41,661 nucleotides of DNA. Source: Blastopirellula marina. Lineage in GTDB: Bacteria > Planctomycetota > Phycisphaerae > Sedimentisphaerales > UBA12454. Position numbers and translations under genes: made by a program. The stretch spans positions 1 to 41,661 of the forward strand of contig DYLR01000002.1 in the NCBI GenBank assembly GCA_020721975.1, written 5' to 3'. Under the pieces are notes generated by a model that made no database searches, was not told where the DNA came from, and was given only the letters and a program-made list of their open reading frames with translations. Positions 1-41,661 of the stretch are shown in pieces (the stretch's first letter is position 1; every line of letters starts with the position of its first letter).

Positions 1-87
1 TTTTAACATTTTGAGATTTTTATGAAAATTTTTTCAAATATTGTGAACGGTTACATTTTCAAAAATATGCTCCCAGGGTTTTACTTT

Positions 88-1236
88 TTATGGCGTTGCC
101 CTGCGCAAAACGCGAGAGCCGATGCCGGTTGTTATTTCATAAGGAATCGTCCCGAGCATTGCTGCGATTGATTCAACGCTGTTTTTGCTCGAAGGGTCAT
201 TATCAATTACCGTTACTTCGTCGCCGATTTCGACCTGTCCGGCTATATGCGTCAAATCGACGATGGTTTGATCCATACTCACGCGTCCGACGACAGGCAC
301 ATAAGTATTTGCGATTTTCATCATTCCGCGATTGCTGAGTCTGCGGTCGTAGCCGTCGCCGTAACCAATCGGCACTATGCCGGTTATCATATCGTGTTTT
401 GCAACGCAGCCGGTGCCGTAACCAATAATACAGCCGGTACGAACAGGCTTTTTCGTTTGCAGATATGAGACAAGTTTCATAGCCGGCCTGAGTTCAGGCC
501 TGTTGTGCATATCGACGCCGGGCTGATAACCATATACGCTTATGCCGCAGCGCGTCATGTTGCAATTGTCTTCAGCTATGTCGATAGTTGCTGCGGAATT
601 TGACAAATGCCGCAGGCGCACGTTAATGCCGTTTGCCTTGATAGCATTGGCGAATTTTTTGAATCGGGCAATCTGCTCAAGGGCAAATGATTTGTCCTTT
701 TCATCCGCGGCGGCAAGATGTGTGTAAAGCCCCTCGAATTCAATCTGCCGGCAGTTGTGGAATTCATTAATAATTTGATATATGCCCTGCTCGTCAAGCC
801 CCATTCGATGCATTCCGGTATCGAGGTTCAGGTGCAGCTTTACCTTTTTGCCGCATATTTCTGCCGCCTCGACGAGCGATTGAATATCGCAGCAGCGCAT
901 CGGTGTTACCCTGATTTCATTTTTCACCAGCCAGAAAGCGACATTTTTTTTCTCCTGCGGCGGATAGATGCTCAATTCCGAGCCGAACATCAGTATTGGC
1001 CCCGACCAGCCGAGCATGCGCAGTTCTTCGGCCTCGGCGGTATTTGCAACGGCGAGCATATCAACACCGGCCTGCTGCATGGCGGGCAGAACAGCGGCTG
1101 TACCGTGGCCGTAAGCATTGCATTTTATCGCGGCACAAAAAGCGTGCCGGGGTCTGGCGGCTTTCAAAATGCCGATATTATGTATAATAGCCTGGCGGTC
1201 TATTAACGCAATCAGATTTTTTCGCATTGATTCCAT
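88..1236 (-). CDS. alr: alanine racemase
   Basis: PLP-dependent racemase that converts L-alanine to D-alanine for peptidoglycan. The N-terminal TIM barrel carries the PLP lysine in IKCNAYGHG (about residue 38). The C-terminal domain has GYGDGYDRRLSN and VGRVSMDQ, the latter containing the conserved substrate-side region of the family. The length of 382 aa is normal for Alr. The start may be the first ATG or the one three codons later (MRKN); neither has an obvious Shine-Dalgarno. It is the last minus-strand gene before the window edge. Confidence 0.95.
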   Translation of the reverse strand: MESMRKNLIALIDRQAIIHNIGILKAARPRHAFCAAIKCNAYGHGTAAVLPAMQQAGVDMLAVANTAEAEELRMLGWSGPILMFGSELSIYPPQEKKNVAFWLVKNEIRVTPMRCCDIQSLVEAAEICGKKVKLHLNLDTGMHRMGLDEQGIYQIINEFHNCRQIEFEGLYTHLAAADEKDKSFALEQIARFKKFANAIKANGINVRLRHLSNSAATIDIAEDNCNMTRCGISVYGYQPGVDMHNRPELRPAMKLVSYLQTKKPVRTGCIIGYGTGCVAKHDMITGIVPIGYGDGYDRRLSNRGMMKIANTYVPVVGRVSMDQTIVDLTHIAGQVEIGDEVTVIDNDPSSKNSVESIAAMLGTIPYEITTGIGSRVLRRATP

Positions 1237-1282
1237 TTACGGAATATTAACATTTATCGGGGGCATCAACAAGTTTTTTTAA

Positions 1283-1312
1283 GTTTAGCCGTCGTAGCGC
1301 CGGCGGTTAAAC
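1283..1312. repeat. imperfect inverted repeat between alr and the YjbQ gene
   Basis: GTTTA and TAAAC arms enclose a CCG/CGG-rich core. No T-run follows on either strand, so this is not a typical intrinsic terminator. It may be a REP-like palindrome. Confidence 0.4.
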
Positions 1313-1360
1313 AATGTCAAATGTTAAGTGATTTTGTGAGATAAAAACTGACGGCGAATA

Positions 1361-1777
1361 TTACTCGCCAATAATTTTTACCAGAATGCGTTTTTTCCGG
1401 TTGCCGTCGAATTCATAATAAAAAATGTGTTCCCATGGACCTAAATGAAGTTTTCCATTCGTAATCGCAACTACAACTTCACGTCCCATGACTTGTCGTT
1501 TCAGGTGAGCATCGGCATTATCTTCATAGCCGTTGTGTCGATACTGGCTGTGGGGTTTTTCAGGTGCGAGTTTTTCCAGCCAGACCTCATAATCATTGTG
1601 CAGGCCGGGTTCGTTATCATTTATAAATACACTGGCGGTAATGTGCATGGCGTTAATAAGTACAAGACCCTCCTTAACGGCGGATTTTTCAACAAGCTGC
1701 TCTACCTCGTTGTGAATAGACACTATTGCCCTGCGCTGCGGGACATTCATCCAAATTTCTTTTGTCAGACTCTTCAT
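1361..1777 (-). CDS. YjbQ/UPF0047 family protein (paralogue 1)
   Basis: Small single-domain protein of 138 aa, the usual size for YjbQ, a family linked to weak thiamine-phosphate synthase activity and otherwise poorly understood. Visible family motifs are [12 protein letters not shown], the [15 protein letters not shown] block, and the C-terminal [16 protein letters not shown]. The ATG at 1777 has an AGG close upstream and the N-terminus MKSLTKEIW fits the family. A second, divergent copy lies at 13011-13421. The physiological substrate is unknown. Confidence 0.88.
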
Positions 1778-1812
1778 AAACCTGTGCAGTCCTTGGGGAT
1801 TATAACGTAATT

Positions 1813-1840
1813 AAAAAGCCTGTCCGAATAACCGGCTTTT
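1813..1840 (-). terminator. intrinsic terminator after the YhcH-family gene
   Basis: On the minus strand, AAAAGCC pairs with GGCTTTT across a 13-nt loop, and the 3' arm runs into a short T-run. It sits just downstream of the YhcH stop and upstream of the YjbQ start, separating the two genes. Confidence 0.5.
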
Positions 1841-1883
1841 CCAGAAAGGCCGGCTGCAAAGCCCGATGTCCGCCTCGGCGTTG

Positions 1884-2342
1884 CTATTCTACTTTTACCT
1901 TGAACACTACTTTCTTGATTTGCTGAGCTTTGCCCTTATGCACCAGCGGCATGTGGGCATCCGACGGAAAGAAAACACCGAACATGCCCGAATTTACCCC
2001 GAGCAATGTTAAACTTCGCGGGGCTTTATAAAGACAGGCATCCTTTTGTTCGTCATAAGGCGTATGAACTTTGAGCCTGTCTTCAAATTCCCAGCCGATA
2101 AGCTCTTTCCCGGCAAGAACATACTGCACGTCGATATACTTTTGGTGCGTCTCGAACAAGCCTTCTCTGACAGGACGGGTCTGGGCAGACATAACGATAT
2201 AATACAGCTTATCGCCGTCAAATTCACATCGCCCGTCGGGTCTGCTGCCGAAATCGGTATTGGCCATCATATCAAAAACCCTGTCAAGGCCGGCCATTAA
2301 GCCTTTGTATTTTGCCGCGTTTGAAACAACATCGAGTATCAT
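1884..2342 (-). CDS. YhcH/YjgK/YiaL family (DUF386) protein
   Basis: Cupin-like protein of the YhcH/YiaL family, associated with carbohydrate (sialic acid, beta-galactoside) metabolism. Family blocks are ETHQKYIDVQYVLAGKE, GWE, and the C-terminal FFPSDAHMPLV with its metal-ligand His. I chose the ATG at 2342 because AGGGA lies about 9 nt upstream and MILDVVSNAAKY is the normal N-terminus. The longer ORF starting with GTG at 2411 adds 23 residues (KSEIRISKSE...) that are a translated interspersed repeat. It follows the aminotransferase gene and is probably co-transcribed with it. Confidence 0.85.
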   Translation of the reverse strand: MILDVVSNAAKYKGLMAGLDRVFDMMANTDFGSRPDGRCEFDGDKLYYIVMSAQTRPVREGLFETHQKYIDVQYVLAGKELIGWEFEDRLKVHTPYDEQKDACLYKAPRSLTLLGVNSGMFGVFFPSDAHMPLVHKGKAQQIKKVVFKVKVE

Positions 2343-2377
2343 TTTTTTAATCCCTATTTTTCCTTTTGCTATTTTTT

Positions 2378-2408
2378 CGGATTTCGATATTCGTATTTCG
2401 GATTTTTT
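2378..2408. repeat. one arm of the AAATCCGAA interspersed repeat
   Basis: Forward text is CGGATTTCGATATTCG followed by TATTTCGGA. It is nearly identical to the arms of the long palindrome at 9155-9312. It fills the spacer between the aminotransferase stop and the YhcH start. Confidence 0.6.
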
Positions 2409-3613
2409 CACGACACCGGTTTTCCTGTCTGGATGTATGTGCGAATGTTGCGGATGGCCTGTCTGAGACGATTTTCATTTTCGACCAGCGCTATTCGCAT
2501 ATAATGCTCGCCTTTTTCGCCGAATGCTCTGCCCGGCGCAATTGCGACATTTGCATATTCCATCAGGTCCATTGCGAAATCAATGCTGCCTTTGCCTTTG
2601 CTTTGTTCGCTCGGCACTTTAGCCCAGACAAACATTGTGCCTCGCGGATTTTCAACTTCCCAGCCTATTCGCCGCAGCCCGTCAACCACCACGTCGCGCC
2701 TTGCCTGATAGCGCGCGTTTTGTTCGTCAATGTCCTTATCGCATTGACGCATTGCAACGATGCTTGCAATCTGTACGGCCTGAAAAATGCCGTAGTCGTA
2801 GTATCCCTTAATTGTCGCAAGGGCGTCAACCATTGTGGCATTGCCCGTACAGAACCCGACGCGAAAGCCCGCCATATTGTATGGCTTGCTCATCGTAGTA
2901 AATTCAACGCCGACGTCTTTTGCTCCCGGCGTGGAAAGGAAACTCGGCGATTTATAGCCGTCGAACACGGTCTCGCCATAAGCGAAATCGTGGACCACGC
3001 AGAAATTAAATTCTTTTGCCAGTTCGACAATCGGCTCAAAAAAACCCGCATCCACCGTCATTGCAGTCGGGTTGTGCGGATAATTGAGAATCAGCATTTT
3101 GGCACGAGGATAAATTTCCTTACAGACATAGGCGATGCGGTCGATAAAGTTTTTATCATTGCCCAGCGGAACTTTAATTACGTTTGCCCCGGCCAGTGCA
3201 ACAGCGTAGATATGAATAGGGAAAGCCGGGTCTGCGACAATGGCCGTGTCGCCCGCACCGAGCATAGCCAGACACAAATGGCTAAAGCCTTCCTTGCTGC
3301 CTAAGCAGGCGATTACCTCGGTTTCCGGGTCAAGCTGGCAGTTCCATTTGCGGGCATACTTAATGGCAACTTCCCGCCGCAGGTTATATACGCCGCGTGA
3401 TGCGCTGTACCGCTGGTTGCGTTTGTCCTGGGCGGCCTCGCAGAGTTTATCAATGACTATCTGCGGCGTAGGGTCGAGGGGATTGCCCATGCCCAGGTCG
3501 ATAATATCGATTCCCTGTTGTCGTTTTTTAAGTTTCAGGGCGTTCAGTTTGCCGAACAGGTACGGCGGCAAACGTCTGATTCTCGATGATGTTTCTATTT
3601 GAAATTCGCTCAT
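2408..3613 (-). CDS. PLP aminotransferase class I/II, AlaC-like
   Basis: Fold-type I aminotransferase of about 401 aa, closest in appearance to AlaC (glutamate-pyruvate aminotransferase) and related LL-diaminopimelate aminotransferases. Motifs are IDLGMGNPLDPTP near the N-terminus, LNYPHNPTA, VHDFAYGE, and the PLP-lysine motif TMSKPYNMAGFRVGF. The true start is the internal ATG at 3613 (MSEFQIETSSRIRRLP). The 24 residues upstream in the ORF track lack family similarity. The exact amino donor and acceptor cannot be read from the sequence, so I leave the symbol blank. Confidence 0.88.
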   Translation of the reverse strand: MSEFQIETSSRIRRLPPYLFGKLNALKLKKRQQGIDIIDLGMGNPLDPTPQIVIDKLCEAAQDKRNQRYSASRGVYNLRREVAIKYARKWNCQLDPETEVIACLGSKEGFSHLCLAMLGAGDTAIVADPAFPIHIYAVALAGANVIKVPLGNDKNFIDRIAYVCKEIYPRAKMLILNYPHNPTAMTVDAGFFEPIVELAKEFNFCVVHDFAYGETVFDGYKSPSFLSTPGAKDVGVEFTTMSKPYNMAGFRVGFCTGNATMVDALATIKGYYDYGIFQAVQIASIVAMRQCDKDIDEQNARYQARRDVVVDGLRRIGWEVENPRGTMFVWAKVPSEQSKGKGSIDFAMDLMEYANVAIAPGRAFGEKGEHYMRIALVENENRLRQAIRNIRTYIQTGKPVS

Positions 3614-3809
3614 AAATATAGAAAATACCGGCAAAAAACCAAAAGTCAACAAACTTTGTGAAAAACAGGCTATCCACTGGTCCAAATACCCTCACCCCAG
3701 AACATATTGTCGAAAAACTAAAGAAACATTGCCTTCTTTCCAAGTAGATGCCATAATAACAACGGTGGCGGAAAAACTGCCATGGCGAGTTACAAAAGGA
3801 CTTTATTTC

Positions 3810-3840
3810 AACCACAGAATAACGGAGAACATAGGAACAT
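3810..3840. repeat. CCACAGA-type dispersed repeat
   Basis: Text AACCACAGAATAACGGAG and onward resembles the stretches at 15903-15955 and 16452-16490. These CCACAGAG-rich spacers recur between genes in this window. Their function is unknown. Confidence 0.4.
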
Positions 3841-3852
3841 AAAAAACGGTTT

Positions 3853-4116
3853 ATGAGCAATTTGGAACAACAAATTCTTGATATTATAAAAGCAAAGCCG
3901 GGCCAATTAGCCAAGTCAATCGCTGCGCAATTAAAAAGTGATCGCAGGCTGATAAATTCGATATTGTATGGCCAACTAAAGAATAAGGTTCAGCAGGACA
4001 AGAACTATCGATGGTATTTGAAAGAAGTTATTAATGTCGGGGGGCAAGACAATAAAAAGCCGCAACAACTAATATTTGGAATGTCTTTTAATATGTCATT
4101 TTTCTTTGCCCAGTGA
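3853..4116 (+). CDS. small HTH-like protein, probably 3'-truncated
   Basis: The N-terminal 60 residues look like a winged-helix/HTH module: ILDIIKAKPGQLAKSIAAQL, then NSILYGQLKNKV and YRWYLK. This module is usually the front part of longer proteins, but I cannot name the family. The last 13 codons (about 4070-4116) are antisense to an integrase coding frame, so the gene appears cut by a junction near 4065 and its current C-terminus is foreign. Probably non-functional. Confidence 0.45.
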   Translation: MSNLEQQILDIIKAKPGQLAKSIAAQLKSDRRLINSILYGQLKNKVQQDKNYRWYLKEVINVGGQDNKKPQQLIFGMSFNMSFFFAQ

Positions 4117-4575
4117 AACATTGCTTTTATTATCGCAATATTCAAATTAATCCCAGCAGCAGCCTTATAATGTCTCAAAAGTTTATTTCGATAATTTTGT
4201 AAATCTACTGTTTGTATTTGTGAAATCAGACACGATGAACCAACATACCGGACAAACACCCGTAGATACCGCACCTGATCAGAATGATATCTTTAGCGTT
4301 AAATCGCCACTCTGTGCCTGATCCTATTGAGCTTCCAAAAAGAGATTACAAAGATATCTTAAAGATAAATCACCATCTTTTTGTTGAGGAGATATAACCT
4401 TGCCTGTGTGTAAATATGCCGCCTGCTCAAAGTATCTTTGCAGGGCAAGTTTTTTATCTGTACCAAAGTAGTAGAGTTTTCCTTTAATCTTCTTGCAAAA
4501 CTGGCCTGTAGAATGTAAAGTTAGCGGAAATTTGTCGCTACGAACCTTACGGCTTTTTCTATCGGTTTTTGACAT
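4065..4575 (-). pseudogene. tyrosine integrase remnant (N-terminal and core-binding parts only)
   Basis: The ORF at 4575-4324 encodes an integrase arm-type N-terminus (KLYYFGTDKKLALQRYFEQA) and ends in an in-frame TAG after FLEAQ. Reading continues after a frame change with TVDLQNYRNKLLRHYKAA and IKAMFHWAKKNDILKDIPNI, a SAM-like core-binding domain. Homology stops at about 4065, and the catalytic domain with its Arg/His/Tyr residues is absent. It starts about 135 bp from tRNA-Lys, a common integration target. Confidence 0.75.
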
Positions 4576-4709
4576 AGAAATAATACCCTTGTTCTAACAT
4601 TGCTATGGAACAAAAGTATTATGATTGAAAATAAGTTGTAGTCAAGGTTGTAGTTGCAAATAAAGTTTCCTTATGTTTTGTTTATAAGTTATGATAAATA
4701 ATGATGTTA

Positions 4710-4782
<73 letters not shown>

Positions 4783-5241
4783 TTGGCCCTTGTCGCGGCC
4801 AAAAAGCCGCAACCAAAATCCGAAACAAATCCAAAATCTAAAACCAAAATCCCAAATTGTAACGGCCACAAATGAACACGGGGCCAAACCTATTTACTGC
4901 CTAACCATAATAACAGTTCCTGAGAACCGGACTTTTTTCTTTGTCTTTTCCGCATTTGGGGGTATGATTAAACGGGTTTATGAAGTTGTTTTGCATGTGC
5001 CAGCTTTGTAATACAAATTCATTTGAAGATAATAAAACAATAGGGATTGTCTGATGTCACCAAAAAGGATTGCCCGCTTTTAAAGACGCCAAATATTTAA
5101 CAACAAAGTTTGGATTTGACCAGAAATAAAATGAAAATCTGGTGTGGGCAATGGTTAAACGTCTTTGATAATTTCGGATTGCTGCCAATAATAAAAATAA
5201 TGGTTTCATCGGATTTTTTAAGATATTTTTGAAAGTGCTTT
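4783..5241. other. intergenic region downstream of tRNA-Lys, no gene seen
   Basis: Bases about 4800-4860 are another arm of the AAATCCGAA/AAATCTAAA repeat family (AAAATCCGAAACAAATCC, then AAAATCTAAAACC). The rest is AT-rich. The 73-aa ORF at 4790-5011 is a translation of the repeat plus low-information sequence and I do not accept it as a gene. Confidence 0.6.
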
Positions 5242-6026
5242 ATGGCAGTCGAATATAACAATCTGCGTTCTGTGATGCTTGAGTACTTAAAAACACATCC
5301 TCATGGACAATTCGATCTCATAAGCAATTCAATATCTCTCTTTTTTAAAAAGAGTGGACTCGAACTTGACCAAAATGATTTAGAAATATTACAGCAGGTT
5401 ATTCATGAACTATATATTTAAAAAATTATTATTCTTGGAGATAAATGTACAAGTTCTGGGGCTTGGATCTGGCCATTTTATAGATTAACGGAACACGGTA
5501 AAAATGTGGTCAACAATATCGAATATCAACTATACGATCCATCAGGTTATTTGTCCAGAATCAAAGGTGAAATACCTTTGATTAATGATACGATTATTCT
5601 GTACTTGGAAGAAAGTCTCAACTGTTTTCGCTTGAATTTGCTATTTGCTGCTGCAGTGATGATAGGTTGTGCAGCGGAAAAGGCATGTTATTGCTAATTG
5701 AAACATTTGCTCAAGCCATTTCAAATTCTGAGATGCGAGCAAAATATGAAAAAGAAATCAACTCTCGAATGATAAGCCAGAAATACGAGGCACTTTGGAA
5801 ACGATTGGAAACGATAGCTTCAAGGTCCACAAATCATTTAGGTGACGACTTGCACACCATTTTAGATAGAGTATTCGACCTTATACGTACAACCAGAAAT
5901 GAAGCGGGGCATCCCACAGGGGAAAAAATTGAAAAAGAAACCGTTCATGCAAACTTTCTTCTTTTCCCAGGTTACTGCAAAAGAGTTTATAGATTGATTG
6001 AATACTTTAACAATAACCAAATATAG
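5242..6026 (+). pseudogene. broken hypothetical gene (in-frame stop plus frameshift)
   Basis: The reading frame opens at ATG 5242 (MAVEYNNLRSVMLEYL), meets TAA at 5419-5421 after HELYI, and continues in the same frame with GAWIWPFYRLTEHGKNV through LFAAAVMIGCAAEKA. It then needs one inserted nucleotide near 5686 to join the frame of the 5667-6026 ORF (LLLIETFAQAISNSE to IEYFNNNQI). Restored, it would be about 260 aa, helix-rich. The stretch TTRNEAGHPTGE is reminiscent of HEPN-like or DUF4145-type proteins, but I do not assign a family. The downstream PD-(D/E)XK-like ORF starts directly after its stop. Confidence 0.7.
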
Positions 6027-6827
6027 TTGTCATCAGAGAACTCTATGGGTAAAAACGATTCATCTAAAACACGAGTTGTACCGATTTTTGACTGTTTATA
6101 TAAAAATGACAAGACAGGCCTTTCCTGGTTGTCGAAGCTGCTTTCTTTACCGAAAGGAGAACACCAATTAAACTTGCCGTTAGATGTGAATTTAAAAATA
6201 CAAGATATTGGGTGGGGCGATAATGAGAAAAAGCTTGTTCCTCCGGTATCGCTTTTGTCATGGTTAATTCGTAATCCAAGAAAACCATCTTCAGGTGTTT
6301 TAAGTTCCAATCCATTGAAAGCTAAAAAGCGAGAGGCATTGATAAATGGAGCAGAGGAATGTATCATTGAAGGATTAAAACTTTTACGAAATAATCCAAA
6401 TGGAGAAACTTGGCATATTTTTGAGGGTGAAACCCAGCCCGATGTTTTTATCAAAACACCCGATGTTTTAATTGTGATTGAAGGCAAACGAACAGAACGA
6501 GAGCCAACTACCTCGACCAAATGGATGTTGGTTCGTCATCAGATGCTTCGGCATATTGATTGTGCTTTTGAAATAGCCGGGGGAAAAAAGGTTATAGGTT
6601 TTTTCATTGTGGAAGGTGAAGGGCAAAGTTGTGATGTTCCGAGTCAATGGATCAAATATGCTAAAGATACAATCAATAGTCAAGTCATACAATCAAGTCT
6701 TCCTCACAGGGGGCCAGAAGAGCAGAAGCGTATTGCATCATCATTTATCGGTGTAACGACTTGGCAACAAGTATGCAAAGAGTTTGATATTAAGTGGGAT
6801 ACACTTCCTGATAAAGTAGAAGGGTAA
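6027..6827 (+). CDS. PD-(D/E)XK nuclease-like hypothetical protein
   Basis: Intact ORF of 266 aa in an otherwise decayed patch. TQPDVFIKTPDVLIVIEGKR resembles the PD-(D/E)XK core, with an acidic residue, a beta strand and then E-x-K. TKWMLVRHQMLRHIDCAFE could be a following helix. The start is TTG at 6027, immediately after the upstream stop, or ATG at 6045; the ribosome-binding site is weak for both. The pairing with the broken upstream gene suggests a two-gene accessory, perhaps defence-related, unit. That role is inference only. Confidence 0.6.
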   Translation: MSSENSMGKNDSSKTRVVPIFDCLYKNDKTGLSWLSKLLSLPKGEHQLNLPLDVNLKIQDIGWGDNEKKLVPPVSLLSWLIRNPRKPSSGVLSSNPLKAKKREALINGAEECIIEGLKLLRNNPNGETWHIFEGETQPDVFIKTPDVLIVIEGKRTEREPTTSTKWMLVRHQMLRHIDCAFEIAGGKKVIGFFIVEGEGQSCDVPSQWIKYAKDTINSQVIQSSLPHRGPEEQKRIASSFIGVTTWQQVCKEFDIKWDTLPDKVEG

Positions 6828-6885
6828 CATTATTTAACCTCAAATTTAAATCTATGTTGAACATAAAAGCAGTTTGGAGGTATTT

Positions 6886-7214
6886 ATGAGCAATCAATCG
6901 CAAACAGAATGTTGTCCAAAGTTCGACCCGGCGCCGTGGGACGATAAAGTCTTTGAATGGAGCAATAAGCAATTCATCAGAGACAAGGTCTTCACTCTTT
7001 TTTACACGCCGAGAACGTAGCACTAAGCGGAAAGTTTTTAACAAAAGTATATGAGGGCGACTACAAAGAAACCGGCAAATGGTGCAAAGATTTTGACGGA
7101 TATGCAAAAGGCAAAGGCTTTGCCGTTTCCAAAATGTATATATGGTATACAACCTGCCCGAAATGTGCCAAACAGTACGGCAAAAATTACGTTGTGATTG
7201 TCGGCAAAGTATAA
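6886..7214 (+). pseudogene. conserved CPKCA-motif protein with internal deletion
   Basis: It has a good ribosome-binding site (TTTGGAGG) before ATG 6886. The N-terminus ECCPKFDPAPWDDKVFEW and the C-terminus KVYEGDYKETGKWCKDF ... WYTTCPKCAKQYGKNYVV are ends that I recall as belonging together in a roughly 150-aa conserved family of unknown function. Here the reading frame runs from FTLFYTP straight into a stop, and the second half resumes in another frame at AENVALSGKF. So about 40 codons of the middle are missing. The deletion point is near 7005. Confidence 0.7.
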
Positions 7215-7258
7215 GCAGTTTTACCCTCTCGCAGTTGCTGCTTATGCCGGCACGATTT

Positions 7259-8992
7259 TTACTCAAAACTTATGTCGCTGAGGACAAATTGCAGATTGTC
7301 CCCGCCGTTCCAGGTATCCAGTTGCGGCTCATAAGCGACGTTGAAAAATTCATTTTCGAGCAGCTTTTTTTCGAGACCTGCCATCTTAAAACCGATGCAG
7401 CGTGCCGAGCCGGTACTGTCGCCGATAGCCAGTTGTAAATGTTCGCCTCGACTGCCGACCTTTCGCGGCGAGGCGATTAACCTTACTCCGCGAGTTGCGA
7501 TAAGAGGTTTGGGATTGCCCCTGCCGAAAGGCCCCAGCGGTTCAAGCTGACGCACCAGATTATACGAAATATCACGGATTGGGCATATCGCGTCAATTTC
7601 AATCTTTGCAGTCGAGGCGGTCTGGCGAAAATTTTCCGCCGCGTATTTCTCAAACGCATCGGCAAATTCGCCTATCTTTGCCGGCTCAAGCGTAATGCCT
7701 GCGGCCATGGAATGACCGCCGAACTTTACAACATATTTGCTGCACGCGCTGATTGCGCCATAAATATCGAAGCCCTCGATGCTTCTGGCCGATCCTTTGC
7801 CTAATCCGTTTTCGGTATTGATAAGAATCGTCGGTTTGTAAAATTTGTCAACTACCTTTGCGGCGACTATCCCGACAATCCCCGTGTGCCACTGTTCGGA
7901 ACCAAGCACGATTGTCCGCCGATCGGGGTGGTCAAGACCGGCCTGTGTAATCACTTCGCAGACCTGCTGGAATATTTTTCGTTCCGCACTTTGCCGCTGA
8001 TAATTTTGCTGCTTAAGATAATCGGCAATTCGTAATGCCCGAACCTGACTGTCGGTGGTAAGCAGTTCAACGGCTAATCTTGCATGTCCCATTCTGCCCG
8101 CCGCGTTGAGCATCGGCGCAAGTATAAAGCCGATATGATAGCTGTCGAGTTTTTGGCCTTCCAGACCTGCGGCGTTAATCAGTGCGGCAAGCCCCGGCAT
8201 AGAACAGTCGTGCATTGCCTTAAGGCCGAAACTTGCAATAATCCGGTTCTCGCCGCGAAGCTCGATAACGTCGGCAATCGTACCCAGGGCTGCAAACACC
8301 GTGGCGTTAATCAGAAACTCCCGCAATTTCGGGTTGGTCCGTCCGGCTGATTTAAACCGGTTGGTCAATGCCCAGGCCAGCTTGAAAGCGACTGTGGCCC
8401 CGGCACATTTTGGATTGGCATAATCGCCGAGCATCGGATGTACGATGACATTTGCATCGGGAAGAGTTGGCTCTATGGTATGGTGGTCGGTAATTATCAC
8501 ATCCATCCCCAGTTGGCGCGCTAATCTAACCGAATCAGCAGCAGTGATTCCGCAGTCAACCGTGATAAGCAGTTTTGTACCGTCGGCGGCGATTTGCCGA
8601 ACAGCGCCGTCATTCAGGCCGTAACCCTCGTCAATACGGTGAGGGATATAAAATTCTGCCGGCGAACCGAGCAGGCGGATGATGTGCCACAGGATAGCGG
8701 CAGCGGTAATGCCGTCAACGTCGTAATCGCCGTAAATAGTGATTTTTTGCCGACTTGCTATGGCCCGGCAGATTTCTTCCGTTGCTGCCGGTACGCCCGG
8801 CATCACATCCGGTTCAATCAGTTCGGTAAGTTTGGGATTCAAAAAGGATTTAGCCTGTTCGGCAGTTGCAACACCTCTGTTGACAAGTACCTGCGCAAGA
8901 ACCGGCGGAATTTTCAACTCATCGGCCAGGCTCAGAGATTCAGCCCTTGCCGGGTGGATAAACCAGCTTTTATTATGCATCCCTGCACGCAT
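7259..8992 (-). CDS. recJ: single-stranded-DNA-specific exonuclease RecJ
   Basis: 5'-3' ssDNA exonuclease of the DHH superfamily, used in recombination and mismatch repair. Motif I is YGDYDVDGITAAAIL, motif III is ITDHHT, and later blocks are NAAGRMGHARLAVELL and the DHHA1 signature KFGGHSMAAGITL. A C-terminal OB-like domain ends in LSDISFE. The length of about 577 aa is normal. I place the start at ATG 8992, with GAGG upstream; the ORF-track TTG at 9001 is too close to that GAGG. It has its own promoter at 9034-9061. Confidence 0.94.
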   Translation of the reverse strand: MRAGMHNKSWFIHPARAESLSLADELKIPPVLAQVLVNRGVATAEQAKSFLNPKLTELIEPDVMPGVPAATEEICRAIASRQKITIYGDYDVDGITAAAILWHIIRLLGSPAEFYIPHRIDEGYGLNDGAVRQIAADGTKLLITVDCGITAADSVRLARQLGMDVIITDHHTIEPTLPDANVIVHPMLGDYANPKCAGATVAFKLAWALTNRFKSAGRTNPKLREFLINATVFAALGTIADVIELRGENRIIASFGLKAMHDCSMPGLAALINAAGLEGQKLDSYHIGFILAPMLNAAGRMGHARLAVELLTTDSQVRALRIADYLKQQNYQRQSAERKIFQQVCEVITQAGLDHPDRRTIVLGSEQWHTGIVGIVAAKVVDKFYKPTILINTENGLGKGSARSIEGFDIYGAISACSKYVVKFGGHSMAAGITLEPAKIGEFADAFEKYAAENFRQTASTAKIEIDAICPIRDISYNLVRQLEPLGPFGRGNPKPLIATRGVRLIASPRKVGSRGEHLQLAIGDSTGSARCIGFKMAGLEKKLLENEFFNVAYEPQLDTWNGGDNLQFVLSDISFE

Positions 8993-9033
8993 AAAATCCA
9001 ATACCTCAACGCGGCAAAATGATATTTTGGGGT

Positions 9034-9061
9034 ATTATACCATCCCTTGCAGTCAATGCAA
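9034..9061 (-). promoter_or_regulatory. promoter of recJ
   Basis: On the minus strand a perfect extended -10 (TGGTATAAT) lies 16 nt from a weaker -35-like TTGCAT. The leader to the recJ ATG is about 35 nt. Confidence 0.55.
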
Positions 9062-9154
9062 TTCGATAATAACACATATCGGCGGTATTATAATTCTACT
9101 ACGCTATATTGCCTTTAGCTATTGTAATCTAATTTCTTATAATATAAGGATTTA

Positions 9155-9312
9155 AATCCGAAATCCGAATATCGAAATCCGAAACAATATCGAATATTCA
9201 AAACTAAAATGTTCAAAACAAAAACCTAAAACAATGGAGTTTTTGTTTTGGTTATTTTGATTTGGAATTTTGAATTTGTTTTGGATTTCGGATTTCGTGC
9301 TTCGGATTTTTA
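9155..9312. repeat. long imperfect palindromic repeat element
   Basis: The left arm has AAATCCGAAATCCGAATATC and the right arm has GGATTTCGGATTTCGTGCTT, with partly self-complementary A/T-rich inner segments (CAAAACAAAAACC against GGAGTTTTTGTTTTG). It forms a roughly 150-bp imperfect palindrome between lysA and recJ. Single arms of the same sequence occur at 2378-2408 and about 4800-4860. The 82-aa ORF on this stretch is a translated repeat. Confidence 0.65.
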
Positions 9313-9382
9313 GTCTGTTTCGTTTCCATATTACAAATAGCGTTGTAGCACTAAGACTTGTCCGACGGATTGCTTCTTCAAT

Positions 9383-9446
9383 CCCAAATCCCAAATCCAA
9401 AATCCAAAATCCAAAATCTAAAATCTAAAATCTAAAATCTAAAATC
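9383..9446. repeat. tandem heptamer array
   Basis: About nine copies of a 7-bp unit that drifts from CCAAATC through CCAAAAT to CTAAAAT, ending 9 bp before the lysA stop. It belongs to the same composition class as the neighbouring palindrome. Confidence 0.8.
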
Positions 9447-9455
9447 GGTCTGGCA

Positions 9456-10736
9456 TTATAAATGTTCAGGCTCTGTCAAATCCTTGTATGTTTCCCGTCT
9501 GCGAATAACACGCCACTTGTCGCTTTCGACAAGCACCTCTGCCGCACGAGGACGGGCATTATAATTGCTTGCCATCGAGAAGCCGTAAGCTCCGGCAGTA
9601 AAAATCGATAACAAATCATTCCGTTTTATCGGCGGCAAGGCGCGGTCCTTTGCGAAGAAATCGGCTGTCTCGCAAATCGGTCCGACAACATCTACGGCCT
9701 GCAGGCCCGCCAGCGGAACTGCAAATTGCCTTTTGTTTATTTCAAATTGTTTTTTGACTTTTGCCGGCCAGATAAAATGAAAAGCCTCATAAAGCGGCGG
9801 CCTGATAAGGTCGTTCATACCCGCGTCAACAATCACAAACTGCTTTTCGCCGCCCTGTTTGGTGTATAAGACTTTGGTAAGCAAAATGCCTGCATTTGCA
9901 ATTATGGCCTTGCCCGGTTCAAAAATGATTTTAAGATTTTTATTTTTCAATAGAGGCACAAGACCTTTTGCATAATCCGCCGCCGACGGTACTGTGCCGG
10001 ACTCGTAATCTGCGCCGTATCCGCCGCCCAGGTCGAGCATTTCAATTTTATGGCCTTTTGCCCGAAGCGCGTCGATTAAAGGCAGAATTTTTTCGACGGC
10101 CTCTGTGTAGGGGTCTGTCGTTTTGCCGCCGCTGCCGAGATGTATATGAATTGCGCACAAATCGACGAATCCGTTATTTGAAAAATCGGCAAAAACCTTT
10201 TGTGCCCGCTCGATATCAACACCGAATTTGGTTTCTTTTTTGCCGGTTGTAATATAGCGGTGCGTTTTTGGGTCAACATCGGGATTGACGCGCAAAGCTG
10301 CTTTTGTCCTGATGTTGCACTGTCCGGCCAGGCGTATTATATTTTGCAGTTCCGCCTCGGATTCAATATTGAAGCAGCCGATGCCGGCTTTTAATGCTGC
10401 GATAATTTCGTCGTCGGTTTTGCCTACGCCGGCATAAACCACTTTTTTCATATCATTAGCAGCCTGCTGAACGCGGTGCAGTTCTCCGCCGGATACTATA
10501 TCGAAGCCGCTGCCGAGTTTAGCCATTATTTTTAGTATGTTGATGTTCCCGCAGGCCTTCACGGAATAGCAAATCGTCGCATCAAGTTCGGCAAAGGCAT
10601 TTTGCATTTTCCGAAGATGATCCGTGAAAGTTGCACGGGAATATATATAAACAGGCGTACCGACTTTGGCGGCAATATCCCCGACCGCAACATTTTCGGC
10701 AAACAGAGTTCCGTTTTTGTATGTAAAATAATCCAT
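9456..10736 (-). CDS. lysA: diaminopimelate decarboxylase
   Basis: PLP enzyme that decarboxylates meso-diaminopimelate to L-lysine. The PLP lysine is in CYSVKACGN. Other motifs are FDIVSGGEL, HIHLGSGGK, the glycine loop LDLGGGYG, EPGKAI, and the C-terminal active-site block GPICETADFFAKDR with YGFSMASNYNARPR. The length of 426 aa is normal. It lies 53 bp downstream of yggS and a GC-rich palindrome sits in that gap. Confidence 0.96.
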   Translation of the reverse strand: MDYFTYKNGTLFAENVAVGDIAAKVGTPVYIYSRATFTDHLRKMQNAFAELDATICYSVKACGNINILKIMAKLGSGFDIVSGGELHRVQQAANDMKKVVYAGVGKTDDEIIAALKAGIGCFNIESEAELQNIIRLAGQCNIRTKAALRVNPDVDPKTHRYITTGKKETKFGVDIERAQKVFADFSNNGFVDLCAIHIHLGSGGKTTDPYTEAVEKILPLIDALRAKGHKIEMLDLGGGYGADYESGTVPSAADYAKGLVPLLKNKNLKIIFEPGKAIIANAGILLTKVLYTKQGGEKQFVIVDAGMNDLIRPPLYEAFHFIWPAKVKKQFEINKRQFAVPLAGLQAVDVVGPICETADFFAKDRALPPIKRNDLLSIFTAGAYGFSMASNYNARPRAAEVLVESDKWRVIRRRETYKDLTEPEHL

Positions 10737-10751
10737 AATTTTTAGTTAGCC

Positions 10752-10772
10752 CCGCGATTTATTCGCGGGGTA
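10752..10772. repeat. REP-like GC palindrome between yggS and lysA
   Basis: CCCCGCGA and TCGCGGGG arms around a short A/T loop, followed on the minus strand by CTAAC. The arms and the CTAAC tail match the palindrome at 22492-22517, so this is a dispersed family rather than a simple terminator (no T-run). Confidence 0.55.
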
Positions 10773-10789
10773 TTTGTTGACTATGTTAA

Positions 10790-11518
10790 TCATGAAAAAA
10801 TTGCCGAACCGATACGCAGCATTGTAGCTCCTTCCTCGACGGCAATGGTATAGTCCTGACTCATACCCATACTGATATGTCTGAACTCTTTGCCGACGGC
10901 GCCGCTGATGCGTATTTCTTCAAAAAGCTCCCTGGTTCGCATGAAACACGCCCGCACCAAATCTTTGTTCAGCGTAAGCGGAGCCATCGTCATCAGTCCG
11001 ACAAGCGAAAGGTTCGGCATCGTGGCCAGTTGTTCTGCCATGTGAATCGCCGCTCCTACCGGCACGCCGTATTTTTGCGGCTCTTCGGAGCAGTTCACCT
11101 GTAGCAGTATCTGCGGCTTTGGTTCCGTTCTAATGGAAAATTTGTTAATTTCCTCGGCAAGCCGCAGCGTGTCAACCGAATGAATTATCTGTGAAATTTT
11201 CAAAATATGCCTTACCTTATTCCGTTGCAGATGGCCTATCATGTGCCAGGTGATTTTAGTCAATTCGGGCAGTTCGTTCCTGTTCTGCTGCATCCATTCG
11301 GCTATTTCATCAGAAACGGGCTTTAAATTCTGAAGCCTGTTTTCGCCGAGGTCTGTGACGCCCAGACGAATGACCTCTTTGATTGACTCGGTGGTTGCGG
11401 TTTTGGTGACGACTATTATTTTTATATCGGCGGGATTGCGTCCGATGCGCACGGCAGTTTCTGCAATGTCATTTTTGACTTTTTCAAGTCGTTCCGATAT
11501 TTTGTTTGTAAGCTGCAT
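10790..11518 (-). CDS. yggS: YggS/PLPBP family pyridoxal phosphate homeostasis protein
   Basis: Single-domain TIM-barrel PLP-binding protein that buffers PLP; it has no known catalytic reaction. Motifs are IVVTKTAT (PLP lysine), DLGENRLQNL, WHMIGHLQRNKV, and the C-terminal SMGMSQDYTIAVEEGATMLRIG, which is diagnostic. It starts 4 bp after the top6A stop and is probably co-transcribed with it and with lysA. Confidence 0.95.
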   Translation of the reverse strand: MQLTNKISERLEKVKNDIAETAVRIGRNPADIKIIVVTKTATTESIKEVIRLGVTDLGENRLQNLKPVSDEIAEWMQQNRNELPELTKITWHMIGHLQRNKVRHILKISQIIHSVDTLRLAEEINKFSIRTEPKPQILLQVNCSEEPQKYGVPVGAAIHMAEQLATMPNLSLVGLMTMAPLTLNKDLVRACFMRTRELFEEIRISGAVGKEFRHISMGMSQDYTIAVEEGATMLRIGSAIFS

Positions 11519-11522
11519 ATAA

Positions 11523-12626
11523 TTACGGCAAAAAATGCCTGTTGTTTTTCAATTTTATCGGTAGATATTCATTCACTACAAAATCAAGGCCGTGCTTGGC
11601 AAACGCCTGCTGCTCAACGCGAACGCCCATGCTCAACATCTGGTTGATTGCTTTTTGCCAGTCTTTATGATGTTTTACAAACGGGTCGTTTTTCAGAGCG
11701 TCCCTGGCCCGCTTGATGTCAACATCCTTTAGGGGGTGCGTCGGCAGTTTATAGTCTATTATATCCTGCGGCGTAACGCCAAGAAATTTTGCGACAGGCA
11801 CGCAAAAATACTGATTTAAATGGGCTGCGTTGCCGGAACCCACCTTCAGCGTACGGTAAATATTAAAATAACCGTAAGGGTCGCCGTCAACAAATGCATA
11901 TACCGGCAGTTTCAAATCGTCGCTCAATCTCCTGATAAATCTTCTGCACGCCCTCGTCGGCACGCCGCCCATGCTTATCAGGATACAATTGTTTTTGTCC
12001 CAGTAATCATATTTTACCAGACGCTGAAACATACCTGCCGTTTCGATGGCAAGAATAAATTTCGCATTGCTTTCAAAGCCTAAATTCTCAACTTCAATAG
12101 GTATCGAATATGCGCCGGAGCCGAACTTTGTACAATCGACTTTTAATGTTTTGCCTTTGGCGTCCCTGTCGATAACGATAAGTCTGCCGGCCACATCGCC
12201 GCCTTTTTCCTCAGGGATAAACCTGAGCTGCTCGCGGTTCACCGCAAACATAGCCTCAATATCATCCATAATGGTATCGCTTTCAGGCTGTTCGTCAAAA
12301 CCGGCCTTCCCCCAGTTTTTGGAAATATAATACGCCTCTCGCTTGGTGGCCATATCAGCAGTGTCAATAAGCTCCTTCGATAAGGCCATCATTTTCAGGG
12401 TCTGCGCAAAGGTTTTTACGGTACTTACGGTGAGCGTTCTTTGCTTGTTTTTGCCGAGCATTTCAAAATGCCCAATATTGCCCGTGTATTTGACATTGCT
12501 CAACGCCCGCACAGGCGTAATCATACTGGGCTTTTGACGCTTTAGAATTTTTGTTTGTACATCCCTGGCTGCGTCAATTATCTTCTTTGAAACATTTGAA
12601 ACAGTTGCTTGTCTGCTTTTGGTCAT
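11523..12626 (-). CDS. top6A: DNA topoisomerase VI subunit A (Spo11-like)
   Basis: Type IIB topoisomerase A subunit, the DNA-cleaving half of an A2B2 enzyme that is mainly archaeal. The 5Y-CAP/winged-helix domain has the catalytic tyrosine region KREAYYISKNW. The Toprim domain has AIETAGMFQRL (acidic Glu), ILISMGGVPTRACRRF, and the metal-binding FVDGDPYGYFN. The length of about 367 aa is normal. I use the ATG at 12626 because GGAG lies 6 nt upstream; the ORF-track start is 9 codons earlier. Subunit B is not encoded anywhere in this window. Confidence 0.92.
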   Translation of the reverse strand: MTKSRQATVSNVSKKIIDAARDVQTKILKRQKPSMITPVRALSNVKYTGNIGHFEMLGKNKQRTLTVSTVKTFAQTLKMMALSKELIDTADMATKREAYYISKNWGKAGFDEQPESDTIMDDIEAMFAVNREQLRFIPEEKGGDVAGRLIVIDRDAKGKTLKVDCTKFGSGAYSIPIEVENLGFESNAKFILAIETAGMFQRLVKYDYWDKNNCILISMGGVPTRACRRFIRRLSDDLKLPVYAFVDGDPYGYFNIYRTLKVGSGNAAHLNQYFCVPVAKFLGVTPQDIIDYKLPTHPLKDVDIKRARDALKNDPFVKHHKDWQKAINQMLSMGVRVEQQAFAKHGLDFVVNEYLPIKLKNNRHFLP

Positions 12627-12886
12627 CAAAAACTCCGGACAAAATAAGTACATTAAAGGTTTTTACAAAACCAGCCGATGTAGTTTACGGCAAAATATCG
12701 CCATATTCAAGTGAACCTGCCCAACTTAATGCTGATTTAGGGCAAATATTATTTGACATAAGGCCTTTTTTGTGATTTCATACCGCACAAGGGCAGTTTG
12801 ACCTTGACAAAGCTCTTGAAGAAGTATATGATAGTATTTCTGAAATAATGCCCACGAAAAGCTGTCAAACCACAGCTTATCGAACC
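12627..12886. other. upstream region of top6A with a possible coding relic on the plus strand
   Basis: In one plus frame, KVFTKPADVVYGKISPYSSE ... LFDIRPFL, a TGA, then FHTAQGQFDLDKALEEVYDS reads like protein text, interrupted by one stop and lacking a proper start or end. I do not recognise the family. It may be a decayed gene fragment or chance. The overlapping 78-aa minus ORF (12726-12962) is not accepted. Confidence 0.25.
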
Positions 12887-12888
12887 TC

Positions 12889-12943
12889 GGCGAGGCAGTG
12901 TCAACAGGTGGTTTCCCCCCCAGCCACGTTTGGCTACCTCGCC
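12889..12943. repeat. inverted repeat with inner hairpin and T-run
   Basis: GGCGAGG (12889) pairs with CCTCGCC (12943). Inside is a second perfect hairpin, AGCCA-CGTT-TGGCT. ATTTTTTT follows on the plus strand, so it could terminate plus-strand transcription, although no clear plus-strand gene precedes it. Confidence 0.4.
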
Positions 12944-13010
12944 ATTTTTTTGTACTTACCAATACACCGGATATAGTGAATCCGCTAAATCCTGCTAATA
13001 GGAGAGATTT

Positions 13011-13421
13011 TTATTGTTCTGTGATTCTTACTATAACACTGCGGCTTCGTGGGCCGTCAAATTCACACAAATATATTCCCTGCCAGGTGCCGAGAATCAG
13101 CCGACCGTCTTTAATCAGTACTGTTTTGCTGCAGCCGACCAGCGAGCTTTTGACGTGTGCGTCGCTGTTGCCTTCGCTGTGCCGGTAGCCTGTTCTGTGG
13201 TGTGGGATAAGCTGTTCGAGCGTTAATAATATATCGTGCGTAACGGAAGGGTCTGCATTTTCGTTAATCGTAACAGCCGCGGTAGTGTGCGGGCAATAGA
13301 TTGTAACAGTGCCTTGTTTTGTATTCGATTTGTTAAGAACCTGCTGCACCTGGTCGGTAATATCAATCATTTCACAGCGTTTGGTTGTATTGATTTTGAT
13401 AATTTCATCAAAGATTTTCAT
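13011..13421 (-). CDS. YjbQ/UPF0047 family protein (paralogue 2)
   Basis: 136 aa, full length for the family. It matches the canonical pattern better than paralogue 1: CPHTTAAVTINENADPSV, YRHSEGNSDAHVKSSLVG, and LGTWQGIYLCEFDGPRSR. It is the last gene of the argS / small protein / nucleotidyltransferase run and overlaps the nucleotidyltransferase gene by 14 nt, so translation is likely coupled. The enzyme's true substrate is uncertain. Confidence 0.9.
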   Translation of the reverse strand: MKIFDEIIKINTTKRCEMIDITDQVQQVLNKSNTKQGTVTIYCPHTTAAVTINENADPSVTHDILLTLEQLIPHHRTGYRHSEGNSDAHVKSSLVGCSKTVLIKDGRLILGTWQGIYLCEFDGPRSRSVIVRITEQ

Positions 13422-13911
13422 TTTTCTTTCCTGAAGTTTTTACCTGTTTTAATGCTGCCAATTGTATTAAATCCTGTCTATCCTGTGGCCGATTGAGCGA
13501 TTTTTTAGATTTGATCAGGGCATCAAGACTTAGCACTCGATAGGTTTTGTGGCCGATTTTTATATTTATTGAATTTTCAACGACCTTGTCAAATTTGCCC
13601 AGACCTTCTACTACACCAAGACAATCAAGCTGGCCGATGTCGGTATCGAGATAAAGATTCTTTAATTTTCCAACATTTTGTTCATTTAATACGAGCGCCA
13701 GCCGTTTTGGGGTCATTCTGTGAACAGGGTGAATATCCCGGATTGCCATGAATAATTTCATCAGATTCTCGGATGTGAATTTGCAGCAGATGTCGATATC
13801 CTGCGTTATTCTGGTTGTCCCGTGAAATGTGCCGGCCAGGCCTCCAATGATAACAAATTCCACTCCGGCGTCATGCAGCCGGTCGATAAGATTTAAAAAC
13901 TCATCCTTCAT
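13408..13911 (-). CDS. nucleotidyltransferase-fold protein (AbiEii/MNT-like)
   Basis: 167 aa with a minimal nucleotidyltransferase core: EFVIIGGLAGTFHG, then TTRITQDIDICC (the GG ... DxD metal-binding pattern), and a later acidic strand in DTDIGQLDCLG. The C-terminus VLSLDALIKSKKSLNRPQDR is typical of small toxin-like nucleotidyltransferases in toxin-antitoxin or abortive-infection pairs. Its start overlaps the stop of the upstream 60-aa gene as ATGA, the usual arrangement for such two-gene modules. The target is unknown. Confidence 0.78.
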   Translation of the reverse strand: MKDEFLNLIDRLHDAGVEFVIIGGLAGTFHGTTRITQDIDICCKFTSENLMKLFMAIRDIHPVHRMTPKRLALVLNEQNVGKLKNLYLDTDIGQLDCLGVVEGLGKFDKVVENSINIKIGHKTYRVLSLDALIKSKKSLNRPQDRQDLIQLAALKQVKTSGKKNENL

Positions 13912-14090
13912 TGTTTTACCGCGGCTTTATGAAATTTCCGAAAAGTATTTAATGCTATTTGGTGTCTTCTAATACGCTCTGCCGGAGTGCGTTTGAGATT
14001 ATCGAGAAGCATATAGACATCTACGCCCTCTTTGCGGGCCTTTTTGAGTGCAGGATACTTTGCTATCAGCTTTTCATATTCCGGAATCAT
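13908..14090 (-). CDS. small partner protein of the nucleotidyltransferase
   Basis: 60 aa, mostly predicted helix (EKLIAKYPALKKARKEGVD ... RTPAERIRRHQIALNTFRK). The RTPAERIRRHQ block recurs, from memory, in small proteins encoded next to nucleotidyltransferases, so an antitoxin or adaptor role is plausible. It starts 12 bp after the argS stop and is translationally coupled to the nucleotidyltransferase by ATGA. No enzymatic motif is visible. Confidence 0.65.
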   Translation of the reverse strand: MIPEYEKLIAKYPALKKARKEGVDVYMLLDNLKRTPAERIRRHQIALNTFRKFHKAAVKQ

Positions 14091-14102
14091 AATTGAAATA
14101 TA

Positions 14103-15875
14103 TTACATTTGCTCTACAACATCAATGCCGAGCAGCTCATTCAGGCCGTGTTTGATAGTCTGTGCAGTCAGTTCACAAAGCAGCAGCCGGGTCGGCCGGC
14201 TTGCCGCATCTGCGTCCAACACCGGACAGGCGTTATAAAATCCGCTGAACTTTTGAGCCAGCTCATAAAGATACTGCGTCAGAAAATTCGGGCGATAATC
14301 TCTTGTGGCCGCTTCGACGGCCTCGCCGTAGCGAACAATGTGTTTTGCCAGATCGAGTTCCTCGGCTGTTGTAAAGTTCAGTTTTGCAGCCCGTTTGATT
14401 TCGCCGTCAACGTCAATATTTTTTTCTTCCGCCTTGCGGTGAATAGACTTTACGCGGGCATAAGCATATTGCATATACACAGCGGTATTGCCATCCATTG
14501 CCAGCATTCTGTCAAAGCTGAAAACGTAATCGCTTGTGCGATTGTTCGAGAAATCAGCGTATTTGACCGCGCCTATGCCTACGGCATTAGCAATTTGACG
14601 TTTTTGTTCTTTGTCTAATGCAGGGTTTTTCTGTTCGACGATTTTTCCTGCACGGCTGACGGCCTCGTCGAGCAGTTCCTGCAATTTTACGTTTTCCCCG
14701 CTGCGGGTTTTGAACGGCCTGCCGTCATCGCCCAGCACCGAGCCGAAAGTTACATGGACAAGCTCAATATTTTCATTTACCCACCCGGCTTGTTTTGCCA
14801 CAGCAAAAAGCATCTGGAAATGCAACTGCTGCCTTGCATCGGTAACGTAAATTATTTTGTTTGCGTGCAGTTGGTTTATTCTAAATCGCAATGCTGCCAG
14901 GTCTGTCGTTGCGTATAAATACGCCCCGTCGGACTTTTGAATTATAAACGGCAGGGGCTGTCCTTCTTTTGTTTTGAATCCTTCCGGGAAAATACAAATC
15001 GCGCCGTCGGATTCCTTTGCAAGCCCGGCCTTTTTCAAATCTCCCACAACCCCTGGCAGCATATCTTTATAGAAACTTTCGCCGCGTTCGTTTTCCTTGT
15101 GGAGGTTTACGCCAAGTCGGTTATAAATCGGCTGATAATTTTTTCGAGATTCATCAACAATATGTTTCCATATATTCAAAGTTTCGCTGTTGCCGTCATG
15201 CAGTTTAACAACTTGTTGTCTGCTGAGTTTTTCAAAGGATTCGTCGGCATCACATTTGGCCTTAGCATTTTTATAAAATTGCTCAAGGTCGGATATATGT
15301 ATTGAGTTCTGAATTCTGAGTTCTGAATTCTGAGTTCTGAATTCTAAATTAAGATATGCAACAAGCATTCCGAACTGTGTTCCCCAGTCGCCGATATGAT
15401 TTTGCCGGATTACATTATGTCCTGCGAATTCAAGCATTCTGCAAATGCAGTCGCCGATGATGGTGCTGCGAAGATGGCCGACGTGCATTTCCTTTGCTAT
15501 GTTCGGGCCGGAAAAATCAACGACAACAGTTTTACTTTGCTGTTCTTTGTCAATGCCGAGTCGTTCAGGGTCAGAGTTGATTTGCAGCAGGGCGGCTGAA
15601 ATGTATTCCGGTTTTAGTCGCAGATTTATAAAGCCCGGGCCGGCAATTTCCGGCTTTTCGCATATATCGCTTATATTGAGCTTTTCGACGATTTGCTCGG
15701 CGATTTTGCGGGGATTGCTTTTAAGTTTCTTTGCAAGAACCATTGCGGCGTTGGCCTGATAATCTCCAAACTTTGCATCCGTTGCAACGGTTACCATTGC
15801 CGGAGAATCTTCACCGCTGACAGTCTTTATCGCCTGGCAAATCTGCTGGTCTATTATATCAATTACTGGTTTCAT
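14103..15875 (-). CDS. argS: arginyl-tRNA synthetase
   Basis: Class I aminoacyl-tRNA synthetase, 590 aa. The N-terminal additional domain is followed by SGPNIAKEMHVGHLRSTIIG (HIGH motif as HVGH), then QNHIGDWGTQFGML, DGAYLYATTDLAALRFR, the KMSKS-like region GDDGRPFKTRSGE, and the all-helical anticodon-binding domain with the C-terminal ELLGIDVVEQM. Residues about 178-191 (EFRTQNSELRIQNS) are an in-frame insertion of a dispersed DNA repeat in the catalytic domain just after GMLVAYL. The ORF remains open. Confidence 0.95.
   Translation of the reverse strand: MKPVIDIIDQQICQAIKTVSGEDSPAMVTVATDAKFGDYQANAAMVLAKKLKSNPRKIAEQIVEKLNISDICEKPEIAGPGFINLRLKPEYISAALLQINSDPERLGIDKEQQSKTVVVDFSGPNIAKEMHVGHLRSTIIGDCICRMLEFAGHNVIRQNHIGDWGTQFGMLVAYLNLEFRTQNSELRIQNSIHISDLEQFYKNAKAKCDADESFEKLSRQQVVKLHDGNSETLNIWKHIVDESRKNYQPIYNRLGVNLHKENERGESFYKDMLPGVVGDLKKAGLAKESDGAICIFPEGFKTKEGQPLPFIIQKSDGAYLYATTDLAALRFRINQLHANKIIYVTDARQQLHFQMLFAVAKQAGWVNENIELVHVTFGSVLGDDGRPFKTRSGENVKLQELLDEAVSRAGKIVEQKNPALDKEQKRQIANAVGIGAVKYADFSNNRTSDYVFSFDRMLAMDGNTAVYMQYAYARVKSIHRKAEEKNIDVDGEIKRAAKLNFTTAEELDLAKHIVRYGEAVEAATRDYRPNFLTQYLYELAQKFSGFYNACPVLDADAASRPTRLLLCELTAQTIKHGLNELLGIDVVEQM
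15303..15346. repeat. AGAATTCAGAACTC repeat inserted inside argS
   Basis: About three tandem copies of a 14-bp unit (minus strand AGAATTCAGAACTC) lie in frame within argS. The same unit, degenerate, occurs between folE and the PTPS gene at 24801-24838. Confidence 0.8.
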
Positions 15876-15902
15876 TCTTTGCCGCAGAGATTTTAATTTT
15901 TA

Positions 15903-15955
15903 GCCACAGAGACCGTAGTACAGAGAAAAGATTTCAATGGCTGCGAACTAACACG
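15903..15955. repeat. CCACAGAG-type dispersed repeat
   Basis: GCCACAGAGACCGTAG ... ATTTCAATGGCTGCGAAC resembles the copy at 16452-16490 (CCACAGAGAAGAAATTC ... AATGGCTATGAA). It lies upstream of argS and downstream of the DUF2283 gene. Confidence 0.5.
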
Positions 15956-15966
15956 AATTTTAAATC

Positions 15967-16170
15967 CTATGCTATTTTTTCCATCTGCTGATAGGTAAGT
16001 TCAGCAATGTTAGCCTTCAATTTTGCATGTTCAATTGTCATACCGACCAGATTTCCATCTTTATCAAGGTCGATATAAATATTTTCATTAATTTCTCTTG
16101 TTTCCGTTATTTTGTTGTTTGAAAACTCAAACAAGGCGGTATCAGTGTCGTGAAAGTATTTTATCTTCAT
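15967..16170 (-). CDS. DUF2283 family protein
   Basis: 67 aa, full length for DUF2283. MKIKYFHDTDTALFEFSN, then INIDLDKDGN-like IYIDLDKDGNLVGMTIEHA, is the family pattern (a short beta meander). It follows the DUF4258 gene by 10 bp; such DUF4258/DUF2283 pairs are common and resemble toxin-antitoxin loci, with DUF2283 as the candidate antitoxin. That role is inferred from arrangement. Confidence 0.85.
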   Translation of the reverse strand: MKIKYFHDTDTALFEFSNNKITETREINENIYIDLDKDGNLVGMTIEHAKLKANIAELTYQQMEKIA

Positions 16171-16180
16171 ATTTTATCTC

Positions 16181-16417
16181 CTACAATTTGAAGTCTCTGT
16201 CGAAAAACGCATTATGTACTGTTTGGCCGTCTTCTAATAATATGACTCGCAAATATCGTCCGGCTTCCTTGATCATTGCCCATTTTCTTACTCTGCTGTC
16301 GTTTTGGATTTCGACCTTTTCCGGGTGTATTATTGTCTGCTCAATCCATTCATCCTTAATACAGGCTCGGTCTGGCCGCAGCCTCGTGTATTCAAAATAA
16401 GCGGTAACCTTTCGCAT
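16181..16417 (-). CDS. DUF4258-like small protein
   Basis: 78 aa. FEYTRLRPDRACIKDEWIEQ followed by HPEKVEIQNDSRVRKWAMIK and YLRVILLEDGQTVHNAFFD fits the DUF4258/RelE-like small RNase fold (an R/E-rich helix followed by beta strands). It heads the two-gene unit with DUF2283. Toxin function is plausible but not shown by any motif I can verify. Confidence 0.72.
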   Translation of the reverse strand: MRKVTAYFEYTRLRPDRACIKDEWIEQTIIHPEKVEIQNDSRVRKWAMIKEAGRYLRVILLEDGQTVHNAFFDRDFKL

Positions 16418-16451
16418 TCAAGTCCCTTTTCTGCAAAGATGTTTCTATTAT

Positions 16452-16490
16452 AACCACAGAGAAGAAATTCTAATGGCTATGAATATAAAC
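16452..16490. repeat. CCACAGAG-type dispersed repeat
   Basis: Second copy of the spacer repeat seen at 15903-15955, here upstream of the DUF4258 gene. The two copies flank the DUF4258/DUF2283 pair on either side in the same orientation. Confidence 0.5.
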
Positions 16491-16511
16491 AAATAGTCCT
16501 TAAGTCTGCTT

Positions 16512-16594
16512 TATTTTTTATTTTCGCTGTTTTTAATAAGTTCAGCAATGTTATATCCGTTTATTATCAATCCGACAATGTTGCAATCATCAAT
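16512..16594 (-). pseudogene. possible DUF2283 C-terminal fragment
   Basis: A minus-strand frame just after rsfS reads IDDCNIVGLIINGYNIAELI and ends in TAA. It resembles the C-terminal half of the neighbouring DUF2283 protein (DKDGNLVGMTIEHAKLKANI). No start or N-terminal half exists. Likely a relic of a second copy. Confidence 0.35.
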
Positions 16595-16596
16595 CA

Positions 16597-16995
16597 TTAT
16601 TCATCGATTTCGACTTTTTCCGCGTCGCCCCAGAGCAGTTCAAGGTCGTAATATTCGCGGTATTCTGCGTCAAATATATGTATCACAACGTCAACATAGT
16701 CCAGCAGCGCCCAGTGTGCAGTTTCGAGGCCGGCCTTGCCGAAAATATGCTGCTTCTTGGCTTTTGCAAATTTCATAATCTCATCACAGACGGTATGAAT
16801 CTGTCGTTTGCTTGTGCCTGTGGCTATGACAAAGAAGTCTGCCGCGGGGCTTTTGCCCCGCAAATCAAGAATAACAATATCGTTACAATTCTTATCGCGA
16901 GCAATTTTTGCGGCGTCAATCGCAAATTTTTTGCCTTTATCATTGAGTTTTTTCGCTGGTTTTTTAGTTTTCCGTACCGTTTTTGCTTTTGCCAA
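16597..16995 (-). CDS. rsfS: ribosomal silencing factor RsfS
   Basis: RsfS/Iojap family protein that binds ribosomal protein L14 (uL14) and blocks subunit joining under starvation. The domain runs from FAIDAAKIARDKNCNDIVILDL through FFVIATGTSKRQIHTVCDEI and WALLDYVDVVIHIFDAEYREYY. I use TTG at 16995 as the start, with AGGA upstream, giving about 132 aa with a Lys-rich leader. The ORF-track start at 17076 would place a transcription terminator inside the coding region. Confidence 0.9.
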   Translation of the reverse strand: MAKAKTVRKTKKPAKKLNDKGKKFAIDAAKIARDKNCNDIVILDLRGKSPAADFFVIATGTSKRQIHTVCDEIMKFAKAKKQHIFGKAGLETAHWALLDYVDVVIHIFDAEYREYYDLELLWGDAEKVEIDE

Positions 16996-17010
16996 TTTTG
17001 ATATTCCTGT

Positions 17011-17046
17011 AAAAACAAAGGGGCAGCCATATCTGGCCGCCCCTTT
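17011..17046 (-). terminator. intrinsic terminator between hicB and rsfS
   Basis: AAAGGGGC and GCCCCTTT pair, with a further inner GCCA/TGGC stem, and TGTTTTT follows on the minus strand. It ends the hicAB transcript and lies 15 bp before the rsfS start. Confidence 0.8.
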
Positions 17047-17088
17047 TATTCTAACCGCAAAAGACCCGCAGGTCAATATTGCTTACTT

Positions 17089-17553
17089 TTAAGCTGTGGT
17101 CTTTATATTTGGATTGGAGAAAATCCGGTTTAATGCGATATTGCGGATAAAATCGGATATTCCCTTAAAGCCCATACTACTTGCGGCATCGGCAAGGAGC
17201 ATTTTTTCCTCGCTTGTTATACGTACATTGATTTGTTCGGTACGTATTCTGCTTGAAGCCGGAACAGGGGGCTTTTGGCCGACTTCGAGCATTGTAGCCA
17301 CAGCGACCGTAAGAGCTTTTTCGATAGCCTTGTAGCATTCATCGGGTGTCTTGCCATCAGCAAAAACTGTTGGCAGTTCCACGCTGTTGGCGACAAAGCC
17401 AAGATTTTCATTCTTATCCATGATTATACGATAAGAACCTGCAATCTTTTGGGCCTTGTGCAAAATATTCTCTGCAAAAGGCGCATTGAGCTTTTTAGTC
17501 GGTTTCGCCGCGTTCTTCGAGGAATGTTTTGAATTTTTCAACATATTCCACAC
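17089..17553 (-). CDS. hicB: HicB-like antitoxin with ribbon-helix-helix C-terminus
   Basis: 154 aa. Residues about 36-100 form the HicB partial RNase-H fold (YRIIMDKNENLGFVANSVEL, TVFADGKTPDECYKAIEKAL). Residues about 108-148 are a CopG/DUF1778-like ribbon-helix-helix (QINVRITSEEKMLLADAASS), the DNA-binding part. Its start lies inside the toxin-like gene (59-nt overlap), so translation is coupled. An inverted repeat at the promoter is a candidate operator. Confidence 0.85.
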   Translation of the reverse strand: MWNMLKNSKHSSKNAAKPTKKLNAPFAENILHKAQKIAGSYRIIMDKNENLGFVANSVELPTVFADGKTPDECYKAIEKALTVAVATMLEVGQKPPVPASSRIRTEQINVRITSEEKMLLADAASSMGFKGISDFIRNIALNRIFSNPNIKTTA

Positions 17554-17698
17554 TCACCTTTCTGTTATGTACCGGAATCAGCCACGGAAGCTCATCGTCC
17601 TTTACAAAGACCCGGTACTCCTCATAGATTTTTTTCAGCTTCCATCCATGTGTCTCGAAAAGATTTAGGACTATCGAGAAATCAATTTCATTTTCCAT
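17495..17698 (-). CDS. hicA: HicA-like toxin
   Basis: 67 aa, dsRBD-like HicA fold: FETHGWKLKKIYEEYRVFV, then WLIPVHNRKVSVEYVEKFK. Both size and order (toxin first, overlapping hicB) fit HicAB. The usual catalytic GSH(H) motif after the first strand is replaced by EEYR, so RNase activity is doubtful unless another His serves. AGGA precedes the ATG. Confidence 0.72.
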   Translation of the reverse strand: MENEIDFSIVLNLFETHGWKLKKIYEEYRVFVKDDELPWLIPVHNRKVSVEYVEKFKTFLEERGETD

Positions 17699-17741
17699 TA
17701 TTAAATCCTTTTAATCGACAAGGGGTGACTCCAAACCCGTC

Positions 17742-17764
17742 GATATATCTTGTTTTAGTATATC
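17742..17764. promoter_or_regulatory. candidate HicB operator
   Basis: Inverted repeat GATATA / TATATC with 11-bp spacing, overlapping the -10 of the hicAB promoter. This would be a logical site for autoregulation by the HicB ribbon-helix-helix domain. Confidence 0.4.
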
Positions 17765-17784
17765 CTACGCTATACATTTGTCAA
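17757..17784 (-). promoter_or_regulatory. sigma70-type promoter of hicAB
   Basis: Minus-strand TTGACA, 16-nt spacer, TATACT. This is one of the two best promoter matches in the window, about 60 nt before hicA. Confidence 0.75.
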
Positions 17785-17804
17785 GTATTTTAATAAATTT
17801 TCCC

Positions 17805-17839
17805 ATAAAAAAAAGATGGGTCATTTTCAGACCCATCTT
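17805..17839 (-). terminator. intrinsic terminator of hppA
   Basis: Perfect 10-bp stem AAGATGGGTC / GACCCATCTT followed by eight or more T on the minus strand, 27 bp after the hppA stop. Confidence 0.93.
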
Positions 17840-17865
17840 AAATTGTCGTAAGTGCTTGTTATTGC

Positions 17866-20289
17866 TTACTTTGCGTGCAAACCGAGCGCCTGGGCGATAA
17901 TTGGGCCGAACTTTACCACTACACCCGCAAAGACCACTGCAACCATACTCATCAGCTTAATCAGAATATTCAAACTTGGTCCGCAGGTGTCTTTGAACGG
18001 GTCGCCCACCGTATCGCCGACAACCGCAGCCTTGTGAGCAGGGCTGCCTTTACCGCCGTAGTTGCCTTTTTCGATGAATTTCTTGGCATTGTCCCATGCA
18101 CCGCCGGCATTATTAAGCGTTACTGCCACCGCGAACCCTGCCGTCATACCGCCGACCAGCAGACCCATTACGCCTGCCACATCGAGCAGCAGACCCGTTG
18201 CAACCGGAACTATAATCGCCAGAAGGGACGGCAGAACCATTTCCTTTTGAGCCCCTGCAGTAGAAATTGATACGCAACGGGCATAGTCAGGTTTGCCTTT
18301 GCCTTCCATAATCCCCGGAATTTCCTTAAATTGTCTGCGAACTTCATTAACCATAGCGCCTGCGGCACGCCCGACGGCCTTCATACTCAAGGCACAGAAT
18401 ACAAACGCCATCATTGCGCCAATGAAAACGCCGCAGATTAGTTTGGGATTCATTATATTAAGGTCATAGGCCTGTGTGAAATCCGTAAGTGTGGCAGTTT
18501 TTGCCGAGGCTGCCGTGAAGACCACATCGCCGATTTTGTAAATTCCGTCCACACTTGCAGCGGCCATTCTGCCGACCCAAATACGAATTTCTTCCAAATA
18601 TGCCGCCAGCAGCGCAAGAGCAGTCAAAGCTGCCGAGCCGATGGCGAATCCTTTGCCCGTTGCCGCGGTGGTGTTGCCCAGTGCATCGAGGGCGTCGGTT
18701 CTTTTGCGAACTTCTGGTCCTAAACCGCTCATCTCGGCGTTGCCGCCGGCATTATCGGCTATCGGGCCGTAAGCATCGGTTGCCAGCGTGATTCCAAGTG
18801 TTGCCAGCATACCAACTGCTGCAAAGCCAATGCCGTAAAGACCGCTGAGTACATCTCTAAATCCGCCCGCGAATGTGTAAGCACAAAGAATGCCTGCTGC
18901 AATGGTAATTACCGGCAGCGCCGTTGAAAGCATGCCCGTGCCAAAGCCGTCGATAATTGTTGTGGCCGGGCCCATATTGGCCTGATATGCAATACCTTTT
19001 GTGGGTTTGTACTCATCCGAAGTAAAATATTCGGTGAACTGGCCGATAAGCACGCCTGCGATAAGGCCGGAGGCCACCGCCCCGAAGATTCCCCACGTAA
19101 TCCAGCCTGTAGCGGCCATCACTGCCAAAGCGACAAAAATCAGCGCCGTACTGCCAAGCGTTCCCAACAGCAGCGCACGCAGCAGATTCTTTTGTGAAGC
19201 GTCTTCTTTGCAGCGAACAAAGAAAATACCCGCGATTGACAGGATATTTCCGATACCTGCGATAATCATCGGAGCAAGTACCATTTTCAGCACGTTAGCT
19301 TCGGTTCTTGTCCCTAATGCTGCCCCGATTGCCATTGTTGACAGAATCGAGCCGCAATAGCTTTCGTAAAGGTCTGCGCCCATGCCCGCCACGTCGCCAA
19401 CGTTGTCACCGACGTTATCGGCAATGGTTGCCGGATTGCGGGGGTCGTCTTCCGGTATGCCAGCCTCGACTTTACCAACGAGGTCTGCACCCACATCAGC
19501 AGCTTTTGTATAAATGCCGCCGCCAACACGGGCAAACAAAGCCTGGGTTGAAGCTCCCATACCGAAAGTAATCATTGTGGTTGTGATTTCGACGAGTTTA
19601 TGATGTGCGTCCATACCGACCGGCACAAGCTGAAGGCCTAAAAATGTCATGCCGCTTTGCATGTGCTTTGCTGTATAAACGAGTTTGTCGAGAATTAAAT
19701 ACCACATTGATATATCCAAAAGGCCAAAGCCGACTACTACCAGCCCCATTACCGCACCTGACCGGAAAGCGACCTGCAAACCGCGATTAAGGCTTTCGCT
19801 TGCACCTTGGGCGGTTCGGCTGGATGCGTTGGTTGCGGTTTTCATACCGAGAAAGCCGCAAAGACCGCTGAAGAAGCCGCCTGTGAGAAAAGCTATCGGC
19901 ACAAACGGATTTTGCAATCCGAGATAAGCCAGCACGCCAAAAATAATCAACAGGGCAATGAATACGACCGTTACGACCTTATACTGCCTGAAAAGATAGG
20001 CGTAAGCTCCCTGGCGGACATAACCGGCGATTTCCTGCATTTTGTCGGCTCCTGCAGGAGCTTTCATCACCAGCTTATAGAAAAACAATGCAAAAAACAG
20101 CGCTGCCAAAGAACCGGCCGGGGCAATCCACCAGATTGCCGGTGTAGATGATTCAGATACGGCCTGGCCGGCATCGCAGCAAACGCCAGGGCTACTGATA
20201 TCGCAACATAGCGATTGTTCTGCAAATGTGAAGCAGCTAAATGCCGTTATCATTGCGACAAACAGAAATCCGACGACAAACTTATTCAT
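17866..20289 (-). CDS. hppA: membrane-bound, K+-dependent-type ion-pumping pyrophosphatase
   Basis: Multi-span integral membrane enzyme that couples PPi hydrolysis to H+ or Na+ transport. Substrate-binding motifs are [56 protein letters not shown], and the C-terminal [27 protein letters not shown] has Ala (not Lys) at the position that distinguishes the K+-dependent subfamily. Start ATG 20289 has AAGGA upstream and gives about 807 aa with a signal-peptide-like first segment ([17 protein letters not shown]) before the core. The pumped ion cannot be settled by eye. Confidence 0.95.
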
Positions 20290-20602
20290 TGGGCATCCTT
20301 TCCGAATTACACAACTAATAAAGGTTTTTGCGATTAATGCGCAATTTCCGTAAAAGTGTAGTGGATTTAAAACCAAATGCAAGAAGAAATTTAGGATTGT
20401 TCAATCTGAAAAATTGCTGTTATCGGGTTAATGCCGACAAACCGCGAATAGGTTTTATTTATCGCTTTTGTCGCAATTTTGTCAGGAACTGCGCGGGTGT
20501 GAAAATCAATGATTGCATTGCCGGCATTCATATTGTTAAAATACTACCAATGAAATGTTCTGTTGAAAAGAATGATGTTTCCCGTTATTGGTGAAGGTTT
20601 TT
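20290..20602. other. divergent intergenic region between hppA and the radical SAM gene
   Basis: About 310 bp separating divergently transcribed genes, so it should hold both promoters. I could not find a convincing -35/-10 pair or a structured RNA in it. The ORF-track entry 20328-20594 has no recognisable features. Confidence 0.5.
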
Positions 20603-22177
20603 ATGATGAATCCTTCGAGAAAAAGACGCCTTTTCAGGATTGTTGTGCCGGCCTTTCCGGCTTTTAATATCTATTCCCATATAGCCAAACAAACCACGGC
20701 TTTAGGACCGGTTTGCGTGGCGACTGCCGTCAATAAAATGGCCGCGTGGGATGTTGAGGTTATTGACGAAAACAATCTCGGCAGATTCGGACCCAGAGGA
20801 CAGGATTGCGGAGCCGACCACGAGTATCTGCAAAAAATCAGGCCTGCCGATGTAGTTGGATTTTATGGCGGACTTACCAGTACTATACCGAGGCTGTATC
20901 AGCTGGCGCGGTTTTATAAAAATCAGGGGATTACCACAATTGCCGGCGGACAGCATTTTGCCGAGGATAATATAGCCGAGGCGCTGTCCGGCAGTATCGA
21001 CTATATTGTAATAGGCGAAGGCGAAGAAACAATCAGGGAACTGCTGGACGCATTTGAAACCAATAATGACGTAAGCAAAATCGCAGGCATTGCATATCTG
21101 AAAAACGGCAATATTGTAATTACTGCAAAACGCCAGCGGCTGACCGATTTTGACAAACTGCCTCTGCCGGATTTTTCACTCGTTCGATACGCGAAATTAA
21201 AGATTTATCCCGTCGAAAGGATACGCGGCTGCGGAATGAATTGCGAGTTCTGCACCGTTAAAGACAAGCCGAGATTTGCCGAGCCGCAGCGGCTGCTTGA
21301 CCATATAGCGCTTCTGGTGGAGACAAGAAACGCCAGACATTTTTTTATAGTCGATGATCTTTTCGGTCAGCAGCGCGACGAAACAATAAGGTTTTGCAAT
21401 ATGCTTGCGGATTACGAAAAAACGATAGGCAGAAGGCTTGGCATAACGGTTCAAATAAGACTGGACAAGGCTCGCGACAGCGAACTGCTGTCTGCGATGA
21501 GACGTGCAGGTATTACAAATGTAGCTATTGGTTTTGAATCGCCGATTGAGCAGGAACTTAAGGCCATGAACAAGCATGTAAACGCAGCCGATATGCAGTC
21601 GCTTGCGCGAATATACCACAAATTCGGCTTTCTGGTGCATGGCATGTTCATTTTTGGTTATCCGCTGCAGGAAAACGTCAAGTTTGAAATGTCCGCCGAA
21701 CAGCGAGTAAAAATCTACAGGGATTTCATAAAAAAAGCGAAAATAGATACGGTGCAGGTGCTGCTGACCTGTCCGCTGCCGGGTACGGAATTGAGAGAAA
21801 GGCTGAAAAAGCAGAACCGTATTTTCCCGCTCAGGGATATTGGATGGGAATACTATGACGGCAACTTCCCACTGTTTGTTCCTGATGAGCCTCTAACCCC
21901 TGAAGAAATGCAGAATTCGGCAAGAAAAATCATGGGCAGGTTTTACCGCTTAAAAGATATGTTTCTTATAGCGATGAATATCTTTTCTTTCCCTGCCATT
22001 ATTTTCTTTGTTCATAATTTTAAGGCCGGCTGGAAGAGGTGGTATCGGCTGTGGCGTAATCACCTTGTGCGTTTCGGCGGCTGGATGATTATCAGGCGAT
22101 GGAATTCGCAGTTCGGCAAAAATAAATTCCTGCAAAAACTGAAAAATGCGAAGGAGCATCTCGTCACAGTGCAATAA
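20603..22177 (+). CDS. B12-binding-domain radical SAM protein
   Basis: About 525 aa. The N-terminal half is a cobalamin-binding-like Rossmann domain (VGFYGGLTSTIPR, GITTIAGGQHFAED, DYIVIGEGEETIREL). The radical SAM core has the 4Fe-4S triad RGCGMNCEFCTVK (C-x3-C-x2-C) and FVDDLFG-like HFFIVDDLFG. A basic/aromatic C-terminal tail (FFVHNFKAGWKRWYRLWRN) may touch the membrane, as in BchE-like proteins. I choose ATG 20603, with GAAGG upstream; the ORF-track TTG at 20588 is less likely. The substrate is unknown and the gene stands alone on the plus strand. Confidence 0.85.
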   Translation: MMNPSRKRRLFRIVVPAFPAFNIYSHIAKQTTALGPVCVATAVNKMAAWDVEVIDENNLGRFGPRGQDCGADHEYLQKIRPADVVGFYGGLTSTIPRLYQLARFYKNQGITTIAGGQHFAEDNIAEALSGSIDYIVIGEGEETIRELLDAFETNNDVSKIAGIAYLKNGNIVITAKRQRLTDFDKLPLPDFSLVRYAKLKIYPVERIRGCGMNCEFCTVKDKPRFAEPQRLLDHIALLVETRNARHFFIVDDLFGQQRDETIRFCNMLADYEKTIGRRLGITVQIRLDKARDSELLSAMRRAGITNVAIGFESPIEQELKAMNKHVNAADMQSLARIYHKFGFLVHGMFIFGYPLQENVKFEMSAEQRVKIYRDFIKKAKIDTVQVLLTCPLPGTELRERLKKQNRIFPLRDIGWEYYDGNFPLFVPDEPLTPEEMQNSARKIMGRFYRLKDMFLIAMNIFSFPAIIFFVHNFKAGWKRWYRLWRNHLVRFGGWMIIRRWNSQFGKNKFLQKLKNAKEHLVTVQ

Positions 22178-22201
22178 ATTTGATATCGCATCATGAAATT
22201 T

Positions 22202-22230
22202 CTTTCGCGGTTTTTGGCCGAAACCGAAAG
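22202..22230. repeat. stem-loop after the radical SAM gene
   Basis: CTTTCGCGGTTT against AAACCGAAAG (one bulge). It lies 25 bp after the stop; no T-run follows, so terminator function is uncertain. Confidence 0.4.
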
Positions 22231-22377
22231 GCTGTGAGAAATATACTGGAACAATGTGGGAACAATATGGTACAGCCGCCTATTATTTCAAAAAAGCAGT
22301 CAGGAGTTTCTGTTAGTTTATTCAGGAAACCTGTTGAGTAAATGTGATTGTTGGGAAACATTTTTCGTCTATGTCAG

Positions 22378-22398
22378 CCCCGATGCCTGTCATTGGGG
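22378..22398. repeat. palindrome CCCC...GGGG with GGGGTCAG tail
   Basis: CCCCGATGCCTGTCATTGGGG forms a short interrupted hairpin followed by TCAGATTT. GGGGTCAG-type ends are reminiscent of sequences flanking REP-associated/IS200-like transposases, but no transposase is present here. Confidence 0.35.
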
Positions 22399-22437
22399 TC
22401 AGATTTATGCAAAGTCGTGATTACACTATACTGTTGA

Positions 22438-22458
22438 CCCGCAGGACTGGCCTGCGGG
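22438..22458. repeat. REP-like GC palindrome
   Basis: CCCGCAGG / CCTGCGGG stem with a 5-nt loop, followed by CTAACC, the same tail as in the neighbouring copy at 22492. Confidence 0.55.
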
Positions 22459-22491
22459 CTAACCGCGGGGCGTAAAAATGCGGAGACCAAA

Positions 22492-22517
22492 CCCGCCGAA
22501 TAAATCGGCGGGCTAAC
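22492..22517. repeat. REP-like GC palindrome
   Basis: CCCGCCGA / TCGGCGGG stem followed by CTAAC. Architecture, loop (ATAAA) and tail match the palindrome at 10752-10772 read on the minus strand. Confidence 0.6.
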
Positions 22518-22554
22518 AGGCTTATTGTGTTAGAGGTTCTAACAATCGCAGGCC

Positions 22555-23856
22555 CTAAATATTGAACGTTTTGTTCAGTTTTTTATGTTTAAATTTTTTA
22601 CGGCCATCGGCGTATTCCGCGACGGTTTGTCCGCTGCCGATGAGCTTCCATTTATAGATTACAAGCCCTTCAAGGCCGACAGGGCCGCGAGCATGAATTT
22701 TATTTGTGCTGATGCCCACTTCTGCACCAAGGCCGAAACGATAACCGTCGCTGAATCTTGTGCTTGCATTCCAGAAGACATCGGCAGAGTCAACCATTTC
22801 CATAAATTTCGCCGCAGCCTTTGAGTCCGTACATACTATCGCGTCGGTATGATGTGAGCCGTACTCGTTTATATGGTCAATTGCCTCATCGAGGCTGTCA
22901 ACAACCCGTATGGAAATTATCGAATCGAGATATTCCGTTCGCCAGTCGGTTTCGCCGGCGGCAGCGGCTTTGATTATTTTTCGGGTTTTTTTGCAGCCGC
23001 GAAGTTCAACGCCTTTTTCAGACAAAACTTTTGCGACAGCCGGCAGAAATTTGCCGGCAATATCCTTATGAACAAGCAGCGTTTCAGCGGCATTGCAGAC
23101 CGCGACATACTGGGTTTTGGAATCAACGGCGATTTTCACGGCCATATCGATTTGTGCATCGCTGTGGACATAAACATGGCATATTCCGTCGGCGTGGCCA
23201 AGCACCGCGATATTCGTATTATCCATTATATGCCGGACAAACTCGTTTGAGCCTCGCGGAATAATCAAATCGACGTACTTATCGAGCTTGAGCATTTCGG
23301 CCACGTCCTGCCTGGTCTCAAGCAGTTGAATCCAGCCTGCGGGCATACCCGCATCCACAGACGCCTGCAAAATTATTTCGGCAAGTATTTTGTTTGTATT
23401 GATTGCCTCTGAGCCGCCTTTGAGAAGGACGGCATTGCCGCTTTTCAGACACAGCGTTGAAATCTGCACCAGAGCATCGGGCCTTGATTCGAAGATTATT
23501 CCGATTACGCCCAGCGGACAACTTACTTTATAAAGTTCCAGTCCGTCGTCGAGTTCGGTCGCATCGAGCGTTTTGCCGACAGGGTCGTCGAGATTGATAA
23601 GACTGTCTATGCCGTCGCAGACGTCCTGCAGTTTTTTTGAGTCGAATTTCAGCCTTTTTAGCAGCGATTCTGCGAGATTTTCCTGCCGGGCATGCGCTAT
23701 GTCGGCCTGGTTGGCGGATATGATTTTTTCCGCATTGGCTTTCAGGCTGTCGCGGATTTGGATTAGTGCGGAGTTTTTGGCTTTTGCAGTCATCGCCGCG
23801 AGTTTCAAACCTGCCGAACGGGCAGCACCTGCCGATTGTTCAATTGCTGTTGCCAT
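22555..23856 (-). CDS. proA: gamma-glutamyl phosphate reductase
   Basis: NADPH-dependent reductase of the aldehyde dehydrogenase superfamily, second step of proline synthesis. Motifs are GVIGIIFESRPDALVQI, LKSGNAVLLKGGSEA, LIIPRGSNEFVRHI, the catalytic cysteine in TQYVAVCNAAETLLVH, and RFSDGYRFGLGAEVGIS. The start ATG 23856 has AAGG upstream; the ORF-track start is a GTG four codons earlier. proB, its usual partner, is not in this window. Confidence 0.95.
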   Translation of the reverse strand: MATAIEQSAGAARSAGLKLAAMTAKAKNSALIQIRDSLKANAEKIISANQADIAHARQENLAESLLKRLKFDSKKLQDVCDGIDSLINLDDPVGKTLDATELDDGLELYKVSCPLGVIGIIFESRPDALVQISTLCLKSGNAVLLKGGSEAINTNKILAEIILQASVDAGMPAGWIQLLETRQDVAEMLKLDKYVDLIIPRGSNEFVRHIMDNTNIAVLGHADGICHVYVHSDAQIDMAVKIAVDSKTQYVAVCNAAETLLVHKDIAGKFLPAVAKVLSEKGVELRGCKKTRKIIKAAAAGETDWRTEYLDSIISIRVVDSLDEAIDHINEYGSHHTDAIVCTDSKAAAKFMEMVDSADVFWNASTRFSDGYRFGLGAEVGISTNKIHARGPVGLEGLVIYKWKLIGSGQTVAEYADGRKKFKHKKLNKTFNI

Positions 23857-23999
23857 TATATTTGACACCTTATTATTGGCGGCATTTTATCAGAATTTAC
23901 GGACAAGTCCACTGTTTTTGAAATGTGGTTTGTGTACCTTGAAAGCGTATATTTTATAATTCTATAACACTGTATTGCCTTTTGTTATTGTGAGCTAAT

Positions 24000-24797
24000 T
24001 TATTTATCTTTTTTGTATCGGCAGCAGGTTTTGTCGGTTTCCCATATTGCAACTTCGTGCAATTGAGCATTGGGGAATTTGCCTTGTAGTCTGTTCCAGG
24101 CCAGCTCGGCAATATTTTCCACGGTTGGAATTTTATCCGAAAAGCCTTCCACATCCTGATTGAGATTTTTATGGTCAACCGCGTCAATAAAATTTTCATC
24201 AATAACCTGCTCAAACCTGCCTATATCGAATGGGCCGCTGTGCCGTGAAATTGTAACCTCAAGCGTATAATTATGGCCGTGGCCTGCGGGATTGGCGCAT
24301 TTTCCGAACTTTTCAAAGTTCCATTGCTCGTCAAATCTGTCGTTCCAGAGTTTATGACTGGCGGCAAACTCAAATTTTTCGCTGTAATACATCATACCGG
24401 CAAACTCCGAATCAATTTTAATTTTCCGGGCGGGATTCATTTCAAGAGCTAAACTGCACAGCCGGCCTGCGGGCAGATTGTCGGCGAGCTTGTGCCAGAC
24501 ACACCGCAGCATATCGGCAAGCTGTTCAATTGTTATATTTTTTTTATTTCGCCAGGCAGTTTGAATATCATCGGCAATCAGCCCGACGGCGGTGTTTGTG
24601 ACAATATCGTCAATGTCCATTACGTTAATCACAAAGCCGGTATTCACATCGACTCTGCCGGCAAGTTCAACCCATAACGCAAGATAAAACGCAAGACCGC
24701 GGCCGCAGGGTCTGCCGGCGAGCGAATTGCAGCCGGACGTTTGTTCGACTGCAAACGGGTCAATGTTAAATCTGACTTGTCTTAATAATTTGTGCAT
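24000..24797 (-). CDS. two-domain 6-pyruvoyl-tetrahydropterin synthase-like protein
   Basis: 265 aa, about twice the usual PTPS/QueD length. The C-terminal half (from about residue 135) is a complete PTPS T-fold: FEFAASHKLWND with the zinc His, FGKCANPAGHGHNYTLEV with C-x5-HGH, and the C-terminal VAIWET. C-x5-HGH matches animal-type PTPS rather than QueD (C-x3-HGH). The N-terminal half (RQVRFNIDPF ... GRGLAFYLALWVELAGRVD) looks like a degenerate second T-fold without zinc ligands. It lies directly downstream of folE, whose product (dihydroneopterin triphosphate) is the PTPS substrate. Start ATG 24797 has no clear ribosome-binding site because a repeat occupies that position. Confidence 0.85.
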   Translation of the reverse strand: MHKLLRQVRFNIDPFAVEQTSGCNSLAGRPCGRGLAFYLALWVELAGRVDVNTGFVINVMDIDDIVTNTAVGLIADDIQTAWRNKKNITIEQLADMLRCVWHKLADNLPAGRLCSLALEMNPARKIKIDSEFAGMMYYSEKFEFAASHKLWNDRFDEQWNFEKFGKCANPAGHGHNYTLEVTISRHSGPFDIGRFEQVIDENFIDAVDHKNLNQDVEGFSDKIPTVENIAELAWNRLQGKFPNAQLHEVAIWETDKTCCRYKKDK

Positions 24798-24800
24798 TAC

Positions 24801-24838
24801 CCAGAACTTAGAATACAGAACTCAGAACACAGAATAAA
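24801..24838. repeat. AGAACTCAGAA-type repeat in the folE-PTPS spacer
   Basis: Forward CCAGAACTTAGAATACAG followed by AACTCAGAACACAGAA. It is a degenerate version of the 14-bp unit inside argS and fills most of the 53-bp spacer. Confidence 0.65.
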
Positions 24839-24850
24839 GAGTTTTTCTTC

Positions 24851-25423
24851 TTATTTATTGTGCATTAAATGCAATACTTCCGCTCTGCTGCGGGGGTCTT
24901 TTTTGAATATGCCGCGAAGCGCAGATGTTACCATAACCGAGCCGGGCTTTTTGATGCCGCGAATTGTCATACAGCTATGGCTTGCTTCCAGCACAACCGC
25001 CACACCCTGCGGAGCAAGCTGATTCATAAGAAAATCGGCGATTTGTGTAGTAAGGCGTTCCTGCACCTGCAGGCGTTTTGCAAAACTATCGACAATTCTT
25101 GCGAGCTTGCTTATGCCTATAACCCGCTCATCCGGCAGATATGCCACGTGAGCGACCCCGATAAACGGCATCAAATGATGTTCGCATACGCTGTAAAATG
25201 GGATATCGCGCAAAAGCACCACTTCATCGCATTTTTCCGTAAATACGCTCTGGACGTGTGCCTGCGGTTTTTCAAAATGACCTGCCAAAAGTTCCTGATA
25301 CATCTGTGCGACCCGCCTGGGAGTATTTTTGAGACCCTCGCGTCTGGTATTTTCGCCTATTGCAAGAAGAATTTCCCGCACAGCCTTTTCAATTCTCGGC
25401 ACATCAATTTTTTTATTTGCCAT
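24851..25423 (-). CDS. folE: GTP cyclohydrolase I
   Basis: Zinc enzyme that converts GTP to dihydroneopterin triphosphate. Motifs are REGLKNTPRRVAQMY, FYSVCEHHLMPFIGVAHVAY (zinc Cys and His), GISKLARIVDSFAKRLQVQE, and SHSCMTIRGIKKPGS (second zinc Cys). Start is ATG 25423 with GAGG 7 nt upstream (about 190 aa). The longer ORF-track start at 25483 runs through a GC palindrome and overlaps the pepA stop, so it is rejected. Confidence 0.96.
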   Translation of the reverse strand: MANKKIDVPRIEKAVREILLAIGENTRREGLKNTPRRVAQMYQELLAGHFEKPQAHVQSVFTEKCDEVVLLRDIPFYSVCEHHLMPFIGVAHVAYLPDERVIGISKLARIVDSFAKRLQVQERLTTQIADFLMNQLAPQGVAVVLEASHSCMTIRGIKKPGSVMVTSALRGIFKKDPRSRAEVLHLMHNK

Positions 25424-25450
25424 TTGAAACCTCAAAAGGAAGGGTTTTTG

Positions 25451-25471
25451 CCCCGCGGCCTGCCCGCGGGG
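25451..25471. repeat. GC palindrome between pepA and folE
   Basis: CCCCGCGG / CCGCGGGG arms with a short CCTGC-type centre. It belongs to the same CCCGC-rich REP-like class as the copies at 10752 and 22438. Confidence 0.5.
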
Positions 25472-25482
25472 TTCATAAGCCA

Positions 25483-27009
25483 TTACTTCACCATATTTAT
25501 CACATACTGCACAAACAATCTTACGCCGAAGCCGCGGGAATGCGGGTCGGCGAATTTCTTCATCGGTTCGCAGGCCTGTGTGACGGGAGCCATATCAATA
25601 TGCGCCCACGGCGTTTTGTCTGCAAATTCCCCGATAAACGACGCGCCGGTACACGCTCCGCCGTTGCGAGTGCCGATATTTTTCAAATCGGCGATTTTGC
25701 TTTTCATCTCTTCAAGATACTCATCGCCGCAGGGCAGATGCCAGACCGGCTCGCCGGACTGCTGCGAGGCTTGTTTAATTTGCTCGATGAGTTTTTCGTT
25801 GTTGCCCATGAGACCGGCCTTATATGTACCGAGAGCAACCATACAAGCTCCTGTAAGTGTGGCGATATCAATCATCGGTTCGCAACCGAGCTGTTTTGCA
25901 TAATGCAGGCCGTCGGCGAGAATGAGCCTGCCTTCGGCGTCGGTATTTTGCACCTCGACGGTTTTGCCGCTGTATGTTGTAATGATGTCGCCGGGGCGAT
26001 AGCTTGTGGCGGAAGGAATATTTTCCACGGCACATATCACCGCAAATACTCTGACCGGCAGTTTGAGTTTTGCAATGGCCTGCATTGAAGCCAGCACCGC
26101 TGCGCCGCCGGACATATCCATTTTCATCTCGTCCATATTCTGTGCCGGCTTAATGGACAGTCCGCCCGAATCAAAACAAACAGCCTTGCCGACAAGCCCC
26201 AGCGGTTTTTTATTTACCGCCTTGCCGGGATTGTATTTCAACACAATCATACATGGTCGATGTTCCGAGCCTGAGCCGACGGCGAGAATACCGCCCATTT
26301 TTTTTATTTTAAGCTGTGATTCGTTAAGTATTGTGCAGCTAAGGCCTGCGGTTTGCCTTGCGGTTCTTTTGGCGATTTCAGCCAGTTCGGCTGGATATAT
26401 CATATTGGCAGGCCTGTTGGCAAGGGTGCGCGCAAAATTTTGAGTCTGGCCGATGACATCGCCGATTTTAATTCCTGCCGAGATTTTTTTGAGCGTCTGC
26501 TCTTTCGGCTCGACAATGGTAATATCAACGGCTGCCGGTCTGCCGTTTTTTTCGGAGGTGATAAATTCGTCATATTTATAGATGCCGAAATGTACCGCTT
26601 CAGCTATTATGCGTCCGATTTGTTCTGCATCGAATTTTTTTTCGTCGAACAGGCTGTGCAGAAACATCGCGGCATTGGAAACTTTCAGGCCGACTGCTTC
26701 CTTTGCGGCTTTGCAGACGGCCTGACGCAGCGTTTCATAAGATGCATCTTTGCTTTCGCCAAGTCCAACCAGTAAAAGTCTGTCGGCCTTGATTTTTCCG
26801 CCGGAATAAAGCACGGCGGTCCGGCCTTTTTTACCGTCAAAATCGCCGAGTTTTTTAAGCTGGTCAATCGCACCATCGAGCTTTTCGTTAAGGTGTTTAT
26901 AAAGCTGCTCCGATGGTTTTGTATCGCTGAACAGCCCGACTGCGAGCAGTTGCGCTTTTTCGATACTCGTCGCCGATTTGATTGTTACCTTTAATAATTC
27001 TCTGGGCAT
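25483..27009 (-). CDS. pepA: leucyl aminopeptidase (M17)
   Basis: Cytosolic dimetal aminopeptidase, 508 aa. The N-terminal regulatory domain is followed by the catalytic domain with GKAVCFDSGGLSIKPAQNMD, MKMDMSGGAAVLA, and the M17 signature NTDAEGRLILADGLHYA. Metal and catalytic residues (Lys in SIKP, Asp, Glu, Arg in EGRL) are visible. It starts MPRELLKVTI at 27009 and is 20 bp downstream of a small zinc-ribbon gene. Confidence 0.95.
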   Translation of the reverse strand: MPRELLKVTIKSATSIEKAQLLAVGLFSDTKPSEQLYKHLNEKLDGAIDQLKKLGDFDGKKGRTAVLYSGGKIKADRLLLVGLGESKDASYETLRQAVCKAAKEAVGLKVSNAAMFLHSLFDEKKFDAEQIGRIIAEAVHFGIYKYDEFITSEKNGRPAAVDITIVEPKEQTLKKISAGIKIGDVIGQTQNFARTLANRPANMIYPAELAEIAKRTARQTAGLSCTILNESQLKIKKMGGILAVGSGSEHRPCMIVLKYNPGKAVNKKPLGLVGKAVCFDSGGLSIKPAQNMDEMKMDMSGGAAVLASMQAIAKLKLPVRVFAVICAVENIPSATSYRPGDIITTYSGKTVEVQNTDAEGRLILADGLHYAKQLGCEPMIDIATLTGACMVALGTYKAGLMGNNEKLIEQIKQASQQSGEPVWHLPCGDEYLEEMKSKIADLKNIGTRNGGACTGASFIGEFADKTPWAHIDMAPVTQACEPMKKFADPHSRGFGVRLFVQYVINMVK

Positions 27010-27029
27010 AAAATATTTCCTCTATGCTG

Positions 27030-27233
27030 TTATTCGTTCACAATACTTCCATTTTTCCAATCACGTAAACAGTTATGGCAAAGATGTAAATTTTCACTCC
27101 CTGTGGGATCTTCAACATCAAGAAGCAACTTATGATTTTTTGAATACTCTCCTTTTTCAGGATTATATTCCCAGCTTATCCAGGCCTTTTGAATATTTAT
27201 AATAGCAGGCGAATTACAATTATCACAATTCAT
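27030..27233 (-). CDS. small double-CxxC (zinc-ribbon-like) protein
   Basis: 67 aa with CDNC at residues 3-6 and CHNC near residue 52, probably one zinc site. The middle (AWISWEYNPEKGEYS) is unremarkable. It sits between prfB and pepA with short gaps on both sides, so it is probably co-transcribed. I do not recognise the family. Confidence 0.65.
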   Translation of the reverse strand: MNCDNCNSPAIINIQKAWISWEYNPEKGEYSKNHKLLLDVEDPTGSENLHLCHNCLRDWKNGSIVNE

Positions 27234-27246
27234 TTTTTCTTTCGTA

Positions 27247-28366
27247 TTATTTTTCTATTTTATTTTTACTTTCTGCGCGGTAGCGCAGGTATGCTTCAAT
27301 AAACGGTTCAATATCGCCGTCAAGCACGGCCTGTACATTACCGCTCTGAAAATCAGTGCGGTGATCTTTTATCATCTGATACGGCTGCAAAACATAACTG
27401 CGAATCTGATAGCCCCAGGCGATTTCGCCCTTGTCGCCGTACATTTTCGCAAGCTCGGCGTCGCGTTTCTGCTGCTGCATCATATAAAGTTTCGACTTGA
27501 GCATTCGCATTGCCTCGGCACGGTTCTTGTGCTGGCTGCGGTCGTTCTGGCACTGCACGACTATGCCTGTGGGAATATGCGTTATGCGAATTGCCGAGCT
27601 TACCTTGTTGACATTCTGTCCGCCCGGGCCGCTTGCGCGATAGGTATCGACCCGCAAATCCGCTTCATTAATTTCGATTTCAATGTCTTCGTATTCCGGG
27701 ATAACGTCAACGGCACAAAAACTTGTGTGCCGCCTTTTATTAGCGTCAAACGGGCTGATTCGCACAAGTCTGTGTACGCCGGCCTCGCAGCTTAATTTGC
27801 CGAATGCAAACGGGCCTTCAATTCGCATTGTAATTGAACGGATGCCCGCTTCTTCGCCGGGCGTGATGTCCATCTGTTCAAATTTGTAGCCGTTGTCCTG
27901 AAAATATCGCGTGTACATTCGCAGCAGCATTGACGCCCAGTCGCAGCTTTCGGTGCCGCCGGCGCCGGCGTGAATCGAGAAAAAGCACGGTTTGGAATCG
28001 TCCGGGCCGGACAGTGTGCCGGTTAGTTCTATCTGCCAGAGCTGTTTTTGCAGCGAAAGAATATCGCTTTCAAGCGAGCCAAGCGTCCGGCTGTCGTTTT
28101 CCGCCAGAGCTATTTCAAACAGTTCCTTTGTATCGGACAGTTTTTGGATAGCGGCGGCAGCCGGGTCGATAATGGTTTTTAATGCACTTAACTGCGTAAC
28201 GACTTTTTTGGCCGAGTCGGGATTATCCCAGAAATTCGGCAGCGACATTTGCTGTTCAAGTTCGTTTCGCTGGGTTTGTTTGCCCGGCAAGTCAAAGCCA
28301 GGCCAGGATGTTGGTCATCCGGGCCTGCAAATCGCTTATCGCCGATTTAAGTTCAAAAATTTCCAT
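27247..28366 (-). CDS. prfB: peptide chain release factor 2 with programmed +1 frameshift
   Basis: Release factor for UGA and UAA stops. The zero frame begins at ATG 28366 (MEIFELKSAISDLQARMTNI) and reaches CTT TGA C, with TGA at 28294-28292. The +1 slip gives Leu-Asp and continues into LPGKQTQRNELEQ. The ORF track begins after this point. RF2 features are the SPF stop-recognition tripeptide in VRISPFDANKRRH and the GGQ loop RASGPGGQNVNKV. The stimulatory AGGGGG normally found 3 nt before CTT is replaced by CTGGCC. The total is about 372 aa after frameshifting. Confidence 0.93.
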
Positions 28367-28417
28367 ATTCAAAACCAAAGCTGAAATAATAGTTATATAA
28401 TCACAGCCGCAGATTGT

Positions 28418-28534
28418 TCACGCCATACTCACCGACCGAATATTAAAAAAGGCATTTAAGCCCATCCCCGCTGTGTATGATCCAATAGCATTAATGGCTT
28501 CTATAATATCTTTCAGATAATGGTCGTTAATATT
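28418..28534 (-). pseudogene. HepT/HEPN-like fragment
   Basis: A minus-strand frame reads NDHYLKDIIEAINAIGSYTAGM and stops soon after. That is the pattern of the first helix of HepT-type HEPN proteins (DYLxDIIEAIxxIxxYTxGM). There is no complete gene and the RNase RX4-6H motif is absent. Probably a relic of a HepT/MNT module. Confidence 0.4.
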
Positions 28535-28732
28535 GATTTATCTGTAAGGTCTTTCATTTCAAAAAGTTGCCATAAAATATCACTCGGACAGTATGCGCTA
28601 AAAATTGTGCTTTTTCAAGAAAAATTAAATTAGTGGTATTTGCCAAAACCCGTTCCGGCTGGTACACTATTGGCCTGCCCGCAGGCTGGGTTTGCGGGCT
28701 GGATAGGCGATTATTTCTGGGGAATTCCTGCT
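28535..28732. other. spacer between the HepT relic and the aldo/keto reductase
   Basis: AT-rich at first, then a CCTGCCCGCAGG palindrome near 28675 related to the GC REP-like class. The ORF-track N-terminal extension of the aldo/keto reductase runs through this palindrome and is not accepted. Confidence 0.45.
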
Positions 28733-29707
28733 ATGACAATGCGAATGAAAAGATTGGGCAAGACCGATTTGCAGATTTCCGCCGTTGGCCTTGGGGCTTG
28801 GGCGATGGGTGGGCCGTGGCTTTTCGGCTGGGGGCCGCAGGATGACAAAGATTCGCTCGAAGCCATTTTCGAGGCAATGGACTGCGGCATAAACTGGATA
28901 GACACCGCGGCCATCTATGGTCACGGCAGAAGCGAATGGATTATCGGCCATGCCCTGCGGGAAATGAAACGAAAGCCCCTGATTTTCACAAAGTGCGGCC
29001 TTTGCTGGGATGAAAAGTCCGAGCGCATACCGCGACTCAAACGCCAAAGTATAATGCAGGAATGCGAAGATTCGCTGCATCGGCTTGGCGTCGAGGCGAT
29101 TGATTTATATCAGATACATTATAATCAGCCGCCGGAAGATATTGAAGAAGCCTGGGCGACAATGGCCGATTTGAAACAGCAGGGAAAAGTCAGACATATC
29201 GGCCTGTCGAATTACGCCGTAGAGCAGATGCAGCAGCTTGAGAAAATTGAAACTGTCGAGACGCTCCAGCCGCCGTATAGTATGCTGCGAAGGGATTTTG
29301 AACAGGGTCTTGCCGACTATTGCAAAAAAAATGATATTGGCGTTATAATTTACAGCCCGATGCAGCGGGGGCTTTTGACGGGTAAATTCACCGCTGAGAA
29401 GGTTGCCGCTTTACCGCCCGGCGACAGTCGCAGAACCAATCCTGATTTTACAGAGCCGCGATTTAGTGTAACGCTTAAGCTTATTGAAAAACTAAAACCT
29501 CTTGCCGCTCGGCACGGCAGAACAACCGGCCAGTTGGCCGTTGCCTGGACGCTTGCCAATCCGGCCGTCAGTGCGGCGATTGTCGGGGCAAGACGCAAAG
29601 GCCAGATTGCCGAAACCGCACAGGCCGCCAACTGGCAACTGACCGAATCGGAACTAAATGAAATTGAAAAGTATTTGCAGGAATGGCAAAAAGAGATTGA
29701 AAAATGA
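28733..29707 (+). CDS. aldo/keto reductase
   Basis: TIM-barrel NADPH oxidoreductase, about 324 aa. The N-terminus [20 protein letters not shown] is typical. The catalytic tetrad is visible: Asp and Tyr in [13 protein letters not shown], Lys in LIFTKCG, His in YQIHYNQP. Cofactor-binding blocks are [20 protein letters not shown], and [10 protein letters not shown]. Start ATG 28733 has GGGGA about 10 nt upstream. Its TGA overlaps the purB ATG (ATGA), so the two genes are translationally coupled. The substrate is unknown. Confidence 0.92.
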
Positions 29708-31137
29708 TGAAGCAAAATAATATTTATACAAGTCCGCTGGTTGAGCGAAATGCCTCGGCGGAAATGGCCGAGCTTTTCGGCGCGCAAAAGAAGTTCAGCA
29801 CATGGCGACGACTCTGGCTGGAGCTTGCAAAGGCACAAAAATCGCTCGGCCTTGACATTACGCAGGTTCAGATAAATCAAATGGCTGCACATCTTGACGA
29901 TATAGATTTCAAAAAGGCCGCCAAATATGAAGAAAAATTCCGCCACGATGTAATGGCCCATATTCACGCCTTCGGCGACGTTGCGCCAAAGGCCGCGCCG
30001 ATAATTCACCTCGGCGCGACAAGCTGCTACGTGGGCGATAATGCCGATTTAATAATTATGCGCGACGCAATGCGAATAATCGCTGGAAAAATTGCATGCG
30101 TAATAGATAAGCTCTCGATATTTGCAAAACAATATCGTGCGGCGCCGACGCTGGGCTTTACGCATTATCAGCCCGCACAACTGACAACCGTCGGCAAGCG
30201 GGCAACGCTGTGGGCTTATGATTTCGCAGCAGACCTTGCCGAGATTGAACGCCGGATTGAAACAATGCCTTTCCGCGGAGTCAAAGGCACTACCGGCACG
30301 CAGGCCTCGTTTCTGGAGCTTTTCAACGGCAATCATAAAAAAGTTCTCGCCCTTGACCAAATGGTTACAAAGGCTTTCGGTTTTACACACAGCTGTAAAG
30401 TTGCCGGCCAGACCTATTCGCGCAAAATCGATACGTTGATTATCAATTCGCTTGCCGGCATCGCACAATCGGCGCATAAAATGTGCAATGATATTCGTCT
30501 GCTTGCGAACTTAAAGGAAATTGAAGAACCATTCGGTAAAAATCAAATAGGCTCGTCCGCAATGGCTTATAAACGCAATCCGATGCGCTGCGAACGGGCA
30601 ACGTCGCTTGCCCGGCTGGTGATTTCTCTTTCAACCAGCCCCGCAATGACTGCGAGCGAACAATGGCTCGAACGCACGCTTGACGATTCCGCAAATCGCC
30701 GAGTTGTGCTTCCTGAAGCGTTTCTTGCGACCGACGGCATTTTGGAAATTTTGATGAATGTTGCCGATGGTCTTGTGGTGTATCCAAAGGTGATAGCTGC
30801 TCACGTTGCCGCGGAACTGCCTTTTATGGCGACGGAAAATATTCTAATGGCTGCCGTAAAAGCAGGCGGCAATCGTCAGGAACTGCATGAAAAAATTCGC
30901 GTACATTCGCACGCCGCTGCAGCGGAAGTTAAACAATACGGCAGGGCAAATGATTTGATTGCAAGATTGAAAAATGACCCCGCCTTTGCAAAGGTTGATT
31001 TTACAAAAGTGCTGAATGCGAAGAATTATATCGGCCGAGCGCCGCAGCAGGTTGACGAATTTATCCGTGATATTGTAATTCCCATTCGCAGAAAATATAA
31101 AAATTCCCTGAATAAAACAGCAAAACTTAAAGTTTAA
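29704..31137 (+). CDS. purB: adenylosuccinate lyase
   Basis: Fumarase/aspartase superfamily enzyme acting in two steps of purine synthesis (SAICAR and adenylosuccinate cleavage). 477 aa, with [14 protein letters not shown] near residue 102, the catalytic-His region [16 protein letters not shown], and the family signature [16 protein letters not shown]. The N-terminus [20 protein letters not shown] is of the animal/Legionella-like type rather than the E. coli type. ATG could be 29704 or 29707. Confidence 0.95.
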
Positions 31138-31193
31138 TTTTTAGATCTGCGGGAAAGTTCGCAGGGTTTTGATAATAAAACGAAAGGATTCCA

Positions 31194-31718
31194 ATGACAC
31201 GTGAGCAGCTGATTAAACGCATCAAGGCCGTTGCGTATCTCGAAGGCGATTTTATTCTCCGCAGCGGCAAACGCAGCAAATATTATCTGGATAAATATTT
31301 ATTTGAGACCCAGCCGGATATTCTCAAGGCCCTCGGCGTTGAATTTGCAAAATATGTTACCCCTGACGTTACGCTGATTGCCGGTGCGGAACTGGGCGGT
31401 ATTGCCCTTGCCGCGGCCTGCGCAATGGAAGCCGGAAAGCCCTGGATAATCGTTCGCAACAGCAAAAAAGATTACGGCACAGGCAAACTTATCGAAGGTG
31501 TGATTAAAAAGGGCGATGTGGTTCTTTTGGTTGAGGATATTGCAACTACCGGCGGCCAGGTGCTTGAAGCGGCAAAAGTGATAACCGAAGCGGGCGGGAA
31601 AATTAAAAAAATTGTTGCCACAATCGACCGCAAACAAGGCGCCGAGGAAAACATTACCGCCGCAGGTTATAAATTTGAAAGTCTGTTCACAAAACTCGAC
31701 CTCGGCATCACGGACTAA
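31194..31718 (+). CDS. pyrE: orotate phosphoribosyltransferase
   Basis: Forms OMP from orotate and PRPP. 174 aa with FILRSGKRSKYYLDKY (orotate/phosphate contact) and the PRPP-binding loop VVLLVEDIATTGGQVLEA. It lies 56 bp after purB; a short CTGCG/CGCAG stem (31147-31164) followed by GGTTTT lies between them and could attenuate. It converges with the dockerin-tailed gene. Confidence 0.95.
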   Translation: MTREQLIKRIKAVAYLEGDFILRSGKRSKYYLDKYLFETQPDILKALGVEFAKYVTPDVTLIAGAELGGIALAAACAMEAGKPWIIVRNSKKDYGTGKLIEGVIKKGDVVLLVEDIATTGGQVLEAAKVITEAGGKIKKIVATIDRKQGAEENITAAGYKFESLFTKLDLGITD

Positions 31719-31740
31719 TTATGCGGTATATGTCGTAGCA

Positions 31741-33105
31741 TCATTCCCACTCGTTTTGCATCCACTGGCTGCAAAGAATCGCGAAATCTTCAAGGTTCAC
31801 ATAGCAGTCGCCGTTAATATCGCCCGGCACAGGGTCGCTCTTGCACGGCGGCCAATACGCCATCCAGTAATACGCCATCTGCTCAAGGTCGAGCATATTT
31901 ACCTGCCCGTCATCAACGATATCCGCTGTCAAAGTTTTCCCTGTATGAGTTATTACCGTAAGGCCGTCCCACTCATTACCTCCTGGGTTGGATATTTTGA
32001 CAAAGCCGCGATAAAAACCGCCGTCATCTCTATAGCCGATAATACAATATTCGCCGTCTGGTGCACCGGAAATATTCTCCCAAAATTCGGTTCCGCCTGT
32101 TGTCCAGCCGCCGTAGTAATATTGATTATTTGAACCTCTTACGGCATCAACCGGAATCGGCTGATGAGAAACAATTACATAATATGGATAGTTCCCGCTT
32201 ACTGTGAGCGAAGAACTGTTCTGCGATTCACCGAGTTTTACATAGTCGGTATTTTGAATGTTATGATAATATTCCCACCAGTTTCCATAAATATTATAAT
32301 CTGTACTTCCACCCCAGACCTCATAAACAATCCACGGCTGACCGACGGTAAAATTGATATATGAACAGGCTGTTTTGCCACACCAGTATCCGATGCCGTT
32401 AGCGTTGACCTGATATTCATAATTGTCAAAGTACAGGGTTGCTTCCCATAATCCTGCCGCAAGCTGCAATGGCCCGACTGATGTTGTCAATTTGTTTAAT
32501 TCCTGGTTGAAATAGGTCTGGTCATCATTTAACTCCAGCTCAAAGTATATGCTTTTCGCATTAGGGTCTGTACAGCTTTGCCATGTTGCCGTCAGCGGGG
32601 AACTGATACTCGTAAAATCGGCAGGCGATGTAAATATTGGTTTTTGTACCGGCTGAGGTATCGGCTGCGAGGTCTGGCTGTCGCCATAATAGAAACTCGC
32701 CATCTGTGCGCCGCCGGAAGTATAATGTAGAACCACGGCATACCATCCGTCGCCGAACTGCGATAATCCGCTCATGTCCGCAGCTTCTTTTTTAAGTTCC
32801 CAGCACCAGGCCTGTTCCTGTTCATCCCAGTTTCGTTCAGTCCAGACCTGATTAACATCATCCCATGTGCCGGTGGTATTGGGAATCAGAAATGTATAAC
32901 CGACCGGTGTTGTGAATTCGATATAACCAACTTCATCGTCGGTGTACATTTCAATATCGATGTTGCAACTGACTGGCGCATACCCGCCGTTGGGATATTC
33001 AAGTTCCGTCCATATCGACACTAAAAACAGATGCTCTTCCGCCTCGGCCCGGCAAACACTGCAAAAGGCAAATACAACCAGCAAAACAAAAGCATACTTA
33101 CTCAT
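31741..33105 (-). CDS. secreted protein with dockerin-like C-terminal repeat pair
   Basis: About 454 aa. Signal peptide MSKYAFVLLVVFAFCSVCRA is followed by an aromatic- and Asn-rich beta body (NYEYQVNANGIGYWCG, YNIYGNWWEYYHNIQNTD). The C-terminus has two EF-hand-like dockerin repeats, DIVDDGQVNMLDLEQMAYYW and DINGDCYVNLEDFAILCSQW, the form common in planctomycete secreted proteins. ATG 33105 has GAGG 6 nt upstream; the ORF-track start is four codons earlier. No catalytic domain is recognisable. Likely exported and calcium-binding. Confidence 0.85.
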   Translation of the reverse strand: MSKYAFVLLVVFAFCSVCRAEAEEHLFLVSIWTELEYPNGGYAPVSCNIDIEMYTDDEVGYIEFTTPVGYTFLIPNTTGTWDDVNQVWTERNWDEQEQAWCWELKKEAADMSGLSQFGDGWYAVVLHYTSGGAQMASFYYGDSQTSQPIPQPVQKPIFTSPADFTSISSPLTATWQSCTDPNAKSIYFELELNDDQTYFNQELNKLTTSVGPLQLAAGLWEATLYFDNYEYQVNANGIGYWCGKTACSYINFTVGQPWIVYEVWGGSTDYNIYGNWWEYYHNIQNTDYVKLGESQNSSSLTVSGNYPYYVIVSHQPIPVDAVRGSNNQYYYGGWTTGGTEFWENISGAPDGEYCIIGYRDDGGFYRGFVKISNPGGNEWDGLTVITHTGKTLTADIVDDGQVNMLDLEQMAYYWMAYWPPCKSDPVPGDINGDCYVNLEDFAILCSQWMQNEWE

Positions 33106-33221
33106 CCGACACCTCATAATTCCCCGACCAGCTTATATTATTTGCTTGAATATTTCTCCGCAAAGTATTTATTTTAACAATCGTGCGTGATAAATTCAAT
33201 ATGGGAGCAAAAACAGTGCGC

Positions 33222-33261
33222 AAAAAGAGATACCGACAGCTCCTGAATCTGTCGGTATCTC
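33222..33261 (-). terminator. intrinsic terminator of the candidate RNA
   Basis: Perfect 13-bp stem GAGATACCGACAG / CTGTCGGTATCTC with a 9-nt loop, then TTTTT on the minus strand. Confidence 0.9.
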
Positions 33262-33436
33262 AAAATCGACGTATGAAGAAGTTAATGGCAATTAGTATTA
33301 CATAGTATCCATCCCTGATATTCGACCCCGAAGGGTGTTTTCCCATTTTTGTTGCGGCCGCAACCCAAAACCCTCGGCTCAGCAGTTTTGCCCACTTATA
33401 TCGGGCTTAACCATCATCCCCCCTGTTTGAAGCTCC
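33222..33436 (-). ncRNA. candidate structured noncoding RNA of unknown family
   Basis: About 215 nt bounded by a consensus promoter (33443-33471) and a perfect-stem intrinsic terminator (33222-33261), with no ORF of interest. Local structure seen by eye: GCCC-GATATAAGT-GGGC, AAAAC ... GTTTT enclosing CTGCTGAGCCGAG, the 14-bp self-complementary GTTGCGGCCGCAAC, and ACCC-TTCG-GGGT. It does not match the hallmarks of 6S, SRP, tmRNA, RNase P or the common riboswitches that I know. Confidence 0.55.
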
Positions 33437-33442
33437 AGATAA

Positions 33443-33471
33443 AATATAATAAATAAATCGTTGAAAGGCAA
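33443..33471 (-). promoter_or_regulatory. sigma70-type promoter of the candidate RNA
   Basis: TTGCCT, exactly 17 nt, TATATT on the minus strand, placed about 7 nt before the start of the structured segment and about 60 nt after the hyfI-like stop. Confidence 0.65.
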
Positions 33472-33530
33472 AATGAGCAAGACAAACGGGTTAACCCGCA
33501 TTGTGTTCAAGACCTCGTGATAAATGTGGT

Positions 33531-34283
33531 TTAAATACGGCCAAGAAAACTCACAAGGCCGTCAAGAATTGTATAAGGGTGAGGCGGGCAGCCGGGTATA
33601 TACAAATCCACCGGCACAATATCGTCAGCGCCGTTGCATGTTTCTGCATGTCCGCGGTATATTCCGCCTGAAATTGCACATGCCCCGACGGCTATTACAA
33701 ATTTGGGTGATGGAACTGCGTCATAAGTTTTTTTCAGGGCCAGATTCATATTTTTCGTTACGGGGCCGGTAACAAGTATTCCGTCGCAGTGCCGCGGCGA
33801 AGCCACAAACTGAATTCCGAATCTGCCGAGGTCGAAGGCAAGCGTTGTAAGCACATTAGTGTCGGCTTCACAGGCATTGCATCCGCCTGCACTGACCTGA
33901 CGAAGTTTTAATGACCGTCCGAAGATTCTTCTGCTTTGTCTGTCGAGCATTTTCACAAGTTTTGCTTCTTTATCACAGTACAGCAGGTCATCGCGCCTTG
34001 TCGCGGCAAGACGATAATCTCCTGAAAACTCTATAGCGCCGGATGAACATATCCGGCTGCATTCTCTGCAAAAAATACATTTGCCCATATCGATATAAAT
34101 TTGGTTATTCTTCAGGGCTATTGCGCCGGTCGGACAAATATTTTCGCATGCTCGGCACTGATTGCATTTATCGCAATGTAAAACCGGCCTGCCTGCGAAC
34201 CGCTCCGGCATAATCGGCGGTTTTGCCGGAAACGGATAAGTGCGATAACCCTGTTTTATTCGCGATATTAAGGCTTTAAGCAT
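33531..34283 (-). CDS. fused ferredoxin / NuoB-like small subunit of an Ehr/Hyf-type complex
   Basis: 250 aa. Residues about 37-85 hold two 4Fe-4S clusters of the HyfH/NuoI type (CNQCRACENICP and CIFCRECSRIC). Residues about 130-250 are the NuoB/HyfI-like domain with GGCNACEAD, SPRHCDGILVTGPVT and PGCPPHPY, so the four ligands of the proximal (N2-like) cluster look intact. In E. coli hyf and hyc operons these are two proteins. GAGG precedes ATG 34283, and the gene is 7 bp after the large-subunit gene at the end of the operon. Confidence 0.88.
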   Translation of the reverse strand: MLKALISRIKQGYRTYPFPAKPPIMPERFAGRPVLHCDKCNQCRACENICPTGAIALKNNQIYIDMGKCIFCRECSRICSSGAIEFSGDYRLAATRRDDLLYCDKEAKLVKMLDRQSRRIFGRSLKLRQVSAGGCNACEADTNVLTTLAFDLGRFGIQFVASPRHCDGILVTGPVTKNMNLALKKTYDAVPSPKFVIAVGACAISGGIYRGHAETCNGADDIVPVDLYIPGCPPHPYTILDGLVSFLGRI

Positions 34284-34290
34284 AATAACC

Positions 34291-35808
34291 TCACAGGTCG
34301 TGTCCGCAGTAGGAAAGATTGAAACTTTTATTGCACAGCGGAAAATCGGATATCTGCTGATTTCTCATCGCCACAGCCAGACCCATCCAGTTATGAAATG
34401 ACGGGTCGATGATTTTATAGCGGACAAATTGTCCTTCGGCATCGGTTACGGCAATATGACAGATTTCTCCGCGCCAGCCTTCAACCATTGCCGCTGCGAT
34501 TTTGTTCGGCGCTGCAGGCGGTATTTCGGTTTGTACAGGGCCGCTGGGCATTGTGTCAAGCTGGTTTTGAATAAATGCTGCGCTGTGCTGTATTTCCAGC
34601 CATCGAACATACGCGCGAGCAAAAACATCTGCCGTATCCCATGTAGCAACCGGTATCTGGTTGAATCGGTATATACCGCAGGCAAAATTATATCGGCAGT
34701 CCTGATTAAGTCCGCAGGCACGGGCTGCCGGACCTACAAGTCCCAGCTTTGCGGCAAGCTGCTTCGATAATTTGCCGGTATCGTCAAAACGGCTCAGTAC
34801 GGACGGAGTTGTCCAAAGGCAGTTGACGGCATTGGCTACATCTTTGACAGCGGCTGTCAGGCGTTTGCGCAGTTCGTCGATATGCCGTTTTTCTATGTCA
34901 AAATTTGTTCCGCCGGGGCGGACAAAATTTCGTCCGAAACGATTACCGCAAAGGACAGCCGTCATATTCAGGAAATCGCCTCGCAAACGTCCGCAAAACG
35001 ACGCTGTGGGCAGATAACCGATATCGCCGGCCATTGCTCCGAGGTCGCCGGTGTGGTTAGCCAGCCGCTCAAATTCGAGGGCAATTCCGCGCAGACAATG
35101 CGCCCTGGCCGGAGCAGAGCAATTGCTCAAAGCTTCAAGAAGATGGCAGTATGCCAGGGTATGTCCTGTTGTAGTGTCTCCGGCAGCGGTTTGAATATAA
35201 TGAATCAGCCTGTTATGAGGCCGGCCTGTTATCTGTCGTTCGATTCCGCGGTGCTGATAGCCTAATGATATTTCCAGATGCAGAACATTTTCACCGTTGC
35301 ACTGGAAGCGAAAATGTCCCGGCTCGATAATACCGGCGTGTACGGGTCCGACCGCAACTTCATGTATCTCGCTGCCTTCGATACGGAAAAAATCCGTAAC
35401 GCCCGGCTGAATCTGCGCGTCGCCGGAACTGTTCCATAAATTACGATGTGTCCAGGACTGATGAAAACGTATCGGCTTAAGCCACGGATGGCCGTCGGGG
35501 CGGATTCCGAATTGTTCGGCAATTTCACGTTCGAACCAGTGTGCCTGCGGACAATCCGGCGTCAATGAAGGATAATTTTCCCGTACAGCCGTCCCTGCCA
35601 GATGCAATATTCCCTGGTGGTCGTCCGCAAGAACAGCTATTAGTTTCACCGTGTCGTTATTCTGCGGCAGACCAAAAAGTGCGGCAATACGTTTGCCGTC
35701 ATTGACTTCATTTATGACGATATTCCTAAAATCCTCGACAGGCAAACACGGCAGTGCGTTCGCATCGGCTGTTCTGCAATTATAAAGGCTAAGCATTCGG
35801 CGGCTCAT
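34291..35808 (-). CDS. NuoCD/HyfG-like large subunit lacking the [NiFe] ligands
   Basis: 505 aa. The N-terminal NuoC-like domain has AHWFEREIAEQFGI. The C-terminal NuoD/hydrogenase-like domain has VGPVHAGIIEPGHFRF and LGYQHRGIERQ. The position of the first Ni-binding CxxC reads IQTAAGDTTTGHTLAY (no Cys). The C-terminal DPCxxC region reads KIIDPSFHNWMGLAVA (no Cys), ending FNLSYCGHDL. The protein therefore cannot hold a NiFe centre and resembles Ehr complexes or complex I. Its ATG overlaps the hyfF-like TAA (TAATG). Confidence 0.9.
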   Translation of the reverse strand: MSRRMLSLYNCRTADANALPCLPVEDFRNIVINEVNDGKRIAALFGLPQNNDTVKLIAVLADDHQGILHLAGTAVRENYPSLTPDCPQAHWFEREIAEQFGIRPDGHPWLKPIRFHQSWTHRNLWNSSGDAQIQPGVTDFFRIEGSEIHEVAVGPVHAGIIEPGHFRFQCNGENVLHLEISLGYQHRGIERQITGRPHNRLIHYIQTAAGDTTTGHTLAYCHLLEALSNCSAPARAHCLRGIALEFERLANHTGDLGAMAGDIGYLPTASFCGRLRGDFLNMTAVLCGNRFGRNFVRPGGTNFDIEKRHIDELRKRLTAAVKDVANAVNCLWTTPSVLSRFDDTGKLSKQLAAKLGLVGPAARACGLNQDCRYNFACGIYRFNQIPVATWDTADVFARAYVRWLEIQHSAAFIQNQLDTMPSGPVQTEIPPAAPNKIAAAMVEGWRGEICHIAVTDAEGQFVRYKIIDPSFHNWMGLAVAMRNQQISDFPLCNKSFNLSYCGHDL

Positions 35809-37276
35809 TAGCGGCCTCCCAGCAAACCGGCAATATGATGCAGCAGGCTGTTCAGACCCGGCGGTACATATACTCCCAGCATAAGAGTTGCCAGTATCAA
35901 CACCGCCGGCGGCACAATTGAAAAAATCCGCTCGCCGCCGGTGCGAACAGGCTTTATATTTCTGCCCTGCGCCATTCGCAGCGCAATGGCGGAGATACCG
36001 ATGAAAATAATTGCCAAAAGCACAAGATATGCCGACGCGACGGCATAATGTCCGCCGTCAATGCCTGCCTTGAGAATTAAAAATTCGCTCAGAAATATTC
36101 CAAACGGCGGAAAGCCTGTAATAGCCAGTATCCCTGCCGTCCATAACAGCCCGGATGCGGTATCGTCAAAAACAGCCCTCGTACATCGCCGGCAGTTTTG
36201 GTTTTATACGCGGCAAGAATATTCCCTGAAACCATAAACAAAGCCGCCTTGGTAAGAGAATGATTTACTGCGTACAGCATTGAGCCGAATACCGCCGCGC
36301 CGCCCAGCCCGACGCCGAGGGCGAGAATGCCGATATGCTCAACGCTCGAATATGCAAGCATACGTTTATAGTCCGCCTGACCAATCATAAACACTGCTGC
36401 AAATGTCATGGATACAAGCCCGAAAAGCGCCAGAAGGTCCCGTGCAAAGGCCGTATGTCCTGCGGCGGCGGTTACTTCAAATGCCCTGAGAATACCGACA
36501 AAGGCACAGTTGAGCAAAGCTCCCGAAAGAAGCGCCGACACAAGAGACGGCGCTTCGGAATGCGCGTCCGGCAGCCAGGTGTGCAAAGGAGCAAGACCCA
36601 TTTTTGTGCCGTAGCCCACCAGAAAAAATATAAAAGCCGCCCTGATCCACGGCGCCCATAGCCGTGAGGCTCCTGCGAGAAGGTCGCTGCGAACAAGCGG
36701 TATCGACTCTCCGTTATCAGCCGATGCGGCAATAGCAAGAAAAAAATTACCAAGAAGGGATACGGCAATGCCCACCGAACAGATTAAAAGATATTTCCAT
36801 GTCGCCTCAAGCGAACGGTGATGACGGTGAAAATAAATCAGCGGCGCAGTTACCAGCGTCGTCGCTTCCATTGCCACCCATAACATACCAAAGTTTTGAC
36901 TGGTAATGACAACCGTCATTGTTGTAAGGAACATAAGCAGACAGCCGGTAAAAGCGGCCTCGGGAGCATTGACAAAAAAAAGACCTTCTTCGGCATTATC
37001 ATTTTGGCTGTGCCGCTCGGCGCCAAGATAGGCTGTTGCGTACAGCGAAGCCGCAAGAAACAAAACGTCTGTGATGGTCAAAAACAATTGTGCGAGAGGA
37101 TCGACTGCGAACCAGCCGCCGAGTATCGGCGAGGGCGTATGAATCCAGCATGTCGCAGTAATTGCCGTATGGCAGACAGCAGCGGACACCAGAAGGGTGC
37201 GCCTTGGACCGTCGATTCGTATGAGCAAACTCATCAAAGCGGCGGCAAACGGTATAAATAATAATGCCCATATCAT
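35808..37276 (-). pseudogene. HyfF-like antiporter subunit, frameshifted
   Basis: MrpD/NuoN-like proton-translocating subunit. The first ORF (37276-36089) has the conserved Glu helix WVAMEATTLV and GTKMGLAPLHTWLPDAHSEA with the key Lys and His. After LTIPHPG it goes out of frame. In the alternate frame LLWTAGILAITGFPPFGIFL continues without stops through LILKAGIDGG into the second ORF (36023-35808) ending LLHHIAGLLGGR. One nucleotide is missing near 36148. The restored protein would be about 490 aa. Confidence 0.82.
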
Positions 37277-37279
37277 CGT

Positions 37280-37912
37280 TTAGTTCCTCAATATGCTAAG
37301 CTGGTCGGTATCTATATGGTCAAATTGTCGGCTGATATGGAAGATTGCTATACCCATTACGAATACTCCCACAAATACATCGAGCAAAATACCCAGTTCA
37401 ATCAGCAGCGGCTGCTGGTTTGCGATTGCCATACCAAAGGCGTAAATGCCGTTTTCAAGCACCAGATACCCTAATACCTGCGTCAGTGCCTTTTTGCGGC
37501 TGATAATAATATACAGCCCTACAATCAGCGTGAACAACGCCACAGGAATAAGCATTGGAGAATGAACACTGAACGGCATAGGCAGGCGCGTGCTTATCCA
37601 GTATGAAAACCCAAGTGCAACCGGTCCTGTCAGCAGTGACAGACCATATCCGACATAAGGTTCATCTTCACGCCAGACATTTAGCTGCCGCAGTGTTCGC
37701 CAAAGCATATAGGGAAATACGATGCCTTTTAAGGTTACACTCAGTACGGTAAATATAAGCAGTTGCGGCTCGAAACTGTGAATAAGCAGAGGCAACACAC
37801 CGAGAGCCACACCCTGCGCAGCCACGACACGAATACATACGCGCAGTCTGCTGCTTCCCAAAACAACCATGTTCGTAAGTATCAGCAGCACCATTATAAT
37901 ATCTGTCCGCAC
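37280..37912 (-). CDS. HyfE-like membrane subunit
   Basis: 210 aa, with about six or seven hydrophobic segments. The C-terminal half has VLGYLVLENGIYAFGMAIAN and LLDVFVGVFVMGIAIFHISR, the NuoK-like part typical of HyfE. It starts 3 bp after the hyfC-like stop and ends 3 bp before the hyfF-like start. It is part of the membrane arm of the complex, with no redox cofactors. Confidence 0.88.
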   Translation of the reverse strand: MRTDIIMVLLILTNMVVLGSSRLRVCIRVVAAQGVALGVLPLLIHSFEPQLLIFTVLSVTLKGIVFPYMLWRTLRQLNVWREDEPYVGYGLSLLTGPVALGFSYWISTRLPMPFSVHSPMLIPVALFTLIVGLYIIISRKKALTQVLGYLVLENGIYAFGMAIANQQPLLIELGILLDVFVGVFVMGIAIFHISRQFDHIDTDQLSILRN

Positions 37913-37915
37913 AGC

Positions 37916-38842
37916 TTAATTCCTTAATGCAAAAACAAGCGACAATATCGCAAGTGAGATAGATGTAAAGAGCAGATTCGGCACATTTAGCAGTCGCAGC
38001 CGTGCCATACACGATTCAATAATGCCTGTAAAAACTGCTACGGCAAACACAGCTGCGACAGTAGCAGGTATTGAAAACCACTGCGGCATTTGGTTAATTG
38101 GCAAAAGCACTCCCACGAATATCGCGGCAAATAGCCACAGCTTCAGCGCAGCGCCATAAAGAATAAAAGCTAAATCTGGCCCGCTGTTATCGAGCACCAT
38201 TACCTCGTGTATCATTGTCAATTCGAGGTGGGTATTCGGGTCGTCTATGGGAATGCGTGCGTTCTCTGTAAGAAGGACGATAAGCATCGCCGCCGCGGCC
38301 AGCAGCAATGTCGCGCAATTATTTACCCACATCTGCGGCGTAACAGCGGCAAAAATTCCGGAAAACGAAATATTTGATGTCTGCCGTGCCATTGCTGCAA
38401 ATACTATAAATAACGCTGGTTCTGCCAATGCCGAAAAATGCACTTCACGGCTTGCGCCCATTCCCTCGAAACTTGAGCCGGTATCCAGCGCACCGATAAC
38501 AATAAAAAACCTCATTAGACCCAGTAAATAAGCCGCGAAAATTATATCGCCGTTAAAGCTGAACAGACTGCGCCTGCCGCCGACCGGCACGATAAATACT
38601 GCCAATATAATTGCCGTAAGACAGATTACCGGAGCTGTCCTGAATACCCATGATGTTGTCGTGCTGTAAACTGCGCCTTTGTGAAGCAGCCGCCAAAGGT
38701 CATAATACGGCTGTAACAGCGGCTGGCCGCGCCTGCCGGCAAAAAACGCCTTCACTCGATTGATTACACCCAACAGCATTGGCGCAAGCAGTATTGCGGA
38801 AGCGGGCTGAATTATCATTGCAGCAAGGTTTGTCATTGTCAT
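37916..38842 (-). CDS. HyfC/NuoH-like membrane subunit
   Basis: About 308 aa, with eight or so membrane spans. Family motifs are GRRGQPLLQPYYDLWRLLHK, LTENARIPIDDPNTHLELTM and IHEVMVLDNSGPD, the charged loop facing the quinone-site-equivalent cavity. It is the anchor between membrane arm and peripheral arm. I place the start at ATG 38842, overlapping the hyfB-like TGA (TGATG); the longer ORF-track start lies inside hyfB. Confidence 0.9.
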   Translation of the reverse strand: MTMTNLAAMIIQPASAILLAPMLLGVINRVKAFFAGRRGQPLLQPYYDLWRLLHKGAVYSTTTSWVFRTAPVICLTAIILAVFIVPVGGRRSLFSFNGDIIFAAYLLGLMRFFIVIGALDTGSSFEGMGASREVHFSALAEPALFIVFAAMARQTSNISFSGIFAAVTPQMWVNNCATLLLAAAAMLIVLLTENARIPIDDPNTHLELTMIHEVMVLDNSGPDLAFILYGAALKLWLFAAIFVGVLLPINQMPQWFSIPATVAAVFAVAVFTGIIESCMARLRLLNVPNLLFTSISLAILSLVFALRN

Positions 38843-40821
38843 CAGAGTTTCCACACCAAAAGAATTATCAGCGTAATTGCAATATAGAGTATATAAATCT
38901 GCACCACGCCGTACTGCACCCATCGCATTTTGCTCATCGCCAGGTCAACCCACCGGAATATGGGGCGGTATAAATATTCGCTGCTTACATCGGGCGTATG
39001 CGATTCAAACCGCGCCTGCTGCGGAAACAGCTCTGTTATTTTTACAGCCTTGCTGCGGTTGTGCAGCACGCTCTTAAACATATCCACTATCGGCTGGGCA
39101 AAAGATGAGCCTGTGTACTGCATCCGGACGCTCGGTGCGGCGTAGCCGCAGTCCCACGTCGGACTTTTTCCAACAGTCTTACCGACAAGAAGCATCTTTC
39201 TCAAAAATACTATGACTGCGATAAATATAAACAAACACGCAACGCTAATCACAACCTTTGACATAATCGCCGCAACTGTTTCAAGCTGAACCGTAACTGC
39301 ATTCGCTTCGAATCCGTTTAGCTGAATAACCGCGTTTTTAGTCGCCATAACAGCCGCGGGAGCTCCGAGGCCGATTACAAAACAGCATATTGCCAATATC
39401 GCCATTGTTATGCACATCGACGCAGGCGATTCATGCAGATTCTTTGCGCATTCGGAACGAGGCTCGCCGAGAAATACGATTCCAAATACTTTGGTGAAAC
39501 AGGCTGCCGCAAGCGCGCCGATTATCGCCAAAGCACTGATTACCGCTGTAGCCGGCACCAGCGATGCAATACCGCCAAGCACGCACGCTTCAAAGGAACC
39601 TATATATATAAGGAATTCACTGACAAACCCGTTAAGCGGCGGAAGTCCGCATATTGCTATCGCACCTATAAGAAACGCTCCGGCTGTAAACGGCATACAC
39701 TTACCGATTCCGCCAAGTTTATCTATTTCTCGTGTACCGGCGGCATGAATAACCGAGCCTGCTCCGAGAAACAGCAGACCTTTAAAAATCGCATGGTTGA
39801 CAACGTGCAGCATCGCTCCGGCAAAACCCGCAACAGCTACTGTGGTAGAATTCATCGCCGTACCCAGTACGCCTATGCCTATCCCCATCACTATGATGCC
39901 TATGTTTTCGACACTGTGGTATGCCAGTAAACGCTTTATATCGTGTTGTGCAATGGCCATCAGAACGCCGAGGATTCCCGAAACCACTCCGATTCCGATT
40001 AGCAGATATCCCCACCAGAGTGCACCCTGCGGTAAAATAAAAAGCGTACGAATAATGCCGTAAATGCCCATCTTTATCATTACGCCCGACATCACCGCTG
40101 AAACATGGCTCGGCGCCGCAGGGTGCGCTTCAGGCAGCCATACATGCAGGGGCATAATACCGGCCTTTGTTCCAAATCCAACCAGGGCCAGCAGGAACAA
40201 TACCGATGCTGTTGCCGGAGCGGCGGTTTTGAGCATACTCGAACTGTCGAAATCCAATGAGCCGCTGTATTTGTACAGTACGATGAAAAATGCCAGGAGA
40301 AAAGCTGTGCCGATATGGGTAGCGACAAGATAAATCCAGCCGGCTTGCCGAACAGATTCATGCTCATCATCGAAGGTTACAAGAAAATACGAAGCTAAAG
40401 ACATAACTTCCTATGCCGCAAGAAATAATATGCTGTTGCGAGCCATTACGACCATTGCCATGCTGGCGGCAAGCAGATTGAAAAAGAATGTCGGTATGCC
40501 CAGCCGCCGCTCTTTATACGAAAGCATATATCCGCAGCCGTAAACCGCAGCCGCAGAACATAACAGCAAAACCAGTATCAAAAACAACGCCGAAAGACCG
40601 TCAAGTTCAATATAAAACGAACCATACGGCACCTGCCAGGGGATTTTTAATGAAATCGTATTACCGGTGAGCAGCACATTTAAGGCTGGAATAATCCCCG
40701 CCACAGAACCAAGTATAAGACCGGCACAACCAAATCGCAGACTTACTTTTGCCCCTCTGATAAACAGACAAACCATACCGCTTAATATAATAAGGCAAAT
40801 ACCGGACAATATGATTGGCAT
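38842..40821 (-). pseudogene. HyfB-like antiporter subunit with in-frame amber stop
   Basis: NuoL/MrpA-like subunit of about 659 codons. The first 136 codons end ARNSILFLAA, then TAG at 40413-40411, then EVMSLASYFLVTFDDE in the same frame. Homologues have Trp in this position (AWEVMSLSSYFL), so a single TGG to TAG change explains the break. The rest is normal: GTKAGIMPLHVWLPEAHPAA, HSVENIGIIVMGIG, LCGLPPLNGF-like CGLPPLNGFVSEF, and a C-terminal ISTWDCGY-like PTWDCGYAAPSVRMQY. Its ATG overlaps the regulator stop. Confidence 0.85.
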
Positions 40822-41537
40822 TATCTCTGCTCCTGATGGTTTGCTGACGCCAATCTTATGCTGTCCAGCTCTTTTTCAAGACGGGTCAAATGAGCGAAAA
40901 TGTTTTCCCGTGTATCCTGGTTTTTGATGGCATTTCTTAAGAGCGAATCCTGTAAAACAAAACTCAGCTGAGACAGCAGATGGAGGTGTACTCTGACTGT
41001 CGGACTGATAATGGTAAACAGGCAATATACAGGTTTGCCGTCAATGGCCTTAAAATCAACAGGTTTTTCCAGAAAACACAGCGATATCATCGGCTGCGGC
41101 ACATGCAATACGATTGGATTGCGGACATGTGGAATGGCAATGCCGTCGCCGATTCCGGTAGAGGCAATTTCCTCGCGGGCAAGCAATACGTCAAGCAAAA
41201 ACTTCCTGTCAACCTCCGATGGAAGCTGTATAATATCAACTACCGACTGCAGAGCTGAAGTTTTGTCGCTGCCGCTTATGCGGTAATGAATTCCGCCGGC
41301 TTTGACAGCCTCGCAAAGCCCCCAAAGCCGGGTGTTTTCGGACTGGGGTTCTCTGAAAAGTTCTGCCGATACATTATTTATACGGTTGGCCATAGCCCAT
41401 TCGAGCAGTTCCGTCCGGTTGAAACGGTACTGACCGTTGACACGATAACACGGAAGGGACTGCTGGGTAAGCCAGCGATATACCGTCTTTTCACTAACCG
41501 CAAATAATTTGGCGACATCTCGCACTGTCAATTGCAT
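40821..41537 (-). CDS. HTH (excisionase/MerR-like) - PTS EIIA-type fusion regulator
   Basis: 238 aa. Residues 1-55 form an excisionase-type HTH (TVRDVAKLFAVSEKTVYRWL ... YRFNRTELLEW). Residues about 85-225 are a PTS EIIA (fructose/Ntr, type 2) domain with the phosphorylatable His in GIGDGIAIPHVRNP. It is the first gene of the hyf/Ehr-like operon and its stop overlaps the hyfB start. Phosphorylation-dependent control of the operon is an inference from domain content and position. AGGA precedes the ATG. Confidence 0.87.
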   Translation of the reverse strand: MQLTVRDVAKLFAVSEKTVYRWLTQQSLPCYRVNGQYRFNRTELLEWAMANRINNVSAELFREPQSENTRLWGLCEAVKAGGIHYRISGSDKTSALQSVVDIIQLPSEVDRKFLLDVLLAREEIASTGIGDGIAIPHVRNPIVLHVPQPMISLCFLEKPVDFKAIDGKPVYCLFTIISPTVRVHLHLLSQLSFVLQDSLLRNAIKNQDTRENIFAHLTRLEKELDSIRLASANHQEQR

Positions 41538-41548
41538 AAAAATCCTGC

Positions 41549-41585
41549 TGTCTGGACATTTGCGGACATATTAATATGCTTGTCC
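41549..41585. promoter_or_regulatory. candidate operator boxes (GGACA/TGTCC)
   Basis: TGTCTGGACA (41549-41558), a second GGACAT exactly 10 bp further (41564), and an inverted TGTCC (41581-41585) surround the perfect 12-bp palindrome CATATTAATATG. They overlap the -10 and spacer of the operon promoter, which suggests repression or autoregulation, possibly by the adjacent HTH-EIIA protein. Confidence 0.5.
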
Positions 41586-41596
41586 ATAACTGTCAA
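41568..41596 (-). promoter_or_regulatory. sigma70-type promoter of the hyf/Ehr-like operon
   Basis: Perfect -35 TTGACA (41596-41591), 17-nt spacer, -10 TAATAT (41573-41568) on the minus strand, about 30 nt before the regulator ATG. Confidence 0.75.
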
Positions 41597-41661
41597 TAAA
41601 AATTTGATTTTGCCGCCTCCAGCGAAATGTTCGGCAAGGTTCACGAAGTTCCTCAAAGCGA

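Follow-up and report, generated by a model that had tools for sequence, protein, structure and literature searches.

A candidate lineage-specific small RNA gene and its promoter class in an uncultured planctomycete

A short minus-strand segment in the genome of an uncultured planctomycete is predicted to be a transcription unit in its own right, bounded by a promoter and a terminator, as proposed in a first-pass annotation of this DNA and now well supported by promoter comparison and by the terminator stem. The segment belongs to a stretch of 41,661 nucleotides (41.7 kb) that was analysed as a whole and is termed the window in the following. It is flanked by an Ehr-like operon, with its stop codon at 33531, and by a gene encoding a dockerin-tailed protein. 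The favoured reading, to which roughly an even chance is assigned, regards the segment as a stand-alone, lineage-specific, largely unstructured small RNA (sRNA) gene of about 215 nt. The predicted RNA (33222..33436, minus strand) begins with GGAGCUUC at 33436 plus or minus 2, a start deduced from the position of the -10 element and by analogy with an sRNA family of related genomes, here denoted Family A, whose RNAs are predicted to start with GGAR; the first bases of the predicted RNA read GGAGCUUCAAACAGGGGGGAUGAUGG. The 3' end, a U-tract at about 33222, was placed by the terminator. The promoter class is based on comparison, the terminator on the sequence. The coordinates and signals given in the first-pass annotation were correct, and all of them lie on the minus strand.

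The neighbors of the element are likewise as previously described, judged by Pfam and coordinates. The last gene of the Ehr-like operon (33531..34283, minus strand) encodes a protein with Fer4 and Oxidored_q6 matches in Pfam. In the large-subunit protein encoded at 34294-35808, direct reading finds HRGIERQ at the place of the first CxxC of NiFe hydrogenases and the C-terminal end LSYCGHDL, both of which agree with the earlier label "Ehr-like". On the other side, the minus-strand gene at 31741..33117 encodes a secreted protein of 458 aa, whose Dockerin_1 match is slightly under the Pfam cut-off. The likely start of this gene is an internal ATG (MSKYAFVLLVV) following GAGGTG, and hence slightly later than 33117. 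The order of the signals, with the promoter 3' of the operon stop and the terminator 5' of the dockerin gene, favors an sRNA gene, as does the predicted start GGAG, which is akin to the GGAR predicted for Family A RNAs. Counting against it are the lack of a homologue of the RNA body in the order, the folding of that body at shuffle level, the chance-level predicted pairing with the Family A RNAs of the same genome, and a secreted gene close by on this strand, which admits a reading as a leader.

The claimed promoter, TTGCCT-17-TATATT (33443..33471, minus strand), is present and conforms to the class TTGCnT-N8-TTTATTTnTTAT(n)TTTTA. Its generic consensus score (9/12) is unremarkable, and generic promoter sites occur at about the shuffled rate (12 found vs 8.2 plus or minus 2.6 in shuffles of 5 kb). 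Comparative evidence, namely a promoter matrix and motif enrichment, nevertheless indicates that this sequence is a real promoter. The matrix was trained on 17 promoters of Family A small RNAs, all from other members of the same taxonomic family and none from the genome under study. It ranks the site at 33471-33443 first in the window with 29.1 bits, the runner-up reaching 15.8, and none of 200 simulated first-order Markov windows attained this value (maximum 20.7). In the whole 1.65-Mb assembly, the class motif TTGCnT-N8-TTTATTTnTTAT has a single match, which is this very site. Exact matches to the pattern TTGCCT-N7-11-TTTATTTATTATA were found in three genomes of this family, one per genome; of the exact sites in the other genomes, one directly drives a Family A sRNA. 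With up to two mismatches, the motif was found in 20 places in 13 family genomes vs 2 for the reversed control, while in other families of the order both numbered 6 (all tallies counted by hand from the search table). A BLAST search of relatives with the element returned short matches only, some of them within the promoter stretch.

At the other end of the element, the claimed perfect 13-bp terminator was found as well (33227..33261, minus strand), comprising 13 perfect pairs, a 9-nt loop, and TTTTT at 33226-33222. A stem scan reads it as GAGATACCGACAG-ATTCAGGAG-CTGTCGGTATCTC, followed by TTTTTGCGC. The window holds three perfect stems of at least 10 bp (loop 3-12), and this one is the longest, the other two measuring 10 bp. 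The hairpin segment has a folding energy of -22.1 kcal/mol, its stem contains GC, and the T-run is found on the minus strand only. A generic terminator scan did not pick up this hairpin, solely because of the 9-nt loop. On these features, the hairpin at 33261-33227 is regarded as a real unidirectional terminator. Short-transcript terminators in the same family (L058, L069, L077, L079, L075, L080, L082, and G000:C36) show a T-run followed by GCGC or ATGCGC, comparable to TTTTTGCGC in the window.

The same hairpin could also serve as the terminator of the Ehr-like operon, the element then being nothing but the distal 3' end of the operon transcript with no separate product. It is located on the same strand, 270 nt past the last stop codon, and the terminator-like hairpin nearer to the operon (GCGGGTTAACCCGT + TTTGTCTTGCT; 33486..33499, minus strand), a possible operon end, is weak and was detected by a consensus scan whose hits occur at chance rate. 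This explanation leaves unaccounted for the promoter that comparison places between operon and hairpin, although both can hold, and it is considered quite improbable.

The interior of the predicted RNA offers little in terms of structure. Without the terminator, the body gives a folding z of +1.45 (279/300 shuffles were as stable), and the whole RNA including the terminator gives -1.25, so that neither reaches an energy clearly below that of shuffled sequences. The "several local stems" of the first-pass annotation are thus at chance level. The 14-bp palindrome GTTGCGGCCGCAAC (33351..33364) is indeed present, as one of three palindromes of at least 14 bp in the window, where simple arithmetic predicts about 2.5. 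Since folding is at or below shuffle level and the palindrome at chance, the view of the element as a structured noncoding RNA is unsupported; homologues were not found either.

As to known families, the failure of the first-pass annotation to place the element was borne out by a scan against Rfam 15 at gathering threshold, in which a tRNA at 4710-4782 was the only match in the window and the best sub-threshold matches near the element were at chance level. BLAST in 59 relatives returned weak matches and no homologue. A sequence model of the RNA finds only itself in 98 genomes of the order, and a second sequence-model search in 13 family genomes revealed no homologue; of the weak matches from these searches, the three that were inspected all overlap open frames. 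The regions downstream of the Ehr operon in 18 relatives contain no similar RNA. A protein search identified the nearest relative at 79% identity in the last Ehr protein, and it found no congener. A short plus-strand match to a signal-peptide start (MKKLMAISIT; G003 loci) was judged coincidental. A CsrA-titrating RNA was also considered and dropped, with about 5 GGA motifs seen vs about 4 expected by hand arithmetic. The lack of homologues, which the first-pass annotation had named as an argument against its own proposal, speaks against a structured RNA family, and not against a transcript confined to this lineage.

In attenuated 5' leaders and riboswitches, as in the element, a terminator hairpin precedes a gene on the same strand. 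It is possible, though unlikely, that the dockerin-tailed gene has the element as its 5' leader, with the hairpin acting as a transcription attenuator that is relieved by some signal. The hairpin ends 105 nt upstream of the annotated start of this gene, and in relatives the same promoter class precedes genes for PEP-CTERM and other exported proteins with long leaders; in one case from a sister family (G013), promoter, short RNA, and terminator are followed by a pilM-like gene. An attenuator would be expected to offer an alternative antiterminator pairing, but pairing between either terminator arm and the body stays at chance level (542 and 490 of 1000 shuffled bodies were as good), and unlike riboswitches the element matches no aptamer or any other Rfam family. 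The element is missing from the dockerin-gene homologues in G005 and G047, whose upstream regions harbor no RNA of this kind. Moreover, the dockerin gene may have a separate promoter downstream of the hairpin, TTGAAT-17-TAAAAT with an extended -10 (TG) at 33171..33199 on the minus strand. This candidate is only suggestive, since such consensus sites occur at chance rate.

The claim that the segment contains no ORF holds for frames of at least 40 aa lying wholly inside it and fails for smaller ones, as micro-ORFs of 12, 28, and 37 codons are present. The element might therefore be the mRNA of a short micro-protein, either MMVKPDISGQNC following a GGGGGG block or the 37-aa frame (33395-33282), an explanation judged improbable. 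The block (33418..33423, minus strand), one of three G6 runs in the window, is located near the 5' end immediately before ATGATG. In transcripts of the promoter class, a start codon is often immediately preceded by a GGGGG run, and one group of these transcripts, Family B, encodes a conserved protein of 34 aa. Against this stand the spacing between the G-run and ATG in the window RNA (0 to 3 nt), which falls short of that of a usual ribosome site, and the 37-aa frame itself, for which neither homologues above noise among the relatives searched nor a Pfam match were found.

Leaving Families A and B aside, the promoter class has 17 matches in the family, of which 5 have a run of at least five G within 150 nt downstream, a count that includes the window RNA and two homologous genes, and 1 has such a run upstream; about 7% of 150-nt windows carry such a run as background. 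As the run directly precedes the start codon in several protein genes of the class, it may be a ribosome site in these transcripts. Family B is present at seven loci (L066, L068, L073, L076, L080, L082, and L223), where the conserved frame (MAKIRSFYYETWLPFTFNKKRILILAVASFIAMC and kin; MAKIRSFYY...RILILA...ALC) lies under the promoter class. A terminator comes next and then, wherever visible at the locus, an epimerase gene. One member was scanned against Pfam, without a match.

The favoured reading of the element as an sRNA gene can be put as a sequence of events. RNA polymerase would start at about 33436 from the class promoter, and transcription would halt at the strong hairpin (33261-33222). 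The product of about 215 nt would be mostly unstructured outside the terminator and would most likely act in trans by base pairing through its single-stranded stretches, for which the G-rich 5' block is one candidate. Transcription, noncoding nature, and action by pairing are all inferred for the window RNA. With its own promoter, its length of about 215 nt, its intrinsic terminator, and its scant conservation between genera, the element resembles generic intergenic trans-acting bacterial sRNAs. As a candidate for a lineage-specific intergenic sRNA it would be ordinary in kind, with promoter support by comparison that is unusually good.

Family A, whose members share the promoter class, is a covarying family of tandem small RNAs situated between a thymidylate-synthase-like gene and nrdR. 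Beyond the genome under study its loci are L083-L106 (12 genomes), and it adjoins nrdR wherever this was examined. R1, a model based on four sequences, detects it in 13/13 genomes of the same taxonomic family, most often with two or three units in tandem, and neither in the other 85 order genomes searched nor outside that taxonomic family among 248 genomes of the taxonomic class. Four members were tested against Rfam, and no match was obtained. Across 23 distinct sequences, 92.4% of the cells pair and 15/23 pairs change on both sides; 0/500 shuffles and no slid register reach this level, in an alignment that was fitted to the model and thereby favors the covariation result. A conserved, pyrimidine-rich single strand, CUUCUCUCCUCC...CUUGUGCUUCC, appears to resemble an anti-Shine-Dalgarno sequence.

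The window RNA shares several traits with this family, i.e. the promoter class, the purine start GGAR, a strong terminator with a T-run followed by GCGC, and the organization as an intergenic stand-alone unit. It differs from Family A in that both the CCUGCC/GGCAGG hairpin and the conserved stretch CUUCUCUCCUCC...CUUGUGCUUCC are missing. Membership, defined by the pyrimidine stretch and a 10-bp hairpin following it, was rejected, as R1 detects the copies in the same genome on another contig (G000:C36:17175-17290 and 17416-17545, minus strand) and not the window RNA. Base pairing between the window RNA and the Family A RNAs of its own genome is at chance level.

In relatives, the promoter class precedes small RNAs, micro-ORF transcripts, PEP-CTERM genes (L059 and L074), and genes for other exported proteins. 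One genome (G006) encodes an RNA of about 100 nt (L075/L224) with the same promoter class and a terminator, which starts with GGAGCGGG and has no Rfam match at gathering threshold. The class was also observed upstream of PilM-like (L206, sister family), PilX-like (L213), and pilin (L233) genes, names that were read from protein starts and not from family searches; L213 and L233 are one-mismatch matches of the pattern. Type IV pilus genes may thus be among those that the class precedes, a hint of a regulon or of a dedicated sigma factor. More broadly, and as a tentative proposal that is rather unlikely to hold in full, the TTGCnT-N8-TTTATTTnTTAT promoter might define an undescribed planctomycete regulon comprising small RNAs (Family A and lineage-specific ones like the window RNA), micro-proteins, exported PEP-CTERM proteins, and type IV pilus genes, in which the Family A RNAs, pyrimidine-rich and anti-Shine-Dalgarno-like, might target G-runs of the transcripts.

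A search of a limited literature collection for regulatory RNAs of Phycisphaerae yielded nothing, and such RNAs thus appear little described. Taken alone, the window RNA is of modest interest as an orphan sRNA candidate. Its study brought to light a recognisable promoter class and a strongly covarying sRNA family, which can be tested in any cultured relative, and Family A is the more valuable lead of the two RNAs.
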